A DNA stretch of 64,000 nucleotides from the NCBI RefSeq assembly GCF_012530535.1, contig NZ_CP051299.1, forward strand, positions 2,294,001 to 2,358,000, written 5' to 3'. The number at the start of each line of letters is the position of its first letter. Within the stretch, counting starts at the first letter, position 1. Under the pieces are notes generated by a model. It was not told the DNA's origin. It saw only the letters and a list, made by a program, of their open reading frames with translations, and searched no databases. Source of the stretch: Microcella flavibacter (GTDB lineage: Bacteria; Actinomycetota; Actinomycetes; Actinomycetales; Microbacteriaceae). The position numbers and the translations under genes are program-made. Below, one piece after another: positions 1 through 64,000 of the stretch.

Positions 1-1543
1 CGGTGCGCGAGCCCATCGCCGCTCCGGCCTCGCGCACGTCGGCGTAGGCGCCCGCGGCGACGGCGGCGTGGATCGCCGACCCGAGCGCCGGGCCCTGCTC
101 GCTCGCGATGGTCGAGATGGGCATCCGCAGCACGTCGCTGTAGATCTGCATGAGCACCGGGTTCTTGATGAGGCCGCCCGCGGCGATGAACTCCGTCACC
201 GGCACGCCCGACTCGGCGAACGCCTCGACGATGCGCCGGGTGCCGTAGGCGGTCGACTCGAGCAGCGCGCGGTAGACCTCCTCGGGCCGGGTCGTCAGCG
301 TCATGCCGAGCACGAGGCCGCTGAGCTCGGTGTCGACGAGCACCGAGCGGTTGCCGTTGTGCCAGTCGAGGGCGAGCAGGCCGTGGTCGCCGACGGGGCG
401 GTCGGCGGCGAGGTCGGTGAGGTACTGGTGGATGCTCGTGCCGGCAGCCTCGGCGGCGGCGTACGCCGATGCCGGCACCTGGTTCTTGACGTACCAGGCG
501 AAGATGTCACCGACGCCCGACTGGCCCGCCTCGTAGCCGTAGAGCCCGTCGACGATGCCGCCGTCGACGACACCGCACATGCCGGGCACCTCGGCGAGGG
601 TCGCGCCGTTCATGACGTGGCACGTGCTCGTGCCCATGATGGCGACCATCTGGCCGGGCTCGACGGCCTGGGCCGCGGGCGCGGTGACGTGCGCGTCGAC
701 GTTGCCGACCGCGACGGCGATGCCCTCGGGCAGGCCCGTCCACGCCGCGGCCTCGGCGGTGAGCCAGCCCGCGCGCTGGCCGAGCCGGCCGATCTCGTGG
801 GCGAGCTTGTCGTCGACGAAGCCGGCGAAGCCGGGGTTCAGCGCCGCGAGGAACGCGGCGTCGGGGTAGGCGCCGTCCTGGTAGATGCCCTTGTAGCCGG
901 CGGTGCAGGCGTTGCGCAGGTAGGTGCCGCTGAGCTGCCAGACGATCCAGTCGGCGGCCTCGATCCAGCGGTCGGTCGCTGCGTAGACGTCCGGCGCCTC
1001 CTCGAGCAGCTGCAGCGCCTTCGCGAACTCCCACTCGCTCGAGATGAGCCCGCCGTAGCGCGGCAGCCAGGCCTCGCCGCGCTCCTCGGCGAGCGCGTTG
1101 ATGCGGTCGGCCTGGCCCTGGCCGGCGTGGTGCTTCCAGAGCTTGACGTAGGCGTGCGGATTCTCGCGCCACTCGTCGAGGGACGAGAGCGGGGTTCCGT
1201 CGGCGGTCACGGGCAGCGGGGTCGAGGCCGTGAAGTCGGTGGCGATGCCGATGACGTCGGCGGGGTCGATGCCGGCGGCCCGCACCGCGGCGGGCACGGC
1301 GTTCTGCAGCACCTCGACGTAGTCGCGGGCATCCTGCAGCGCCCACTCGGGCGGCAGGGCGGCGCCGGTCGCCGCGAGCGTCGTGTCCATGACGGCGTGG
1401 CGGTACTCGTGCACGCCCGTGCCGAGCTCGGCGCCGTCGGCGACGCGCACGACGACGGCGCGGCCGGAGAGGGTGCCGTAGTCGACGCCGATGACGTAGC
1501 GGGGGGTGGACGGGGACGGGGTGGGGGCAGCGACGTCGCTCAC
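1..1543 (-). CDS. araB: Ribulokinase AraB (C-terminus cut by window edge)
   Basis: FGGY-family sugar kinase that would phosphorylate L-ribulose in the cytoplasm, the second step of L-arabinose catabolism. The N-terminal nucleotide-binding motif GVDYGTLSGRA lies near residues 19-29. The C-terminal half carries ESTAYGTRRIVEAF and AAGGLIKNP, typical of AraB rather than xylulokinase or glycerol kinase. About 514 codons are visible; AraB proteins are usually about 550-570 residues, so some 40-50 residues lie outside. The GTG start at 1543 is preceded by a GAGAGCGGA-like ribosome site. The gene sits downstream of a transporter block but has its own operator (1591-1604) and is separated from the permease gene by a terminator hairpin, so it is probably transcribed separately. 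Confidence 0.93.
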   Translation of the reverse strand, partial: MSDVAAPTPSPSTPRYVIGVDYGTLSGRAVVVRVADGAELGTGVHEYRHAVMDTTLAATGAALPPEWALQDARDYVEVLQNAVPAAVRAAGIDPADVIGIATDFTASTPLPVTADGTPLSSLDEWRENPHAYVKLWKHHAGQGQADRINALAEERGEAWLPRYGGLISSEWEFAKALQLLEEAPDVYAATDRWIEAADWIVWQLSGTYLRNACTAGYKGIYQDGAYPDAAFLAALNPGFAGFVDDKLAHEIGRLGQRAGWLTAEAAAWTGLPEGIAVAVGNVDAHVTAPAAQAVEPGQMVAIMGTSTCHVMNGATLAEVPGMCGVVDGGIVDGLYGYEAGQSGVGDIFAWYVKNQVPASAYAAAEAAGTSIHQYLTDLAADRPVGDHGLLALDWHNGNRSVLVDTELSGLVLGMTLTTRPEEVYRALLESTAYGTRRIVEAFAESGVPVTEFIAAGGLIKNPVLMQIYSDVLRMPISTIASEQGPALGSAIHAAVAAGAYADVREAGAAMGSRT

Positions 1544-1590
1544 GAGGGTCCGCTCTCGGTTCAGGCCGGCGCTCGCTCGCCCCGGCGCGT

Positions 1591-1604
1591 TGTTAGCGCT
1601 AACA
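1591..1604. promoter_or_regulatory. Perfect 14-bp LacI-type operator upstream of araB
   Basis: TGTTAGCGCTAACA is a perfect palindrome with the central CG typical of LacI-family operators. It lies about 50 bp upstream of the araB start. It resembles the AraR (LacI-type) operator of Corynebacterium as I recall it. The nearby LacI-type regulator gene (6994-8028) is the obvious candidate, but its own presumed sites have a different core, so a second regulator is possible. Confidence 0.75.
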
Positions 1605-1629
1605 GTATGACAGTGGTGGACAGGGGTAC

Positions 1630-1657
1630 GGGGGTCGGCCGCGGACGGCCGACCCCC
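1630..1657 (-). terminator. Terminator hairpin after permease gene
   Basis: GGGGGTCGGCCG, loop CGGA, CGGCCGACCCCC: a perfect 12-bp stem just after the permease stop codon and before the araB operator. There is no U-tract, as is usual in high-GC actinobacteria. Confidence 0.7.
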
Positions 1658-1677
1658 GAGCACTCCTCCGGCGCGGC

Positions 1678-2898
1678 CTACGTGCGGGCGCGCTTGCGGT
1701 TGTAGACGTCGAAGGCCACGGCGAGCAGCAGCACGAGGCCCTTGATGAACTGCTGGTAGTCGGTGCTCACGCCGAGCAGCGACATGCCGTTGTTCAGCAC
1801 GCCGACGATCAGACCGCCGGTGATGGCGCCGATCACCGTTCCGACGCCGCCCTGCACCGCCGCGCCGCCGATGAAGGCGGCCGCGATGGCGTCGAGCTCG
1901 AACAGGTTGCCGGCACCCGGGCCCGCCGAGTTGAGGCGGCCCGTGAAGATGATGCCCGCGAGCGCGGCGAGCACGCCCATGTTGACGAACAGGTAGAAGT
2001 CGATCTTGCGCGAGTCGATGCCCGACAGGTTCGCCGCGTTGCGGTTGCCGCCGACCGCGTAGATGTGACGGCCGAAGACGCTGCGGTTCATCACCTGCGT
2101 GTAGGCGACCACGAGCACGCCGAGCACGATGAGCACGATGGGCGTGCCGCGCGAGCCGGGGGCGACGCCCAGCAGGTAGGTGAGGAACAGGATGAGGCCC
2201 GAGCCGAAGGCGAGCTTCACGATGAACCACCAGGCGGGCTCGGTCTCGAGGTTGAGCTTCGTGCGCTTGATGCGGCCCTGCAGCTGCGAGACCACGAACA
2301 TCACGAGGGCGATGAGGCCGAGGCCCACCGTGATCCACTCCGCAGGGCTCGTCGACGCGGGGAACAGCTGCGGGAACACGTAGCCGGCGCCGAGCTGGCG
2401 GTACTCCGTCGGGAACGGCGTGATCTGCGTGTTGCCGAGCACGATCTGGGTGAGGCCGCGGAAGATCAGCATGCCCGCCAGGGTCACGATGAAGGCGGGG
2501 ATGCCGACGATGGCGACCCAGAAGCCCTGCCAGCATCCGACGAGCGCGCCGATGACGAGCGAGACGATGATCGCGACCCACCAGGGGAAGTCGAGATCGC
2601 GCACCATCACGCCCGACATGGCCCCCACGAAGGCGGCGACCGAACCGACCGAGAGGTCGATGTGGCCGGCGATGATGATCATCACCATGCCGATCGCGAG
2701 GATCAGGATGTAGCTGTTCTGCACGATGACGTTCGAGACGTTGCCCGCGGTGAGCAGGCGGCCCTCGGTCAGCACCTGGAACAGGATGACGATGACGATG
2801 AGCACCAGGAAGATGCCGATCTGACGCAGGCGCGAGCTCAGGAAGCTCAGCACCTCCGATCGACTGGTGGCGGTGCGGGTTGCGCTAGCCGATGACAT
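1678..2898 (-). CDS. Sugar ABC transporter permease (GguB/MmsB type)
   Basis: Inner-membrane permease of the RbsC/XylH type (BPD_transp_2), 406 residues with about ten hydrophobic segments and a long cytoplasmic loop near residues 190-230. [10 protein letters not shown] near residue 80 and [20 protein letters not shown] near residue 285 are family signatures; the second contacts the ATPase. The ATG start at 2898 overlaps the end of the ATPase gene by 14 bp, which indicates translational coupling. With the double ATPase and the ChvE-like binding protein it forms a pentose importer. The length fits GguB/XylH better than the roughly 320-residue RbsC. L-arabinose is the most likely substrate, inferred from araB and araD alongside. 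Confidence 0.9.
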
Positions 2899-4423
2899 GG
2901 TCGGCCTCCTTCTCCTTGGTCATGAGCACCATGAGTGCTTCGGGGGTGGCCTGCTCGATCGGCAGCTCACCGGTGATGGTGCCCTCGGAGAGGGCGTAGA
3001 TGCGGTCGCAGATGCCGAGCAGCTCGGGCAGCTCGCTCGAGATGACGATGACCGCCTTCCCCTGCGCCGCGAGCTCGTTGATGATCGTGTAGATCTCGTA
3101 CTTGGCGCCGACGTCGATGCCGCGGGTGGGCTCGTCGAGGATGAGCACCTCGGGGTCGGAGTAGAGCCACTTCGACAGCACGACCTTCTGCTGGTTGCCG
3201 CCCGAGAGCTTGCCCGTCACGACGTCCACCGAGGGCGCCTTGATGTTCATGCTCTTGCGGTAGCCCGAGGCGACGATCTGCTCCTGGCCGCCGTCGACCC
3301 AGCCGCGCGGGGCGAGCTTCTTGAGGCCCGCGGTCGAGATGTTGCGCTTGATGTCGTCGATGAGGTTGAGGCCGTAGAGCTTGCGATCCTCGGTGGCGTA
3401 GGCGAGGCCGTTGCGGATGGCCTCCGGCACCGAGCGCGCCTGGATCTCCTCGCCGCGCATGTACAGCGAGCCGGTGATGCGCGAGCCGTACGAGCGGCCG
3501 AAGATGCTCATCGCGAGCTCGGTGCGCCCGGCGCCCATGAGCCCGGCGATGCCGACGACCTCGCCGGCGCGCACGTTCAGGCTCGCGCCGTGGATGATCG
3601 TGCGGTCGCCGTCGGTCGGGTGGTGCACCGTCCAGTCCTCGACCCGGAACACCTCCTCGCCGATGGTGACCGTGCGGTCGGGGTAGCGGTGCTCGAGATC
3701 GCGGCCGACCATGCCCTTGATGATGCGGTTCTCGGTGACCTCGGCGAGGTCGAGCGTCTCGATGGTGCGCCCGTCGCGGATGATCGTCACCTCGTCGGCG
3801 ATCGCTTTGATCTCGTTGAGCTTGTGGCTGATGATGATCGACGTGATGCCCTGCCCCTTGAGGTGGCGGATCAGGTCGAGCAGGTGCGCGGAGTCCTCGT
3901 CGTTGAGGGCCGCGGTGGGCTCGTCGAGGATGAGCAGCTTGACGTTCTTCGACAGCGCCTTGGCGATCTCGACGAGCTGCTGCTTGCCGACGCCGATCTC
4001 GTTGACGATCGTCGTCGGGCTGTCGCCGAGGCCGACGCGGGCGAGCAGCTTGGCCGCCTCGGCGTTGGTCTCGTCCCAGTCGATGAAGCCGCGCTTCTGG
4101 CGCTCGTTGCCGAGGAAGATGTTCTCGGCGATCGAGAGGTAGGGGCTGAGGGCGAGCTCCTGGTGGATGATGACGACGCCCGACTTCTCGCTGTCGCGGA
4201 TGTCCTTGAACTGCATCGTGTCGCCCTCGAACACGATGTCGCCGGTGTAGGTGCCGTACGGGTAGACGCCCGACAGCACCTTCATGAGCGTCGACTTGCC
4301 GGCCCCGTTCTCGCCGCAGATGGCGTGCACGTGGCCGCGCTCGACGGTGAGCGTGACGTCCTGCAGCGCCTTGACGCCGGGGAACTCCTTGGTGATGGTG
4401 CGCATCTCGAGGATGGTGCTCAT
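2885..4423 (-). CDS. Sugar ABC transporter ATPase, double domain (GguA/MmsA type)
   Basis: Cytoplasmic ATPase of about 512 residues made of two fused ABC domains, as in RbsA, XylG and GguA. Domain 1 has Walker [10 protein letters not shown] near residue 37 and Walker [14 protein letters not shown] near residue 163. Domain 2 has a degenerate Walker A ([10 protein letters not shown]), the signature LSGGNQQKV and [13 protein letters not shown]. The second site being degenerate is normal for this family. The ATG at 4423 is chosen because AGGAGAAGGAGC lies immediately upstream; the frame stays open further upstream but without a ribosome site. The 3' end overlaps the permease start. Confidence 0.93.
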
Positions 4424-4474
4424 GGATGCTCCTTCTCCTCTGCGGGTGAGGTGGTGCGGGGGAACAGCGGGATG

Positions 4475-4508
4475 GTGCGGGTCCGACCGCGAACGGCCGG
4501 ACCCGCAC
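4475..4508 (-). terminator. Intraoperonic hairpin between binding protein and ATPase genes
   Basis: GTGCGGGTCCG and CGGACCCGCAC form a perfect 11-bp stem around a 12-nt loop in the gap between the binding-protein stop and the ATPase start. It is probably a partial terminator or a 3' stabiliser that lets the binding protein be made in excess over the membrane subunits. Confidence 0.6.
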
Positions 4509-4526
4509 CCGATGTAGCGGAACCTA

Positions 4527-5645
4527 CTAGCCGAGCTCCTCAGCGGTGTAGTACCCGCTGCCGATGAGCACGTCCTCGTAGTTGTCGACCGTGACGATCG
4601 ACGAGTCGAGCAGGTACGACGGGACGACCTTCTCGCCGTTGTCGTAGGTCTCGGTGTCGTTGACCTCGGGCTCCTCGCCGTTCTGGAGGGCATCCACCAT
4701 CGCGACGGCCTGCTCGGCGAGCAGACGGGTGTCCTTGAAGATGGTCGAGTACTGCTCGCCGGCGATGATCGACTGCACCGAGCCGAGCTCGGCGTCCTGG
4801 CCCGTGATGATGGGCAGGGCGTCGGTCGAGTAGCCGCCCGAGGTGAGGGCGGAGATGATGCCGATCGAGAGGCCGTCGTAGGGCGAGAGAACGCCATCGA
4901 TCTGCGTGTCGCCGATGATGGTGAGGATGTTCTCCATGCGCTCCTGCGCCGTCTCGGGCAGCCAGCGGAGGATCGCCACCTGCTCGAAGTCGGTCTGGCC
5001 GGAGGGGACGACGAGGGTGCCGTCGTCGATCAGCGGCTGGATGACGCTCATCGCGCCGTCGAAGAAGAACGTCGCGTTGTTGTCGTCGGGGCTGCCGGCG
5101 AAGAGCTCGACGTTCAGCGGGCCGGCGACGTCGGTGCGAGCACCGCTCTCGTCGAACACGCCCATGCCGATGAGCAGCGAGGTGGCCTGCTGCACGCCGA
5201 CCTCGAAGTTGTCGAAGGTCGTGTAGTAGTCGACGTTCTCGGTGCCGTTGATGAGGCGGTCGTAGGCGATGACGGGGATGCCCGCATCGGCGGCCTGCTG
5301 CAGCACATCGGTGAGGGTGGTGCCGTCGATCGAGGCGATGATCAGGGCCTCGGCGCCGCTGGCGATCATGTTCTCGATCTGCGAGACCTGGGTGGGGATG
5401 TCGTCGTTCGCGAACTGGAGGTCGACCTCGTAGCCGAGCTCCTCGAGCTGCGACTGCACGTTGTCGCCGTCGGCGATCCAGCGCTCGGACTGCTGCGTGG
5501 GCATCGCGACGCCGATGATGCCGCCCGCCTCGTCCTCGCCGCCGCCGGCAGCGCCGCCGCCGGTGCGGTCACCGGCGCAGCCGGCGAGTGCCAGCGACAT
5601 GACTCCTGCGGCGGCGACGCCGAGGAGGAACTTGGAGTTCTTCAC
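4527..5645 (-). CDS. Sugar-binding lipoprotein of ABC importer (ChvE/XylF type)
   Basis: Extracytoplasmic, membrane-anchored substrate-binding protein of about 372 residues (periplasmic-binding fold type I). The GTG start at 5645 follows GAAAGGAC and gives a clean lipoprotein signal: KNSK, a hydrophobic stretch, then lipobox LAGC with the modified Cys at residue 23. The mature part has the fold's repeated features, for example PTQQSERW near the start, [22 protein letters not shown] and [14 protein letters not shown]. Aromatic and acidic residues such as YDR fit a pentose or hexose ligand. It is first of the three transport genes and is followed by a hairpin. Arabinose or xylose are the likely ligands, inferred from context. 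Confidence 0.92.
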
Positions 5646-5739
5646 TGTGTGTCCTTTCAATGGGGATTGTGGTGGTGCAACGGGATGCCGCTCTCGACCT
5701 CGAGCGCCGCATCCGCTTCCCGGGGGGAACCCGGGAGGT

Positions 5740-6447
5740 TCATCGGGGCGGGGCCTCCGCCTGTCCGTAGACGTTCTGGTACCGGTCGAAGAGCTGGTCG
5801 ACCGCGCTCTGCGCGATCGGCCGGGGCTCCCCCAGCTGGCGGGCGAGGTGCACAGCGCGGGCGGCGTCCTCGACCATGACCGCCGCCTTGACCGCGGCGC
5901 GAGCATCCGTGCCGATCGTGAACGGACCGTGGTTCGCCATGAGCACCGCGGGCGAGCGGTGGCCGCGCAGGGACTCGACGATGCCGCGGCCGATCGAGTC
6001 GTCGCCGATGATCGCGAACGGACCGACCGGGATCTCGCCGCCGAACTCGTCGGCGATCGCCGTCAGCACGCAGGGGATCGGCTCGCCGACGGCGGCCCAG
6101 GCGCAGGCGTAGGGGCTGTGGGTGTGCACGACCCCGCCGACCTCGGGCATGTGCCGGTAGACGTATGCGTGCGCTGCGGTGTCGCTCGAGGGGCTGCGGT
6201 CGCTGCCGGGGGTGTCGGGCACGACCTCGCCGTCGAGGGTGCAGAGGATCATGGCGGCCGCGTCGAGGTCGTCGTAGCTGACGCCGCTCGGCTTGATGAC
6301 GAAGAGGTCGGCACCGGGCACGCGGCCCGAGACGTTGCCGCCCGTCCAGACGACGAGGCCGGCACGGACGAGCTCGGCGTGGAGGGCGGCGACCTCGTCG
6401 CGCACGCGGGCGACGGCGACCTGCACCTCGGGGCTCAGGCGGTGCAT
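5740..6447 (-). CDS. araD: L-ribulose-5-phosphate 4-epimerase
   Basis: Class II aldolase/epimerase of 235 residues that converts L-ribulose 5-phosphate to D-xylulose 5-phosphate, the last step of arabinose entry to the pentose phosphate pathway. The substrate motif GGNVSGR, the phosphate motif IKPSGV and the metal-binding histidines in VHTHSPYA and ANHGPF are all present. The ATG at 6447 follows GGAGGTGC. The length equals that of E. coli AraD (about 231). It is the first gene of the transporter operon; an operator-like palindrome at 6627-6642 lies upstream. FucA is a relative, but araB in the same locus points to AraD. Confidence 0.93.
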
Positions 6448-6626
6448 CGCGCACCTCCGGCGACGAGGGTTCTCGAGGAGCCGGCGCGGCCGGGCGTCGT
6501 GCCGCAGGGCACGGTGCCGGCGGGGCTGACAGCGCTCACTCGAGACCTCATCGTCTGGGGGCATCGACCGTGGTGGTGCCGATGCGGTGGTTCGGGGTGG
6601 TGCGGGTATCGCCGGCGATCGGTCGG

Positions 6627-6642
6627 ATGTGATCGTTCACAT
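6627..6642. promoter_or_regulatory. LacI-type operator upstream of araD
   Basis: ATGTGATCGTTCACAT is a near-perfect 16-bp palindrome with central CG, about 180 bp upstream of araD. It matches the site in front of the regulator gene at 8048-8065 (shared ATGTG..CGTTCACAT). Confidence 0.7.
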
Positions 6643-6797
6643 GGCGTGGACACATCTAACGGCGAAACGGTCACATCTGTCAAGCCGAGGCGAGCGGCCG
6701 TCGGTCACAACTGCGTAACAGGCGCGGAGCGCGCCGGCAGCCATCCGGGCGCACCGCTCCGTCCTGGCCCCGGCACCCGCTCCGCCTTGGCGCTGGC

Positions 6798-6881
6798 CGA
6801 AATGCAGGAGTTCGGCGCTCGACCGCGGCGTGTCGCCGCTCGACGTCGGGCGACGCGCCGACTGAGTCCTGCATTCGTGCA
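6798..6881. repeat. Nested palindromic repeat, diverged copy
   Basis: Outer arms AATGCAGGA (6801-6809) and TCCTGCATT (6867-6875) are perfect inverses, and the right arm continues into CGTGCAC. Inner arms CGGCGTGTCG (6826-6835) and CGACGCGCCG (6851-6860) match at 9 of 10. Arm order, spacing and sequence match the perfect copy at 57162-57250, so the two belong to one family of short dispersed elements. Confidence 0.7.
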
Positions 6882-6993
6882 CACCCGACGACGGGATGCT
6901 CGGCCGCAGCAAGCCCGCCGACGCACCCGCGCGGGCTCAGTGCGCGGGCCCAGCCGGGCGAGCGGCCCAGCGCGCCGACCCGACCGCGCGGGC

Positions 6994-8028
6994 TCAGCGC
7001 GCGCGGGCCGTCGACTGCCGCACGACGAGCTCGGCCTGCACCGGGTCGTGGCTCAGCTCGGTCTCGCCGCGCAGCTCGCCGAGCAGCAGGGCGACGGCCC
7101 GGCGGCCGATCTCGGCGAAGTTCTGCCGCACGGTCGTCAGGGGCGGGGCGAAGTGCGCGGCCTCGGGGATGTCGTCGAAGCCGACGACGGAGATGTCGTC
7201 GGGCACCGAGAGCCCCGAGTCGCGGCAGGCGTGCATGAAGCCGAGGGCCATCTGGTCGTTGCCGGCGAACACGGCGGTGAAGTCGCGGTAGCGCAGCAGC
7301 TCGAGTCCGGCGTAGTAGCCGAAGTGCGCCGTCCAGTCGCCGAGGATCGGCGCGCGGGTGCGCAGGTCGGCGTCGCCGAGCTCGCGCAGGAACCCCTGCA
7401 TGCGGGCCTCGGCCTCGATCCAGTCCTGCGGGCCGGAGAGGTGGGTGATCTCGGTGTGCCCGAGCTCGATGAGGTGCCGGGTCGCGAGCCGGGCGCCCTG
7501 CACCTGGTCGACCCAGAGCGAGTGCGCGCGGTTGAGCCCCGTCGCCTCGAGCGTCACGAAGGGCACCGCCACCTGCAGGTCGTCGAGCGCCTCGAACACG
7601 CGCACCTGCGGCGCGACGACGATGAGGGCCTCGATCGACTGGCTCATCAGGTAGTCGAGCCCCGACTTGATCGAGGCGTACTCGCTCGAGGCGATGTTGG
7701 TGATCGTGAGCCGGTAGCCGGCTTCCCGGGCGGCGAGCTCAATGGCGGCGATGCTCGTCGCCGGGCCGTAGTGCGCGGTCTGCGCCGACAGCACCCCGAT
7801 CGTGCGCGAGCGGCTCGTGACGAGCGCGCGGGCGGCCTGATTCGGCCGGTAGCCGAGCTCGTCGATGGCGGCGCGCACCCGGGCGAGGGTGCCGGGGCGG
7901 ATGCTCGGGCTGTCGTTGAGCACGCGCGAGACGGTCTGGTACGAGACGCCGGCGACCCGCGCGACGTCGCGGATGTTGGGCGCGCGCACGCGGTCGGGCT
8001 CCGCCGCCCGCTCCGACTCCGTCGTCAT
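6994..8028 (-). CDS. LacI-family transcriptional regulator of the arabinose locus
   Basis: DNA-binding repressor of about 344 residues: N-terminal LacI helix-turn-helix (RDVARVAGVSYQTVSRVLND, residues about 20-40), hinge near NQAARALVTSRS, then a periplasmic-binding-type sensor domain ending with GFDDIPEA and LTTVRQ. The ATG at 8028 is used; a GTG two codons upstream (8034) is an alternative. An operator-like palindrome lies 20 bp upstream, which suggests autoregulation. The position next to araD and the transporter suggests it senses arabinose or a derivative. AraR activity is inference from context. Confidence 0.88.
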   Translation of the reverse strand: MTTESERAAEPDRVRAPNIRDVARVAGVSYQTVSRVLNDSPSIRPGTLARVRAAIDELGYRPNQAARALVTSRSRTIGVLSAQTAHYGPATSIAAIELAAREAGYRLTITNIASSEYASIKSGLDYLMSQSIEALIVVAPQVRVFEALDDLQVAVPFVTLEATGLNRAHSLWVDQVQGARLATRHLIELGHTEITHLSGPQDWIEAEARMQGFLRELGDADLRTRAPILGDWTAHFGYYAGLELLRYRDFTAVFAGNDQMALGFMHACRDSGLSVPDDISVVGFDDIPEAAHFAPPLTTVRQNFAEIGRRAVALLLGELRGETELSHDPVQAELVVRQSTARAR

Positions 8029-8047
8029 CCGCACCCGTCCGCTGGGG

Positions 8048-8065
8048 CATGTGTACGTTCACATG
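8048..8065. promoter_or_regulatory. LacI-type operator at regulator promoter
   Basis: CATGTGTACGTTCACATG, an 18-bp imperfect palindrome, lies directly upstream of the LacI-type regulator gene. It shares its arms with the araD-side site at 6627-6642. Confidence 0.7.
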
Positions 8066-8163
8066 CGCTCGGCTCATTATGCACCGGCGTGCCCCGCCAT
8101 CGATGAGCGGGATGCCCGAAGCCTGCCGCGGAGGGGCGCCGCACCCCGGCCGCGGCCGCGCCG

Positions 8164-9333
8164 CTACAGCCGGTCGAGCGCCTGCCGCACGTCGGCGACG
8201 AGGTCGGCCGCGTCCTCGATGCCGACGGAGAGCCGGATGATCGAGTCCGGAACCTCCAGCTCGGTGCCGCGGACGGAGGCGTGGGTCATCTCGCTCGGGT
8301 GGTTGACGAGCGACTCCACCCCGCCGAGCGATTCGGCGAGCGTGAACACGGTCAACGCCTCGGCGAAGGCGCGCGCGGCCGCGGCCCCTCCGACGAGGTC
8401 GAGCGAGAGCATCCCGCCGAAGCCGCTCATCTGCCGGGCGGCGAGGGCGTGCCCGGGGTGGTCGGCGAGGCCCGGGTAGTAGACCCGCGCGACGGCCGGG
8501 TGGCCGACGACGGCCTCGGCGAGGGACTGCGCGTTGGCGCTGTGGCGGTCCATGCGCACGGCGAGCGTCTTGATGCCGCGGGTCGTGAGCCACGCGTCGA
8601 GTGGGCCCGAGACGGCGCCGGCCGCGAACTGATGGAAGCCGACCTGCTCGGCGAGGGCGTCGTCGTTCATCACGAGGGCGCCGCCGAGCACGTCGGAGTG
8701 GCCGCCGAGGTACTTCGTCGTCGAGTGCACGACGACGTCGGCGCCGAGCGCGAGCGGCTGCTGCAGGTACGGGGTGGCGAAGGTGTTGTCGACGACGACG
8801 AGCGCGCCGACCGCGCGGGCCAGCTCGGAGAGCGCCGTCACGTCGGTGATCTTCATCATCGGGTTCGACGGGGTCTCGAGCCACAGCACGCGGGGCTTCA
8901 GCGTCTCGAGCGCCTCGCGGGTCGCGTCGAGGTCGCCGAGCTCGAGCGTCGTCAGGCCGATCTGCCAGTCGCCGAAGACGCGGCGCACGAGCCGGTGGGT
9001 GCCGCCGTAGACGTCGTTGCCCATGAGCACGTGGTCGCCGGGGCGCAGCACGGCGCGCAGCAGGGCGTCCTCCGCGGCGAGGCCCGAGGCGAAGCTGAAG
9101 GCGTGGGCGCCGCCCTCGAGCGCGGCGAGCTGCTGCTGCAGGGCATCCCGCGTGGGGTTGGTGCCGCGCGTGTACTCGTAGCCGTTGCGCAGCCCCCCGA
9201 CGCCGTCCTGCGCGTAGGTGGTGCTGAAGTGCACGGGCGGGATGACCGCGCCGGTGCTCGCGTCGGGGCTCTGCCCGGCGTGGATGGCCCGGGTCGAGAA
9301 GCCGTGGGCGGCGTGCGGGTCGGGCGTGCTCAT
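8164..9333 (-). CDS. metB: Cystathionine gamma-synthase / gamma-lyase family enzyme
   Basis: PLP enzyme of 389 residues (Cys/Met metabolism family) acting in the cytoplasm in transsulfuration. Visible features are YEYTRGTNPTR, FASGLAAEDALL, the substrate/PLP region VVVDNTFATPYLQ, the PLP lysine in STTKYLGGHSD, and SLGGVESLVNHP near the C-terminus. The ATG at 9333 overlaps the stop of the cystathionine beta-synthase gene (ATGA), so the two are translated together. Sequence alone does not separate gamma-synthase from gamma-lyase; actinobacterial members often do both. Pairing with a beta-synthase favours reverse transsulfuration from homocysteine to cysteine. Confidence 0.9.
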   Translation of the reverse strand: MSTPDPHAAHGFSTRAIHAGQSPDASTGAVIPPVHFSTTYAQDGVGGLRNGYEYTRGTNPTRDALQQQLAALEGGAHAFSFASGLAAEDALLRAVLRPGDHVLMGNDVYGGTHRLVRRVFGDWQIGLTTLELGDLDATREALETLKPRVLWLETPSNPMMKITDVTALSELARAVGALVVVDNTFATPYLQQPLALGADVVVHSTTKYLGGHSDVLGGALVMNDDALAEQVGFHQFAAGAVSGPLDAWLTTRGIKTLAVRMDRHSANAQSLAEAVVGHPAVARVYYPGLADHPGHALAARQMSGFGGMLSLDLVGGAAAARAFAEALTVFTLAESLGGVESLVNHPSEMTHASVRGTELEVPDSIIRLSVGIEDAADLVADVRQALDRL

Positions 9334-10796
9334 GCGTGAACTCCGGAGTCGGGGGTGGGGTCGGCGACGGCGGCGCCGGCCGGGTCGGTCGGGTCGGCAT
9401 CGCCGTGGTCGCCGGCGGCGAGCGCCGCGACCAGGTCGTGCCGGCTCAGCAGGCCGACGGGGTCGCCGCCGTCGAGCACGAGCAGGGTGTCGGGCTGGCG
9501 GCCGCCGGCGCCGCGGGCGTCGAAGCGCTTCCGGGCGGCCTCGAGGCTCTCGTGCGCGCCCACGAAGGGCATCGTCGGGCCCATGGCGGCCGTCACCGGA
9601 TCGGTCGGGGTCACCTCGCCGGCGGCGAGCGCGCGCAGCAGGCCGTGCGCGTCGACGGCGCCGAGCACCTCGCCCAGGCGCACCGCGGGCTCGCGGGTGA
9701 GCACGGGCAGCGCGCCCTCCGCTCCGGCGAGCGCCGCCACGGCGTCGGCCACGGTGTGCTCGCGCCGCAGGTGCGCCAGCGGGCGGGCCGGGGCGCCGAG
9801 CAGGTCGGCGACGGTGGGCGAGCCCTGCGGGTGCGAGAAGCCGTAGCGGTGCATCCAGTCGTCGTTGAAGATCTTGCCGAGGTAGCCGCGGCCGCCGTCG
9901 GGCAGCAGCACCACGACGACGTCGTCCGGGCCGAGCTCGCGGGCGACGTTCAGCGCGCCGACGACGGCCATGCCGCAGGATCCGCCGACGAGCAGGCCCT
10001 CCTCGCGGGCGAGGCGCAGCGTCATGTCGAAGGCCTCGGCGTCGGTGACGGCCTCGATGCGGTCGGCGACGGTCGGGTCGTAGGCGGCGGGCCAGAAGTC
10101 CTCGCCGACGCCCTCGACGAGGTAGGGCTCGCCGGTGCCGCCCGAGTAGACGCTGCCCTGCGGGTCGACGCCGACGATCCGCACGCGCTTCTCGCCGGCC
10201 CCCGCGCTGATCTCGCGCAGGTAGCGGCCGGTGCCGGTGATGGTGCCGCCGGTGCCGACGCCGGTGACGAAGTGGGTCACGCGGCCCTCGGTGTCGCGCC
10301 AGATCTCGGGACCGGTGGTTTCGTAGTGGCTCAGCGGGCCGTTCGGGTTCGAGTACTGGTCGGGCTTGAAGGCGCCGGGGATCTCGCGGGCCAGCCGGTC
10401 GCTCACCGAGTAGTACGAGCGCGGGTCGGTCGGCTCGACCGCGGTCGGCGTCACGACGATCTCGGCGCCGTAGGCGGTGAGCACGTTGCGCTTGTCCTCG
10501 CCGACCTTGTCGGGCAGCACGAAGACGCACTTGTAGCCGCGCTGCTGGGCGACGAGCGCGAGGCCGACGCCGGTGTTGCCGCTCGTTGGCTCGACGATCG
10601 TGCCGCCGGGTGTGAGCTTGCCCTCCCGCTCGGCCGCGTCGATGATGCGCGTCGCGATGCGGTCCTTCGCCGAGCCGCCGGGGTTGAAGTACTCGACCTT
10701 GGCGAGCACCGTCGCGCTGATCCCCTCCGTCACCCGGTTGAGCTTGACGAGGGGGGTGTCGCCGATCAGATCGACCACGGAGTTCGCGTACTTCAT
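9330..10796 (-). CDS. cbs: Cystathionine beta-synthase
   Basis: PLP enzyme of 488 residues that condenses homocysteine with serine. The catalytic domain starts with IGDTPLVKLNRV, has the PLP lysine in PGGSAKDRIA (near residue 43), the TSGNTGVG phosphate loop and GTGGTITGTGRYL. Residues from about 340 to the end form a pair of CBS regulatory modules (RREHTVADAV, THDDALRG-type repeats, ending LSRHDLVAAL), like mycobacterial and eukaryotic CBS and unlike CysK. The ATG at 10796 has only a weak ribosome site. It is co-transcribed with the downstream metB-like gene through a 4-bp overlap. Confidence 0.93.
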   Translation of the reverse strand: MKYANSVVDLIGDTPLVKLNRVTEGISATVLAKVEYFNPGGSAKDRIATRIIDAAEREGKLTPGGTIVEPTSGNTGVGLALVAQQRGYKCVFVLPDKVGEDKRNVLTAYGAEIVVTPTAVEPTDPRSYYSVSDRLAREIPGAFKPDQYSNPNGPLSHYETTGPEIWRDTEGRVTHFVTGVGTGGTITGTGRYLREISAGAGEKRVRIVGVDPQGSVYSGGTGEPYLVEGVGEDFWPAAYDPTVADRIEAVTDAEAFDMTLRLAREEGLLVGGSCGMAVVGALNVARELGPDDVVVVLLPDGGRGYLGKIFNDDWMHRYGFSHPQGSPTVADLLGAPARPLAHLRREHTVADAVAALAGAEGALPVLTREPAVRLGEVLGAVDAHGLLRALAAGEVTPTDPVTAAMGPTMPFVGAHESLEAARKRFDARGAGGRQPDTLLVLDGGDPVGLLSRHDLVAALAAGDHGDADPTDPAGAAVADPTPDSGVHA

Positions 10797-10973
10797 GGGC
10801 TCGAGCCTACCGGCGCCCGGCAGCGAGGAACCGGGGGTGGATGCTCGCCCTGAGCCGCGCATCCAGCACCCGCTTCGCACCCTGTCAGCCCGCCGTGATG
10901 CGCATCGGCGATACTGGGGGAACGCCTGCCGCGCCGCGGGCGCCGCCCCTCCCCGACGAGCTGGAGCCCCACC

Positions 10974-11627
10974 GTGCCGAACGACAACCTCACCGTCAAG
11001 CAGCAGCGCGAGCAGCGCCGCCAGGAGAAGGTCGCCGCCCTCAAGGCCAAGCAGGCCGCCGAGCGCCGCCGCAACCGCCTCGGCATCATCGGCGCCGTCG
11101 TCGGCGGCGTCGCCGTCGTCGCACTCATCGTCTCGATCGTCATCGTCAACGCGCAGCCGCAGGTCGACCCCGCGACGATCGAGGTCGCCGGCGTCGAGGA
11201 GTTCGAGGGGCTCGAGGGCACGCACGTGCAGGGCGTCGTCGACTACGAGATGACCCCGCCCGCGGGCGGCCCGCACAACCAGGTCTGGCTCAACTGCGGC
11301 ATCTACGAGCAGCCCGTGCAGAGCGAGAACGCCGTGCACTCGCTCGAGCACGGCGCCGTCTGGGTGACCTACGACCCCTCGGTACTGAGCGAGGCCGAGA
11401 TCGAGACCCTGCGCGACGCGGTGCCGAGCACCTACATGGTCGTCTCGCCGTTCGAGGGCCTCGAGAGCCCCGTCGTCGCGAGCGCCTGGGGCGCGCAGGT
11501 CTTCCTCGACGGCGTCGAGGACGAGCGGCTGGAGGACTTCGTCACGAAATACCTGCTCGCCGAAACCGCCCCGGAGCCCGGCGCCCTCTGCACCCAGGGG
11601 GTCGACGGGCAGGGTCGGGTGTCATGA
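10974..11627 (+). CDS. DUF3105 membrane-anchored protein
   Basis: 217-residue protein with a basic, Glu/Lys/Arg-rich N-terminus (KQQREQRRQEK), one transmembrane helix near residues 40-60 (IIGAVVGGVAVVALIVSI) and an extracytoplasmic DUF3105 domain. The domain includes THVQGVVDYEMTPPAGGPH, WLNCGIYEQPV and VHSLEHGAVWVTYDP. The conserved His and Cys residues suggest metal or redox chemistry, but the function is not known. The GTG start at 10974 follows CTGGAG. Its stop overlaps the start of a DUF305 gene (ATGA), a pairing that recurs in actinobacteria. Confidence 0.88.
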   Translation: MPNDNLTVKQQREQRRQEKVAALKAKQAAERRRNRLGIIGAVVGGVAVVALIVSIVIVNAQPQVDPATIEVAGVEEFEGLEGTHVQGVVDYEMTPPAGGPHNQVWLNCGIYEQPVQSENAVHSLEHGAVWVTYDPSVLSEAEIETLRDAVPSTYMVVSPFEGLESPVVASAWGAQVFLDGVEDERLEDFVTKYLLAETAPEPGALCTQGVDGQGRVS

Positions 11628-12313
11628 GCCTCAGTACGAGCAGCGCGACGGACGACCCGCAGTCCCCGCCTCGGCCGCCGCGCGTCACCGCGCGCGCCGT
11701 CTGGGCGGGCGTCGCGCTCATCCTCATCGCCCTCGTCGCGGGCGTTCTGCTCGGGCGTGTCGGTGCCCCCGCCTCCGCATCCCCGGGCGAGACCAGCGCC
11801 GAGGCGGGCTTCGCCCGCGACATGCAGACCCACCACAACCAAGCAGTCGAGATGGCCATCCTCATCCGCGATCGCACCGACGACGACGAGATCCGGCTGC
11901 TCGCCCTCGACATCATGACGGCGCAGTCGCAGCAGGCGGGGCAGATGTTCGCCTGGCTCAACACCTGGGGCCTGCCGCAGACCGGCAGCGAGCCCGAGAT
12001 GGCATGGATGACGCGGCCCGCGCTCGACGGCGAGTCGCAGGGCGGGGGTCACTCCTCCATGGAGATGGACGGTTCCATGCCCGGCTTCGCGACCGCGCAG
12101 CAGCTGCAGCAGCTGCGCGACGCCGAGGGCGTCGAGGCGGAACGGCTCTGGCTCGAGCTGATGATCGCCCATCACCAGGGCGGCATCGAGATGGCCGAGG
12201 CGGTGCTCGCCCGCAGCGAGGACCCTTTGGTCACCCCGCTGGCCACCAGCGCCGCGACGCTGCAGCAGAAGGAGATCGACTACATGACCGAGCTGCTCGA
12301 GGCCCGCTCCTAG
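11624..12313 (+). CDS. DUF305 membrane-anchored protein
   Basis: 229-residue protein with one N-terminal transmembrane helix (about residues 25-47) and an exported DUF305 domain of ferritin-like four-helix type. Paired metal-ligand-like motifs are visible: FARDMQTHHNQAVEMA and LMIAHHQGGIEMAEA, each with two adjacent histidines followed by EM. A Met/His-rich linker (HSSMEMDGSMPG) lies between them. DUF305 proteins are often found with copper-handling genes, so a periplasmic-side metal role is plausible but unproven. Translation is coupled to the DUF3105 gene by a 4-bp overlap. Confidence 0.88.
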   Translation: MSLSTSSATDDPQSPPRPPRVTARAVWAGVALILIALVAGVLLGRVGAPASASPGETSAEAGFARDMQTHHNQAVEMAILIRDRTDDDEIRLLALDIMTAQSQQAGQMFAWLNTWGLPQTGSEPEMAWMTRPALDGESQGGGHSSMEMDGSMPGFATAQQLQQLRDAEGVEAERLWLELMIAHHQGGIEMAEAVLARSEDPLVTPLATSAATLQQKEIDYMTELLEARS

Positions 12314-12357
12314 CGACGCCGGGGCGCTCGCACGCGGCGCCGGGCGGCGATCAGCGG

Positions 12358-14265
12358 TCAGACCGTCGGCTCGACCGGCTCCGCCTCGACCGGCGCGATC
12401 GCCGGCCGGAACTCGGTCGACTGCTCCGCGACGAGCTGCGCGTAGACCCCGCCGAGGGCGAGCAGCTCGCCGTGCGTGCCGCTCTCGACGATGCGCCCGG
12501 CGTCGATGACGTGGATCACGTCGGCCCCGGCGACGGTCGAGAGCCGGTGCGCGATCGCGATGGTCGTACGGCCGCGCGCGGCCGAGTCGAGCGCCCCCTG
12601 CACGACGCGCTCCGACACCGAGTCGAGCGCGCTCGTCGCCTCGTCGAGGATGAGCACCGGCGGGTCCTTCAGCAGCACCCGCGCGATCGCGACGCGCTGC
12701 TTCTCGCCGCCCGAGAGCCGGTACCCCCGCTCGCCGACGACCGTGTCGTAGCCGTCGGGGAACGAGGCGATGGTGGCGTGGATGCTCGCCGCCCGGCAGG
12801 CCGCCTCGAGCTCCTCGTCCGTCGCCTCGGGCTTCGCGTAGCGCAGGTTCTCGGCGATGGTCGCGTGGAACAGGTAGGTCTCCTGGCTCACGATGCCGAT
12901 CTGCGCGATGAGGCTGTCCTCGGTGAGCTCGCGCACGTCCGTTCCGGCGAAGAGAACGCGGCCGCTGCTCGCCTCGTGCAGGCGCGGGATCAGGTACGAG
13001 ACCGTGGTCTTGCCGGCCCCGCTCGGGCCGACGAAGGCCACGAACTGCCCGGGCTCGACCTCGAAGGAGACGCGGTCGAGCGTCGGCCGCTGGTCGGCGG
13101 GAGCATCCGGGTACCGGAACACCACGTCGTCGAACCGGATGCGCCCCACCTGGGCGAGGTCGACGGGCCGGGCGTCGTCGCTCGGCGTGATGGCGGGCTT
13201 GAGGTCGAGGTACTCGAAGATGCGCGCGAAGAGGGCGCCCGAGGTCTGCAGGTCGAGGGCGACGCGCATGAGCCCGAGCAGCGGGAAGGTGAGGCGCGCT
13301 TGCACGGTCGTGAAGGCGACGATCGTGCCGGCGGTGACGGGAACGTCCTGCTGCAGCAGCCAGGCGGCGACGAGGTAGACGACCGCCGGGATGACGCTGA
13401 GGAACACGTTGACGAGCGCGAAGAACCACTGCCCGCTCATCTGCAGCTGCACCTGCAGCCCGCGCTGGGTGTCGTTCTCGGCCCGGTAGCGCTCGACCTC
13501 GGCGCCCTGCCGGTAGAAGCTCTTGGCGAGCATGATGCCCGAGACGCTCAGGGCCTCCTGCGTGATGGCGCTCATGTCGCTCAGCGACTCCTGCGTCTTC
13601 GTCGCGATGCGGGCGCGCACCTGGCCGACGCGCTGCTGGGCGATGACGAGCAGGGGCAGCAGCACGATGGCGACGAGCGTGAGCTGCCAGCTCAGCAGCA
13701 GCATCGCGACGAGCGCGGCGAGCACCGTCACGGTGTTGCCGATGACGCTCGAGACGGTGTTGTTGAGCACGCCGGCGACGCCGCCGACGTCGTTCTGCAG
13801 CCGCGACTGGATGACGCCGGTCTTGGTGCGGGTGAAGAAGGCGAGCTCCATCGACTGCAGGTGGTCGAAGAGCTTCACCCGCAGGCGCGCCATGACGGCG
13901 TTGCCGACGGTCGCCGTCAGGTACGTCTGCGCGATGCCGAGGCCCGCGCTCGCGACCCACAGCGCGAGCATGAGCCCGACGAGCATGAGCAGCACCGGCA
14001 TGTTCGGCTCGCCCCCGGGCGGGAACAGCCCCTCGTCGAAGGCCCGCTGCGTCAGCAGGGGCGGCAGCACGCTGAGGGCCGCCCCGATGAGCACGAGCAC
14101 GATCGTGACGATGATCATCGGCTTGTGCGGCGCGAAGAGCTCCGCGATGCGGCCGAGCAGGTTCGGGATGCGCGGCGCGGCGGCGTTCTCCGCCTTCTGC
14201 GCGGCGGCGTCGCTGCCCGAGACGCGTCCTCCGCGGCGGCCTCCGCCGTGCATGCCCATGCTCAC
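12358..14265 (-). CDS. ABC exporter, fused permease-ATPase
   Basis: Half-transporter of about 635 residues. Six transmembrane segments occupy roughly residues 50-330, followed by a cytoplasmic ATPase domain with Walker A GPSGAGKTT, signature LSGGEKQRVAIARVLL, Walker B VLILDEATSALD and the His switch IAHRLST. It resembles MsbA/BmrA-type multidrug or lipid exporters; the substrate cannot be read from sequence. The first codons offer three starts (GTG 14265, ATG 14259, ATG 14253) before a Gly/Arg-rich tail. It stands alone between convergent and tandem neighbours. Confidence 0.88.
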   Translation of the reverse strand: MSMGMHGGGRRGGRVSGSDAAAQKAENAAAPRIPNLLGRIAELFAPHKPMIIVTIVLVLIGAALSVLPPLLTQRAFDEGLFPPGGEPNMPVLLMLVGLMLALWVASAGLGIAQTYLTATVGNAVMARLRVKLFDHLQSMELAFFTRTKTGVIQSRLQNDVGGVAGVLNNTVSSVIGNTVTVLAALVAMLLLSWQLTLVAIVLLPLLVIAQQRVGQVRARIATKTQESLSDMSAITQEALSVSGIMLAKSFYRQGAEVERYRAENDTQRGLQVQLQMSGQWFFALVNVFLSVIPAVVYLVAAWLLQQDVPVTAGTIVAFTTVQARLTFPLLGLMRVALDLQTSGALFARIFEYLDLKPAITPSDDARPVDLAQVGRIRFDDVVFRYPDAPADQRPTLDRVSFEVEPGQFVAFVGPSGAGKTTVSYLIPRLHEASSGRVLFAGTDVRELTEDSLIAQIGIVSQETYLFHATIAENLRYAKPEATDEELEAACRAASIHATIASFPDGYDTVVGERGYRLSGGEKQRVAIARVLLKDPPVLILDEATSALDSVSERVVQGALDSAARGRTTIAIAHRLSTVAGADVIHVIDAGRIVESGTHGELLALGGVYAQLVAEQSTEFRPAIAPVEAEPVEPTV

Positions 14266-14301
14266 GGGCCGAGCCTAGAGCCGGGTCGCCGTGCACGCGC
14301 C

Positions 14302-14336
14302 GAGAGGCCCGAGGGGATGCTCCCCCCGGGCCTCTC
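14302..14336 (-). terminator. Terminator after sugar permease operon
   Basis: GAGAGGCCCG and CGGGCCTCTC form a 10-bp perfect stem with an extra inner GGGA/TCCC pairing, 31 bp past the last permease stop codon. Confidence 0.7.
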
Positions 14337-14367
14337 GATGCGGTGCGGGCCGATCAGCGCGGGCCGA

Positions 14368-15333
14368 TCAGCCCTTCGTCGAGCCCGCCAGCAGGCCGCG
14401 CACGAAGTAGCGCTGCAGGCTGAAGAACACGATGAGCGGGATCACCAGCGAGATGAACGCGGCCGCCGGCAGTCGCTCCTGGTTGCGGCCGAAGTTGCCG
14501 ACGAGCTCGCCGAGTCGTTGCGTCAGTGGCGCGACGTCGGCGGTGCCGCCGGAGAACACGAGCGCCACGAGCAGGTCGTTCCACACCCACAGGAACTGGA
14601 AGATGCCGATCGACGCGAGCGCCGGCAGGGCCAGGGGGATGATGATGCGGAAGAAGATCTGCGTGTGGTTCGCGCCGTCGACGCGCGCCGCCTCGATGAC
14701 CTCGCCCGGGATCTCGGCGATGAAGTTGTGCATCAGGAAGATCGTCAGCGGCAGGCCGAAGATCGTGTGCGCGATCCACACCGCCGGGAACGTTCCGCTG
14801 ATGCCGAGCACGGTCGAGAAGATCTGCAGCAGCGGGATGAGCGCCATCTGCAGCGGCACGATCTGCAGCGCGAAGATCAGCACGAACACCGCGCCCGAGC
14901 CCTTGAACTTGATCCACGCGAAGGCGTAGGCCGCCATCGTCGCCAGGATGATCGGGAACAGCGCCCCCGGGATGGCGATGACGAGCGAGTTCACGAAGTA
15001 CGAGCCGAGGTTCGCCGAGCTCGCGCCCTGCGTGGTGAGCACCGCGGCGTAGTTGTCGAGCGTGAAGCTCGGGCTCACGAAGATGTTCCACCAGCCGTTG
15101 GAGCGGATCTCGTCCGGCGTGCGGATGGAGGAGACGAGCAGGCCGAAGGTCGGGATCGTCCAGATCACGGCGATGATGATCGCCGCGATCGTGGCGCCGG
15201 GCGAGGTCAGCTTCTGCTGCGCCTCGGCCGCCTTGGAGAGCTTCCTGGCCTGGCGCTTCTCGGCGCGCGCGTCGTTCTTCTGCCCGAGCGGGCGGTCGAG
15301 CTTCGCCTCGGCCTTGCCGGTCACGTCGGTCAT
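14368..15333 (-). CDS. Carbohydrate ABC transporter permease (MalG/AglG type)
   Basis: 321-residue inner-membrane permease with six transmembrane helices after a charged cytoplasmic N-terminus of about 45 residues (KAEAKLDRPLGQKNDARAEK). The EAA loop is visible as EVIEAARVDGANHTQIFFRIIIP-like sequence near residue 215, where it docks on the shared ATPase. The ATG at 15333 overlaps the stop of the MalF-type permease gene by 4 bp. No ATPase gene is in the operon; such importers commonly use a shared MsiK-type ATPase encoded elsewhere. Confidence 0.92.
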   Translation of the reverse strand: MTDVTGKAEAKLDRPLGQKNDARAEKRQARKLSKAAEAQQKLTSPGATIAAIIIAVIWTIPTFGLLVSSIRTPDEIRSNGWWNIFVSPSFTLDNYAAVLTTQGASSANLGSYFVNSLVIAIPGALFPIILATMAAYAFAWIKFKGSGAVFVLIFALQIVPLQMALIPLLQIFSTVLGISGTFPAVWIAHTIFGLPLTIFLMHNFIAEIPGEVIEAARVDGANHTQIFFRIIIPLALPALASIGIFQFLWVWNDLLVALVFSGGTADVAPLTQRLGELVGNFGRNQERLPAAAFISLVIPLIVFFSLQRYFVRGLLAGSTKG

Positions 15334-16322
15334 CGGATCTCCTTCTGCTGACGCATGACGCGCACGTTGTAGACGACGATCGGCAGCACCATGAGGAACA
15401 GGACGAGCGCGAGGGCCGAGCCGTAGCCCTGCTCGCCGCGGTTGAAGGCCTGCGTGTACATCTCGTTGGCGACGACCGAGGTGTCGTACTGGCCGCCGGT
15501 CATGGCGCGCACGATGTCGAACACCTTGAGGGTGGCGATCGAGATCGTCGTGATGACGACGACGAGCGTGCCGCGGATGCCGGGGAGCGTCACGTTGCGG
15601 AACTGCTGCCAGGCGTTCGCGCCGTCGAGGCGGGCGGCCTCGATGATCTCGACGGGCACGCCCTTGATGGCGGCGGAGAGCAGCACCATGGCGAAACCGG
15701 TCTGGATCCACACCATGACGATGATGAGGAAGAAGGTGTTGGCGGGAGCGTTGACGAGGAACTGCTGCGGCTCCTGGCCGAGCCAGACGAGGATCTGGTT
15801 GAGCAGACCGATCTGCTCGCTGAAGCCCTCCTGGCGGTACTCGTACATGAACCGCCAGATGATGCCGGCGCCGACGAAGGAGATGGCCATCGGCATGAAC
15901 ACGAGCGACTTGAGGACCTTCTCGCCCTTGCTCTTGTCGATGAAGATCGCGTAGGCGAGGCCGATCGCCGTCGAGAGCGTCGGCACGAGGGCGACCCAGA
16001 TGAGGGTGTTGCCGATCACGAGCAGGATCTGCGGCTGCGTGAACATCCAGACGAAGTTGTCGATGCCGACGAACTCGCGCCCGGTGCGGTCGAAGAACGC
16101 GAGCGTCGCGGTGCGCGCGGCCGGGTAGATCAGGCCGACGAGGAGGAGCAGCAGCGCCGGGGCCACGAAGGCCGTCAGCTGCCACGCATCACGCCCGCGC
16201 TTGGGCGCCCGATCGGCGAGGAAGAGGATGAGACCGACGACTGCGGCGAAGACCGCGAGCCCGAAGATCATGAGGCCGAATTTCTCGAAGAGATCGGACC
16301 AGAACTCCGACAAACCTCTCAT
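15330..16322 (-). CDS. Carbohydrate ABC transporter permease (MalF/AglF type)
   Basis: 330-residue permease with about seven membrane segments; the EAA loop is EIIEAARLDGANAWQQFRNV near residue 215. The start was set at the ATG at 16322 because GGAGGT lies 7-8 nt upstream; an in-frame GTG at 16352 would place that ribosome site inside the gene. Together with the MalG-type subunit (4-bp overlap) and the binding protein upstream it forms an oligosaccharide importer. Alpha-glucosides are the likely substrate given the shared operator with an alpha-glucosidase gene at 38.3 kb. Confidence 0.92.
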   Translation of the reverse strand: MRGLSEFWSDLFEKFGLMIFGLAVFAAVVGLILFLADRAPKRGRDAWQLTAFVAPALLLLLVGLIYPAARTATLAFFDRTGREFVGIDNFVWMFTQPQILLVIGNTLIWVALVPTLSTAIGLAYAIFIDKSKGEKVLKSLVFMPMAISFVGAGIIWRFMYEYRQEGFSEQIGLLNQILVWLGQEPQQFLVNAPANTFFLIIVMVWIQTGFAMVLLSAAIKGVPVEIIEAARLDGANAWQQFRNVTLPGIRGTLVVVITTISIATLKVFDIVRAMTGGQYDTSVVANEMYTQAFNRGEQGYGSALALVLFLMVLPIVVYNVRVMRQQKEIR

Positions 16323-16365
16323 ACGGGTAAACCTCCATTGGTTCTCGTTCACGCTACCTGAGAGA

Positions 16366-16401
16366 CCGGCCCGCCGGAGGACGAATCCTCCGACGGGCCG
16401 G
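16366..16401 (-). terminator. Intraoperonic hairpin after binding-protein gene
   Basis: CCGGCCCGCCGGAGGA, loop CGAA, TCCTCCGACGGGCCGG: a 16-bp stem with one mismatch between the binding-protein stop and the permease start. It probably lowers permease expression relative to the binding protein. Confidence 0.65.
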
Positions 16402-16436
16402 CCGGTTCAGCTCATGGAGCCGGGTAACCCGAGGGG

Positions 16437-17783
16437 TTACGGGAAGGTGCTGTCGATCTGCGAGGTGACCTCGTCGGTCGAGGTTCCGCCGATCCAGTCC
16501 ACCATGCCGGTCCAGAACGAGCTGGTGCCGACGGCGGCGGGCATGAGGTCGGAGGCGTCGAACCGGAAGACCGTGTCCTCACCCTGCAGGATCTCGATCG
16601 ACTGGCGAGCGAGGTCCGACTGGGCGTTGGCCGGGTCGAGACCCTGGTTGGCCGAGATGACGCCGCCGAGCGAGATGCGGTTGTTGGCCCACAGGTCGCT
16701 GGCGAGGTAGGTCTGCACGGCGCCGGTCGCCTCGCTGTCGTTGAACGCGGCCACGAACTCGCCACCACCGGTGACGGCGGCGGGGTCATCCGCGTTGATC
16801 GGCGGGGTGAGGAAGGCCCAGACGTCGCCGTCCTCGGCCACGGTCACGCCCTCGCCCCACTGGGCCTCGTAGAAGGAGGCCTGGTGGTGCAGCGAGCAGG
16901 TGCCGTCGAGGATGGCGAGACCGCTGTCCTGGAAGGTGGTGGTGACGATCGAGTCGACGCCGCCGAAGCCGCCGTTGACGAACTCGTCGTTGAGGAGCAC
17001 CTCGCCGACGCGGTCGAAGGCCTCGGTGACCTCGGGGCTGTTGAAGGGCAGCTCACCGGCGACCCACTGGTCGTAGGCCTCGGGGCCCGCGCCGCGCAGG
17101 ACGAGGTCCTCGACCCAGTCGGTGCCGACCCAGCCGGTCGCGTCGCCCGAGCCGAAGCCCGCGCACCAGGGGCGGTAGGGGCCCTCGTTGCGCTCGGTCA
17201 TCGTCTCGCTGAGCTCGATGAGCTCGTCGTACGTGGTCGGGATCTCGTAGCCGTTCTCCTCGAAGTCGGCCGGCGAGTACCAGACGTAGCCCTTGACGCT
17301 CGCCATGAGCGGCGCGGCGTAGAAGGTGCCGTCGACGGTGCCGTAGCCCTTCCACGACTCGCTCCAGAACTCGTCGACGTTGGCCTCGACGGACTCGGGG
17401 GCGGCGACGACGTAGCCGTCGGCGATGAGGCGCTGCAGCAGACCGGGCTGCGGCACGATCATGAGGTCGGGGGCGTCACCGGCGGCGGCGCGCACGTTGA
17501 TCTGCGTCTCCGCCTCCTGCGTGCCCACGTAGTCGATGGTGATGCCGGTGCACGACTCGAAGTCGGACCAGGAGGTGACGAGGTTGTCGGCCTCGACGTC
17601 GATGATCGTCGCGTAGATCTCGACGGTCTCGCCCTCGAACTGGCCGTACTGCTCGTACTCGGTGCAGTCGGCGTCGCCGCCGCCGGCACCCGGCTCGTCA
17701 GCGGCGCAGCCGGCGAGCACGAGGCTCAGGGCGCCGATCGCCGCGGCCGGCGCGATGAGCCGGCGTCGGAGAGTGGAACGCAT
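16437..17783 (-). CDS. Extracellular sugar-binding lipoprotein (family 1, AglE-like)
   Basis: 448-residue solute-binding protein with a lipoprotein signal: RRRL, a hydrophobic core, then lipobox LAGC (Cys about residue 26). The mature protein has the family-1 layout: GETVEIYATI, a ligand-cleft segment DLMIVPQPGLLQRL, APLMASVKGYVWYSP, and TTFQDSGLAILDGTC. The ATG at 17783 is chosen because GGAGGAAA lies directly upstream; an ATG five codons earlier (17798) contains that ribosome site. It is the first gene of the importer operon and is divergent from a LacI-type regulator. Confidence 0.93.
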   Translation of the reverse strand: MRSTLRRRLIAPAAAIGALSLVLAGCAADEPGAGGGDADCTEYEQYGQFEGETVEIYATIIDVEADNLVTSWSDFESCTGITIDYVGTQEAETQINVRAAAGDAPDLMIVPQPGLLQRLIADGYVVAAPESVEANVDEFWSESWKGYGTVDGTFYAAPLMASVKGYVWYSPADFEENGYEIPTTYDELIELSETMTERNEGPYRPWCAGFGSGDATGWVGTDWVEDLVLRGAGPEAYDQWVAGELPFNSPEVTEAFDRVGEVLLNDEFVNGGFGGVDSIVTTTFQDSGLAILDGTCSLHHQASFYEAQWGEGVTVAEDGDVWAFLTPPINADDPAAVTGGGEFVAAFNDSEATGAVQTYLASDLWANNRISLGGVISANQGLDPANAQSDLARQSIEILQGEDTVFRFDASDLMPAAVGTSSFWTGMVDWIGGTSTDEVTSQIDSTFP

Positions 17784-18191
17784 GTGTTTCCTCCTCATTG
17801 AGGGTTAGGACGGCGCCCCTCATGAGGAGGTGAGCCGCTCTGCTACGGAAGGTGGTGGTGGTTCTCGGTGCGGAACAAGCCCGATTGCGGCACAGGGCCG
17901 AAACGGTCGGGAACCGGTTCCAGCAGTCACGGTACGTCACGGGATGCTCGACCGCAACCCGGGCGGACCGGGCCGTTACCGATCCGTTGCCGTTCACGAG
18001 CCGTTCGCATCGCGGTCCCGCGCGGGAACGCGGTTCCCGACCGTTCCACGAGAGAGCGCTCCCACCTGGTACCGGTTCCACACGGGGTGAGATCCGGCTA
18101 CACTCGCCCTCAGTGGAGCCGGGCGCGCACCGTCGCGCGGCCCGCGGCGCCCCCGCGGTGCCGGGCTCTCGTCCGATGGAGGACCCTCAGC
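17784..18191. promoter_or_regulatory. Divergent promoter region with three GGAACC-type operators
   Basis: This 408-bp region separates the importer operon from its LacI regulator gene. It holds GGAACCGGTTCC (17910-17921, perfect palindrome), GGGAACGCGGTTCCC (18024-18038, perfect arms around GCG) and GGTACCGGTTCC (18068-18079, one arm base off). The sites resemble those of MalR/AglR-type repressors. No gene is seen in the region. Confidence 0.75.
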
Positions 18192-19238
18192 ATGAGCATC
18201 CTGGCCGATGTCGCGCGCATCGCGGGTGTGTCGAAGTCGACCGCCTCGCGGGCGCTCAGCGGGCGCGGCTACGTCTCCGACGACACCCGGCACCGCGTCG
18301 AGGCCGCCGCCGCCGAGCTCGGCTACGTCGTCTCCACGGCCGCGGCGAGCCTCGTCACCGGCCGCACGCGCAACGTCGGCGTGGTCATCCCGTACATCAA
18401 CCGCTGGTACTTCGGCGAGGTGCTCGAGGGCATCGAGTCGGCGCTCATCCGCGCGGGCTACGACCTGACCCTCTACCGGCTCAGCACCGACATCGACCTG
18501 CGCCGCCGGGTCTTCGACTACTTCCTCGTGCGCAAGCGCGTCGACGCCGTCATCTCCGTCGCCATCGCGCTCAGCCGGCACGAGGTGCAGATGCTCGAGG
18601 CGCTCGGCAAGCCGCTCGTCGGCATCGGCGGCCGCATCGACGGCATCCCCTCGCTCTCGATCGACGACGTCGAGACCGCGCGGCTCGCCACCGAGCACCT
18701 GCTGAGCCTCGGGCACACCCGCATCATGCACATCGGCGGCGATCAGAACGAGCAGATGGATTTCCGCGTGCACTCGCAGCGCTACGTCGGGTTCCGGCGC
18801 GCGCTCGACGCGGCCGGCATCGGGGTCGACGACGACTTCCGCGACGCCGACTTCTCCATCCAGGGCGGCTACGCCGCGGGCCTCGCCGTGCTCGGCGACC
18901 CGCGCACGCGCCCCACGGCGATCTTCGCGGGCTGCGATGAGATCGCCATCGGCATCATGACGGCCGCGCGACAGCTCGGCATCGCCATCCCGGCCGAGCT
19001 CTCGATCATCGGCGTCGACGGGCACCCGCTCGCCGAGATGCACGGCCTCACCACGGTCACGCAGAACCCCGGCGACCAGGGCCGGCGCGCGGTCGAGCTG
19101 CTGCTCGAGCAGCTCGAGGGGGCGCCCGCTGCGACGACGGATGCCGCGCCCGCGGAGGAGCACGTGGTGCTGCCGACGACGCTCACCGTGCGCACCTCCA
19201 CGGCGATGCGCCGCGAGCCGGCGACGTCGCGCGGCTGA
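18192..19238 (+). CDS. LacI-family regulator of the oligosaccharide importer
   Basis: 348-residue repressor: helix-turn-helix at the very N-terminus (LADVARIAGVSKSTASRALSG), hinge near TAAASLVTGRTRNVGVV, and a sugar-sensing domain with FAGCDEIAIGIMTAARQLG and IIGVDGHPLAEMHGLTTV. The ATG at 18192 follows GGAGGACC. It is divergent from the binding-protein gene with three palindromic candidate sites between. A related site precedes the GH13 gene at 38.3 kb, suggesting it controls a small alpha-glucoside regulon. The residue pattern does not tell the ligand. Confidence 0.9.
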   Translation: MSILADVARIAGVSKSTASRALSGRGYVSDDTRHRVEAAAAELGYVVSTAAASLVTGRTRNVGVVIPYINRWYFGEVLEGIESALIRAGYDLTLYRLSTDIDLRRRVFDYFLVRKRVDAVISVAIALSRHEVQMLEALGKPLVGIGGRIDGIPSLSIDDVETARLATEHLLSLGHTRIMHIGGDQNEQMDFRVHSQRYVGFRRALDAAGIGVDDDFRDADFSIQGGYAAGLAVLGDPRTRPTAIFAGCDEIAIGIMTAARQLGIAIPAELSIIGVDGHPLAEMHGLTTVTQNPGDQGRRAVELLLEQLEGAPAATTDAAPAEEHVVLPTTLTVRTSTAMRREPATSRG

Positions 19239-19340
19239 CGCCGGGCATCCCGCCGCCGCTCGCCCTGTGGGCGGGCCCCCACCGCGTCGACGCCCGCCGG
19301 CACCGCCGCGCCCGCCGGTGTCGAGCCCGGGAACGCCGAA

Positions 19341-19372
19341 GGGCGCCGCCCCGACGGATCGGAGCGGCGCCC
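19341..19372. terminator. Bidirectional terminator between LacI gene and rplL
   Basis: GGGCGCCGC and GCGGCGCCC form a perfect 9-bp stem with an inner CCGA/TCGG pairing, between the convergent ends of the regulator gene and rplL. Confidence 0.7.
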
Positions 19373-19399
19373 TGGGTGCCCCGCGATGCGGGGCGGGGA

Positions 19400-19783
19400 C
19401 TACTTGAGCGTGACGGTGGCGCCGGCGGCCTCGAGCTGGCCCTTGGCCTTCTCGGCGGTCTCCTTGTTGGCACCCTCGATGACGGTCGCGGGGGCGCCGT
19501 CGACGAGCGCCTTCGCCTCGCCGAGGCCGAGGCTCGTGAGCGCGCGGACCTCCTTGATGACCTGGATCTTCTTCTCGCCGGCGGCCTCGAGGACGACGTC
19601 GAAGGAATCCTTCTCCTCGACCTCCTCGGCGGCAGCGGCGGGGCCGGCGGCAGCGGCGACCGCGACGGGCGCGGCGGCGGTGACCTCGAAGACCTCTTCG
19701 AACTTCTTCACGAACTCGCTGAGCTCGATGAGCGAGAGCTCCTTGAACGCCTCGATGAGCTCGTCGGTGGTGAGCTTGGCCAT
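19400..19783 (-). CDS. rplL: 50S ribosomal protein L7/L12
   Basis: 127-residue acidic stalk protein of the large ribosomal subunit, which recruits elongation and initiation factors. The N-terminal dimerisation segment [19 protein letters not shown] is followed by an Ala-rich hinge and the C-terminal factor-binding domain with [20 protein letters not shown]. Length and order match the family exactly. It lies 47 bp downstream of rplJ in the usual rplJ-rplL operon. Confidence 0.98.
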
Positions 19784-19830
19784 GATTGTCTCCTTCTGGT
19801 TGTTTCTCGTCGTGAACCGGTCAGCTGAGA

Positions 19831-20346
19831 TCAGCTGCCGGACTCCTGCTTCTGCCGCAGCGCGTCAACGGCGCGGGCGGCCTGCGCCAGCGGCGCGTTG
19901 AACATGTACGCGGCACCGAACAGCGAGGCCTTGACGGCACCGGCGAGCTTCGCCAGCACCACCTCCCGGCTCTCGAGCTCGGCGAGCTTCATGACCTCGG
20001 CGGCGTCGAGCGGGTTACCGTCGAAGTAACCGCCCTTCACAACGAGGCTGGGGTTTGCCTTGGCAAAGTCGCGCAGAGCCTTCGCGACGGTGACGGGGTC
20101 ACCGCTCACGAACGCGATCGCGGAGGGGCCGGCGAGCATGTCATCGAGCGAGTCGATGCCTGCCTGGTTGGCCGCGATCTTGGTCAGCGTGTTCTTCACC
20201 ACGGCGTACGACGCGTCTGCAGCGATGGTCGTGCGCAGCTGCTTGAGCTGGGCCACCGTGAGACCGCGGTACTCGGTGAGCAGAACGGCGGTCGAGCTGG
20301 AGAAGAGTTCCTTCAGCTCGGCGACCGTTGCTTCCTTGTTCGCCAT
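19831..20346 (-). CDS. rplJ: 50S ribosomal protein L10
   Basis: 171-residue base of the ribosomal stalk that binds 23S rRNA and the L7/L12 dimers. The N-terminus [18 protein letters not shown] and the motif [18 protein letters not shown] are typical. The ATG at 20346 is preceded by a CCGTAAGGAGCACC-type ribosome site. It is first in the rplJ-rplL operon. A leader of about 250 nt with a hairpin lies upstream; L10 operons are classically autoregulated through such leaders by the L10-L12 complex. Confidence 0.98.
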
Positions 20347-20600
20347 GGTGCTCCTTACGGTTGTCGTGGGTGTTCACCATCGACTCCGGGAACCCGGCCG
20401 CGAAACGACGAAAGCTCCGGCGCAGGCGCACGGAGCTTCTTCGCCCCGCGCACCCGATGGGTGGGATGCGGAGCGGATCTCTTCTGTGTCACCTGCGCGG
20501 GCCCTCGCCGACCTCGATGATGAGGAGCGAGCCTTCGACCGGCGCTCCCGCCCGAGTTCGCACTCGAGCCGGGCACGCCGATAGCCGGCGGTCTTTGGCA
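20347..20600 (-). promoter_or_regulatory. rplJ 5' leader (candidate L10 leader RNA)
   Basis: The transcript predicted from the promoter at 20607-20635 would have about 250 nt before the rplJ start. It contains the hairpin AAGCTCCG / CGGAGCTT (20412-20438, perfect 8-bp stem). Position and size fit the L10-binding autoregulatory leader known from other bacteria. The kink-turn itself was not traced. Confidence 0.55.
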
Positions 20601-20606
20601 GAGGCC

Positions 20607-20635
20607 AGAGTACGGCAGACCGGGCTGCGCGCCAA
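20607..20635 (-). promoter_or_regulatory. rplJ-rplL promoter
   Basis: On the minus strand, TTGGCG (-35), a 17-bp spacer and TACTCT (-10) form a good housekeeping-sigma promoter directing the rplJ leader. Confidence 0.6.
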
Positions 20636-20679
20636 ATCGTGCGCCGGGCATCCCGTCGCCGCAGCGCGCGCCGCACGGG

Positions 20680-21525
20680 TCAGACGTGGTCGAGCCAGCT
20701 GTGCTGCGGGTCGTAGCCGAGGTCGCGGCGGGCGGCGTCGATCGACAGCAGGGTCTCGCGGCCCTCGACCGGGCGGCTGAGGGGCACCTCGGGGAACTCC
20801 TCGGCCATCAGCTCGGCGCTGTCGCGCCGCATCGTCGTGTCGGCCGCGGCGATGATGTACGTCGCGTAGTGGTCGCGCTCGACGGCGAGCGCCCGCTCGA
20901 CCGCCTGGGCGCCGTCGCGGCGGTCGATGTAGCCCCACAGGTTCCAGCGACGCACGCTCGCGTCGTCCTGCCAGGAGGGGTACTCGGCGTAGTCCTCGAT
21001 CGCCATGACGTTGCTGAACCGCAGGCCGGTGATCGTGAGGCCGGGGGTGAGGCGCATGAGCTTCGTCGCCAGCTCCTCCTCGAGGTGCTTGCCGACCGCG
21101 TACATGTAGTTCGGGCGGGTCTCGGCGACCTCGTCGATCGGGGCGTACGGCGGCGCCTCGGTGAGCGGAAGGCCGAGCAGCGTCTCGCTCGAGGCGTGCA
21201 CGATGCGGCGCACCCCCGCGCGGCGCGCGGCCTGGAAGACGTTGATCGTCATCGCCAGGTTGTCCTGCAGCAGCGCGGTGTCGGGGCGCAGGCCGGGCGC
21301 GGGCGTCGCGGCGAGGTGCACGATCGCGTCGAGGCCGTCGTGGCGCTCGTCGACGCCGGCGATCGCGTCGGCGACCTGGCCGTAGTCGGTCATGTCGATC
21401 TGCACGAAGCCGGTGCCTCGTTCGCCGCGCGAGTCGAATCCGACGACCGTGTGGCCGGCCTCGCGCAGGCGCTCGACGACGGCGACGCCGAGCTTGCCGC
21501 TGGAACCGGTGACGACGATGCGCAT
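20680..21525 (-). CDS. NAD-dependent epimerase/dehydratase family protein
   Basis: 281-residue extended short-chain dehydrogenase. The N-terminal Rossmann motif is TGSSGKLG (usual form TGxxGxxG), followed by DMTDYGQVADA and VHLAATPAPG. The catalytic Tyr and Lys are in YMYAVGK with the upstream Ser in HASSE. The preferred sugar or nucleotide-sugar substrate cannot be told. ATG at 21525. It stands alone between the ribosomal operon and a two-component system on the same strand. Confidence 0.87.
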   Translation of the reverse strand: MRIVVTGSSGKLGVAVVERLREAGHTVVGFDSRGERGTGFVQIDMTDYGQVADAIAGVDERHDGLDAIVHLAATPAPGLRPDTALLQDNLAMTINVFQAARRAGVRRIVHASSETLLGLPLTEAPPYAPIDEVAETRPNYMYAVGKHLEEELATKLMRLTPGLTITGLRFSNVMAIEDYAEYPSWQDDASVRRWNLWGYIDRRDGAQAVERALAVERDHYATYIIAAADTTMRRDSAELMAEEFPEVPLSRPVEGRETLLSIDAARRDLGYDPQHSWLDHV

Positions 21526-21580
21526 GAGGGCCTCTCGGGGGTCGATCGGGGGCGCCGGGCGCTCCCGGGCCGCGGCGAGC

Positions 21581-23086
21581 CTAGCCCTCGGCGCTGGGCG
21601 GATCGCTCAGGCCGGGCGCCGCCGCGGCCGGGGCCGGCGTCTCCGCCGCGACCGCCTGATCGCCCGCCCCGCGCGGCAGCGAGATGCGGAACACCGTCTC
21701 CCCCGGCCGCGAGGCGACGGTGACCTCGCCGCGGTGGGCGGCGACGACCCCCGCGACGATCGCGAGACCGAGCCCCGTCGAGCCGGTGGCGCGCGAGCGC
21801 GAGGTGTCGGCGCGGGCGAAGCGCTCGAACAGCACCGGCATGATCTCGGGCGGGATGCCCGGGCCGGTGTCGGTGATCGTGACGAGCGCGCGCCCCTCGA
21901 GCGACCCGAGCGCCGCGGTGACGCGCGTGCCCGCGGGGGTGTGCACCCGCGCGTTGGCCAGCAGGTTGGCGACGACTTGGTGCAGTCGATGCGGGTCGCC
22001 GGTGACGATCACCGGCGTCTCGGGCACCCGCACCTCCCACTCGTGCTCGTCGCTCGTCGCCCGCGCATCCGCCACCGCGTCGACGAGCACCCGGCCGAGG
22101 TCGACGGCATCGCGGCGCAGGGCGCTGCCCTCGTCGAGCCGGGCGAGCAGGAGGAGATCCTCGACGAGCGCGGTCATCCGCACCGATTCGGACTCGATGC
22201 GGCTGAGCGCATGCCGGATGTCGTCGGGCAGCGCGTGCCCGCTGCGGCGGGTGAGCTCGGAGTAGCCGCGGATGGCGGCGAGCGGGGTGCGCAGCTCGTG
22301 GCTCGCGTCGGCGACGAAGCGGCGCACCTTCTGCTCGCTCGCCTGGCGGGCGTCGAAGGCCGACTGCACGTGCTCGAGCATGCGCCGGAACGCGCCGCCG
22401 AGCTGGCCCACCTCGGTGTCGGGATCGGTCGGCAGCTCGGGGATGCGCTCGGCGAGGGCGACGGTGCCGCGGTCGAGCGGCAGGGTCGCGACCTCGGTGG
22501 CCGTCTCGCGGATGCGGCGCAGCGGGCGGAGGCCGACCTTCACGACCTCGCGGCCGAGCACCGCCGCGACGACGAGCGTGCCGACGAGCACGGCCGAGAT
22601 GACGGCGCCGAGCCGCGCGATCGTGATCGTGACGTCGCGGGTCGAGAGGCCGACGACGAGCGCGGACTCGTCGTCGAGCGGCACGGCGAGCACGCGGAAC
22701 TCGCCCAGCCCGCCGGGGAACCGCAGCGTGCGCGGGCTCTCGATCACGGCGCCCGTGAGCACCTCGAGCTGCGCGCCGGTGAGGGGACGCTCGCGCAGGT
22801 CGCTGTCGAGGTAGGCCGCGCTCGCGCCGCCCCCCGCGCCGACGACGCCGATGAGTGTCTCGACGGGGATGCCGCGGCCGTCGAAGCCGAAGACCTCCTC
22901 GCCGGCGGCGCCCGCGGCGACCTGCCGGATGCGCTGCGCGGTGTCGCGCAGCTCCTGGTCGAGCTGGTCGACGAGGTTGGCGCGCAGGAAGACGACGCTC
23001 AGCACGCCGATGCCGAGGGTGGCGAAGGCGAGGAGGGCGAGGACGCCGGCGATCAGCCGCTGCTGCAGCGACCAGCCGTCGATCAT
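21581..23086 (-). CDS. Two-component sensor histidine kinase
   Basis: 501-residue membrane sensor. Two transmembrane helices (about residues 10-32 and 155-178) flank an extracytoplasmic sensor region of about 120 residues, then a HAMP linker, the phospho-acceptor H-box ADASHELRTPLAAIRGYSEL, N-box VVANLLANARVHTP, and G boxes DTGPGIP and GSTGLGLAIV. The ATG at 23086 overlaps the response-regulator stop (ATGA). The layout is that of actinobacterial MprB/TcrY-type kinases. The signal is unknown. Confidence 0.93.
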   Translation of the reverse strand: MIDGWSLQQRLIAGVLALLAFATLGIGVLSVVFLRANLVDQLDQELRDTAQRIRQVAAGAAGEEVFGFDGRGIPVETLIGVVGAGGGASAAYLDSDLRERPLTGAQLEVLTGAVIESPRTLRFPGGLGEFRVLAVPLDDESALVVGLSTRDVTITIARLGAVISAVLVGTLVVAAVLGREVVKVGLRPLRRIRETATEVATLPLDRGTVALAERIPELPTDPDTEVGQLGGAFRRMLEHVQSAFDARQASEQKVRRFVADASHELRTPLAAIRGYSELTRRSGHALPDDIRHALSRIESESVRMTALVEDLLLLARLDEGSALRRDAVDLGRVLVDAVADARATSDEHEWEVRVPETPVIVTGDPHRLHQVVANLLANARVHTPAGTRVTAALGSLEGRALVTITDTGPGIPPEIMPVLFERFARADTSRSRATGSTGLGLAIVAGVVAAHRGEVTVASRPGETVFRISLPRGAGDQAVAAETPAPAAAAPGLSDPPSAEG

Positions 23087-23838
23087 CCCGCGGCCGGCTT
23101 GATGAGGTACCCGACCCCGCGGACGGTGTGGATCATGGGCGGCCCGAGGGTGTCGATCTTCTTGCGCAGGTACGAGATGTAGATCTCGACGATGCTCGAG
23201 CGACCGCCGAAGTCGTAGCTCCACACCCGGTCGAGGATCTGCGCCTTGCTGAGCACGCGGCGCGGGTTGCGCATGAGGTACCGCAGCAGCTCGAATTCGG
23301 TGGCGGTGAGCTCGACCTCCTTCTCGCCGCGACGCACCTCGTAGCTCTCCTCGTTGAGCACGAGGTCGCCGACGTGCAGCTCGGGGTCGGGGCGCTCGCT
23401 GATCACCATGGCGCTGCGGCGGATGAGGCCGCGCAGGCGGGCGACGAGCTCCTCGAGGCTGAAGGGCTTGGTGACGTAGTCGTCGCCGCCCGCGGTGAGG
23501 CCGACGACACGATCGTCGACCGAGTCCTTCGCGGTGAGGAAGAGCACCGGCACGTCGCGGCCGTCGGTGCGCATGCGGCGCAGCACCTCGAGCCCGTCGA
23601 TGTCGGGCAGCATGATGTCGAGCACGACGACGTCGGGGGCGAACTCGCGGCCGTGCTGCAGGGCGTCCTGCCCGGTCAGCGCCGTGCGCACCTCCCAGCC
23701 CTCGTACCGCAGGGCCATCGAGACGAGGTCGGCGAGCGAGGGCTCGTCATCGACCACGAGCGCCCGGATCGGCGAGCCGTCGGCGTGCGTGAGACGGGCG
23801 GAGGCGGCGGGCTCGAGGGACGCGTCGGGGGCGGACAT
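23083..23838 (-). CDS. OmpR/PhoB-family response regulator
   Basis: 251-residue regulator: receiver domain with acidic pair DDEPSL, phospho-accepting Asp in VVLDIMLPDIDG, Thr and Lys in LFLTAKDS, then a winged-helix DNA-binding domain with TATEFELLRYLMRNPRRVLS and a C-terminal VRGVGYLI. ATG at 23838. Translationally coupled to the kinase gene and therefore its partner. An N-terminal extension of about 25 residues precedes the receiver domain. Targets are not evident in the window. Confidence 0.95.
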   Translation of the reverse strand: MSAPDASLEPAASARLTHADGSPIRALVVDDEPSLADLVSMALRYEGWEVRTALTGQDALQHGREFAPDVVVLDIMLPDIDGLEVLRRMRTDGRDVPVLFLTAKDSVDDRVVGLTAGGDDYVTKPFSLEELVARLRGLIRRSAMVISERPDPELHVGDLVLNEESYEVRRGEKEVELTATEFELLRYLMRNPRRVLSKAQILDRVWSYDFGGRSSIVEIYISYLRKKIDTLGPPMIHTVRGVGYLIKPAAG

Positions 23839-23906
23839 GTCTCCAGTCTGCCCCTCGACCTATGAGGCGGCTTGGAGCCCGCCCGATGAGCGCTCAGCGC
23901 CCGGGC

Positions 23907-24587
23907 TCACGGGGGGACGACGCCGGTCCCCCAGGCAGGGGACTCCCGCCGCGCGAGCCGCGCGAAGCGCACGAGCCCGAACAGCACCAGCCAGCCGATG
24001 CCGATCGAGGTGGCGACGAGCTCGAGGTGGCTGCCGAAGCGGTCGTTCCAGCGCAGCAGCGACAGCAGCCCGCCGACGCCCGCGACGAGCGCCACCGAGA
24101 CCGCGGCCGAGAGCGACAGGCGCGACAGCAGCCGGTGCCCCGGCGCGAACGCCACCTGCAGCATCGCCCAGGCGGCCGCGGCGAAGGCGACGACCGCCGA
24201 GAGCGTGTGCACGAAGTCCTGCACGGTGAAGGTCGGGCCCACCGGTAGCGGGCAGCCGGCGGTGCAGGGCACCTGCGAGGCGACGAGGAAGCCCGCGCAC
24301 GCCACCACCAGGCTCGCGGCGGGGCGGCCGGCCCGCAGCCCCGGCGTCGCGCTGCGCAGGTCGCGCACGGCCCAGGCGATGAGCACGCCGCCCGCGACGA
24401 GCAGCAGCAGGGCGACCTCGAACGCGAGCGCGGTGGGCTCGCCATCGGCTCCGAGCTCGCTCACGTACAGCTCGCGCGGCACGGTCAGGCGCGCCGCCCA
24501 GATGACGACGAGGGATGCCAGCACGAGGCCCGCGCCGAGAAGGGCCATCACGGCGTCGCGGCGACGGCCGGGGATGCGACCGGGCAC
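23907..24587 (-). CDS. DUF998-like integral membrane protein
   Basis: 226-residue protein with about six hydrophobic helices and short loops. One loop holds two nearby cysteines (PCTAGCPLPVGPT), followed by VQDFVHTLSAV. The arrangement resembles DUF998 proteins, whose function is unknown. The GTG start at 24587 lies 3 bp after the stop of the next gene, so the pair is probably co-transcribed; an ATG at 24548 would shorten the N-terminus by 13 residues. Confidence 0.75.
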   Translation of the reverse strand: MPGRIPGRRRDAVMALLGAGLVLASLVVIWAARLTVPRELYVSELGADGEPTALAFEVALLLLVAGGVLIAWAVRDLRSATPGLRAGRPAASLVVACAGFLVASQVPCTAGCPLPVGPTFTVQDFVHTLSAVVAFAAAAWAMLQVAFAPGHRLLSRLSLSAAVSVALVAGVGGLLSLLRWNDRFGSHLELVATSIGIGWLVLFGLVRFARLARRESPAWGTGVVPP

Positions 24588-24590
24588 GGG

Positions 24591-25301
24591 TCAGCGCGCT
24601 CGCGCCGAGACGGACTCGGCCGGAGCATCCCCCGCGCCCCGCTGCCCGACGCGCGACCGCGACAGGCGCACGATGCCCGCCCCGACGAGACCGATGACGG
24701 CCGCGATGAGGATGACGTAGAAGGCGACGGAGAGGTAGCCGTTGGCGGAGGTGTCGGGGTTGAGGAAGGGGTACGGGTACCAGGCGCCGTCGAGCACCGG
24801 GTCGTAGACGAGCGGGCCGCGCACGAGCGTGTACACGGCCCAGACGAGGGGGAAGGCGATGATCGCGATGACGGCTCGCCACTCGAGCGGGCGACGGCCC
24901 GGCCCGAACAGCCAGTCGACCAGCATGTACAGCGGGCCCCACACGTGCAGGATCTCGTTCGACCAGTCGAGGGTGGCGCCCTGCGGCAGTTCGATGCCGC
25001 GCAGCAGCAGGTTGTAGACGATGCCCGTCGTCACCATGTACGTCGTCACCGCGGCGCGCAGCACGAGCAGCCACGTCGGCGTGCGGCCGAGCAGGGTCGC
25101 CCCGATCGCCATCGTCAGCACGACCACGGCGGCGGCGTTCGACTCGACGGTGAAGAAGCTGAAGAAGTTCGTCAGCCGGAAGGCGGTGTCGGTGAGCCCC
25201 TCCCGCTGCCAGAACGCGAGCGAGGTGACGATCTGGCCCGCGATCGCGGCCCCGATCGCGAGGAGGGCGACCGCGCGCAGCGCGGAGAAGGCGAGGCTCA
25301 C
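24591..25301 (-). CDS. Pr6Pr-family membrane protein
   Basis: About 236 residues with six predicted membrane helices. Family-like segments are NFFSFFTVESN near the start, TTGIVYNLLL, HVWGPLYMLVDWLF and YPYPFLNP. Pr6Pr proteins are poorly understood relatives of the FAR-17/AIG1 six-helix family. The GTG at 25301 begins just before the first helix and is preferred; the frame is open to a GTG at 25388, which would add a hydrophilic tail unusual for the family. The start is uncertain. Confidence 0.78.
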   Translation of the reverse strand: MSLAFSALRAVALLAIGAAIAGQIVTSLAFWQREGLTDTAFRLTNFFSFFTVESNAAAVVVLTMAIGATLLGRTPTWLLVLRAAVTTYMVTTGIVYNLLLRGIELPQGATLDWSNEILHVWGPLYMLVDWLFGPGRRPLEWRAVIAIIAFPLVWAVYTLVRGPLVYDPVLDGAWYPYPFLNPDTSANGYLSVAFYVILIAAVIGLVGAGIVRLSRSRVGQRGAGDAPAESVSARAR

Positions 25302-25462
25302 GGCGGGGTCTTTCGTCCAGGGCGGCGGCGCCGCTGAGCACGATGCTAAACGGCGCTCCTGCTCGACGGGGAGGAATTCGTCGAACACTCGTGACGGGAG
25401 CGAAACACGCGGGGCGCTCCGGCGCGGTTGACTGGGGTCTTCCGGTTCGAGAGGGGTTGTCG

Positions 25463-26425
25463 ATGGCGACGATGCAGGCGATGGTGGCGACGGGTCTCGG
25501 CGGGATCGAGGTGCTCGAGCGGGCCGAGGTGCCGATGCCGGTGCGGGCGAACGCCGAGGTGATCGTCAAGGTCATGGCCGCCGGCGTCAACCCGATCGAT
25601 GCCAAGACCCGCGCGGGCCGCGGCGTCTCCGCCGCGATCGACCGCTTCCCCGCCGTGCTCGGCTACGACCTCGCCGGCGTCGTCGTCGAGTCGCCCTACG
25701 AGGCGCACCCCCTCACGCCCGGCACCCCCGTGTACGGCATGACGATGGTGCCCCGGTTCGGCGGCACCTACGCCGAGTACGCCGCGGTGCCCGCCGCGTT
25801 CCTCTCCCCCAAGCCGAGCTCGCTGAGCTTCGACGAGGCCGCCGCCCTGCCGCTCGCCGCCCTCACCGCCTGGGGCATGGTCGTCGACGTCGCGCGGGCC
25901 CACGAGGGGCAGCGGATGCTCATCCACGCCGGCGCCGGCGGTGTCGGGCACCTCGCCGTGCAGCTCGCGGCGTACTTCGGCGCCGAGGTGATCGCCACCT
26001 GCTCGACCCGCAATGTCTCGTTCGTGCGCGAGCTCGGCGCCGCCCGGGTCATCGACTACACGCAGCACCGCTTCGAGGAGGAGGTCTCGGGCGTCGACGT
26101 CGTCATCGACCTCATCGGCGACGCCCACGACGGCACGGGCACGCGCTCGCTGCAGGCGATGCGCCCGGGCGGGCTGCTCGTCAACGCCCCCACGGGCAGC
26201 TGGCCGACCGTCATCGACGACGCCGCGGCGGCCGGGATGCGCGCCACCGGGTACAAGGTGGCGCCGAGCGCGGCGACCCTCGCCGTCATGACCCGCATGA
26301 TCGAGGCGGGCGACCTGCGCGTGCACGTCGACCGCACCTTCCCGCTCGCCGAGGTCGCCGACGCGCACACCCTGCTCGAGGAGGGGCGCACCCGCGGCAA
26401 GCTCGTGCTGCACGTGTCCGACTAG
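25463..26425 (+). CDS. NADP-dependent quinone oxidoreductase-type alcohol dehydrogenase
   Basis: 320-residue medium-chain dehydrogenase. The N-terminal GroES-like fold contains VMAAGVNPIDAKTRAG and VLGYDLAGVV, and the Rossmann part carries HAGAGGVGHLAVQLA. The catalytic zinc cysteine and structural zinc loop of classical alcohol dehydrogenases are absent, which places it with quinone oxidoreductases. The ATG at 25463 follows GAGAGGGG. It is a single gene, divergent from the Pr6Pr gene and convergent with rplA. Confidence 0.88.
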   Translation: MATMQAMVATGLGGIEVLERAEVPMPVRANAEVIVKVMAAGVNPIDAKTRAGRGVSAAIDRFPAVLGYDLAGVVVESPYEAHPLTPGTPVYGMTMVPRFGGTYAEYAAVPAAFLSPKPSSLSFDEAAALPLAALTAWGMVVDVARAHEGQRMLIHAGAGGVGHLAVQLAAYFGAEVIATCSTRNVSFVRELGAARVIDYTQHRFEEEVSGVDVVIDLIGDAHDGTGTRSLQAMRPGGLLVNAPTGSWPTVIDDAAAAGMRATGYKVAPSAATLAVMTRMIEAGDLRVHVDRTFPLAEVADAHTLLEEGRTRGKLVLHVSD

Positions 26426-26441
26426 TCCGTCCGCGCACGAC

Positions 26442-26469
26442 GAAGGCCCCGTCTCACGACGGGGCCTTC
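26442..26469. terminator. Bidirectional terminator between oxidoreductase gene and rplA
   Basis: GAAGGCCCCGTC, loop TCAC, GACGGGGCCTTC: a perfect 12-bp stem in the 62-bp gap between convergent genes. Confidence 0.8.
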
Positions 26470-26487
26470 GAGGTGGTGCGGGACTGA

Positions 26488-27177
26488 CTAGAGCGCGTTG
26501 ACGTCGAGCGGGATGCCCGGGCCGAACGTGGTCGAGACGGTGCCCTTGTGCACGTAGCGGCCCTTCGAGCTCGAGGGCTTGAGGCGCAGCACCTCGTCGA
26601 GCGCGGCGCGCAGGTTCTCGTTGAGCTGGTCCTCCGAGAACGCGGTCTTGCCGATGATGAAGTGCACGTTGGCGTGCTTGTCGACGCGGAACTCGATCTT
26701 GCCGCCCTTGATCTCGGTCACGGCCTTGGCCACGTCCGGGGTCACGGTGCCGGTCTTCGGGTTGGGCATGAGGCCGCGGGGGCCGAGCACCTTGCCGAGT
26801 CGACCGACCTGGCCCATGAGCTCGGGCGTCGAGACGGCCGAGTCGAAGGCGGTGTAGCCGCCGGCGACCTTCTCGATGAGCTCGGCGCCGCCGACCTCGT
26901 CGGCGCCGGCTGCGATGGCCGCCTCGGCCGCGGGGCCGGTGGCGAACACGATGACGCGGGCGGTCTTTCCGGTGCCGTGGGGCAGGTTGACGGTGCCGCG
27001 CACCATCTGGTCGGCCTTACGGGGGTCGACGCCGAGCTTGAGCGCGACCTCGACGGTCGAGTCGAACTTCTTCGAGCCGGTGTCACGGGCGACCGTGACG
27101 GCCTCCGTGGGGGTGTAGAACTTGCCGGCCTCGATCTTCTCGGCCGCGGCGCGGTACGCCTTGGACTTCTGTGCCAT
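26488..27177 (-). CDS. rplA: 50S ribosomal protein L1
   Basis: 229-residue large-subunit protein forming the L1 stalk that moves deacylated tRNA. Signature segments visible are [21 protein letters not shown]-type sequence, [11 protein letters not shown], and [17 protein letters not shown]. The ATG at 27177 follows CAGGAGCA. It is the last gene of the secE-nusG-rplK-rplA cluster; L1 typically represses its own operon mRNA. Confidence 0.98.
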
Positions 27178-27260
27178 GTTGATGCTCCTGTGCTGAGTTC
27201 GCGGTGAATCGTGAGCCTGGCTGGCTCTCCCGCTGAGTGGAAAAGGTGGGGTGGCGCTGA

Positions 27261-27689
27261 CTACTCGACCGTGATGCCCATCGACCGGGCGGTGCCGGCG
27301 ATGATCTTCTCGGCCGCGGCGATGTCGTTCGCGTTGAGGTCGGCCTGCTTCTGCTCGGCGATGGCGCGCACCTGCTCCTTGGTGAGCTTCGCGACCTTGA
27401 CGGTGTGCGGGGTAGACGACCCCTTCTGCACGCCGGCGGCCTTCTTGATGAGCTCGGCCGCGGGGGGCGTCTTGAGGATGAACGTGAACGAGCGGTCCTC
27501 GTAGACCGTGATCTCCACCGGGATCACGTTGCCGCGCTGCGACTCGGTCGCGGCGTTGTAGGCCTTGCAGAACTCCATGATGTTCACGCCGTGCTGACCC
27601 AGCGCGGGACCAATGGGCGGGGCGGGGTTCGCCGCGCCGGCGTTGATCTGCAGCTTGATCAGGCCCGTGACCTTCTTCTTCGGTGCCAT
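27261..27689 (-). CDS. rplK: 50S ribosomal protein L11
   Basis: 142-residue protein of the GTPase-associated centre, binding 23S rRNA beside L10. It begins [20 protein letters not shown], has [19 protein letters not shown] and the C-terminal GTARSMGI signature. The ATG at 27689 follows GAAGGAAG; a nine-codon upstream extension of the frame is not used. Same-strand order with nusG upstream and rplA downstream is canonical. Confidence 0.98.
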
Positions 27690-27842
27690 GTCGTCTTCCT
27701 TCGTGTCGTGCGGCATCCGCGGTGGATGCTGCGCTCCCGCCTGCTCGCCCGTTGCGAGCCGCGGTAGTGATGGGGGGCCGCGAGGGCCCAGGGGAGTCTA
27801 GACCATGCGGCGCCGGGCGCCGATGGTCGGATCGTGCGGGGG

Positions 27843-28793
27843 CTAGAGCTTCGTGACCTGGTCGAAGCTGAGCTCGACCGGGGTCTCGCGCTCGAACAGC
27901 GAGACGAGCACGATGAGCTTGCCGCTCTCGGGCTTGATCTCGTTGATCGTGCCGGGGAGTCCGGCGAACGAGCCCTCCTTGATGGTGATCGTCTCGCCGA
28001 CCTCGAAGTCGATCTCGGCGGGGATCGAACGGGGTTGCTGGCCGCCGCCGCTCTTGCCCGAGCCGGCCTTGGCCGGGGCCTCGGCGATCTGCACGGTCGA
28101 CTTCAGCATGTTGAAGGCCTCGTCGAAGCGCAGCGGCGTCGGGTTGTGGGCGTTGCCGACGAAGCCGGTGACGCCGGGCGTGTGGCGCACGACCGACCAG
28201 CTGTCCTCGTCGAGGTCCATGCGCACGAGCACGTAGCTGGGGATGCGCACGCGGTTGACGAGCTTGCGCTGGCCGTTCTTGATCTCGACGACGTCCTCCA
28301 TGGGGACCTGCACCTCGTGGATGCCCTCCTCCATGTTCATGGAGATACGCCGGTTCTCGATGTTCTGCTTCACGCGCTTCTCGAAGCCGGCGTAGGAGTG
28401 GATGACGTACCACTTGCCGGGCTTCATCCGGAGCTCCATCTTGAACTCCTCGTAGGGGTCGACCTCGACCTCCTCGGCCTCCTCCTCGGCGGCAACCTCC
28501 TCCGACTCGTCGTCGGTGGCCTCGGCGGCGGCGTCGGCCTCGGCGGCGGAGTCGATGTCGAGCGCATCGTCGACGACCGCGTCGGCCTCGGGGTCGGCGG
28601 CGGTCTCGAGCGCGTCGAGCAGGCCCTCGAGGTCGGGCTCGTCGTCGTCGACGACGTGCATCGCGGTGTGCTCGGCGGCGTCGGCGCCGTGCGCGTCGGC
28701 GTCGAGCGAGTTGCCCTCCTGGGCCTCGTCCTCCTCGGACGACTGCTCGGCGGCGGTCGCGAGGTCGATGTCGCGGCGGTGATCCTCAGACAC
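27843..28793 (-). CDS. nusG: Transcription termination/antitermination factor NusG
   Basis: 316-residue RNA polymerase-binding elongation factor. Residues 1 to about 118 form an acidic Asp/Glu/Ala-rich extension of low complexity; the NGN domain then begins with [18 protein letters not shown], followed by the KOW domain ([20 protein letters not shown]-type sequence) at the C-terminus. E. coli NusG is about 180 residues, so the extension explains the length; comparable acidic extensions are usual in actinobacteria. GTG start at 28793. Confidence 0.97.
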
Positions 28794-28847
28794 GGGGTTC
28801 TTCTTTCGATTGGGGGCGGTGACGGCAGGCGTGCGGCGGCGGGGGCG

Positions 28848-29135
28848 CTAACCCCCGGTGACCGCCGTGCCGTCGCCGAAGACGTAGGAGACGAGCGCGC
28901 CGAACAGCAGGTCGAGCCCGCTGACGAGCGCCATCATGATGACGACGAACACGAGCACCAGCAGGGTGTAGTTGATGAGCTCGCGCCGCGTCGGCGTGAC
29001 GACCTTGCTGAGCTCGTTGACGACCTGGCGCAGGAACAGCGCGATGCGGCCGAACGGCCCGCGCTTCTCGGCGCGGTCCTTCTTCGCCTTGGCGACGATG
29101 TCCTCGTTGGGATCGTCGATCACATTCCTGGCCAC
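28848..29135 (-). CDS. secE: Protein translocase subunit SecE
   Basis: 95-residue essential subunit of the SecYEG channel with a single C-terminal transmembrane helix (LINYTLLVLVFVVIMMAL). The conserved amphipathic segment is FLRQVVNELSKVVTPTRREL. The GTG at 29135 is chosen because it begins ARNVIDDPNEDIV, a plausible cytoplasmic N-terminus; longer frames would run into the tRNA-Trp leader. It sits between tRNA-Trp and nusG, the standard bacterial arrangement. Confidence 0.95.
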   Translation of the reverse strand: MARNVIDDPNEDIVAKAKKDRAEKRGPFGRIALFLRQVVNELSKVVTPTRRELINYTLLVLVFVVIMMALVSGLDLLFGALVSYVFGDGTAVTGG

Positions 29136-29243
29136 GTTCGCACTACCTTCCACCAGCGGATGCCGGATCGTCATCCGGCCGTAACAGCGAACCCGGGGCG
29201 CCCCCACCGCGATGGTGGGAGTCGCCCCGAGCCGATGCATGTG

Positions 29244-29316
29244 CAGGGCGGACAGGACTCGAACCTGCAACCTGCGGTTTTGGAGACCGCTGCTCTACCA
29301 ATTGAGCCACCGCCCT
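29244..29316 (-). tRNA. tRNA-Trp (CCA)
   Basis: A 73-nt cloverleaf on the minus strand: acceptor AGGGCGG/CCGCCCT, D-arm GCTCAATTGGTAGAGC, anticodon stem GCGGT/ACCGC around loop CTCCAAA (anticodon CCA), T-loop TTCGAGT, discriminator G. It lies just upstream of secE. Confidence 0.96.
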
Positions 29317-29502
29317 CGGCGGGATCGAACCCCTGCGAACCTCCGTCCCCCCACCCCTCATCCCGATCGTGAGATCGGAGCGGATGGACGGCGCGACGAA
29401 GCTTGGCAGAGTTCGACTACCGCCCTCAGTGTAGGTGACGCCGATGGGCGAGTCCAACCGGCCCCCGGCGGCAGCGGGATGCCCGTCGCTAGACTCGGCC
29501 GC

Positions 29503-30714
29503 GTGACCGCAGACTCCTCCCGCATCTCCGCCCGCATCGCCGCGATCAGCGAATCCGCGACCCTCAAGGTCGACGCCAAGGCCAAGGCCCTCAAGGCCGC
29601 GGGGCGCCCCGTCATCTCCTACGCCGCCGGCGAGCCGGACTTCGCGACCCCCGAGCACATCGTCGAGGCCGCGGTGGCCGCGGCCCGCGATCCGAAGAAC
29701 CACCGGTACACGCCCGCGGCGGGCCTGCCCGAGCTGCGCGAGGCCGTCGCCGAGAAGACGCTGCGCGACTCCGGCCTCGAGGTCGGCACGGGCCAGGTCA
29801 TCATCACGAACGGCGGCAAGCACGCCGTCTTCCAGGCGGTGGCGACGATCATCGGCGAGGGCGACGAGATGCTGCTGCCCTCCCCGTTCTGGACGACCTA
29901 CCCCGAAGTCGTGCGCCTCGCCGGCGGCGTGCCCGTCGAGGTCTTCGCCGGCAGCGACCAGGGCTACCTCGTCACCGTCGAGCAGCTCGAGGCCGCGCGC
30001 ACCCCGCGCACGAAGGCGCTCATGTTCGTGAGCCCCTCGAACCCGACCGGCGCCGTCTACAGCCCCGAGCAGACCCGGGCGATCGGCGAGTGGGCGGCCG
30101 AGCACGGCATCTGGGTGATCAGCGACGAGATCTACCAGGCCCTCACCTACGACGGCGAGCGCGCCGTCTCGATCGTCGAGGCCGTGCCCGAGCTGGCCGA
30201 CCGCACGATCCTCGTCAACGGCGTCGCGAAGACCTACGCGATGACCGGCTGGCGGGTCGGATGGATGGTCGGGCCGAAGGACGCGATCGCCGCGGCCTCG
30301 AACCTGCAGTCGCACCTGTCGTCGAACGTCGCCAACGTCTCGCAGCGCGCCGCGCTCGCGGCGCTCACCGGGCCGCAGGACGCGGTGGCGACCATGCGCG
30401 AGGCCTTCGACCGGCGGCGGCGCGTGGCGGTCGCCGAGCTGAACCGCATCCCGGGCATGGTGACGCCGACCCCGACGGGCGCCTTCTACGTGTACCCCGA
30501 CGTGACGGGGCTGCTGGGCCGCGAGTGGCACGGCGTGACGCCGACGAGCTCCCTCGAGCTGGCCGACCTGCTGCTCGAGCAGACCGAGGTCGCCGCCGTG
30601 CCCGGTGAGGCGTTCGGGCCCAGTGGGTACCTGCGGTTCAGCTACGCGCTCGGCGACGCCGAGCTGCTGGAGGGCATCCAGCGCCTGCAGCGCTTCTTCG
30701 GCGTCGAGGCCTGA
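29503..30714 (+). CDS. Pyridoxal phosphate-dependent aminotransferase (class I, aspartate type)
   Basis: 403-residue aminotransferase. Signature segments are [41 protein letters not shown], the PLP lysine in [17 protein letters not shown], and FSYALGD near the C-terminus (substrate carboxylate Arg). Such enzymes in actinobacteria act as aspartate/prephenate or general aminotransferases; the exact substrate is unsettled. The GTG at 29503 has a TAGACT box 8 nt upstream, suggesting a leaderless transcript. Confidence 0.92.
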
Positions 30715-30785
30715 CGCTCCGTCGAGCGCTGATGCCGGTGCGTCGGCGCGCCCCGCGGCGGGGAGCGCCGACGCTCGAGCGTCAG
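30711..30785. terminator. Bidirectional nested terminator between aminotransferase and lsr2 genes
   Basis: Outer arms CTGACGCTC (30711-30719) and GAGCGTCAG (30777-30785) and inner arms CGTCGGCGC (30741-30749) and GCGCCGACG (30765-30773) are all perfect. The outer arms include both stop codons. Confidence 0.75.
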
Positions 30786-31135
30786 GAGTTCGCGGCCGCG
30801 TAGGCCTCGCGGATCTCGGTGGAGATGCGCCCCCGGTCGCCGACCGCGTGGCCGTTGGCCTGCGCCCACTCGCGGATGGCCTGGGTGTCGCTCGACCCCG
30901 AGGCGGCGCGCTTGCGCGGCGCGGCACCCGCGGTCGAGGCGGCGCGGCGCGATCCGGCGCTGCGGGCCTTCGCCACGAAGGGGGCGAGCGCCTCGCGCAG
31001 CTTCTCGGCGTTCGCGGCGGTGAGGTCGAGCTCGTACTGCCGGCCCTCGTGCGCGAAGGTGACCGTGCCGCCCTGGCCGTCGCCGATGATGGTGCCGTCG
31101 AGGTCGTCGACGAGTTCCGTGGTGATGCGCTTCAT
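30782..31135 (-). CDS. lsr2: Lsr2-family nucleoid-associated protein
   Basis: 117-residue H-NS-like protein of actinobacteria that bridges DNA and silences AT-rich, often foreign, genes. The N-terminal dimerisation domain has ELVDDLDGTIIGDGQGGTV; an Ala/Arg-rich linker follows; the C-terminal DNA-binding domain ends IREWAQANGHAVGDRGRIS, with the RGR AT-hook-like motif that enters the minor groove. Length matches the family. ATG at 31133-31135. The region upstream is unusually AT-rich for this genome, so self-binding is plausible. Confidence 0.95.
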   Translation of the reverse strand: MKRITTELVDDLDGTIIGDGQGGTVTFAHEGRQYELDLTAANAEKLREALAPFVAKARSAGSRRAASTAGAAPRKRAASGSSDTQAIREWAQANGHAVGDRGRISTEIREAYAAANS

Positions 31136-31396
31136 GATGACTCCCGGTATTCGATTGATCGGTTCCTGCGCAGATTTATTCGGCTTTTCGCGGATGCTCC
31201 GACGGAGTTTCTCGCGAGGCGTTCCCGACCATTAGCGGGAGAATGCACCGAGCAACTGCGCTCGCGATTATGGCAGGAGAAACGCGGCATTAGCGCGTGA
31301 ATTCCCCATAATCGCAGTAGTGGATAGAACTCGCGGAATCGGCGCATCCTCGCCCGGTCGTTGCCGCGCGCGCGCCGCGCGGGGGAGAGTGGGCGC
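31136..31396. other. AT-rich divergent intergenic region
   Basis: This 261-bp gap between lsr2 and the divergent ABC ATPase gene is visibly richer in A/T than its surroundings, with runs such as TTCGATTGATC, GATTTATTCGGCTTTT and AATTCCCCATAATCGC. No gene is seen. It must hold both promoters and is a candidate Lsr2 binding region. Confidence 0.5.
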
Positions 31397-32275
31397 ATGA
31401 CCGAATCCGAGACCGTCGTCGACGTGCACGAGCTGCGCAAGACCTACGGCACCGCCACCGCCGTCGACGGCGTCAGCTTCACCATCGGCCGCGGCGAGAC
31501 CTTCGCGCTGCTCGGCCCGAACGGCGCCGGCAAGTCGACGACCATCGAGATCCTCGAGGGGTACCGCCGGCGCACGGGCGGCGAGGTGCGGGTGCTCGGC
31601 GAGGACCCCTCGCACGCCGGCCTCGCATGGAAGGCGCGGCTCGGCATCGTGCTGCAGTCGAGCGGCGAGCAGGGCGCCGTGACCGTGCGCGAGCAGCTCG
31701 CGCACTTCGCGAGCCTGTACCCGCACCCGCGCGACGTCGACGAGGTCATCGCCGCGGTCGGGCTCGAGGCCAAGGCCGGCGCGCTCATCCGCACGCTCTC
31801 CGGCGGGCAGCGGCGCCGCGTCGACGTCGGCGTCGGCATCATCGGCCGCCCCGAGCTGCTGTTCCTCGACGAGCCGACGACGGGGTTCGATCCCGAGGCC
31901 CGCCGGCAGTTCTGGGAGCTCGTGCGCACGCTGCAGGGCGAGGGCACGAGCATCCTGCTCACCACCCACTACCTCGACGAGGCGGCCCAGCTCAGCGACC
32001 GGGCCGGCATCATCGCGGCCGGCCGCATGGTCGGCATCGGGCCGATCGGCGAGATCGGGGGGCGGGATGCGCGCACGCCGATCGTGCGCTGGATCGAGCA
32101 GGGCGTCGTGCGCGAGGAGCGCACCGACTCCCCCGCGGCCGTCGTCGCGCACCTGACGCAGCGGCTCGGCGACGAGCCCGAGGGCCTGGAGGTGATCCGC
32201 CCCAGCCTCGAGGACGTCTACCTCGACCTCGTCGGGCGCGAGCACGCGGACGAGCTGAGCGGGGCATCCGCGTGA
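31397..32275 (+). CDS. ABC-2 type transporter ATPase
   Basis: 292-residue ATPase: Walker A LLGPNGAGKST (near residue 38), signature TLSGGQRRRVDVGVGI, Walker B LLFLDEPTTGFDPEARR, and the His switch TTHYLDEA. The C-terminal extension (from about residue 215) is typical of DrrA-type drug/lipid exporters. The ATG at 31397 lies close to the preceding GGGGGAGAG. Its stop overlaps the permease start (GTGA), so the two form one exporter. The substrate is unknown. Confidence 0.92.
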   Translation: MTESETVVDVHELRKTYGTATAVDGVSFTIGRGETFALLGPNGAGKSTTIEILEGYRRRTGGEVRVLGEDPSHAGLAWKARLGIVLQSSGEQGAVTVREQLAHFASLYPHPRDVDEVIAAVGLEAKAGALIRTLSGGQRRRVDVGVGIIGRPELLFLDEPTTGFDPEARRQFWELVRTLQGEGTSILLTTHYLDEAAQLSDRAGIIAAGRMVGIGPIGEIGGRDARTPIVRWIEQGVVREERTDSPAAVVAHLTQRLGDEPEGLEVIRPSLEDVYLDLVGREHADELSGASA

Positions 32276-33123
32276 CCGCCGCGCGCACGGCCGGGAGCAC
32301 GGGCCTCGGCAACCCGATCGCCCGCACACTGCGGCTCGGCCTCGGCCGCATCCGCTACGAGGTGCGGGCCTACTTCCGTCTCGGCGACACCGTCTTCTTC
32401 ACGTTCCTGTTCCCCGTCGTCATGCTCACGATCTTCTCCGTCTCGTTCAGCGAGGCGAGCTTCGGGCGCACGGCCGACGGCGAGGACATCACGGCCTCGT
32501 GGTTCTACCTGCCGGCCATGCTCGCCGCCGGGGTGCTGCTGTCGGGCATCCAGAACCTCGCCGTCGACATCGCGATGGAGAAGTCGGACGGCACGCTCAA
32601 GCGCCTCGCCGGCTCGCCGCTGCCGGTCGTGAGCTACTTCATCGGCAAGATCGGGCAGGCCTTCGTCACCGGCGCGCTGCAGGCCCTGCTGCTGCTCGGG
32701 CTCGGCTTCACCGTCTTCGGGGTGCCGCTGCCGCCCGCCGACCGCTGGGGCGTGTTCCTCGGCGTCTTCGTCTTCGGCGTCATCACGAGCGCCGTGCTCG
32801 GCATCGCGCTCAGCTCGGTGCCGCGCTCGGGCAAGAGCGCGACCGCCGTCGTCATCCCCATCGCGCTCGTGCTGCAGTTCATCTCGGGCGTCTACCTGCG
32901 CTTCAGCGACCTGCCCGAGTGGCTGCAGTCGATCGCGAACGTGTTCCCGCTCGCGTGGATGGCTCGGGGCATGCGCAGCGTGTTCCTGCCCGACGAGCTC
33001 GAGATGCTCGAGACCGGCGAGAGCTGGAACCTGCCGGGCGTCGCGATCGCGCTGGGCATCTGGCTCGTCGTCGGCATCGTGCTGAGCCGGGTGACGTTCC
33101 GCTGGATCCGGAAGGACGGGTGA
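32272..33123 (+). CDS. ABC-2 type transporter permease
   Basis: 283-residue membrane subunit with six helices and an N-terminal cytoplasmic segment (RYEVRAYFRLGDTVFF). Family features are MEKSDGTLKRLAGSPLP in the first cytoplasmic loop and LQFISGVYLRFSDLPEWLQSI before the last helices, as in DrrB/NodJ-like proteins. The GTG start overlaps the ATPase gene by 4 bp. Together they would make a dimeric exporter for a drug, lipid or polysaccharide. Confidence 0.9.
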   Translation: MTAARTAGSTGLGNPIARTLRLGLGRIRYEVRAYFRLGDTVFFTFLFPVVMLTIFSVSFSEASFGRTADGEDITASWFYLPAMLAAGVLLSGIQNLAVDIAMEKSDGTLKRLAGSPLPVVSYFIGKIGQAFVTGALQALLLLGLGFTVFGVPLPPADRWGVFLGVFVFGVITSAVLGIALSSVPRSGKSATAVVIPIALVLQFISGVYLRFSDLPEWLQSIANVFPLAWMARGMRSVFLPDELEMLETGESWNLPGVAIALGIWLVVGIVLSRVTFRWIRKDG

Positions 33124-33141
33124 GCGCCGCCCCCGCCGTCG

Positions 33142-34260
33142 CTACAGCTCGACGCCGATGAGCACCGGCTCGGGCTGCAGCACGACGCCGAAGCGGCCCA
33201 TCACCCGCGTCTGGATGTAGCGCGCCAGCTGCGCGAGCTCCTCCGCCGTCGCCCCGCCCGCGTTGACGAGGGCGAGCGTGTGCTTCTTCGACACCGTCGC
33301 GCGCGACCCCGGCAGCGAGAAGCCGCGCGGGATGCCGGAGCGCTCGATCAGCCACGCCGCGCTGAGCTTCACGTGCCGGTCGATCGGGGGGGGAGGCGGC
33401 GCGGGCTCGGCGCCGAGCGGCACGGCGAGCGCCGGGGCCGGGGGCTCGACGGGGAACCGCGGCACCTCGGCCGGCAGGCCGCGCGCGAACGACTCGGAGA
33501 CGATCGGGTTGGTGAAGAAGGATCCGGCGCTCACCGAGCAGGGATCGTCGGGGTCGAGCACCATGCCCTTGCCCGCGCGCAGGGCGAGCACGGCGGCGCG
33601 CACGCCGACGAGCGGGGCGCGGGCACCGGCATCCACCCCCAGCGATTCGGCGAGCTGGCCGTAGCGCACGGGCATGCCGAGGCCGCCCTCGTTCCGCTCG
33701 AGCGCGATGTCGACGCTCAGTACGACGCTGCGGCGCTCGTACTTGAGGATGCTCGAGCGGTAGCCGAGGCGCAGCGCGGGCGCGGGCAGCCGCACCCGCT
33801 CGCCCGTCTCGTCGTCGAGCACCTCGACGGCGATGAGGCTCTCGGCCATCTCCTGGCCGTAGGCGCCGATGTTCTGGATGGGGGCGGCACCCGTCGATCC
33901 CGGGATGCCCGACATGGCCTCGAGGCCCGCCCAGCCCTGCTGCACGGTGTACTCGACCAGGGCATCCCACGGCTCGCCCGCCTGCACGCGCAGCCGCACG
34001 GGGCGTCGGGAGCCGTCCGCGTCGGGCAGGCGCTCGATGCCGCGCGTGCCGATGCGCACGACCGTGCCGTCGAAGCCCTCGTCGCCCATCACCACGTTCG
34101 AGCCGCCGCCGAGCACGAGCCAGGGCTCGTCCGCGGCCTGGGCCTCGAGCACGGCGGCGACGACCTCGTCGCTCGTACTCGCCTCGACCAGGCGCGCGGC
34201 GGGGCCGCCGAGACGCAGGGTCGTGAGGGCGGCGAGCGGGGCGTTCTCGGTGACGGTCAT
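33142..34260 (-). CDS. murB: UDP-N-acetylmuramate dehydrogenase
   Basis: 372-residue FAD enzyme that reduces UDP-GlcNAc-enolpyruvate to UDP-MurNAc in peptidoglycan synthesis. The FAD-binding part shows LVLGGGSNVVM, GLEAMSGIPGSTGAAPIQNIGAYG and RLGYRSSILKY; the catalytic Ser lies in SAGSFFTNPI. A Pro/Ala-rich insertion (about residues 275-300) interrupts the region before LSAAWLIERSG; actinobacterial MurB proteins are often longer for this reason. ATG at 34260. It is 22 bp from the MaoC-type gene and probably in one operon with it. Confidence 0.95.
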   Translation of the reverse strand: MTVTENAPLAALTTLRLGGPAARLVEASTSDEVVAAVLEAQAADEPWLVLGGGSNVVMGDEGFDGTVVRIGTRGIERLPDADGSRRPVRLRVQAGEPWDALVEYTVQQGWAGLEAMSGIPGSTGAAPIQNIGAYGQEMAESLIAVEVLDDETGERVRLPAPALRLGYRSSILKYERRSVVLSVDIALERNEGGLGMPVRYGQLAESLGVDAGARAPLVGVRAAVLALRAGKGMVLDPDDPCSVSAGSFFTNPIVSESFARGLPAEVPRFPVEPPAPALAVPLGAEPAPPPPPIDRHVKLSAAWLIERSGIPRGFSLPGSRATVSKKHTLALVNAGGATAEELAQLARYIQTRVMGRFGVVLQPEPVLIGVEL

Positions 34261-34282
34261 CGTGATCTCGGGGCCCGCCGGG

Positions 34283-34693
34283 TCAGAGCGCGGTGACGCG
34301 CACCTGCGCCTTGCCCAGCACGGTGCCGCCCGCGGCGCTCACCGCGAGGTCGATGCGGGCGCCGGCCTCGTCGACGGCGCCGACGGTCGCGCGCACGGTG
34401 ACGGTGGCGCCCTCGGTCGGGTCGACGACGACGGGGCGCGTGAACCGCACGCCGTAGCCGCTCACCCAGCCGCGGCCGTCGAGCCAGTCGACGACGGGCT
34501 GCACGGCGAGGCCCATGGTGAGCATGCCGTGCGCGAGCACGCCCGGCAGGCCCACCTCGGCGGCCACGTCGTCGCGGTAGTGGATGGGGTTGAAGTCGCC
34601 GCTCGCGCCCGCGTAGCGCACGAGCGAGCCGCGGTCGAGGGCGTACTCGCGCTCGGCCACGACCTGGCCGACCTCGAGCTCGGGAAGGGCCAT
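34283..34693 (-). CDS. MaoC-family (hotdog) dehydratase, HadB-like
   Basis: 136-residue single-hotdog protein with the hydratase-2 catalytic pattern: FNPIHYRDDVAAEVGLPGVL (Asp and His of the active site) and AHGMLTMG. It resembles mycobacterial HadB, the catalytic half of a (3R)-hydroxyacyl dehydratase. The ATG at 34693 overlaps by one base the stop of the HadA-like gene, which would supply the partner subunit. The same three-gene order with murB is seen in related actinobacteria as far as I recall. Confidence 0.88.
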   Translation of the reverse strand: MALPELEVGQVVAEREYALDRGSLVRYAGASGDFNPIHYRDDVAAEVGLPGVLAHGMLTMGLAVQPVVDWLDGRGWVSGYGVRFTRPVVVDPTEGATVTVRATVGAVDEAGARIDLAVSAAGGTVLGKAQVRVTAL

Positions 34694-35142
34694 CAGACGT
34701 CGACCCCTCGCACCACGAGCGTCGAGACGGCGGTGACGACGGGCGCGCCGTCCGCGTCGACGATCGACGACTCGGCCGTCACCATGCTGTTGCCGCCGAG
34801 GCTCTTCACGCTCGTGACGCGCAGCGTGGCGGTCAGCTCGTCGCCGGCCACGACGGGGCGCGCATAGTCGAAGCGCTGCTCGCCGTGCACGACGCGGCTG
34901 AAGTCGATGCCGCCGTCGGGCTCGGCCAGCAGCTGCGCGAGCGTCGCCTCCTGCACCACGACAGGGAAGGTCGGCGGGGCGACGACGTCGGCGAAGCCGG
35001 CCGCGCGGGCCGCCTCGGGGTCGTGGTGGATGGGCGCGGTCGCGAGCACGGCGCGGGCGAACTCGCGCACCTTCTCGCGCCCGACGAGGTAGGGCGCGGT
35101 CGGCGGGAACGCGCGCTCGGTGAGGCTGGGATTCACGGGCAC
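34693..35142 (-). CDS. FAS1-type MaoC N-terminal dehydratase domain protein, HadA-like
   Basis: 149-residue hotdog protein lacking the full catalytic His/Asp motif. It has APIHHDPEAARAAGFADVVAPPTF and FDYARPVVAGDELTATLRV, typical of the substrate-holding subunit HadA/HadC. The adjacent HadB-like gene (1-bp overlap) would complete a heterodimeric hydroxyacyl dehydratase. Its pathway here is not clear, as this lineage is not known to make mycolic acids. ATG at 35142. Confidence 0.87.
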   Translation of the reverse strand: MPVNPSLTERAFPPTAPYLVGREKVREFARAVLATAPIHHDPEAARAAGFADVVAPPTFPVVVQEATLAQLLAEPDGGIDFSRVVHGEQRFDYARPVVAGDELTATLRVTSVKSLGGNSMVTAESSIVDADGAPVVTAVSTLVVRGVDV

Positions 35143-35181
35143 CGGCCCAGTCTAGAGCGGGGGGCGATACCGCCCCCGGTG

Positions 35182-36066
35182 TCAGTACAGCGTCTCGCCG
35201 AGCAGGCGGTCGAGCATCTCGCGGCCGACCGCGGCGAAGGCAGTGTCGCCGTGCTCGAGCGCCCAGACGATCGTCGCGACGGCGTGCGCGCCGTGGAACG
35301 CGTGCAGCACGGCACGGTCGAGGTCGTCCGGGCGGCGGCCGTAGCCCTCGAGGAACGCCTCGCGCAGGCCGGGGGCGTCGAGCCACTCGCGCTGCTCCAG
35401 ACGGAACAGGTCGACGGCCCAGGGCTCGAACTCGACCGCCCCGAAGTCGATGAGGCGCACGTGCTGGTCGGGGCCGAGCATCCAGTTTCGGGTGGTGTTG
35501 TCGCGGTGGGCCGGCACGTGGGCGAGCGGCCCGAGGTCGAGGGCCGTCGCCGCCACGCGCCGGGCCGCCGTGAGCTCCGCCGCGGTGACCGCGCCGTCCG
35601 CGCGCGCGGCCCAGTACTCGAACTGGGCGATGAGCGCGTCGCCGAAGTGGTCGTTGACGACCGCGGGGGTCGACTCGTGCAGTCGGCGCAGCACCTCGCC
35701 CGCGCGGCGGTGGACGGCGGGGTCGTGCGCGGCGTCGGTGCCGTCGACCATCGCGCCCGGCACCTTGCTCAGCACGAGCAGGTGCAGGGCGTCGTCGCTC
35801 GCGACCAGGTGCGGGGCGTCGCCGCCGAGCGCCGGCACGTACAGCTGCATCGCCTGCAGCTCGCGGTGGTAGTTGCGCTCGGTGCGCTGCCACTTCACGA
35901 TGCTGCGCTCGTCGTGGCGGGTGCGCACCTCGAGCACCCGGGACTCGCCGTGCGGCCACGACAGGTCGGCGACGACGTCGAGCGGGCCGAGCACCCGCGA
36001 GACGCGGTCGAGGATCTCGGCGTCGGAGGCGAGCTGCTCGCTCAGGGCCTCGGGGGTTCGGTACAC
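35182..36066 (-). CDS. APH-family phosphotransferase
   Basis: 294-residue kinase-fold protein of the aminoglycoside/choline phosphotransferase superfamily. The catalytic loop is HRDNTTRNW (HxDxxxxN) and the metal motif is LIDFG; an ATP-anchoring Lys is likely in SIVKWQ. These residues are intact, so it should be an active small-molecule or peptide kinase. The GTG at 36066 follows GAGGAG. Upstream on the same strand lies a tiny CXXC peptide gene, separated by a terminator. APH-like kinases occur in some peptide-modification clusters, but no other such enzyme is present, so the link is only a hypothesis. Confidence 0.85.
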   Translation of the reverse strand: MYRTPEALSEQLASDAEILDRVSRVLGPLDVVADLSWPHGESRVLEVRTRHDERSIVKWQRTERNYHRELQAMQLYVPALGGDAPHLVASDDALHLLVLSKVPGAMVDGTDAAHDPAVHRRAGEVLRRLHESTPAVVNDHFGDALIAQFEYWAARADGAVTAAELTAARRVAATALDLGPLAHVPAHRDNTTRNWMLGPDQHVRLIDFGAVEFEPWAVDLFRLEQREWLDAPGLREAFLEGYGRRPDDLDRAVLHAFHGAHAVATIVWALEHGDTAFAAVGREMLDRLLGETLY

Positions 36067-36147
36067 GCGGGCTCCTCGTCGAACGGGCGGGCGGGGGTCG
36101 ATCGGGGTCGAGCGGGCGGTTCGGCCGGATCAGGCTCGAGACGGCGA

Positions 36148-36183
36148 AAGCCCCGGATGACCGTCAGCGGTCGTCCGGGGCTT
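36148..36183. terminator. Strong terminator between CXXC peptide gene and phosphotransferase gene
   Basis: AAGCCCCGGATGACCG, loop TCAG, CGGTCGTCCGGGGCTT: a 16-bp stem with one wobble, 24 bp past the peptide stop codon. It would end most peptide-gene transcripts before the phosphotransferase gene. Confidence 0.8.
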
Positions 36184-36207
36184 CGCTCGTTCAGCGGGGG
36201 TCGAAAC

Positions 36208-36291
36208 CTACTGGCAGCTCTCGCACTGGAGCATGTCCATCGGGTCGACGGGCACGGCGTAGCCGCCGATGGTCTCGTTGTCGTTGTCCAT
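36208..36291 (-). CDS. 27-residue CXXC-ended peptide, unrecognised
   Basis: A short gene that length cut-offs would miss. ATG at 36291 follows a perfect AAGGAGGT at 36296-36303. The product starts MDNDNETIGGYAV, continues PVDPMDMLQ and ends CESCQ before TAG. It is acidic (five Asp, two Glu, no Lys or Arg), and its only cysteines form a C-terminal CXXC. A promoter with -35 ATGACA and -10 TATAGT lies upstream, overlapped by a 24-bp palindrome, and a strong terminator follows. The tail resembles the redox tail of ribonucleotide reductase large subunits; it could also be a metal-binding or modified peptide. I do not recognise the family. Confidence 0.72.
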   Translation of the reverse strand: MDNDNETIGGYAVPVDPMDMLQCESCQ

Positions 36292-36364
36292 GGGGACCTC
36301 CTTCGTCGTGCTGCTGCGTGGTGCTGCGGTCTGGGGTTCACCGGCTGTTCGTCGGTGGAGTCAC

Positions 36365-36398
36365 ACTATATAACGGGAATGACAGGGGTGTCATTCCC
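36365..36398 (-). promoter_or_regulatory. Promoter of the CXXC peptide gene with 24-bp palindromic operator
   Basis: On the minus strand: -35 ATGACA (36389-36394), 18-bp spacer, -10 TATAGT (36365-36370). The palindrome GGGAATGACA / TGTCATTCCC (36375-36384 and 36389-36398, GGGG between, arms perfect) covers the -35 and most of the spacer, where a dimeric repressor would block polymerase. Confidence 0.7.
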
Positions 36399-36538
36399 CT
36401 ACATCTAGTGTTTTCGGCGTGTCGCGCGATTTCTCGCGGATGCTCGGCCGCGGTCGTTCGGAGCACCGCGGCGTGTCGCGATCTCGCAGGCCCCCGCCGT
36501 AGCCTGGAGCCCAGCCCTCCTCGAGACCGAAGGTCGTC

Positions 36539-37234
36539 ATGCGCATCTGGGACACCCGCGCCGCTCGGGCCGTTCGCGCGGCGCTCGGAGCGCGGCTCGG
36601 GCGCATCCCGGCCGACGCCGCACCCGCGACGACGCCCGGCGACGGGCCCGCCGGCGCCCCCGACGGGGAGCGCACCGACGAGGACTTCGAGCAGCTCGTC
36701 CACGAGGGCGCCCTCGTCGCCCTCTCGGCCGTGCGCCTGGCCACGAAGAACGGGCTCATCCTCTCGACGCTGCGCGACCGCACGCCCTGGCGCGAGGAGC
36801 AGGCGATCGCGATCGCCCGACGCGCGCTGCTCGATCTCATCGACGAGCTCGAGGCCGACGCCGATCGCATCGAGATCGAGGCGCGCACCGCGGCCGCGGC
36901 CGCTCGCGCCGCCCGGGTGGCGAGCGTCTCGTCGCCGGGGTCACGCCGCTCGCGCACCGAGCGCACCCGCCTGCGCAACGAGGTGAAGCGCCTGGACGCG
37001 CGCGAGCGCTCGATGCGCGGCGTCGTCGCGCGGCTGCGGGCGACCGCCGCCGACGATGCGCTGCGCCACGAGGTCGTGCTGCGCGCCCGAGACGACGCGC
37101 TCGGCGAGCTCGTGCACGCGCGCCTCATCCCCCGCGGGCCGGCCGTCGCGCTCTCCCCCGAGGAGGAGCGCGAGGCGATCGCCGGCATCAAGGCCGACCT
37201 CGCCCGCCTGCTCGAGGACCACGAGGGGTACTGA
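36539..37234 (+). CDS. Hypothetical coiled-coil protein
   Basis: 231-residue, soluble, Arg/Ala/Glu-rich protein that I do not recognise. Residues about 45-115 (DEDFEQLVHEGALVALSAVR, then REEQAIAIARRALLDLIDEL) and 140-231 look helical with heptad-like spacing; a basic linker lies between. No membrane segment or signal is seen. The ATG at 36539 follows GAGACCGAAGG. It is divergent from the CXXC peptide promoter and 28 bp upstream of a LysE gene. Codon use is like the neighbours, so it is likely a real chromosomal gene. Confidence 0.75.
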   Translation: MRIWDTRAARAVRAALGARLGRIPADAAPATTPGDGPAGAPDGERTDEDFEQLVHEGALVALSAVRLATKNGLILSTLRDRTPWREEQAIAIARRALLDLIDELEADADRIEIEARTAAAAARAARVASVSSPGSRRSRTERTRLRNEVKRLDARERSMRGVVARLRATAADDALRHEVVLRARDDALGELVHARLIPRGPAVALSPEEEREAIAGIKADLARLLEDHEGY

Positions 37235-37262
37235 GCGCCTGCCTGCCGCTAGCATCGCGATC

Positions 37263-37895
37263 GTGAGCGCGACCGAGGCCCTGTGGCAGTTCGCGATCGT
37301 CGCCGCCCTGCTGACGATCACGCCCGGCATGGATTCGGCGCTCGTGCTGCACGCGGCCATCCGGCACGGGCGCCGCGCCGCCGCGGCCGCCGGCGCGGGC
37401 ATCTGCCTCGGCGCGCTCGTCTGGGGCGTCGCCGCGGCCCTCGGCCTGTCCGCCCTGTTCGCGGTCTCGGCCACGGCCTTCCTCGTGCTCAAGGTCGTCG
37501 GCGCGGCCTACCTCGTGTACCTCGGCGTGCGCATGCTGTGGTCGGCGCTGCGGGCCGCGCCCGTGAGCGTCGACGCCGTCGGGATGCCCGTGCCGAGCAT
37601 CCGCGCCGCCGCTGCGAAGGGCGTGCTCACGACGCTGCTCAACCCGAAGGTCGCCGTCTTCTACATCGCCGTGCTGCCGGCGTTCCTGCCGCCGGATGCT
37701 CCTGCGGCCCTGTTCGGCGCCGCGCTCGCGGGCATCCACGCCGCGTTGAGCGCGGTCTGGTTCGCGGTGCTCGTGCTGGGCGCGCAGGCGCTGCGGCGCT
37801 GGATGTCGCGGCCGAGCACGCAGCGCGGCATCGACGTCGTGACCGGCACGGCCTTCATCGGCTTCGGCGCGGCCCTGGCCTTCACCGAGAAGTGA
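37263..37895 (+). CDS. LysE/RhtB-family translocator
   Basis: 210-residue membrane protein with six helices. The family motif is near the N-terminus (LLTITPGMDSALVLHAAIRHGRR), followed by AGAGICLGALVWG and, centrally, GVLTTLLNPKVAVFYIAVLPAFL. Members export amino acids such as lysine, homoserine or threonine; the substrate is unknown here. The GTG at 37263 has TAGCAT 8 nt upstream, suggesting a leaderless transcript independent of the preceding gene. Confidence 0.88.
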   Translation: MSATEALWQFAIVAALLTITPGMDSALVLHAAIRHGRRAAAAAGAGICLGALVWGVAAALGLSALFAVSATAFLVLKVVGAAYLVYLGVRMLWSALRAAPVSVDAVGMPVPSIRAAAAKGVLTTLLNPKVAVFYIAVLPAFLPPDAPAALFGAALAGIHAALSAVWFAVLVLGAQALRRWMSRPSTQRGIDVVTGTAFIGFGAALAFTEK

Positions 37896-37907
37896 AAGGA
37901 AAACTTG

Positions 37908-37981
37908 TAGCGAGGGCGGGACTCGAACCCGCGACACCACGATTATGAGCCGTGTGCTCTAACCACCTGAGCTACCCCGCC
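37908..37981 (-). tRNA. tRNA-Met (CAT)
   Basis: 74-nt cloverleaf: acceptor GGCGGGG/CCTCGCT with two G-T pairs, D-arm GCTCAGGTGGTTAGAGC, loop CTCATAA with anticodon CAT, T-loop TTCGAGT, discriminator A. Elongator Met is likely; a lysidine-modified tRNA-Ile2 cannot be excluded by eye. Confidence 0.88.
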
Positions 37982-38014
37982 GCGCATCCATCCCGCCAGA
38001 GCGGAGTGGACCAG

Positions 38015-38086
<72 letters not shown>

Positions 38087-38212
38087 GCAACCGATCCCAT
38101 CCGGGATTCGGCACCAGAGAAGATTAGCACCTGCGCGGGGCGGGTTCGACTCCGCCCGGGAGCCGGTGCGGCGAGGCCCGGCGCACATCCCTCAGCCCCG
38201 TCGTGACGACCC

Positions 38213-38226
38213 TGGAACCGCTTCCA
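38213..38226. promoter_or_regulatory. GGAACC-type LacI operator upstream of GH13 gene
   Basis: TGGAACCGCTTCCA: arms TGGAA/TTCCA around a CCGC centre. It matches the sites at 17910-17921 and 18024-18038, which suggests control by the LacI-type regulator encoded at 18192-19238. Confidence 0.7.
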
Positions 38227-38256
38227 CACCGCATGCTTTCGCGTATCGTTGCCCGC

Positions 38257-39969
38257 ATGCCCCTCGACTCCACCCCTACCACCACCCTCACGGTCGAGAG
38301 CATCACCGCCCCCGAGCCCCGCACCGCCGGCTCCGAGTGGTGGCGCTCCGCCGTCATCTACCAGATCTACCCGCGCTCCTTCGCCGACGCCTCGGGCGAC
38401 GGCATCGGCGACCTCGCCGGCATCACCGAGCGCCTGCCCTCGCTCGCCGCGCTCGGCGTCGACGCCGTCTGGCTCTCGCCCTTCTTCCGCTCGCCGCAGA
38501 AGGACGCCGGGTACGACGTCGCCGACTACTGCGACGTCGACCCGATCTTCGGCACGCTCGCCGACTTCGACGCCCTGCGCGACCGCGCCCGCGAGCTCGG
38601 CCTGCGCGTCATCGTCGACCTCGTGCCGAACCACTCCTCCGACCAGCACGTGTGGTTCCAGGAGGCGCTCGCCGCCGGCCCCGGCTCGCCCGAGCGCGAC
38701 CGCTACATGTTCCGCGAGGGCACGGGCGAGAACGGCGAGCTGCCGCCCAACAACTGGCCCTCCGTCTTCGGCGGCGACGCCTGGACGCGGGTGACCGAGC
38801 CCGACGGCACCCCGGGCCAGTGGTACCTGCACCTCTTCGACAGCTCTCAGCCCGACTTCAACTGGAAGAACCCCGTCGTCTGGGAGGAGTTCCGGCGCGT
38901 GCTGCGCTTCTGGCTCGACCGCGGCGTCGACGGCTTCCGCGTCGACGTGGCGCACGGCCTCATGAAGAAGGAGGGCCTGCCCGACATCGCGGCCGCCGCC
39001 GCCTCCGACAACATCGCCGACGCGCTCATGTCGCCCGACGAGACGCCCTGGTGGGCCCAGCCCGAGGTGCACGAGGTGTACCGCGACTGGCACGAGGTGC
39101 TCGCCGCCTACGACGGCGACCGCGTGCTCTGCGCCGAGGCCTGGGTCGAGCCGCTCGCGAAGGCCGCCCAGTGGGTGCGCCCCGACGAGATGCACCAGGC
39201 GTTCAACTTCAGCTACCTCGGCACCCCGTGGAAGCCGGCGCTGCTGCGCTCGGTCATCGACGAGTCGATCGCCGCGTTCACGGGCGTCGGCGCTCCGAGC
39301 ACCTGGGTGCTGTCGAACCACGACGTCGTGCGCCACGCCAGCCGGTACGGACTGCCGCCGGTGACCGCGGTGCCGAACGCGGGCATCGGTCCGGCATCCC
39401 TCGACAAGCCGGATGCCGCTCTCGGGCTGCACCGCGCCCGGGCCGCGACCGCCATGATGCTGAGCCTGCCCGGCAGCGCGTACCTCTACCAGGGCGAGGA
39501 GCTCGGCCTGCCGGAGGTCATCGAGCTCGACGACCACGTGCGCGAGGATCCGACGTTCCACCGCACCGGCGGCGAGTCGTACGGCCGCGACGGCTGCCGC
39601 GTGCCCATCCCCTGGGAGTCCGACGCCCCCGCCTTCGGGTTCAGCGGCACCGGCAGCAGCTGGCTGCCGCAGCCGGCGGAGTTCGCCGAATTCGCCCGCG
39701 ACCGCCAGGACGGCGTCGCCGGCTCGACCCTCGAGCTGTACCGCTCGGCCCTGGCCATCCGCGCCGAGCGCGACCTCGGCATGGGGTCGCTGACCTGGGT
39801 CGACGGCTTCGGCGAGGACGTCGTCGCGTTCCGCAACGGCGGCGTGCTCGTGCTCGCGAACCTCGGCGAGTCCGCGGTCGAGCTGCCCACCGGCGAGGTG
39901 CTGCTCGTGAGCAATCCGCTCGTCGACGGAGCGCTGCCGACCGACACGACCGCGTGGATCGCCGTCTGA
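38257..39969 (+). CDS. GH13 alpha-glucosidase
   Basis: About 570-residue cytoplasmic (no signal peptide) glycoside hydrolase of the alpha-amylase superfamily. Region I VDLVPNHSS, region II GFRVDVAHG (catalytic Asp nucleophile), region III CAEAW (acid/base Glu) and region IV LSNHDVVRH are present; QIYPRSFADASGDGIGDL near the N-terminus is typical of oligo-1,6-glucosidases and alpha-glucosidases. The ATG at 38257 is used because the operator (38213-38226) and a TATCGT box (38244-38249) lie just upstream, giving a nearly leaderless transcript. It probably splits alpha-glucosides brought in by the importer at 14.4-17.8 kb. Confidence 0.93.
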   Translation: MPLDSTPTTTLTVESITAPEPRTAGSEWWRSAVIYQIYPRSFADASGDGIGDLAGITERLPSLAALGVDAVWLSPFFRSPQKDAGYDVADYCDVDPIFGTLADFDALRDRARELGLRVIVDLVPNHSSDQHVWFQEALAAGPGSPERDRYMFREGTGENGELPPNNWPSVFGGDAWTRVTEPDGTPGQWYLHLFDSSQPDFNWKNPVVWEEFRRVLRFWLDRGVDGFRVDVAHGLMKKEGLPDIAAAAASDNIADALMSPDETPWWAQPEVHEVYRDWHEVLAAYDGDRVLCAEAWVEPLAKAAQWVRPDEMHQAFNFSYLGTPWKPALLRSVIDESIAAFTGVGAPSTWVLSNHDVVRHASRYGLPPVTAVPNAGIGPASLDKPDAALGLHRARAATAMMLSLPGSAYLYQGEELGLPEVIELDDHVREDPTFHRTGGESYGRDGCRVPIPWESDAPAFGFSGTGSSWLPQPAEFAEFARDRQDGVAGSTLELYRSALAIRAERDLGMGSLTWVDGFGEDVVAFRNGGVLVLANLGESAVELPTGEVLLVSNPLVDGALPTDTTAWIAV

Positions 39970-39986
39970 TCCGCTGATCGCACGAC

Positions 39987-40018
39987 GAACGGCCCCGAGC
40001 ACGCGCTCGGGGCCGTTC
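39987..40018 (+). terminator. Terminator after alpha-glucosidase gene
   Basis: GAACGGCCCCGAGC, loop ACGC, GCTCGGGGCCGTTC: a perfect 14-bp stem 17 bp past the stop codon. Confidence 0.85.
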
Positions 40019-40143
40019 GCATCGGCGGCGCGCCCTGGCGGAGCGCATCGGCGGATCCGCGCACCGAACCGATCGCCGCCCCGCACCGAACAAAGCAGAG
40101 TACCGCTCGTGATCGAGTCGCGTGCGGTGCACGGGAGGCTGCG

Positions 40144-41214
40144 ATGCACGAGCGGCAGGAGGCGCGGGCACCCATCGCGGAGCGCGCGGAGGACGTCGAG
40201 CGGCTGCTGCGGGCCGGGGCGCTGAACCGCCCGGCCGCGATCGTCGGCGCGCACGCGCGGGATCGCCGCGCCCTGCTCGGCGCCGTCGCGCTCCGGCTGG
40301 CCGCCGAGGGGATGCCCGCGGTGGTGCTCGTCGCGCACGGGGGTGCCGCGCAGCCCCCGGCGACCGCGATGGTGCCCGCGAGCATCCCGATGACCTCGCT
40401 CGCCCGCCGGGCCGCACGGCTGGGACTCGTCGGCAGGGCCGCATCCCCGCAGCTCGATGCGGCCCTGCAGGCCCGCGAGGCGTCGCTGACGGTGCTGATC
40501 GACCAGCGCGCCCGGCTGGGGTCCGCCGAGCGTCACGCCGTGGCGCTGCTGCTCGCCCGTCCGCGGATCCTGCTCGTCGCCGGCTGGACGCCGGCGGACT
40601 GGGCGACCGCGCTCGAACGACGCCTCGATCGGGATCCGTTCGTGCCCGGCACCGATCTCGTCGACGCGGACCTCGTCGTGCTGCCGCCGCTCGCGCCGGA
40701 GGAGAGCGAACGGATGCTGGCCCTGTGCCGGCGGGTCGGCCGGATGACCCGCGCTGCGAAGGCCGGGGCCGCCGGGGCCGCTGGCGCCGCCGGGGCCCGA
40801 GGATCGCGCGGAGAGCAGCGGCCGCCGCCATCCACGGCGGATCGGCCGCCCGCGGTCGCCCGCTCGCCGCTCACGCCGCGGGAGCGCGAGATCGCCGAGC
40901 TGATCGCGGAGGGACTGACCAATCGGCGGATCGCCGAGCGCCTCTCGCTCTCGACCCGCACGGTGGAGACCCACGTGCTGCAGGCGCGCGCGAAGGTCGG
41001 CGCCGACACGCGGGCGGCGCTGGCCGCCGCGGTGCTGCGCGAAAACGACCGATACGGCAACGATGCCGGGATCGACAGAAGTACGATCAGGGAACGGGTC
41101 AGCTGGCGTTCGAGATCAGCCACTGATACGGGTCGATACGGATCCCGTCCAGCTGGATCTCAAGATGGAGGTGTGCGCCGGAGACGTTCCCGGTCGCGCC
41201 CACTAAGCCGATGA
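40144..41214 (+). CDS. LuxR-family transcriptional regulator
   Basis: Up to 356 residues. The C-terminal third holds a clear LuxR helix-turn-helix: SPLTPREREIAELIAEGL, TNRRIAERLSLSTRTVETHV. The first 200 residues look like a shortened ATPase-type sensor (AIVGAHARDRRALLGAVA, RPRILLVAGW, DLVVLPPLAPEESERML), as in remnants of large MalT-like regulators; no receiver domain is seen. An Ala/Gly-rich linker joins the parts. The ATG at 40144 follows GGGAGG. The last roughly 50 residues after the DNA-binding domain are basic, unlike the family, and run antisense into the peptidase gene by 116 bp. Confidence 0.8.
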   Translation: MHERQEARAPIAERAEDVERLLRAGALNRPAAIVGAHARDRRALLGAVALRLAAEGMPAVVLVAHGGAAQPPATAMVPASIPMTSLARRAARLGLVGRAASPQLDAALQAREASLTVLIDQRARLGSAERHAVALLLARPRILLVAGWTPADWATALERRLDRDPFVPGTDLVDADLVVLPPLAPEESERMLALCRRVGRMTRAAKAGAAGAAGAAGARGSRGEQRPPPSTADRPPAVARSPLTPREREIAELIAEGLTNRRIAERLSLSTRTVETHVLQARAKVGADTRAALAAAVLRENDRYGNDAGIDRSTIRERVSWRSRSATDTGRYGSRPAGSQDGGVRRRRSRSRPLSR

Positions 41215-42229
41215 AATCCCCTGCGGATACGGTCTGGCCAGTGACCAAGGGGCTCGATCCCCATTGCATGTGGGCGTATAGCGAGACGACCTTCTGACCG
41301 TTGACCACATGTTCGATGTACACGTGATTTCCATAGGCGCCCCCTTCAACTTTCTGGGTGACGACTCCGTCCGCGATCGCGAAGATCGGCGTGCCGTTGC
41401 CGGGCGCCAGGTCGAGCCCCTGGTGATAGGTCGAACATCCGTAACACGGGGCCACCCGGTTTCCGTAACCCGAACTGATCTGCACGGTGTTCGGGAACGG
41501 CCACCGCACAGCTCCCGCTCCTGTGGTCGTATAGCTCAAGTCGCGCGTGCCATACCGCTCGCGAACGACCTCGACGTATTCCGTGACCGTCCAGTCATCA
41601 CGGGTCGCGGCGGGCGTGGCGGCGTCGGCATGCTCGGAGGAATCGAACAGCTGTGCTGGCTCGCGAGTGGGAGCCTCCTCCACGCCTCCCGTTGCGGAGG
41701 CTGAGACCGAGGAGAAGGACTGAGCGGCGGGCGTCGCTTCGGGGTCGAGGAGCGCCACGGCGGGCACGTTGGTGCCGATGAGCAGTGCGCCGACCGCGAG
41801 CATCACGATCGGCGGGAAGGCCTTCTGCGCGAGCCGAGCGGCGAGGGGCTTGCGCGGCGCGGCCGGTTTGGTGGAGGCCTCGACGGCACGGCGACCGCTG
41901 GTGCGGCCGGCGGCGGAGCGGCGGGCGGGGCGCGCCGCGGCGGTGCGCTCGCGGGCGCGGCGCCGGGCGGGGGTCGACGACTTCTCGGCCTCGCGGAGCG
42001 CGCGGCGGCTGCTCGCGGCGAGCTCGGCGGGGGGAAGGGTGATCGACGCCGTCGCAGGGGAATCCTCACCTGCGGGGAGAGAGATCGACTCGATGATTCC
42101 GGTCACGGTCGCGGGGCTCTCGGAGAGCCCTCCAGCCGACCGCTGGAATTCGTCAGTCACGATTGATGGTTGCCTTACGTCGTCTGCTTGCTCGGGCGCT
42201 CCGTGCGTGGGCACAGTAGTGCCTTGCAC
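41099..42229 (-). CDS. M23-family metallopeptidase, membrane-anchored
   Basis: Up to 376 residues. A long hydrophilic Ala/Arg-rich N-terminal region (to about residue 130) is followed by one transmembrane helix (IVMLAVGALLIGTNV) and an extracellular M23 domain. Zinc ligands are in YHQGLDLAPG (HxxxD) and GAHLHLEI (HxH). It probably cuts peptidoglycan cross-bridges or acts with division proteins. The GTG at 42229 is the longest start, but its ribosome site (GGGGAGG) is 16 nt away; a GTG near 42160 is possible. Base composition is less GC-rich than the neighbours. A structured leader precedes it. Confidence 0.87.
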   Translation of the reverse strand: MQGTTVPTHGAPEQADDVRQPSIVTDEFQRSAGGLSESPATVTGIIESISLPAGEDSPATASITLPPAELAASSRRALREAEKSSTPARRRARERTAAARPARRSAAGRTSGRRAVEASTKPAAPRKPLAARLAQKAFPPIVMLAVGALLIGTNVPAVALLDPEATPAAQSFSSVSASATGGVEEAPTREPAQLFDSSEHADAATPAATRDDWTVTEYVEVVRERYGTRDLSYTTTGAGAVRWPFPNTVQISSGYGNRVAPCYGCSTYHQGLDLAPGNGTPIFAIADGVVTQKVEGGAYGNHVYIEHVVNGQKVVSLYAHMQWGSSPLVTGQTVSAGDFIGLVGATGNVSGAHLHLEIQLDGIRIDPYQWLISNAS

Positions 42230-42252
42230 GATCTTCGAGTGGGTTCCTCCCC

Positions 42253-42352
42253 AACGGTAACGAATGCCGTTCTGAGGAGCGATTCTGCGAGCCCGCCGTA
42301 TAACGGTGAGGTCACGAACTCATCGACCATAACCTCCCCGGCTCGGAATCGC
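42253..42352 (-). promoter_or_regulatory. Structured upstream region of M23 peptidase gene
   Basis: Nested pairings: GCGATTC/GAATCGC (42279-42285 with 42346-42352), CGAGCC/GGCTCG (42288-42293 with 42340-42345), GAGGT/ACCTC (42308-42312 with 42332-42336), and a separate hairpin AACGG/CCGTT (42253-42257 with 42267-42271). Could be a riboswitch-like leader or operator DNA; cell-wall hydrolase genes in actinobacteria are often under c-di-AMP riboswitches, but I could not match that consensus. Confidence 0.4.
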
Positions 42353-42410
42353 CAGTCCGCGAAGGGTTTTCACCCCCGTTCGAGGGCCGCCCGGGAGCCC
42401 CGGACGCGGT

Positions 42411-43223
42411 TCAGGCGCCGATCTCGCGCAGCAGCTCCTCGAGCGCCGCGACCCGGTCGGGGTGCGCGGCGAGGGTCATGAGGTGGTCGGCGCGGCGGCC
42501 GTCGAAGCCCGTGACGACCGCTCCGGCCTCGTGCGCGATGAGGGCGCCGGCGGCGTGATCCCAGGGGCTCAGCGTGCGCTCGAAGTACGCGTCGACGCGG
42601 CCGCAGGCCACCGCGCAGAGGTCGAGGGAGGCGGTGCCCATGCGCCGGACATCCCGCACCATCGGCAGCAGCCGGGCGATCGCCGCACCCTGCTCGCGTC
42701 GCGTCGTCTCGGCGTACGCGAATCCCGTCGCGATGAGCGACTGGTCGAGCGTGGCCGCCGGGCGGATGGCGATGGGTGCGTCGTTCAGTCGCGCGCCCCC
42801 GCCCGCCGTGGCGCTGAAGAGCTCGCCCGTGACCGGGTTGAGCACGACCGCGGCGAGCGCGCGCCAGGCCTGCGGGTCGGCCTCGCCCTCGACGGCGGCG
42901 ATGCTGACGGCGTAGTGCGGGATCCCGTAGAGGAAGTTGACCGTGCCGTCGATGGGGTCGACGACCCACGTCACGCCCGAGGTCGAGGCATCCCTCGCGC
43001 CCTCCTCGCCGAAGAACCCGTCGTCGGAGCGCGCCTCCGCCAATCGCGTGCGGATGAGCTGCTCGGAGTCGCGGTCGACCTGGGTCACGACGTCCACCGG
43101 CGAGGACTTGCGGTCGGCGACCTCGACGCCGCCGCGGCGGGCCTCGACGATCATCGCCCCGGCCTCGAGGGCGATGGAGCGGGCGAGGGCGAGCAGCTCG
43201 GCGGGGTCGGCGGCAGGAGTCAT
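42411..43223 (-). CDS. Inositol monophosphatase family protein
   Basis: 270-residue Mg-dependent sugar-phosphatase. Metal-binding motifs are intact: GEEGA (Glu), WVVDPIDGTVNFLYG (two Asp), and SPWDHAAGALIAHEAGA (Asp). Such enzymes dephosphorylate inositol-1-phosphate, histidinol phosphate or related compounds; sequence does not tell which. The ATG at 43223 follows GGCAGGAGT-like bases on the coding strand side. It lies upstream of the peptidase gene on the same strand but with a 180-bp gap, so probably separate. Confidence 0.92.
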   Translation of the reverse strand: MTPAADPAELLALARSIALEAGAMIVEARRGGVEVADRKSSPVDVVTQVDRDSEQLIRTRLAEARSDDGFFGEEGARDASTSGVTWVVDPIDGTVNFLYGIPHYAVSIAAVEGEADPQAWRALAAVVLNPVTGELFSATAGGGARLNDAPIAIRPAATLDQSLIATGFAYAETTRREQGAAIARLLPMVRDVRRMGTASLDLCAVACGRVDAYFERTLSPWDHAAGALIAHEAGAVVTGFDGRRADHLMTLAAHPDRVAALEELLREIGA

Positions 43224-43318
43224 GGCCCGATCATCCCAGCCCGGGGTGGACGGCGCGCGAACGGCCGACGGCGGGATCGGCGAGCGGACTCGTGCGGCGG
43301 TGAAGAAAGAAGAACGGG

Positions 43319-43400
43319 TGGCGAGTGAGGGATTCGAACCCCCGAAGGCTGAGCCGTCTGATTTACAGTCAGATCCCTTTGGCCGCTAGGGTAACTCGCC
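43319..43400 (-). tRNA. tRNA-Tyr (GTA)
   Basis: 82-nt class II cloverleaf: acceptor GGCGAGT/ACTCGCC, anticodon stem around CTGTAAA (anticodon GTA), a long variable arm (GGCTCAGCC), T-loop TTCGAAT, discriminator A. Confidence 0.95.
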
Positions 43401-43513
43401 GGGTGCGCGCCCGGCCGATGTGGTCATCAACCGGATGCGCTCGACCACAATACAAGCTTTCCGAGCCGCTTCGTGACCCGCCCGCTGCCGGAGCACCGGG
43501 CTAGCATAGGCGC

Positions 43514-44002
43514 ATGGCCGATTCCTCATTCGACATCGTCAGCAAGACCGACAAGATGGAGGCGGAGAACGCCGTCAACCAGGCTCAGAAGGAGATCGCG
43601 CAGCGGTACGACTTCAAGGGGGTCGGGGCCTCCATCGAGTGGAGCGGCGAGAAGCTGCTGCTCAAGGCCAGCGCCGAAGAACGGGTCAAGGCCGTGCTCG
43701 AGGTGCTCGAGTCGAAGATGATCAAGCGCGGCATCGGCGTGCGCAGCCTCGACACCGGCCAGCCCTACGCGAGCGGCAAGGAGTTCCGCATCGAGGTGGG
43801 CCTCAAGAACGGCATCGCCAGCGACGACGCGAAGAAGATCTCGAAGATCATCCGTGACGAGGCGCCGAAGAGCGTCAAGAGCCAGATCCAGGGCGACGAG
43901 CTGCGCGTGCAGTCGAAGAGCCGCGACGACCTGCAGGCGACGATGGCGCTGCTCAAGGGCAAGGATCTCGACATCGCCCTGCAGTTCGTGAACTTCCGCT
44001 GA
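43514..44002 (+). CDS. YajQ-family nucleotide-binding protein
   Basis: 162-residue cytoplasmic protein of the YajQ family, shown in some bacteria to bind cyclic di-GMP or GTP and to act on RNA. It begins ADSSFDIVSKTDKMEAENAV and has QRYDFKG, IKRGIGVRSLDTG and KSVKSQIQGDELRVQSKSRD-type sequence, all typical. Length is exactly that of the family. The ATG at 43514 has TAGCAT 8 nt upstream, suggesting a leaderless transcript. The MFS gene starts 8 bp after its stop. Confidence 0.96.
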   Translation: MADSSFDIVSKTDKMEAENAVNQAQKEIAQRYDFKGVGASIEWSGEKLLLKASAEERVKAVLEVLESKMIKRGIGVRSLDTGQPYASGKEFRIEVGLKNGIASDDAKKISKIIRDEAPKSVKSQIQGDELRVQSKSRDDLQATMALLKGKDLDIALQFVNFR

Positions 44003-44009
44003 CGTCACG

Positions 44010-45233
44010 GTGAGCTCCGACTTCTCGGGGCACCCCCGCGGCAGTCGCGAGTACCGGCGCCTGCTCGCGGCGCTCGCCTTCGCCGGGGTGGCGACCTTCA
44101 CGCAGCTGTACTCCTCGCAGGGCATCCTGCCGCTCATCGCGCGCGACCTCGGCGTCGACGCTGCGACCGCCGCCCTCACCGTCTCGGGCGCCACCGCCGG
44201 ACTCGCCGCGGCGGTGCTGCCGTGGTCGCTGCTCGCCGACCGCATCGGGCGCCTGCCCGCCATGCGCATCGCGATCATCGCGGCCACCGCGCTCGGCCTC
44301 GTCGCGCCCGCGATGCCCGACGCCGCCTCGCTGATCGGTGTCCGCATCGTCGAGGGGCTCGCGCTCGGCGGGCTTCCGGCGATCGCGCTCACCTACCTCG
44401 CCGAGGAGGTCGACCGCCGCCACGCGGCGACCGCGGCGGCCACCTACGTCGCCGGTACGAGCCTCGGCGGACTGCTCGGGCGCCTCATCGCGGCCCCCAT
44501 CGCCGAGCAGGCCGGCTGGCGGATCGGCATGGGCTCGGTCGCGGTGATCGCCGCCGTCGCCGCCGTGGTCTTCATCGCGCTCGCCCCCCGCTCGTACGGG
44601 TTCGCGTTCGTCGCCGGGAATCCCCTGCGCCGTCTGCTGCGCGACATCGGGATGCACGCCGCCGATCGCGTGATGCTCGCGCTCTGGGCGCAGGGGTTCC
44701 TGCTCATGGGCGGCTTCGTCACCGTGTACAACTACCTGGCCTTCCACCTGGAGGGCGCGCCCTACCTGCTGCCGCCCTCGCTCGCCTCGCTGCTCTTCAC
44801 CGCGTACCTCGCCGGCACGGCCTCGTCGCGCATCGCCGGCGGCATCGCCGAGCGGGCGGGCACCCGCCCGGTGCTCCTCAGCGCGGCCGCGATCATGCTG
44901 GCGGGGCTGCTGCTGACGCTCGCCGCCTCGCTCGTGCTCGTGATCGTCGGTCTGGTCGTCATGACCGCCGGCTTCTTCGCGGGCCATGCCGCGGCCTCGG
45001 CGGCGATCGGGCAGCGGGCGTCGCGGGGGCGGGCGCAGGCGGCGAGCGTGTACACCCTCGGCTACTACGCCGGGTCGAGCCTGTTCGGCTGGCTGGGCGG
45101 GCTGGCGCTCATCGCCGGGGACTGGCCGGCGGTGGTCGGTCTCGTCGCCGTGCTCGTGGTGCTCGCCGGGCTGACGGCGCTCGCCGTCGCCCCCGCGGCG
45201 CCGCGCCCGCCCGTCAGTAGACTGCGGCCATGA
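44010..45233 (+). CDS. MFS transporter
   Basis: 407-residue protein with twelve hydrophobic helices in two halves. The loop 2-3 motif is WSLLADRIGRLPAMR; the central loop (about residues 190-215) holds PRSYGFAF; the second-half counterpart is SRIAGGIAERAGTRPV. It resembles YnfM/AraJ-type drug or sugar efflux proteins. GTG start at 44010, immediately after the YajQ gene; its stop overlaps the start of the cardiolipin synthase gene by 4 bp. Confidence 0.9.
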   Translation: MSSDFSGHPRGSREYRRLLAALAFAGVATFTQLYSSQGILPLIARDLGVDAATAALTVSGATAGLAAAVLPWSLLADRIGRLPAMRIAIIAATALGLVAPAMPDAASLIGVRIVEGLALGGLPAIALTYLAEEVDRRHAATAAATYVAGTSLGGLLGRLIAAPIAEQAGWRIGMGSVAVIAAVAAVVFIALAPRSYGFAFVAGNPLRRLLRDIGMHAADRVMLALWAQGFLLMGGFVTVYNYLAFHLEGAPYLLPPSLASLLFTAYLAGTASSRIAGGIAERAGTRPVLLSAAAIMLAGLLLTLAASLVLVIVGLVVMTAGFFAGHAAASAAIGQRASRGRAQAASVYTLGYYAGSSLFGWLGGLALIAGDWPAVVGLVAVLVVLAGLTALAVAPAAPRPPVSRLRP

Positions 45234-46723
45234 CGGACGACGTGCTCACGCTCGACTCGACGAGCGCGTGGGTCACGGTGATCATCGGCGGTGCGCTCAT
45301 CCTGGCGCAGGTCGCCATCGCGATCACCTCGCTGGTCATCGTGCCGCGCAACCGTCGCCCGCAAACGGCGCTCGCCTGGCTGCTGCTCATCTACGTCCTG
45401 CCGCTCGTGGGCTTCCTCCTCTTCCTCCTGCTCGGCTCGCGGAAGCTGCCGAAGCGCCGGCGGGAGAAGCAGCAGCAGATCAATGAGTACATCCTCGAGA
45501 CCACGGAGGGCATGGATCGCGTGCGCCGCGATCACCCGTGGCCGCCCTGGCTCGAACCGATCGTCGAGCTGAACCGGCACCTGGGGGCGATGCCGCTCGT
45601 CGGCGGCAACGCCGCGCGGCTGTACACCGACTACGCGGGATCGATCGCGGCGATGACGGAGGCGATCCGGGCATCCACCCGCGTCGTGCACGTGGAGTTC
45701 TACATCCTCGCGCTCGACGCGACGACCGCCGATTTCTTCGACGCCCTCGAGGAGGCGGTGGCGCGCGGCGTCACCGTGCGCGTGCTGTACGACCACGTCG
45801 CCTCGCTGCGGGTGAAGGGTTACCGGCGCACGATGCGGCGGCTGCGCTCCGCGGGCATCGAGCACTACGCGATGCTGCCCGTTCGGCCGTTCCGTCTGCA
45901 GTGGCAGCGTCCCGACCTCCGCAACCATCGCAAGTTCGTCATCGTCGACGGGTCGGTCGCGTTCACCGGATCGCAGAACATGATCGAGCGCGGGTACCAC
46001 CGCGGGCGGCGGCGCGACGGTTCGCGTCTGCAGTGGAAGGAGCTCGTCGTACGCTTCGAGGGCCCGATCGTCTCGGGCGTCGATGCGCTGTTCGCGACCG
46101 ATTGGTACAGCGAGACCGACGAGCTGCTGATCCGCGAAGGGGCGAGCATCCCCGACGTCGACCCCGATTCCGGGCTGGATGCGCAAGTGGTGCCGAGCGG
46201 GCCGGCTTTCGAGGGCGAGAACAACCTCCGCCTGTTCAACTCGCTGCTCTACGCCGCGCAGCATCAGATCCAGATCTGCTCCCCGTACTTCGTCCCCGAC
46301 GAGTCGATGCTCTACGCGATCACGACGGCGGCGCAGAGCGGGCTCGACGTGCAGCTCTTCGTCTCCGAGATCGGGGATCAGCCGCTGGTGTTCCACGCGC
46401 AGCGCTCGTACTACGAGCAGCTGCTCCGGGCCGGCGTGCGCATCTGGCTGCACCGCGCGCCGACGGTGCTGCACGCAAAGCACCTCACGATCGACGACGA
46501 GGTCGCGGTCATCGGGTCGAGCAACATGGACATGCGCTCGTTCAGCCTCAACCTCGAGGTCTCGGTCATGGTGCGGGGCGCCCCGATCATCCGCGCGCTG
46601 CGCGAGGTCGAGCAGTCGTACCGCGAGTGCTCGTCCGAGCTGACGCTCGAGACCTGGCTGAAGCGGCCGCGCCACATGGCGGCCTTCGACGACATCGCGC
46701 GCATGACGGCGGCGGTGCAGTAG
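45230..46723 (+). CDS. cls: Cardiolipin synthase (phospholipase D type)
   Basis: 497-residue membrane enzyme that joins two phosphatidylglycerol molecules. Two N-terminal helices (about residues 15-65) precede two catalytic HKD motifs: NHRKFVIVDGSVAFTGSQN and LHAKHLTIDDEVAVIGSSN. Length and layout match bacterial ClsA. The ATG at 45230 overlaps the MFS stop (ATGA), yet TAGACT lies 8 nt upstream, so it may also have its own leaderless promoter. Confidence 0.94.
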   Translation: MTDDVLTLDSTSAWVTVIIGGALILAQVAIAITSLVIVPRNRRPQTALAWLLLIYVLPLVGFLLFLLLGSRKLPKRRREKQQQINEYILETTEGMDRVRRDHPWPPWLEPIVELNRHLGAMPLVGGNAARLYTDYAGSIAAMTEAIRASTRVVHVEFYILALDATTADFFDALEEAVARGVTVRVLYDHVASLRVKGYRRTMRRLRSAGIEHYAMLPVRPFRLQWQRPDLRNHRKFVIVDGSVAFTGSQNMIERGYHRGRRRDGSRLQWKELVVRFEGPIVSGVDALFATDWYSETDELLIREGASIPDVDPDSGLDAQVVPSGPAFEGENNLRLFNSLLYAAQHQIQICSPYFVPDESMLYAITTAAQSGLDVQLFVSEIGDQPLVFHAQRSYYEQLLRAGVRIWLHRAPTVLHAKHLTIDDEVAVIGSSNMDMRSFSLNLEVSVMVRGAPIIRALREVEQSYRECSSELTLETWLKRPRHMAAFDDIARMTAAVQ

Positions 46724-46814
46724 GGGCGGGATGCTCGCGCGCATCGCCCGTGTCGCCCGCGTCGCGCGCCGCGCGGCTCTGGCCGCCCGCGCTCGGCGGT
46801 CGTACGGTGGGCTC

Positions 46815-47225
46815 GTGACCCAGAAGACCCTGCCCACCGACGTGCCCGTCGAGGAGTTCCTCGCGACGCTCGATGCGCGCCGCGCCGCGGAGGGCGCCCG
46901 GCTCGTGGAGCTGTTCCGCTCGGCGACCGGTGCGGAGCCGGTGATGTGGGGGCCGACGATGGTCGGCTTCGGACAGTACGCGTACCGCTACGCGAGCGGG
47001 CACGAGGGCGTCTGGCCGCGCGCGGCCTTCTCTCCGCGCAAGGCGAAGCTCTCGCTGTACGGACTGCAGACGCACCCCGACGCGGGGGCCGCGCTATCGC
47101 GCCTCGGACCGCACACGACCGGCGCCGACTGCGTCTACGTAACGCGGCTGGACGCGATCGACCTCGATGCGCTGCGCGAGCTCGTGCGCCTGAGCTGGGC
47201 GACGACGGCCGACCAGGCGGTCTGA
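46815..47225 (+). CDS. DUF1801 domain protein
   Basis: 136-residue soluble protein of the DUF1801/YdhG-like fold: EEFLATLDARRAAEGARLVELF, then MWGPTMVGFGQYAYRYASG and FSPRKAKLSLYG are the family's core motifs. Function is unknown; relatives bind iron in some fold-level comparisons. The GTG at 46815 is chosen because homologues start near TQKTLPTDVPVEEFL and a TACGGT box lies just upstream; the frame extends 28 codons further in Arg/Ala-rich sequence. A long heptanucleotide repeat begins 5 bp after its stop. Confidence 0.87.
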   Translation: MTQKTLPTDVPVEEFLATLDARRAAEGARLVELFRSATGAEPVMWGPTMVGFGQYAYRYASGHEGVWPRAAFSPRKAKLSLYGLQTHPDAGAALSRLGPHTTGADCVYVTRLDAIDLDALRELVRLSWATTADQAV

Positions 47226-47229
47226 GGAG

Positions 47230-47349
<120 letters not shown>

Positions 47350-47369
47350 GGAAGGATCTCTCGCCCTCC

Positions 47370-47432
47370 GGTCCTTCCACAATCACGGAACGGGTGAGAT
47401 CCGTTCGCGCCCTCCGTGATTGTGGAAGGACC
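47370..47432. repeat. 63-bp stem-loop with perfect 20-bp arms
   Basis: GGTCCTTCCACAATCACGGA (47370-47389) is repeated inverted at 47413-47432, with a 23-nt spacer that can form an alternative inner hairpin GAACGG/CCGTTC. It might be a terminator for the DUF1801 gene, but its long perfect arms look like a dispersed palindromic element. Confidence 0.85.
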
Positions 47433-47570
47433 ACGAACGTCATTGCCCCCCGCCTGTCCGTGGCTGGTGGGCGTCCTCCGCCGCTCCTCCCCCGCTGCAT
47501 GTCGCGCGCCCGCACCCACGATGGAACACTGAGTTCTCGGCCTCTGCGACCCGTGCGCGATCATCGAGCG

Positions 47571-47679
47571 ATGGTGAGCGGATCGTGGGCGGGAGACACC
47601 CGACGGCGCGATCGGTGGGGGCGCCCCCTCGCCTGGGGCGGCTTCGGGGGCTTCGAGGAGTTCATCCGCGGACAGGGCG
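47571..47679 (+). pseudogene. 5' fragment of AbiEi-like gene split by the insertion element
   Basis: ATG at 47571 opens a frame that reads into the target-site duplication and ends FGGFEEFIRGQG. When the element and one copy of the duplication are removed, it joins in frame to the fragment at 49091, giving GQGGIVSRAELLDAGW, which is the typical N-terminus of AbiEi-antitoxin-domain proteins. The first 25 residues are Trp/Arg-rich and not conserved, so the true start may be closer to the insertion. Confidence 0.65.
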
Positions 47680-49082
47680 GGTGGCGTCCCCTGGGTTGGT
47701 GTAGTTTCCCGGCTCGGGTGTCACGTCGTGGACGTGGTGAGCCATCGTGCGATGGTCAGTGAGAACTGTCTAGGAATCTCACGGAAGGACACAAACGCAC
47801 GATGGCTCTTGACCAGTCTGCCCTCCTCGAGCTACTCGGGGAACTGAAACTCACCGATGTGAACGACCGGATCCGGGTCGCGACCGAGACGCTCTACCAG
47901 GAGCTGATCGACGCGGAAGCAGCTGCGTTCATCGGCGCTGCCCCGTTCGAACGCTCCCCGGACCGTACGACGCAGCGCAACGGGACCCGGCTGCGGACCC
48001 TCACCACCACCGCGGGGGAGCTGGAGTTGCGGATCCCGAAGCTGCGGCAGGGATCGTTTTTCCCGTCGCTGCTGGAACGCCGCCGCCGGGTCGATCAGGC
48101 CCTGTTCGCGGTCGTGATGGAGGCGTACGTCCACGGCGTCTCCACCCGCAAGGTCGACGACCTGGTGAAGGCGCTCGGTGCCGACACCGGGATCAGCAAG
48201 TCGGAGGTGTCGCGGATCTGCAGCAACCTCGACGAGGACGTCGCGGCGTTCCGCGATCGGCCGCTCGCGGACAGCACGTACCCGTACGTGTTCCTCGACG
48301 CGACCTACTGCAAAGCCCGCGTCGGCCGGCGGGTCGTCTCCCAAGCCGTCGTCGTCGCGGTCGGTGTCGCCGCCGACGGGCGCAGGGAAGTCCTCGGCTT
48401 CGAGGTCGGGGACACCGAATCGCAACCGTTCTGGACCGCGTTCCTTCGCTCGCTGAAGGCCCGCGGGCTGGGCGGAGTGAAGCTGGTGATCTCCGACGCG
48501 CACACCGGGCTGATCGCGGCGATCGACACCGTCTTCCAAGGCTCGTCATGGCAGCGGTGTCGGGTCCACTTCATGCGCAACGTGCTTGCCAACGTCCCCA
48601 AGACCGCTGGGCCGATGGTCGCGTCGATCATCCGCACGATCTTCGCCCAGCCAGACACCGAGCACGTGTTCACCCAATTCCACGAAGTCGTCCGCATGCT
48701 CTCGAGGTCGCACCCGAAGATCGCCGGCATGCTCGAGGACGCGCAGAACGACATCCTCGCGTTCTGTCAGTTTCCCGCCACACACTGGCGGCAGATCTGG
48801 TCCACGAACCCGCTCGAGCGGGTCAACAAGGAGATCAAACGCCGCACCGACGTCGTCGGCACATTCCCCAACCCCGCCGCGTTGCTGCGCCTGGCCGGAC
48901 ACGTCCTGATCGAGCAACACGACGAATGGGACGGCGCTGACCGCCGCTACTTCAGCGAGCACTCCATGAAGCTCCTGAACGTCACCGAAGAGGAGGTCGC
49001 GATCCCGGAACTCGCTGCGGCATAATCACAACAGCTGACCCGCACGGTGTTGAGAAACTCCACCACTCAGCGGGACGTCACC
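47680..49082 (+). mobile_element. IS256-family insertion sequence, complete
   Basis: 1403-bp element bounded by imperfect inverted repeats: 47680-47710 begins GGTGGCGTCCC and the inverse of 49052-49082 begins GGTGACGTCCC, with 23 of 31 positions identical. Both ends are flanked by the 8-bp direct repeat ACAGGGCG (47672-47679 and 49083-49090). One transposase gene fills the inside. Intact ends, gene and target duplication indicate a recent and possibly still active insertion. Confidence 0.93.
47802..49025 (+). CDS. IS256-family (Mutator type) transposase
   Basis: 407-residue DDE transposase. The first Asp is in YVFLDATYCKARV, the second in LVISDAHTGLIAA, and the Glu is in STNPLERVNKEIKRR, followed by the conserved RTDVVGTFPN. 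The zinc-like C-x2-H segment WQRCRVHFMRN is also present. Full family length with no frameshift. The ATG at 47802 follows GGAAGGACAC. It is the only gene of the element and inserts copies by a copy-out mechanism in this family. Confidence 0.97.
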   Translation: MALDQSALLELLGELKLTDVNDRIRVATETLYQELIDAEAAAFIGAAPFERSPDRTTQRNGTRLRTLTTTAGELELRIPKLRQGSFFPSLLERRRRVDQALFAVVMEAYVHGVSTRKVDDLVKALGADTGISKSEVSRICSNLDEDVAAFRDRPLADSTYPYVFLDATYCKARVGRRVVSQAVVVAVGVAADGRREVLGFEVGDTESQPFWTAFLRSLKARGLGGVKLVISDAHTGLIAAIDTVFQGSSWQRCRVHFMRNVLANVPKTAGPMVASIIRTIFAQPDTEHVFTQFHEVVRMLSRSHPKIAGMLEDAQNDILAFCQFPATHWRQIWSTNPLERVNKEIKRRTDVVGTFPNPAALLRLAGHVLIEQHDEWDGADRRYFSEHSMKLLNVTEEEVAIPELAAA

Positions 49083-49090
49083 ACAGGGCG

Positions 49091-49548
49091 GCATCGTCTC
49101 GCGGGCAGAGCTGCTCGATGCAGGGTGGACAGAGGACGAGCTGCGCATCGCTCGCGGCACCTACGGACGGCCGACCCGATTGCGCCGCGGGTGGTACTGC
49201 TCGTCAAACGTCCCGGAGACAGTGCGTCGGGCCTGGGCCCATGGGGGTCCGCTCGCTTGCTGGAGCGCCCTCGAGTGGCACGCGCGCCTCGGAGACGACG
49301 AGGCGCGCGGCCTCCTCGACCGACGAGGGAGGCCTGGGTCGAACTGCCCCGCGGACCACCCGGCACGTGCCGACATCCGTGAGTCGATCCACGTCTGCTT
49401 GCCGCCGAACGCCCAGGTGCGTCGATGCGAAGCCGACGATCCACTGCGGATCGTGCGTCACTGGCACCCCGTCGCAGAGATGCGCTCAGCGCGGTGGGCT
49501 GTTCCTATCACTGTCGCGATCGCGCAGACACTCCGGTGCTCGGCCTAA
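49091..49548 (+). pseudogene. 3' fragment of AbiEi-like gene, truncated
   Basis: The frame continues the fragment at 47571-47679: GGIVSRAELLDAGWTEDELR, then RLRRGWYCSSNVPETVRRA, GGPLACWSALEWHARLG and ESIHVCLPPNAQVR. These match the N-terminal AbiEi-antitoxin-like half of actinobacterial proteins that usually continue into a DUF559-type nuclease half of similar size. Here a stop follows TVAIAQTLRCSA, so the second half is missing. The gene is therefore broken twice: by the insertion and by C-terminal loss. Confidence 0.72.
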
Positions 49549-49582
49549 CGAGCTGGTTGGCCGAGGTCCGGGTGAGGCGGGG

Positions 49583-50932
49583 TCAGTCGCGCGAGATGCG
49601 CACCATCTCGTCGCGCGGCACGACCTTGATGCGGGCGCGGCCGTGGGGCTCTCCGAGCTGCTGCTCGTGAGCATCCAGCCGGTGCCAGCCGTCGAGATTC
49701 GTGTACAGCACCCCGCGGCCGTCGAGCAGGTCGACGATCGCCTGCTCCTCGGGCTCGGCCGGGCTCCACCAGCCCGCGGAGCCCTGGAGCACGTGCTGGA
49801 CCGTCTCCATCGCGTCGCTCTTCGTGTGGCCGATGAGGCCGACGGGTCCGCGCTTGATCCAGCCCGTGGCGAACACGCCGGGCATGACGGCGTTGTCGTC
49901 GCCGAGCACGCGGCCCTCGTGGTTCGGGATGACGCCGTGGCGCTCATCGAAAGGGATGCCGTCGAGCGGCGAGCCGAAATAGCCGACGGCGCGGTACACG
50001 GCCTGCACCGGCACCTCGCGGAACTCGCCCGTGCCGACGACGCCGCCCGCACCGTCCGAGCGCGTGCGCTCGAACCGGAAGCCCGCCACGCGGCCGTCCT
50101 CGCCGAGCACCTCGACGGGCTTGGAGTAGAAGTGCAGGTGCAGCCGGCGCGACGCCTGACCGGTCTCCCGCGCGCGCCACTGGGTGAAGACCTTGTCGAT
50201 CACGAAGAGCTGCTTGTTCGAGGCGATCGCCGCACGGGCGGCGTCGTCGTAGTCGAAATCCTCGTCGTGCACGATCATGTCGACGTCGCGCAGCTCCCCC
50301 AGCTCGCGCAGCTCGAGCGGCGTGAACTTCACCTGCATGGGGCCGCGGCGACCGAACACGTGCACATCGGTGACGGGCGAGGCCGCCAGGCCCGCGTGCA
50401 CGTTCTCGGGGATCTCCGTCGACAGCAGATCCTCCGGGTGCTTCGCCAGCATGCGGGCCACGTCGAGCGCGACGTTGCCGTTGCCGATCACCGCGATCGA
50501 CTGCGCATCGAGCGGCCACTCGCGCGGAACATCGGGGTGGCCGTCGAACCAGCTCACGAAGTCGGCGGCGCCGTAGCTGCCCTCGAGCCCGATGCCCGGG
50601 ATGTCGAGGTCGGCGTCGCGGATGGCGCCGGTCGCGAAGATCACCGCGTTGTAGTGGCGCTTGAGATCGTCGAGCGTGATGTCGGTTCCGTAGCGCACAT
50701 TGCCGAAGATGCGGATGTCACCCGAGTCGAGCACCTCGCGCAGGGCGTTGATGATGCCCTTGATGCGCGGGTGGTCGGGCGCGACCCCGTAGCGCACGAG
50801 CCCGTACGGCGCGGGCAGCTGGTCGAAGAGGTCGATCGACACGTCGAACGAGCGCTCGTGCTTGAGCAGGATGTCGGCGGCGTAGATGCCGGCGGGGCCG
50901 GCTCCGACGATGGCGAGCCTCAGCTTGGTCAT
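49583..50932 (-). CDS. fprA: Ferredoxin/flavodoxin-NADP reductase (FprA type)
   Basis: 449-residue FAD/NADPH enzyme of the adrenodoxin-reductase type that passes electrons from NADPH to ferredoxin. FAD motif AIVGAGPAGIYAAD at the N-terminus, NADP motif VIGNGNVALDVARML near residue 150, and the C-terminal GWIKRGPVGLIGHTKSDA are diagnostic. Length equals mycobacterial FprA (about 456). ATG at 50932. It is on the strand of hepT and menG, 104 bp downstream of the synthase gene. Confidence 0.95.
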   Translation of the reverse strand: MTKLRLAIVGAGPAGIYAADILLKHERSFDVSIDLFDQLPAPYGLVRYGVAPDHPRIKGIINALREVLDSGDIRIFGNVRYGTDITLDDLKRHYNAVIFATGAIRDADLDIPGIGLEGSYGAADFVSWFDGHPDVPREWPLDAQSIAVIGNGNVALDVARMLAKHPEDLLSTEIPENVHAGLAASPVTDVHVFGRRGPMQVKFTPLELRELGELRDVDMIVHDEDFDYDDAARAAIASNKQLFVIDKVFTQWRARETGQASRRLHLHFYSKPVEVLGEDGRVAGFRFERTRSDGAGGVVGTGEFREVPVQAVYRAVGYFGSPLDGIPFDERHGVIPNHEGRVLGDDNAVMPGVFATGWIKRGPVGLIGHTKSDAMETVQHVLQGSAGWWSPAEPEEQAIVDLLDGRGVLYTNLDGWHRLDAHEQQLGEPHGRARIKVVPRDEMVRISRD

Positions 50933-51036
50933 GCGGGGGTTTCCGTTCCTGGCGTGATGCGGACGATGCGGCGAAGGCCGCGCGGGCGCGGTCGAGCACC
51001 CATCCTGGCAGTGACGGCCTGCAGGATGCTCGCCGC

Positions 51037-52104
51037 CTACTTGCTGCGGTCGACGACCGCCTCGGCGAACTTCGTCAGCGCCTTCTTCACCGGGCCGTCG
51101 GGCAGCGGTGCGAGCCCGGCGACAGCGTCGTCGGCCCAGCGGCGCGCCTCCACGAGGGTCTCGGCGGTGACGGGGTGCGTGCGCAGCTCGGCGATCGCGG
51201 CGGCCAGCTCGGCCTCGTCACCGTGCTGCTCGTCGACGTTGCGCTCGATGCGGCCGAGCAGATCGGCCGCGCCGACATCGGTGAGCGCCGCGCGGCGCAG
51301 GTACAGCAGCGGCAGGGTCGCGACGCCGCTGCGCAGGTCGGTGCCCTGCGCCTTGCCGGTGCCGGCCTCGGGCTCGGCGAGGTCGATGACGTCGTCGATC
51401 AGCTGGAAGGCCACGCCGATCTTCTCGCCGAACACCACGACGGGCGCGGCGAAGGACGGGTCGGCGTGCGAGAAGATCACGCCCATCTGCGCGGCGGCCG
51501 CGATGAGCGAGCCGGTCTTGTCGGCGAGCACCTGCAGGTAGTGCTCGATGGGCTCGTCCTCGGGGCGCGGGCCGAGCGTCTCGTGCAGCTGCCCGAGGCA
51601 GAGCCGCTCGAAGGTGTCGGCCTGCAGCTTGATGGCGCGCTCGCCGAGGCTCGCGACGAGCTTCGAGGCGCGGGCGAACAGCAGGTCGCCCGTGAGGATC
51701 GCGACCGAGTTGCCCCACTTGTGCTGCGCCGTCGGAACGCCGCGGCGCAGCTCCGCCTCGTCCATGACGTCGTCGTGGTACAGCGAGGCGAGGTGCGTGA
51801 TCTCGATCGCCTGCGCGGCGGTGATGACCTCGGGGGTCGCCCCCTCGCCGAGCTGGGCGGTGAGCAGCGTCAGCACGGGGCGGATGCGCTTACCGCCGGC
51901 CTCGAGCAGGTAGCGCGAGGCGACGTCGGCCATGTCGTCGGCGAAGGCGACCTCGCGCAGCAGACCGGCCTCGACCGTCTCGAGCGCCGTCTCGATGGCG
52001 TCGGCGAACCGGCGCTCCTCACTGGAGGCGAAGAGCTTCTCGCCGAGACCCAGCGAGGCGCTGAGCGTCTTGCTGCGGCGGGCGAGGGGCGTGCTCCAGG
52101 TCAC
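51037..52104 (-). CDS. All-trans polyprenyl diphosphate synthase
   Basis: 355-residue prenyltransferase that builds the isoprenoid side chain of menaquinone. First Asp-rich motif LYHDDVMDEAELRRG (DDxxD), second motif QLIDDVIDL, and GGKRIRPVL near residue 70. Small residues four and five positions before the first motif (ASLY) fit medium to long products; chain length (C35-C50) cannot be fixed by eye. The GTG at 52104 lies 22 bp past the menG stop, so the two probably share an operon. Confidence 0.94.
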   Translation of the reverse strand: MTWSTPLARRSKTLSASLGLGEKLFASSEERRFADAIETALETVEAGLLREVAFADDMADVASRYLLEAGGKRIRPVLTLLTAQLGEGATPEVITAAQAIEITHLASLYHDDVMDEAELRRGVPTAQHKWGNSVAILTGDLLFARASKLVASLGERAIKLQADTFERLCLGQLHETLGPRPEDEPIEHYLQVLADKTGSLIAAAAQMGVIFSHADPSFAAPVVVFGEKIGVAFQLIDDVIDLAEPEAGTGKAQGTDLRSGVATLPLLYLRRAALTDVGAADLLGRIERNVDEQHGDEAELAAAIAELRTHPVTAETLVEARRWADDAVAGLAPLPDGPVKKALTKFAEAVVDRSK

Positions 52105-52125
52105 GGGGTGCCGATCTGTCGGGGT

Positions 52126-52899
52126 TCAGTCGGCCGTGGCCGACGACGAGGTGGGGCGTCGGCGCGCGACGCGCTTGCGGGCGACGGATGCGCGGATCGC
52201 GGCGTCGAGCGGCTTGTGACCGCGGTGCAGCGCGACGATGCCCGCGGTGAGGTTGCGGTAGGCGACGCGCGTGAACCCGGCCCCGCGCAGCCACTGGCTG
52301 AGGACGGCCTGCTCGGGCCACTCGGCGATCGACTCGAAGAGGTAGGCGTAGGCGTCGGGGTTCGAGCTCGCGGCGCCCGCGATCCGCGGCATGACGTGCT
52401 GCAGGTAGGCGTAGTAGCCCTTGCGCAGCAGCGCCACCGGCGGGCGCGAGAACTCGGCGATGACGAGGCGGCCGCCGGGCTTGAGCACCCGGTACATCTC
52501 GGCGAGCGCGACGTTCGGGCGCTGCACGTTGCGCAGGCCGAAGCTGATGGTGACCGCGTCGAACTCGTCGTCGCCGAAGGGCAGCTGCTCGGCGTCGCCC
52601 TGCACGAACTCGAGATCGGGGTGCCGCTTGCGGCCCTCCTCGATCATGCCCGCGGAGAAGTCGAAGGCGATGACGGTGGCGCCGGTGCGCGCGAGAGCGG
52701 CCGAGCTCGTGCCCGTGCCGGCCGCGATGTCAAGGATGCGCTCGCCCGGCTGCGGGTCGATCGCCTTCACGGTCTGGACGCGCCACAGAGCGGCATTGCC
52801 GCCGGACAGCACGGCGTTCGTCACGTCGTACTTCTTCGCGACCCCGTCGAACATGGCCGCGACATCCTTCGGCGTCTTGCTCAGGTCGGCCCTCGTCAC
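52126..52899 (-). CDS. menG: Demethylmenaquinone methyltransferase
   Basis: 257-residue SAM-dependent methyltransferase (UbiE/MenG) for the last step of menaquinone synthesis. Motif I is ILDIAAGTGTSSAALA, post-I VIAFDFSAGMIEEG, and the UbiE signatures AMFDGVAKKYDVTNAVLS-type sequence and FGLRNVQRPNVAL are present. A Lys/Arg-rich C-terminal tail is lineage-specific. GTG start at 52899. It is divergent from menF with about 80 bp between. Confidence 0.95.
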   Translation of the reverse strand: MTRADLSKTPKDVAAMFDGVAKKYDVTNAVLSGGNAALWRVQTVKAIDPQPGERILDIAAGTGTSSAALARTGATVIAFDFSAGMIEEGRKRHPDLEFVQGDAEQLPFGDDEFDAVTISFGLRNVQRPNVALAEMYRVLKPGGRLVIAEFSRPPVALLRKGYYAYLQHVMPRIAGAASSNPDAYAYLFESIAEWPEQAVLSQWLRGAGFTRVAYRNLTAGIVALHRGHKPLDAAIRASVARKRVARRRPTSSSATAD

Positions 52900-52980
52900 A
52901 CGGGCCAGTCTAGTGAGTGCTCACTGCAGGTTGGCCGCGAGCGGGCTGGATGCCCGGCCCCCGCCCAGTACCCTGAGGAC

Positions 52981-54255
52981 GTGCCCTCTCCCGCCCCCTC
53001 CGGGCCCTCCCTGCGGGCGGTGACCGCGGCCGTCGAGAGCGGCGCCGATCCTCTGCTGCCGCACGCCTCGGCCGAGCATCCCCTCGTCGCCCTGCGCCGC
53101 GGCGACGGCATCGTCGGCGTCGGCGAGCTGCTGCGGCTCGAGTTCAGCGGGCCGGACCGGTTCGCGGAGGCGGCCGCCGCCTGGCGCGCGCTCGCCGCGG
53201 CCTCCGCCGTGGAGGACGCGGTGCACCGGCCCGGCACCGGGCTCGTGGCGTTCGGCGCCTTCGCGTTCGCCGACCGCTCGGGCGCGACGAGCGTGCTCGT
53301 CGTGCCCGAGCTCGTGGTGGGGCGGCAGGCGGGGGCGAGCTGGGTGACCCGCATCACGCGCGCGGGGGATGTCGACGCCGCCGCGCCCTCGGCCGAGGAG
53401 GCTGGGGGGATGCCCGCGCCGACGCCCGTCGGCGCGCGGCCCCGGGCGACGCTGGCCGCCGGATCCCTCAGCCGGGAGGAGTACGTGCAGCTCGTGCGCG
53501 ACGCCGTGGGCCGGATCCGCGCCGGCGAGGTCGAGAAGGTGGTCATGGCGCGCGACGCCGTGGCGAGCATCCCGCCCGACGCCGACCGCCGCGCCCTGCT
53601 GCAGGAGCTCGCCCAGGCCTACCCCGACACGCTCACCTTCGCCGTCGACGGGCTCATGGGCGCGAGCCCCGAGACGCTCGTGAGCGTGCACGCGCGCGAG
53701 GCCTCGGCCCGCGTGCTCGCCGGCTCGATGGCGCGCGGCGCCGGCACGGCCGAGGACGCCGCCGCGGCGACCGCCCTCGCGACGAGCCCGAAGGACCTCG
53801 ACGAGCACGCCTTCGCCGTGCAGAGCGTGCTGCGCGCGCTGCGCCCGCACGCTCGCGCCGTCACCGCGAGCGAGTCGCCGTTCACCCTCAAGCTGCCGAA
53901 CCTGTGGCACCTCGCCACCGACGTCGAGGTGGAGCTGTCGGAGGACGCCTCGAGCCTCGACCTCGTCGCCGCGCTGCACCCGACGGCCGCGGTCGCGGGC
54001 TTCCCGACGGCCGAGGCGCTCGCCCTCATCGCGGAGCTCGAGCCCTTCGACCGCGGTCGCTACGCCGGCCCGGTCGGCTGGATCGACCAGGACGGGGACG
54101 GCGAATGGGTCATCGCGCTGCGCTGCGCCCGCGTCGATGACGACGGCACGCTCACGGCCTACGCCGGGGCCGGGATCGTCGCCGACTCCGACCCGGAGTC
54201 GGAGCTCGCCGAGACGCGGATGAAGTTCCGGCCGATCGCGGACGCGCTGCGGTAG
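52981..54255 (+). CDS. menF: Isochorismate synthase
   Basis: 424-residue chorismate-binding enzyme converting chorismate to isochorismate, the first committed step of menaquinone synthesis. The catalytic domain occupies the C-terminal two thirds: GEVEKVVMARD (general-base Lys), LAGSMARGAG, HAFAVQSVL, LWHLATDVEVEL, and GPVGWIDQDGDGEW with AGAGIVADSDPESELAET binding Mg. The GTG at 52981 has TACCCT 8-9 nt upstream, fitting a leaderless transcript. Entry to salicylate synthesis is an alternative for this family, but the men genes nearby favour MenF. Confidence 0.93.
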   Translation: MPSPAPSGPSLRAVTAAVESGADPLLPHASAEHPLVALRRGDGIVGVGELLRLEFSGPDRFAEAAAAWRALAAASAVEDAVHRPGTGLVAFGAFAFADRSGATSVLVVPELVVGRQAGASWVTRITRAGDVDAAAPSAEEAGGMPAPTPVGARPRATLAAGSLSREEYVQLVRDAVGRIRAGEVEKVVMARDAVASIPPDADRRALLQELAQAYPDTLTFAVDGLMGASPETLVSVHAREASARVLAGSMARGAGTAEDAAAATALATSPKDLDEHAFAVQSVLRALRPHARAVTASESPFTLKLPNLWHLATDVEVELSEDASSLDLVAALHPTAAVAGFPTAEALALIAELEPFDRGRYAGPVGWIDQDGDGEWVIALRCARVDDDGTLTAYAGAGIVADSDPESELAETRMKFRPIADALR

Positions 54256-54303
54256 TCGGACGCGGATGCGCTGCGACGACGGACCTCCCGACCGGCCGGA
54301 TCG

Positions 54304-54561
54304 TCACGCCTTGGAACCGGGCACCTTGCGACTCGCGACGACGCCACCGAGGATCAGGAGCAGCGCTGCCATGGGATAGCCCACCAGCAGATCGAGCAGC
54401 AGCGGCGGTTGCTCCGGTCCGAAGGCTTCCAGATGCGTCAACCAGTGCACCACTCCCATGCCCGCACCGATGATCATGATGATCTGCCCGACGCGGAGAT
54501 TCACCCGTCGCCGGGTGTAGTCGTCCATCGATCTCAGCGCTCGGATCAGTCGCCGGATCAT
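54304..54561 (-). CDS. Small two-helix membrane protein, unrecognised
   Basis: 85-residue protein with a basic N-terminus (RRLIRALRSMDDYTRRRVNL) and two hydrophobic helices (IIMIIGAGMGVVHWL and LLVGYPMAALLLILGGVV) joined by a short loop with EAFGPEQPP. Its ATG at 54561 overlaps the lgt stop by 4 bp, so it is translated with lgt. I do not recognise the family. The codon pattern is less GC-rich than that of the surrounding menaquinone genes, as for lgt. Confidence 0.75.
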   Translation of the reverse strand: MIRRLIRALRSMDDYTRRRVNLRVGQIIMIIGAGMGVVHWLTHLEAFGPEQPPLLLDLLVGYPMAALLLILGGVVASRKVPGSKA

Positions 54562-55475
54562 GACGCGACCTCGCCCGCCGAGTCGCGTCCCCGACCGGCC
54601 GGACCCTCTGCTGCGAGCATGCTCGCCGCAGAGGAATCGAAACGCCTCGCGAGGGCGGCGATCACGAACGCAACGCCGACGATCGCTGCGAGCGAGGCCG
54701 TCAGCACGTTGATCTTGATCCCGAGCAGCTCGAACTCGGTGGGATCGAGGCGGAACGTGTTGAACCACGCGCGACCGACGCCGTACCAGATCAGATACAG
54801 ACCCAGGGCGAGACCACGGGGAGTGCGGGACTCCCGTCGAATCCGCCACAGCCGTTCCACGATGAGGATCACGACGACACCAGCGAGGTTCCACAGCAGT
54901 TCGTACAGGAACAGGGGGTGGAAGAGGGTCCCGTCCGGGGTACCGGCCGGGATCGCGGGATTGCCGGGGTCCACGTGAAGCCCCCACGGCAGGGTGGTCG
55001 CCGTGCCGAACAGCTCCCCGTTCACGTAGTTCCCGAGCCGCCCGATCGCTTGCGCGAGCAGCAGACCCGGGACGAGCGCGTCCGCGGCGTCCACGAATCG
55101 GACGCCTTCCTGACGTGCACCCAGCCACACACCGACGGCACCGACGAGCACGGCGCCGAAGATCGCGATGCCCCCCTCCCACACGGCGAACACCTTCCAG
55201 AGGTCCGCGCCCTCGAAGAAGTAGTCCGTGGGGTGGGTCAGGACGTGGTACACGCGCGCACCGACGATGCCGAACGGGGTCGCCCACAGTGCGACCGTGA
55301 GCGCGGCGTCGGAGGGCAGATCGCGCGCGCGGAGGCGGCGCGCCATGAACATGACCGCAACGGCTATGCCCGCGATGATGAAGAGGGCGTAGAAGCGGAT
55401 CTCGACGATTCCGAGGTCGATCGACGTGATGTCGGGGCTGTACAGCCCGAAGTCTTTCGGAGCAGTGGTGGTCAC
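54558..55475 (-). CDS. lgt: Prolipoprotein diacylglyceryl transferase
   Basis: 305-residue membrane enzyme that adds a diacylglycerol to the lipobox cysteine of lipoproteins. Seven hydrophobic helices are visible with the signature QAIGRLGNYVNGELFG and the segments YALFIIAGI, VWEGGIAIFGAVLVG and LYLIWYGVGRAWFNTFR. GTG start at 55475. It lies between menF and ppk2, not with its usual trp or tat neighbours, and codon use is less GC-rich; it may be an extra, transferred copy. Confidence 0.92.
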   Translation of the reverse strand: MTTTAPKDFGLYSPDITSIDLGIVEIRFYALFIIAGIAVAVMFMARRLRARDLPSDAALTVALWATPFGIVGARVYHVLTHPTDYFFEGADLWKVFAVWEGGIAIFGAVLVGAVGVWLGARQEGVRFVDAADALVPGLLLAQAIGRLGNYVNGELFGTATTLPWGLHVDPGNPAIPAGTPDGTLFHPLFLYELLWNLAGVVVILIVERLWRIRRESRTPRGLALGLYLIWYGVGRAWFNTFRLDPTEFELLGIKINVLTASLAAIVGVAFVIAALARRFDSSAASMLAAEGPAGRGRDSAGEVAS

Positions 55476-55648
55476 AACTGTTGACTCCCAGCATGAGGGG
55501 AGAACGGCCCGATCGGGCCGACTCCGGCGATGGCGATGGCGATGGTGCGTTACTGGATGGGAAGCGGCCCTGCGCGCTCAGCCGATTCGGCCGCGCCGAG
55601 CAGCGGTGCGCCGGACGAGCGACGAGCGGCTCGTGGCGCGCACATCGA

Positions 55649-56113
55649 TCAGCGGATGCACACCGAGATGGTCGTCAGATCCGGCTTCGGGGGAAGCATC
55701 TCCGTCGAACGCAGGTCGGGCGGAGAGGGGTCGGAGGACCGGTGCGACGGGAGCACCCCCCATGCGGCCGGGCGCGCACCACCGAGAAGAAGCAGAAGCA
55801 AGGCGATGCCGGAGACGTGAGAGTCGCGGGGTTCGATGCAGGTAGAGACGCAATGTCCATCGACGGCAGAGCCGGTCTGGGACCCGTTCGAGACCAGAGG
55901 CGGCTTCTGCACCGGGGACTCAGGGATGCTCTGGGTCGCGCTGATCGAGGCGCCTCGTGCGGGCCCGGCATCCACCGCCACGGAGATGGCGAATAGTGCG
56001 CACGCCGTGATGACCAGGACCATCAGAGCGCCTGCGGATCGGCGAACGATCCGGGGGAGGACGTGCTCGGCGAGACGTCGTCGCCTCGGGAGCATCATCA
56101 TGCCGGTCAGCAT
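55649..56113 (-). CDS. DUF6153-like small membrane protein
   Basis: 154-residue protein with a basic N-terminus (PRRRRLAEHVLPRIVRR), a transmembrane helix or signal (ALMVLVITACALFAISVAV), a short exposed part with HCVSTC, a second hydrophobic stretch (GIALLLLLLGGARPAAWGVL) and an end LPPKPDLTTISVCIR. This plan matches DUF6153 proteins, commonly found with copper-handling and lgt genes on actinobacterial accessory DNA. The two Cys and His could bind metal. ATG at 56113, with a weak ribosome site. Family assignment is from memory and tentative. Confidence 0.6.
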   Translation of the reverse strand: MLTGMMMLPRRRRLAEHVLPRIVRRSAGALMVLVITACALFAISVAVDAGPARGASISATQSIPESPVQKPPLVSNGSQTGSAVDGHCVSTCIEPRDSHVSGIALLLLLLGGARPAAWGVLPSHRSSDPSPPDLRSTEMLPPKPDLTTISVCIR

Positions 56114-56269
56114 ACCCGCCGCTCAGCGTCACTCATGCGGGTGGATGCCGTGGAGACTCCTCGGCTGCAGGTCGATGCGGCTCGCAGCCCTCGTGAGGGC
56201 GTCGCCGGCCGCCGCGGCGAGCGCCAGGGCCCGCAGCGCGGGGAGGTCGAGAGCGGCATCCATCGCTCG

Positions 56270-57094
56270 TCAGCTCGCGGCGAGCCGCGCCTTCTCGGCC
56301 TCGACGTCGAAGTCGGCGGTCGGCCAGTGCGGGTCGAGGTCGCGCAGCACCTCGGTGAGCAGCCGCTGCACCGCGAGCCGGGCGAACCACTTGCGATCGG
56401 CGGGCACGACGTACCAGGGCGCGTGGTCGGCGTCGGTCTCGGCGATCGCTCGCTGGTAGGCGGCCATGTAGTCGGGCCAGAGCAGGCGCTCGTCGACGTC
56501 GCCGGGGTTGTACTTCCAGTGCTTGTCGGGCCGGTCGAGGCGCTCGGCGAGCCGCGCCTTCTGCTCGTCGGGCGAGAGGTGCAGCATCACCTTGACGATG
56601 CGGGTGCCGCCGTCGGCGACGCGGCGCTCGAAGTCGCGGATCTCGCCGTACCGGCGCTCGATGACCTCGGGCTCGGCGAGCGCGCGCACCCGGGCGATCA
56701 GAACGTCCTCGTAGTGGGAGCGGTCGAAGACGCCGATCATGCCGGGCGCGGGCAGGCGGCGCTCGATACGGGCGAGGAAGTGCTCGGCGAGCTCCTCGGC
56801 GGTCGGCTTCTTGAACGAGGCCAGCTGCACGCCCTGCGGGTCGACCGCGCCGACGACGTGACGCACGATGCCACCCTTGCCCGCGGTGTCCATGGCCTGC
56901 AGCACGAGCAGCACGCGCGGCAGGTGCCCGGCGCGGCTCGCGGCGTAGAGGCGCTCCTGCAGGGAGCTCAGCTCGTCGACGCCCTCGGCGAGCGCGGCCG
57001 CGCCCTCGGCCTTGCCGCCGTCGAAGCCGGGCGTCGAGCGGGGGTCGATCGCGGAGAGGTCGAGGTCGGCGCCGGCGCGCATCAGGTCGGTCAT
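56270..57094 (-). CDS. ppk2: PPK2-family polyphosphate kinase
   Basis: 274-residue kinase that moves phosphate between polyphosphate and nucleotides. The P-loop is LQAMDTAGKGG near residue 67, the lid/Walker B region is IGVFDRSHYEDVLIARV, and DKHWKYNPGDVDERLLWPDY follows; all are class hallmarks. One PPK2 domain of full length; class I versus III (nucleoside mono- or diphosphate as acceptor) is not resolved. ATG at 57094. It stands alone between the lgt pair and the palindromic element before menD. Confidence 0.94.
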   Translation of the reverse strand: MTDLMRAGADLDLSAIDPRSTPGFDGGKAEGAAALAEGVDELSSLQERLYAASRAGHLPRVLLVLQAMDTAGKGGIVRHVVGAVDPQGVQLASFKKPTAEELAEHFLARIERRLPAPGMIGVFDRSHYEDVLIARVRALAEPEVIERRYGEIRDFERRVADGGTRIVKVMLHLSPDEQKARLAERLDRPDKHWKYNPGDVDERLLWPDYMAAYQRAIAETDADHAPWYVVPADRKWFARLAVQRLLTEVLRDLDPHWPTADFDVEAEKARLAAS

Positions 57095-57161
57095 GCGGCG
57101 ACCCTAGCCGGGCGGGCTCGGCGCCGACAGGGGGTGCATGCTCGACTCAGGCGCCACTCCG

Positions 57162-57250
57162 GTGCACAAATGCAGGACGCGTGCGGCGTGTCGAGCAGCG
57201 CCATGCGGCGACACGCCGATGACGACGTCGAGACTCCTGCATTTGTGCAC
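57162..57250. repeat. 89-bp nested palindromic repeat, perfect copy
   Basis: Outer arms GTGCACAAATGCAGGA (57162-57177) and TCCTGCATTTGTGCAC (57235-57250) are perfect 16-bp inverses. Inner arms CGGCGTGTCG (57184-57193) and CGACACGCCG (57209-57218) are perfect 10-bp inverses. It fills the gap between ppk2 and menD. A diverged copy lies at 6798-6881. Confidence 0.93.
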
Positions 57251-57283
57251 GCCCCGGGCGGGCGAGGCGGGTGGATGCTGCGC

Positions 57284-59116
57284 TCAGGCGCCCGCGGCCT
57301 CGGGCTCGGCGGCCTCGGGGTCGGCTGCCGGGGGCTCGGCGTCGGCGCCCGTGGCCGCGCGCGAGGCGCCAGCCTCGCCCTCCGGCGCCGGATCCCGCAG
57401 GGGCACCTCGATGAGCACGCGCGCCTCGGGCGCGGTCATCGCGTCGTCGAGCTCGGCGCGGGTGGTGACGAGCCGGTAGGCCCAGCCCCCGGCGGCGGCG
57501 AGCGCCGCGAAGTCGACGGCGACGGGCGTGCGCATGACGCGGGCGAAGTCGTCAGCGTTCGCCGTGCCGGCCACCTCGAGCGTGTCGAAGATGGTGCCGC
57601 CGTCGTCGTTGCCGACGACCACGTGCAGGCGCACGTCGTCGGGCAGGGGGGCGAGCAGGGCTCCGGCGTCGTGCACGAGGGCGAGGTCGCCGAGCAGCAC
57701 CCGCGTCGTGCCTCCCGTGCCGGCGGAGGCGGCCGCGCGGGCGGCCAGCGCGATCCCGGCCGCGGTGGAGACGGTGCCGTCGATGCCCGCGAGGCCCCGG
57801 TTGGCGTGCACGGGGATGCGCTTGCCGGGCAGGATGCGGTCGGCTTCGCGCACGAGCCGGGACGCCCCGAAGACGAGGCGGTCGTGCGGCCAGGTCGAGG
57901 CCCAGAGGGCGCGGACGAGCATCCGGCGATCGATGGGGGCGCGCAGCACCGCGAGCTCGGCCTTCGCGAAGGCGGCGCGCACGCCGCGCTCGGTGCCGAC
58001 GGCGAGGGACAGGTCGGGGGCGGGGTCGCCCGGATCCTGCGACTCGAGCACGGCGCGCGACATGGCCACCCAGCCGCCCACCCAGCGCCGCACGGCCTGC
58101 GGGTCGGTGGTGCCGTGCACGCGCACGCCGTCGACGATGCGCGCGCGGCGGCCGGGGTCGTAGGCCTCGACGCCGGGCGTGCGGATGACGATCGTCTCGA
58201 CATCGTCGCGCTGCAGCAGCGCCGGCACCTCGCGGCTCAGCGTGGGATGCCCGAGCACGATGGCACGGCCGACGGCCTCGCCGTGCGGGCCGCGCAGCAC
58301 CTCGCGGTAGGCGGCGACCATGTGCCGGCCGAAGCGCGCCTCGCTCGTGACCTCGGCGATGAGCGGGGCGCCGAGCTGCACCGCCAGCTTCTCGGCGAGG
58401 GGGCCGGCGCCGGTGCCGGCGATGACGACGGTCGCGTCATCCGGTTCGAGATCCAGGATGCTCGCCCCGGGCTCGGCCGCCACCGGCTCGCCCGGCACGA
58501 GGTCGCCGCTCAGCTCGATCGGCCCGCTCAGCGGTTCGCGGTATGCGAGGTTGAGGTGGACGGGGCCCTCGGCCGCCGCCCGCACGGCCACCTCGGCGAG
58601 CCCCGCGGCCTCCTCGGCCTCGCCGGCGTCGCCCACCGGGGCCGCGACGTCCCAGTCGGCGCGCAGCAGGTCGCCGAAGATGCCGGGCTGCACGGTGGTC
58701 TGGTTGCTGCCGATGCCGCGCAGCTCGACGGGGCGGTCGGCGGTGAGCACGATGAGCCCGACCCCCGAGTGGTGCGCCTCGAGCACGGCCGGGTGCAGGT
58801 TGGCGACGGCCGTGCCCGAGGTGCAGACGACGGCGACGGGGCGGCCCGACTCGACGGCGAGGCCGAGCGCGGTGAAGCCGGCGACGCGCTCGTCGACGCG
58901 CACGTGCAGGCGCAGGGCGCCGGCCCGATCGAGCGCGGCGGAGGCGAGGGCGAGGGCCTGCGAGCGCGAGCCGGGGCTCAGCACGAGGTCGGCGACGCCG
59001 TGCCGCACGAGCCCTTCGAGCAGGGCCGTCGCGGCCGATTGCGCGGGCGAACCGCTGCCGGGCATCCCGAACGCCGCCGGCCCGCTAGCGCTGGGCGTTG
59101 TCGTCGCGGGTGTCAT
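57284..59116 (-). CDS. menD: SEPHCHC synthase (MenD)
   Basis: 610-residue thiamine diphosphate enzyme joining isochorismate with 2-oxoglutarate in menaquinone synthesis. The N-terminal domain has VLSPGSRSQALALA and LHVRVDERVAGFTALGLA; VCTSGTAVANLHPAV follows; the ThDP-binding domain near the C-terminus has LLGDLALVHDAGALL and VVVGNDDGGTIFDTLE. A Glu/Ala/Pro-rich tail of about 40 residues ends the protein. The ATG at 59116 lies 32 bp inside the end of the PLDc_N gene, so translation is coupled. Confidence 0.96.
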   Translation of the reverse strand: MTPATTTPSASGPAAFGMPGSGSPAQSAATALLEGLVRHGVADLVLSPGSRSQALALASAALDRAGALRLHVRVDERVAGFTALGLAVESGRPVAVVCTSGTAVANLHPAVLEAHHSGVGLIVLTADRPVELRGIGSNQTTVQPGIFGDLLRADWDVAAPVGDAGEAEEAAGLAEVAVRAAAEGPVHLNLAYREPLSGPIELSGDLVPGEPVAAEPGASILDLEPDDATVVIAGTGAGPLAEKLAVQLGAPLIAEVTSEARFGRHMVAAYREVLRGPHGEAVGRAIVLGHPTLSREVPALLQRDDVETIVIRTPGVEAYDPGRRARIVDGVRVHGTTDPQAVRRWVGGWVAMSRAVLESQDPGDPAPDLSLAVGTERGVRAAFAKAELAVLRAPIDRRMLVRALWASTWPHDRLVFGASRLVREADRILPGKRIPVHANRGLAGIDGTVSTAAGIALAARAAASAGTGGTTRVLLGDLALVHDAGALLAPLPDDVRLHVVVGNDDGGTIFDTLEVAGTANADDFARVMRTPVAVDFAALAAAGGWAYRLVTTRAELDDAMTAPEARVLIEVPLRDPAPEGEAGASRAATGADAEPPAADPEAAEPEAAGA

Positions 59117-59444
59117 CGTCGAGGTCGCTGAGCTCCTGCTCGAGGCGGCGCAGGCGCTCCTCCTGGTCGGCGCGCTCGGCGACGTCCTCCCGGCGCAGGG
59201 TGCCGAGGAACTCGGGGTCGTCGTCGGGGGCGATGACGCGCGAGCGCGTGCCGGGGCCGCGGCGGGCCTTGCCGACGATGAGCCAGAGGATGCCGCCGAT
59301 GACGGGCAGCAGCACGACCACGACCGCCCAGAGGGGCTTCTGCAGGCCGCGCACGCGGCCCCGCTCGGTCATGAGCACGTCGACCAGGGTGTAGATGGTG
59401 AACGCGACGGCGATCACGATGAGGACGACGATGACTCTGGCCAT
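59085..59444 (-). CDS. PLDc_N-domain small membrane protein
   Basis: 119-residue protein with two transmembrane helices (residues about 3-25 and 38-60: LQKPLWAVVVVLLPVIGGILW), the PLDc_N/SHOCT-like module, then a charged coiled-coil tail (RADQEERLRRLEQELSDLDD). It lacks any HKD catalytic motif. Function unknown. ATG at 59444. It overlaps menD and is probably in one operon with it; many actinobacteria keep a PLDc_N gene next to men genes. Confidence 0.9.
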   Translation of the reverse strand: MARVIVVLIVIAVAFTIYTLVDVLMTERGRVRGLQKPLWAVVVVLLPVIGGILWLIVGKARRGPGTRSRVIAPDDDPEFLGTLRREDVAERADQEERLRRLEQELSDLDDDTRDDNAQR

Positions 59445-59575
59445 GCCCTCACTGTACGCCGCCGGTCTGGGCGGCCCCGGGGAGCGGGCCCAGCGGCGGC
59501 CCGACGCGCGCCGACCGCGGGCCGAGCGGCGGCCCGCCAGCCGCCGCCAAGGGGCGCGCTCGTAGACTGGGGGCC

Positions 59576-59875
59576 ATGAAGCCCTGGATCGCCTACAGCC
59601 TCGTGCGCCTCGGCCTGTTCGGGGCCGCGCTCGGGCTCCTGCTGCTGCTGCCGATCCACTGGCTCTGGGCGACCCTCATCGCCACGGTCGTCTCGATGGC
59701 CGTCTCGTACATCGCCTTCGCGGGCCTGCGCGACCAGGTGGCGCTCGACCTCGCCGCCCGTCGTGCCCGCGGCTCGGTCGACCCCGATGCGGCCGATGAG
59801 GATGCCGCTGCCGAGGATTCGGCGCTCGACGGGCATCCCGCCCCGCCGCCGGCGAGCACCCCGCGCGAGCCGTAA
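59576..59875 (+). CDS. DUF4229 membrane protein
   Basis: 99-residue protein with two helices (AYSLVRLGLFGAALGLLLLL and LWATLIATVVSMAVSYIAF) followed by GLRDQVALDLAARR and an acidic Asp/Ala/Pro-rich tail, the standard DUF4229 plan. Function unknown; the family is regularly found beside menA in actinobacteria. The ATG at 59576 has TAGACT about 10 nt upstream, suggesting leaderless transcription. It is convergent with menA, with about 36 bp between the ends. Confidence 0.9.
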   Translation: MKPWIAYSLVRLGLFGAALGLLLLLPIHWLWATLIATVVSMAVSYIAFAGLRDQVALDLAARRARGSVDPDAADEDAAAEDSALDGHPAPPPASTPREP

Positions 59876-59911
59876 GCGCTTCGTAAGGGTTCGCCCCTGC
59901 CGGCCGCCCCG

Positions 59912-60898
59912 CTAGAAGGCGATCGCGGCCGCGAGCGAGGCGCCCGTGACGAGCGCCGCCGCCGAGGTCATCTTGAGCGCGAGCACGAGCTCGGCGGCCG
60001 TGCGCGCCGTGAGCACGATGAGCACGACGGGCGCCGCGAGCAGCAGCGCGAAGTACACGTACGGCGCGTAGACGTAGAACACGCAGAAGTAGCCGACGAG
60101 GCCGAAGGCCACGAGCAGCAGCACCCCGAAGAGGATGCGCGCGGCTCGGTCGCCGAGGCGAACGGCGAGGGTGCGCTTGGCGGCGACGCCGTCCTGCTCG
60201 ATGTCGCGGATGTTGTTCACGAGCATGACCGCGGCGGCGAAGAGCCCGGCGATGACGCCCGCGATTACCGCGTCGAGCGGCATCTCGCCGATCTGCACGT
60301 AGGTCGTGCCGATGACCGCGACGGGGCCGAAGAACAGGAAGGCGACGAGCTCGCCGAATCCCGAGTAGCCGTACGGCTTCTTGCCGCCCGTGTAGAACCA
60401 GGCCGCCGCGATCGCGATGGCGCCGACGATGAGCAGCCAGTACTGCCCGCTCAGCACGACGACGGCGAGACCGGCCGCCGCGCCGAGACCGAAGAAGACC
60501 AGCGCGACGATGAGCACGGTGCGGGCGGGGGCGAGCCCGCCGCCGGTGAGCCGACGCGGGCCGACGCGCACCGCATCGGTGCCGCGCACGCCGTCGGAGT
60601 AGTCGTTGGCGTAGTTGACGCCGATCTGCAGGAAGACCGCGAGCGCGAGGCAGAGCAGCGCGAGCCCCAAGTCGTAGCCCTCGGTGACGAAGGCGATCGC
60701 CGTGCCGAGCGCGACGGGCGAGATCGCGAGGGTCAGCGTGCGCAGCCGGGCGCCGGCGATCCAGTCGCGGGCGGTGGCGCGGGATGCCGCTGCCGGGTTG
60801 CCCGAACGGGCCGCCTTCGTGCTGCGCGAGGCGGGATCGCCGCTGCGCGCCGGGTTGCCGGAGCGGGTGCGGGGCTTCTTCTTCGACGTCGGGGCCAC
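59912..60898 (-). CDS. menA: 1,4-dihydroxy-2-naphthoate polyprenyltransferase
   Basis: 328-residue integral membrane UbiA-family enzyme attaching the polyprenyl chain to DHNA. The first Asp-rich motif is NYANDYSDGVRGTD (NDxxD) near residue 95 and the second lies in NNIRDIEQDGVAAKRTLAVR (DxxxD). Eight to nine helices follow a basic Ser/Arg/Pro-rich N-terminal region of about 45 residues. The GTG at 60898 is assumed; the basic leader is longer than in E. coli MenA and the true start may be further in. Confidence 0.95.
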   Translation of the reverse strand: MAPTSKKKPRTRSGNPARSGDPASRSTKAARSGNPAAASRATARDWIAGARLRTLTLAISPVALGTAIAFVTEGYDLGLALLCLALAVFLQIGVNYANDYSDGVRGTDAVRVGPRRLTGGGLAPARTVLIVALVFFGLGAAAGLAVVVLSGQYWLLIVGAIAIAAAWFYTGGKKPYGYSGFGELVAFLFFGPVAVIGTTYVQIGEMPLDAVIAGVIAGLFAAAVMLVNNIRDIEQDGVAAKRTLAVRLGDRAARILFGVLLLVAFGLVGYFCVFYVYAPYVYFALLLAAPVVLIVLTARTAAELVLALKMTSAAALVTGASLAAAIAF

Positions 60899-60972
60899 AG
60901 CAGGATCCTACTGAGCGGCGGGCGGGCTCCCGGCCGCGGCCGCCGGGCCGGGCACCGGGCCGGGCACCGGGG

Positions 60973-62115
60973 CTACCCGGCGACCCGGCGGGCGAGGGCG
61001 AGCCGGTCGGGCTTGCCGGAGGGGAGCAGCGGCAGGGCATCCACCGTCACGATGCGATCGGGGCGCGCCTCGGGCGGCAGCTGGGCCCCGACGGCGCGGC
61101 GCAGCGCCGCGAGCTCGGGCCGCGCGGTCGAGACGACGACGGGCACCTCGCCCCACTCGGGGTGGTGGCCGGCGACGACGACGGCGTCGGTGAGCCCGGG
61201 CTGCTCGCGCACGATGCGCTCGACGTCACCGAGCCGCACCTTGAGCCCGCCGGTGACGATCGTGTCGTCGATGCGTCCGGTGACGCGCAGCACGCCGTCG
61301 ACGAGCTCGCCGGCGTCGTCGGTGCGGTACCAGCGCTGGTCGTCGGCCTCGACGAAGGCGCGCTCGGTGCGGGCCGGGTCGCCGAGGTAGTACCCGGCGA
61401 GGGTCGGTCCGCCGAGCTCGACGCGGCCGTCGCTGATGCGGATCTGCGTCTGCCCGATCGGCCGCCCGTCGTAGACGACGCCGCCGCAGGTCTCGCTCGA
61501 GCCGTAGGTGCGGGTGAGGCGCCAGCCCAGCGCGAGGGCGCGGTCGATGAGCGGCGCGGGCGTCGACTGCCCGCCGACGAGGATGCGGTCGAAGCCGCCG
61601 ATCGCGGTCTGCAGGGCGCGATCGCCCGCGGCGGATGCCCGTTCCGCCTCGTCCACGAGGCGCAGCAGCTGCGCGGGCACGAGCGCGGTGTACCGCGTGC
61701 GCTCGGTCATGCGGTCGACCGCGGCCAGCACGGTCGCCGCGTCCATGCGGCCCGGCGGCACGACGACGGGGGTCGTGCCGCTCGCGATGGAGCGGGCGAG
61801 CACGTTGAGCCCCGCGATGTAGTGCACGGGCAGCGCGAGCAGCCACTGGCCGGGTGCGCCGAGGGCTCCGTCGGCGGCGGCGGCGCTCGCGAGCACGGCG
61901 TCGGCGCTGAGGGCGACGCGCTTCGGGGCACCGGTCGAGCCGCTCGTCTCGACGACGAGGGCGACGCGCTGCTCGACCTCGGTCGGGGCCGTCGAGACGG
62001 GGTTCGCTCCCCCGCCGCGGAACAGCACCGCCGGCCCGCCGCCGAGCGCCTCGCGCAGCGCGAGCAGGCAGGCGAGCGGATCGCTCGTGTCGATGACGGA
62101 GAGGGGGCGGCTCAT
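60973..62115 (-). CDS. menE: o-Succinylbenzoate-CoA ligase
   Basis: 380-residue AMP-forming ligase activating o-succinylbenzoate. The P-loop-like motif is VETSGSTGAPKRVALS, with YGSSETCGGVVYDG (adenine binding), WYRTDDAGELVDGVLRVTGRIDD and the C-terminal Lys in LLPSGKPDRLALAR. It is clearly shorter than the 450-490 residues of E. coli or Bacillus MenE, with a reduced N-terminal domain; short forms are common in actinobacteria. ATG at 62115. Same strand as menA and menB. Confidence 0.93.
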   Translation of the reverse strand: MSRPLSVIDTSDPLACLLALREALGGGPAVLFRGGGANPVSTAPTEVEQRVALVVETSGSTGAPKRVALSADAVLASAAAADGALGAPGQWLLALPVHYIAGLNVLARSIASGTTPVVVPPGRMDAATVLAAVDRMTERTRYTALVPAQLLRLVDEAERASAAGDRALQTAIGGFDRILVGGQSTPAPLIDRALALGWRLTRTYGSSETCGGVVYDGRPIGQTQIRISDGRVELGGPTLAGYYLGDPARTERAFVEADDQRWYRTDDAGELVDGVLRVTGRIDDTIVTGGLKVRLGDVERIVREQPGLTDAVVVAGHHPEWGEVPVVVSTARPELAALRRAVGAQLPPEARPDRIVTVDALPLLPSGKPDRLALARRVAG

Positions 62116-62158
62116 GCTGCCGACGCTAGCGCGGGTCGCTGGCAGGTGCGCGGGCGGC

Positions 62159-63073
62159 TCAGTACCGCCAGGGGTACGGCGACCAGTCCGGTGCGCGCTT
62201 CTGCAGGAACGAGTCGCGGCCCTCGACGGCCTCGTCGGTGCCGTACGCGAGCCGGGTGGCCTCGCCGGCGAAGAGCTGCTGGCCGACCATCCCGTCGTCG
62301 GGAAGATTCATCGCGTACTTGAGCATGCGGATCGCCGTCGGGCTCTTCGTCAGCACCGTCTCGGCCCAGTCGATCGCGGTGGCCTCGAGCTCGGCGTGCG
62401 GCACGACCGCGTTGACCGTGCCCATGTCGTAGGCGCGCTGCGCGTCGTACTCGCGGGCGAGGAAGAAGATCTCGCGGGCGACCTTCTGGCCCACCTGCTT
62501 GGCGAGGTAGGCGCTGCCGTAGCCGGCGTCGAAGGATCCGACGTCGGCGTCGGTCTGCTTGAAGCGGGCGTGCTCGCGGCTCGCGATCGTGAGGTCGCAG
62601 ACGACGTGCAGGGAGTGGCCGCCGCCGGCCGCCCAGCCGGGCACGACGGCGATGACGACCTTCGGCATGAAGCGGATGAGGCGCTGCACCTCGAGGATGT
62701 GCAGCCGGCTGGCCTTGCCCGGGTCGACGCTCTCGGCCGTCTCCCCCTCGGCGTACTGGTACCCGCTGCGCCCGCGGATGCGCTGGTCGCCGCCCGAGCA
62801 GAACGCCCAGCCGCCGTCCTTCCCGCTCGGGCCGTTGCCGGTGAGCAGCACCGCCCCGATGCGCGGATCCTGCCGCGCGTCATCGAGCGCCCGGTACAGC
62901 TCGTCGACCGTGTGCGGGCGGAACGCGTTGCGCACCTCCGGCCGGTCGAAGGCGATGCGCGCGATGCGGCCCGTCGTGTCGAGGTGGTACGTGATGTCGG
63001 TGAGCGCGCCCATGCGCTCGGCCGGGCGCCAGCGCTCGGGGTCGAACAGCTCGGAGACCGGGGACTCTGCCAT
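62159..63073 (-). CDS. menB: 1,4-dihydroxy-2-naphthoyl-CoA synthase
   Basis: 304-residue crotonase-fold enzyme closing the naphthoate ring. Diagnostic segments are ITYHLDTTGRIARIAFDRPEVRNAFRP-type N-terminus, the oxyanion-hole region CSGGDQRIRG, VPGWAAGGGHSLHVVCDL, FKQTDADVGSFDAGYGS, and the C-terminal RAPDWSPYPW. ATG at 63073. It is 43 bp upstream of menE on the same strand and divergent from menC. Confidence 0.97.
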   Translation of the reverse strand: MAESPVSELFDPERWRPAERMGALTDITYHLDTTGRIARIAFDRPEVRNAFRPHTVDELYRALDDARQDPRIGAVLLTGNGPSGKDGGWAFCSGGDQRIRGRSGYQYAEGETAESVDPGKASRLHILEVQRLIRFMPKVVIAVVPGWAAGGGHSLHVVCDLTIASREHARFKQTDADVGSFDAGYGSAYLAKQVGQKVAREIFFLAREYDAQRAYDMGTVNAVVPHAELEATAIDWAETVLTKSPTAIRMLKYAMNLPDDGMVGQQLFAGEATRLAYGTDEAVEGRDSFLQKRAPDWSPYPWRY

Positions 63074-63115
63074 GACGCCAGCCTAGGCCGGTGGGCCGGG
63101 GTGCAGACTGGGCGC

Positions 63116-64000
63116 ATGCGCCCGACGATGGATGCCCCGCCCCCGCTCGAGACCGTGCTCGCCGTGGCGCACGTCGTCTCGATCCCGCTCGTCACGCGGT
63201 TCCGCGGGGTGACGCACCGCGAGGCGGTGCTGCTGCGCGGCCCCGCCGGCTGGAGCGAGTTCAGCCCCTTCCTCGAGTACGACGACGCCGAGGCGGCGAC
63301 GTGGCTGGCCGCGGCCCTCGACGACGGCTGGCACGACTCGGCGGCGCCCGTTCTTCGGCAGAGCATCCCCGTCAATGCGACGCTGCCCGCCGTCGCCCCC
63401 GACGCGATCGCCGGCATCCTCGCCCGGTTCGGCGCCTGCCGCACCGTGAAGATCAAGGTCGCCGAGCCCGGGCAGACCCTCGCCGACGACGTCGAGCGGG
63501 TGCGCGAGACGCGCATCATGCTCGGGGCCGCGGGGCGGATCCGGCTCGATGCGAACGGCGCCTGGAACCTCGACGAGGCCGAGCACGCCCTGCGCGCGCT
63601 CGAGCAGTTCGACCTCGAGTACGTCGAACAGCCCTGCGCGACCGTCGAGGAGCTCGCCGAGCTGCGCCGCCGCGTGCACCGCCTCGGCATCCCGATCGCG
63701 GCCGACGAGAGCGTGCGCAAGGCCGAGGACCCGCTGGCCGTCGCGCGCGCCGGAGCCGCCGATGTGCTCGTCATCAAGGCCGCGCCGCTGGGCGGCCTCG
63801 ACCGCGCCCTCGCTATCGTCGCCGAGGCCGGGCTGCCCGCCGTCGTCTCGAGCGCCCTCGACACGAGCGTCGGCCTCTCGATGGGCGCGCGCCTCGCCGC
63901 GCGGCTGCCCGAGCTCGAGTTCGACTGCGGGCTCGGCACCGGCGCGCTGCTGGCCGACGACGTCACGACCGAGCCGGTGCTTCCCGTCGACGGCGCGATC
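63116..64000 (+). CDS. menC: o-Succinylbenzoate synthase (cut by window edge)
   Basis: 295 codons are visible of an enolase-superfamily enzyme that dehydrates SHCHC to o-succinylbenzoate. Catalytic Lys residues are in VKIKVAE and VLVIKAAPLGG; metal ligands are in RLDANGAWNL (Asp), EYVEQPC (Glu) and IAADESVR (Asp/Glu). The C-terminal FDCGLGTGALLADDV is typical of actinobacterial MenC. The ATG at 63116 is used (ATG at 63128 possible). Actinobacterial proteins are about 310-330 residues, so only a short tail is missing. Divergent from menB with 42 bp between starts. Confidence 0.95.
   Translation, partial: MRPTMDAPPPLETVLAVAHVVSIPLVTRFRGVTHREAVLLRGPAGWSEFSPFLEYDDAEAATWLAAALDDGWHDSAAPVLRQSIPVNATLPAVAPDAIAGILARFGACRTVKIKVAEPGQTLADDVERVRETRIMLGAAGRIRLDANGAWNLDEAEHALRALEQFDLEYVEQPCATVEELAELRRRVHRLGIPIAADESVRKAEDPLAVARAGAADVLVIKAAPLGGLDRALAIVAEAGLPAVVSSALDTSVGLSMGARLAARLPELEFDCGLGTGALLADDVTTEPVLPVDGAI

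Follow-up and report, generated by a model that had tools for sequence, protein, structure and literature searches.

A 27-residue peptide gene of Microcella flavibacter as a probable detached, trans-acting redox tail of class I ribonucleotide reductase

The window analyzed in this study is a stretch of 64,000 nucleotides from Microcella flavibacter (contig NZ_CP051299.1, positions 2,294,001 to 2,358,000). A small gene on its minus strand encodes, by ORF translation, the peptide MDNDNETIGGYAVPVDPMDMLQCESCQ, which contains neither Lys nor Arg (Table 1). As described in the original prediction, the gene has a Shine-Dalgarno sequence, an ATG, 27 codons, and a TAG stop codon, and is preceded by a good sigma-70-type promoter with 18 nt between its hexamers (mean of shuffled sequences, 0.0). 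A Shine-Dalgarno-like motif was found in 74/80 related stand-alone loci versus 142/1539 control stretches. A strong terminator had also been proposed; the stable hairpin behind the stop codon agrees with this, but a U-tract is lacking and a simple terminator scan found no site at the hairpin, which is probably a terminator of the kind without a U-tract. Pfam and NCBIfam gave no match for the peptide or for its cis counterpart described below, and Rfam, applied to the whole window at the gathering threshold, returned four tRNAs and nothing else.

Table 1. Features of the stand-alone peptide locus (positions in the window)
Feature	Position	Strand	Basis or remark
Stand-alone RNR tail peptide gene, 27 codons + TAG	36208..36291	-	ORF, conservation, selection
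Shine-Dalgarno sequence AAGGAGGT	36296..36303	-	4 nt 5' of ATG
-10 hexamer TATAGT	36365..36370	-	Inside NrdR-type box 2; promoter scan
-35 hexamer ATGACA	36389..36394	-	Promoter scan
GC-rich hairpin 3' of stop codon	36142..36189	-	Folding, -36.9 kcal/mol, z -4.55; without U-tract
NrdR-type box 2	36363..36378		12/16 to NrdR consensus
NrdR-type box 1	36396..36411		12/16 to NrdR consensus; its start is 33 bp from that of box 2
Perfect inverted repeat AATGACA-N4-TGTCATT	36378..36395		Between boxes; overlaps -35 element

When 60 relatives were searched, a full-length copy of the peptide was found in 25 of the 26 Microcella genomes (M. flavibacter included), and the remaining one, G020 (75% complete), gave a partial match only. 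Family-wide, peptide matches at E 0.01 were present in 177/398 Microbacteriaceae genomes and 41/85 genera, a tally that also counts the cis tails behind nrdA. Exactly 27 codons were found in 76 of the 80 stand-alone loci kept, which yielded 64 distinct sequences. Pooled pS and pN among these were 0.358 and 0.076, respectively (uncorrected ratio, 0.21), and Y11, P14, D16, P17, M18, D19, L21, Q22, C23, S25, C26, and Q27 were invariant, so that both cysteines near the C-terminus were kept in every sequence. The peptide gene is thus real, conserved beyond chance, and under purifying selection; the search for homologues and the selection analysis suggested with the prediction both came out in its favor.

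The prediction had compared the peptide with the mobile redox tail of the large subunit of ribonucleotide reductase (RNR). A second match to the peptide in the same genome (72% identity over residues 10-27) was located directly behind the RNR barrel domain, approximately 1.7 Mb from the stand-alone gene along the contig. The large subunit encoded there, NrdA, has 821 amino acids and ends in KGFGFGGAKAGS, without tail cysteines. It is followed by a separate gene that overlaps the nrdA stop codon by one base and encodes the cis tail MSGTATAPVATTPATEYFAAESYSYVVPIDPMDELHCESCQ, with nrdB downstream. NrdA is the sole enzyme of the PF02867 type found in this genome. Its nearest solved structure is 5im3, with whose conserved cysteines C227, C441, and C456 are aligned; these cysteines and the YY pair at 756-757, all retained, are what we take to be active-site residues. 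The nearest solved structures to NrdB were 1syy (best) and 4d8f, presumably the Chlamydia trachomatis R2. NrdB shares the Phe of 1syy at a position occupied by Tyr in 2ani, and is therefore class Ic-like. The enzyme served by the peptide therefore has the active-site cysteines, the tyrosine pair, and the small subunit of a class I RNR. The NCBIfam NrdH model had no match in this genome. In another Microcella genome (G003), a 114-codon frame (L026 2597-2941) ends in VPVDPADETNCESCQ, an RNR-like tail on a different small protein.

In other families of the order, the tail was fused in frame to NrdA in 23 of the 24 close NrdA regions fetched, and these fused tails hold the same sequence block as the peptide, for example GVACPVDPMERLQCESCQ and ...TEMVGGVACPVDPMERLQCESCQ. 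When 396 genomes of the order were searched with a profile, matches were obtained in the M. flavibacter genome and in 30 genomes outside Microbacteriaceae, in 29 of which the match lies in a frame of 869-1108 codons. The other one, in a frame of 109 codons, belongs to G757 (L353), the exception among the fused regions, where the tail is in a frame other than that of nrdA; this suggests either a linker frameshift or an error in the sequence. Judged from sequence, the peptide and the C-terminal redox tail of class I NrdA are homologous, and in this respect the prediction held. In a tree built from about 205 NrdA residues, the 63 Microbacteriaceae sequences grouped in a single clade apart from 22 fused sequences (support 0.79), suggesting that detachment of the tail probably took place a single time, at the root of this Microbacteriaceae branch. 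Because the peptide has a separate gene and is not covalently part of the large subunit, we do not file it as a conventional class I tail.

We then considered 140 Microbacteriaceae genomes that were at least 90% complete. An NrdA of this type (at least 74% identity) was encoded in 63 of them, and the other 77 had distant RNRs only (best identity about 29-33%). A peptide match was present in 63/63 genomes of the former group versus 0/77 of the latter, as found by comparing the two match lists by hand. The nrdA regions were fetched for all 63 genomes, and none of the split NrdAs had a Cys in the last 60 residues. A separate tail ORF was found behind nrdA in 59/63 genomes, and a copy away from nrdA was likewise placed in 59/63. 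Beyond these latter 59, G064, G144, and G193 had two or more peptide matches each; G151 (97% complete) had the cis copy only, implying that a remote copy may not be universal. In four genomes (G101, G170, G184, and G063), reading of the nrdA-nrdB junctions revealed no cis tail, and the copies were elsewhere; G101, G184, and G063 had exactly one peptide match each. The last of these (L304) is a reduced genome in one contig of 927,303 bases, with a tail-less NrdA and a single remote peptide. Since the remote copies are the sole source of a tail found in these four genomes, action in trans is the simplest reading. The motif [RK][RKG]GF[GA] occurs near the C-terminus of all 63 split NrdAs, in a linker that is otherwise variable (e.g., L022 6560-6637); it is repeated in many fused relatives and, by that pattern, absent in L328 and L041. 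It is possibly a docking site.

The census also bears on whether programmed frameshifting or read-through links the cis tail to NrdA, in which case the enzyme would be a conventional one and the stand-alone gene a mere accessory copy. Such joining would fit the -1 frame of 46 of the 59 cis tails, many of which show a TGATG overlap or one like it. However, overlaps of this kind also fit coupled re-initiation, five of the cis tails are in the third frame, and eight are in the same frame past a stop codon. Relative to the first base of the nrdA stop codon, mechanically picked starts ranged from -23 to +60 nt, and four of the 63 genomes have no cis tail. Programmed frameshifting was rejected as a general explanation on account of the cis tails outside the -1 frame, and we regard a joined cis tail as very unlikely.

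The control region of the peptide gene resembles that of nrdA. Box 1 and box 2 were the sole stretches of the window to reach 12/16 to the NrdR consensus. The same box spacing of 33 bp occurs upstream of nrdA in the M. flavibacter genome, with a 17-bp spacer in both promoters. A double-box pattern, fitted after the sequences had been seen, had exactly two matches in the 2.62-Mb genome, one before nrdA and one before the peptide gene, both of 47 bp; the reversed control pattern had no match in the whole genome. Box pairs bound by NrdR follow a spacer rule of 14-17 bp, and Streptomyces NrdR binds best at spacers of 15-17 bp, according to PMC12051234. The peptide gene has a box pair with a spacer within this range, and NrdR is encoded in the genome, as would be expected of a member of the NrdR regulon. 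Among the relatives, the box pair was found in 78/80 stand-alone loci (the misses being L129 and L154), and the rest of these 80 loci contained no match (1.1 million positions over both strands). Of 62 nrdA upstream regions, L292-L294 were dropped because the gene start was outside the fetched stretch; the pair was present in 53 of the 59 readable regions and had no match in the other six. Nine of 13 further loci also carried it. L299, L300, and L301 are box-like by eye, with CACCA in place of CAC[AT]A, and L304 has no such site.

The perfect inverted repeat between the two boxes is absent from the nrdA promoter of the same genome and has one other site in that genome, with one mismatch. Similar inverted repeats occur in related stand-alone promoters. 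The repeat is possibly the site of a second regulator.

Stand-alone and cis copies also differ in sequence. Directly after PMD, 79/80 stand-alone copies have L, M, or F and 46/59 cis copies have D or E, a difference that hints at separate roles; L is found there in 59 of the best 80 of 334 viral copies. This signature and the extra inverted repeat would be in keeping with a competitive regulator that, in the manner of Sml1, occupies the tail site on NrdA and restrains RNR, leaving reduction to the cis tail. We consider such a regulator improbable. Both cysteines are present in all 64 distinct sequences, and the nrdA-type operator pattern on the peptide gene means that the peptide should rise together with the enzyme. 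In addition, the four genomes without a cis tail must obtain their tail from the remote copies, which argues against Sml1-type inhibition.

The prediction had also offered other roles, among them a small thiol or metal buffer and a precursor modified by the APH-fold kinase encoded next to the gene. The APH-fold assignment of that neighbor rests on motifs seen by eye, with no Pfam match at E 0.001, and an APH-like neighbor is close to the gene in just 17/80 loci, which makes a modified precursor unlikely; a FAS1-dehydratase-like gene (Pfam; window 34693-35142 in M. flavibacter) is near the peptide gene in 65/80 loci. A link to the APH-like neighbor was rejected, and nothing in the sequence-based analyses pointed to a metal buffer. 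The peptide is short and acidic and matches no Pfam or NCBIfam family, as would suit a buffer, a modified precursor, or a signal with a chance likeness to an RNR tail, or a decaying remnant of nrdA. Set against this are the homology with fused NrdA tails, the strict co-occurrence with tail-less NrdA, the operator pattern common to nrdA, the purifying selection, and the rarity of the APH-like neighbor, and we hold another role or a remnant to be extremely unlikely. A remnant of a lost gene was rejected on the pN/pS ratio of 0.21. Grounds named beforehand for discarding the prediction, namely that the peptide corresponds to the 3' end of a longer gene, apply in part, but as a conserved detached tail rather than a decayed remnant.

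Copies of the tail also occur on mobile elements. We found tail peptides in the Clavibacter phages CN1A and CMP1, the Pontimonas phage phiPsal1, and phage Pan2, whose host is given as Pseudanabaena; with tblastn E-values of 0.02 to 0.2, which by themselves are weak, this reading is based on the C-terminal block that they share, which runs up to a stop codon. The records of CN1A, phiPsal1, and CMP1 have no feature annotated at the tail peptide. Two Sulfolobus virus records (E 9) were taken as chance matches. Matches were found in 19 plasmid records, from Clavibacter (15), Leifsonia (3), and Gryllotalpicola (1), with tblastn E-values of 3e-4 to 0.1. One 33-residue plasmid ORF (L072 3983-4084; WP_223361114.1) is annotated as RNR subunit beta and is actually a tail peptide.

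Viral contigs contained 334 peptide relatives. Among the best 80 of these 334 loci, nrdB was in the fetched stretch of two and nrdA in none. The two are L166 (5001-6118) and L181 (5001-7103), large viral contigs of 116 and 120 kb with an nrdB of 85% and 81% identity, respectively, near the tail peptide and no nrdA found in the fetched stretch. Eight of ten neighbor proteins from seven viral loci matched PHROGs families, including terminase, portal, and major head protein, indicating that at least five loci (L186, L188, L194, L216, and L229) are phage DNA; the remaining two proteins, from L166 and L181, had no PHROGs match. A host-like NrdR-type box pair is situated close behind the tail peptide gene in nine of the best 80 of the 334 viral loci (L188 5286-5330, L222 1829-1873, L227 2838-2882, L185, L189, L193, L195, L212, and L230). 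In L188, the pair lies directly 5' of the portal gene, suggesting that phage structural genes may sense dNTP levels via the host NrdR.

Given the homology, the split genes, the loss of tail cysteines from NrdA, the common operator pattern, the purifying selection, and the genomes with remote copies only, all of them read from sequence, the peptide very probably represents the C-terminal dithiol tail of class I RNR in a detached copy that acts in trans. In class I enzymes, the active-site disulfide is reduced by a pair of cysteines at the C-terminus, which thioredoxin or glutaredoxin then re-reduces (PMC4390871, PMC5704485). We infer that the peptide is produced and that it docks and is redox-active in trans. 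NrdA of this Microbacteriaceae branch has lost the cysteine tail as a covalent part, and the tail persists as mini-genes, usually one that overlaps the end of nrdA or follows it closely, together with one or more at other sites. With each turnover completed, a free peptide would bring its CESC dithiol into the active site of NrdA and reduce the disulfide between two active-site cysteines; the peptide would then leave as a disulfide, to be re-reduced by a protein of the thioredoxin type. Docking on NrdA would be through the conserved tyrosine-VPVDPMD stretch, and the binding of a peptide of 27 residues may be weak. Through NrdR binding at the paired operator, the peptide and the enzyme would be made together when dNTPs are short.

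The peptide resembles the fused class I tail in its CxxC dithiol at the extreme C-terminus and in sharing the sequence block of its relatives' tails; unlike that tail, it has a separate gene with its own promoter, usually in at least two copies per genome, and the NrdA that it would serve ends without a tail. Published accounts treat the mobile tail as integral to the RNR large subunit (PMC4390871, PMC5704485), and a search of the open-licence literature found no paper on a free class I RNR tail. The nearest precedent is the split class II enzyme NrdJa/NrdJb of Pseudomonas aeruginosa, in which the dithiol-exchange part is likewise on a separate polypeptide that the catalytic subunit needs (PMC4520616, PMC5704485). 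NrdJa/NrdJb differs in being class II and B12-dependent, with an NrdJb of 229 residues encoded in the same operon, and the passages cited do not mention free 27-residue copies elsewhere for it. The present peptide is not of the NrdJb type, a cysteine-rich class II domain of 150-220 residues: it has 27 residues and a class I partner with NrdB. Two further systems offer partial parallels. Yeast Sml1, as the peptide would be, is a small protein separate from the RNR large subunit that it targets; it acts as an inhibitor, not as a dithiol donor. Some phage nrdA genes are split by an intervening homing endonuclease, so that NrdA is likewise encoded in separately translated parts, but that split falls in the catalytic body and releases no redox tail.

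Ribonucleotide reductase is essential. The system described here would be a split class I enzyme, and a natural enzyme with its tail in trans would make several questions testable: the route of the tail to the active site, which parts of the tail are key, and how turnover depends on tail concentration. We lean slightly toward the broader view that one actinobacterial branch relies for ribonucleotide reduction on a pool of exchangeable free redox-tail peptides, with isoforms supplied by the nrdA operon, an NrdR-controlled gene, plasmids, and phages. If this is true, free redox-tail peptides would in effect be a peptide cofactor, and a phage could boost or redirect the host enzyme by means of a 25-residue peptide without encoding a whole ribonucleotide reductase. 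The stand-alone tails of phages point to an economical form of auxiliary metabolic gene, one that is overlooked by annotation.
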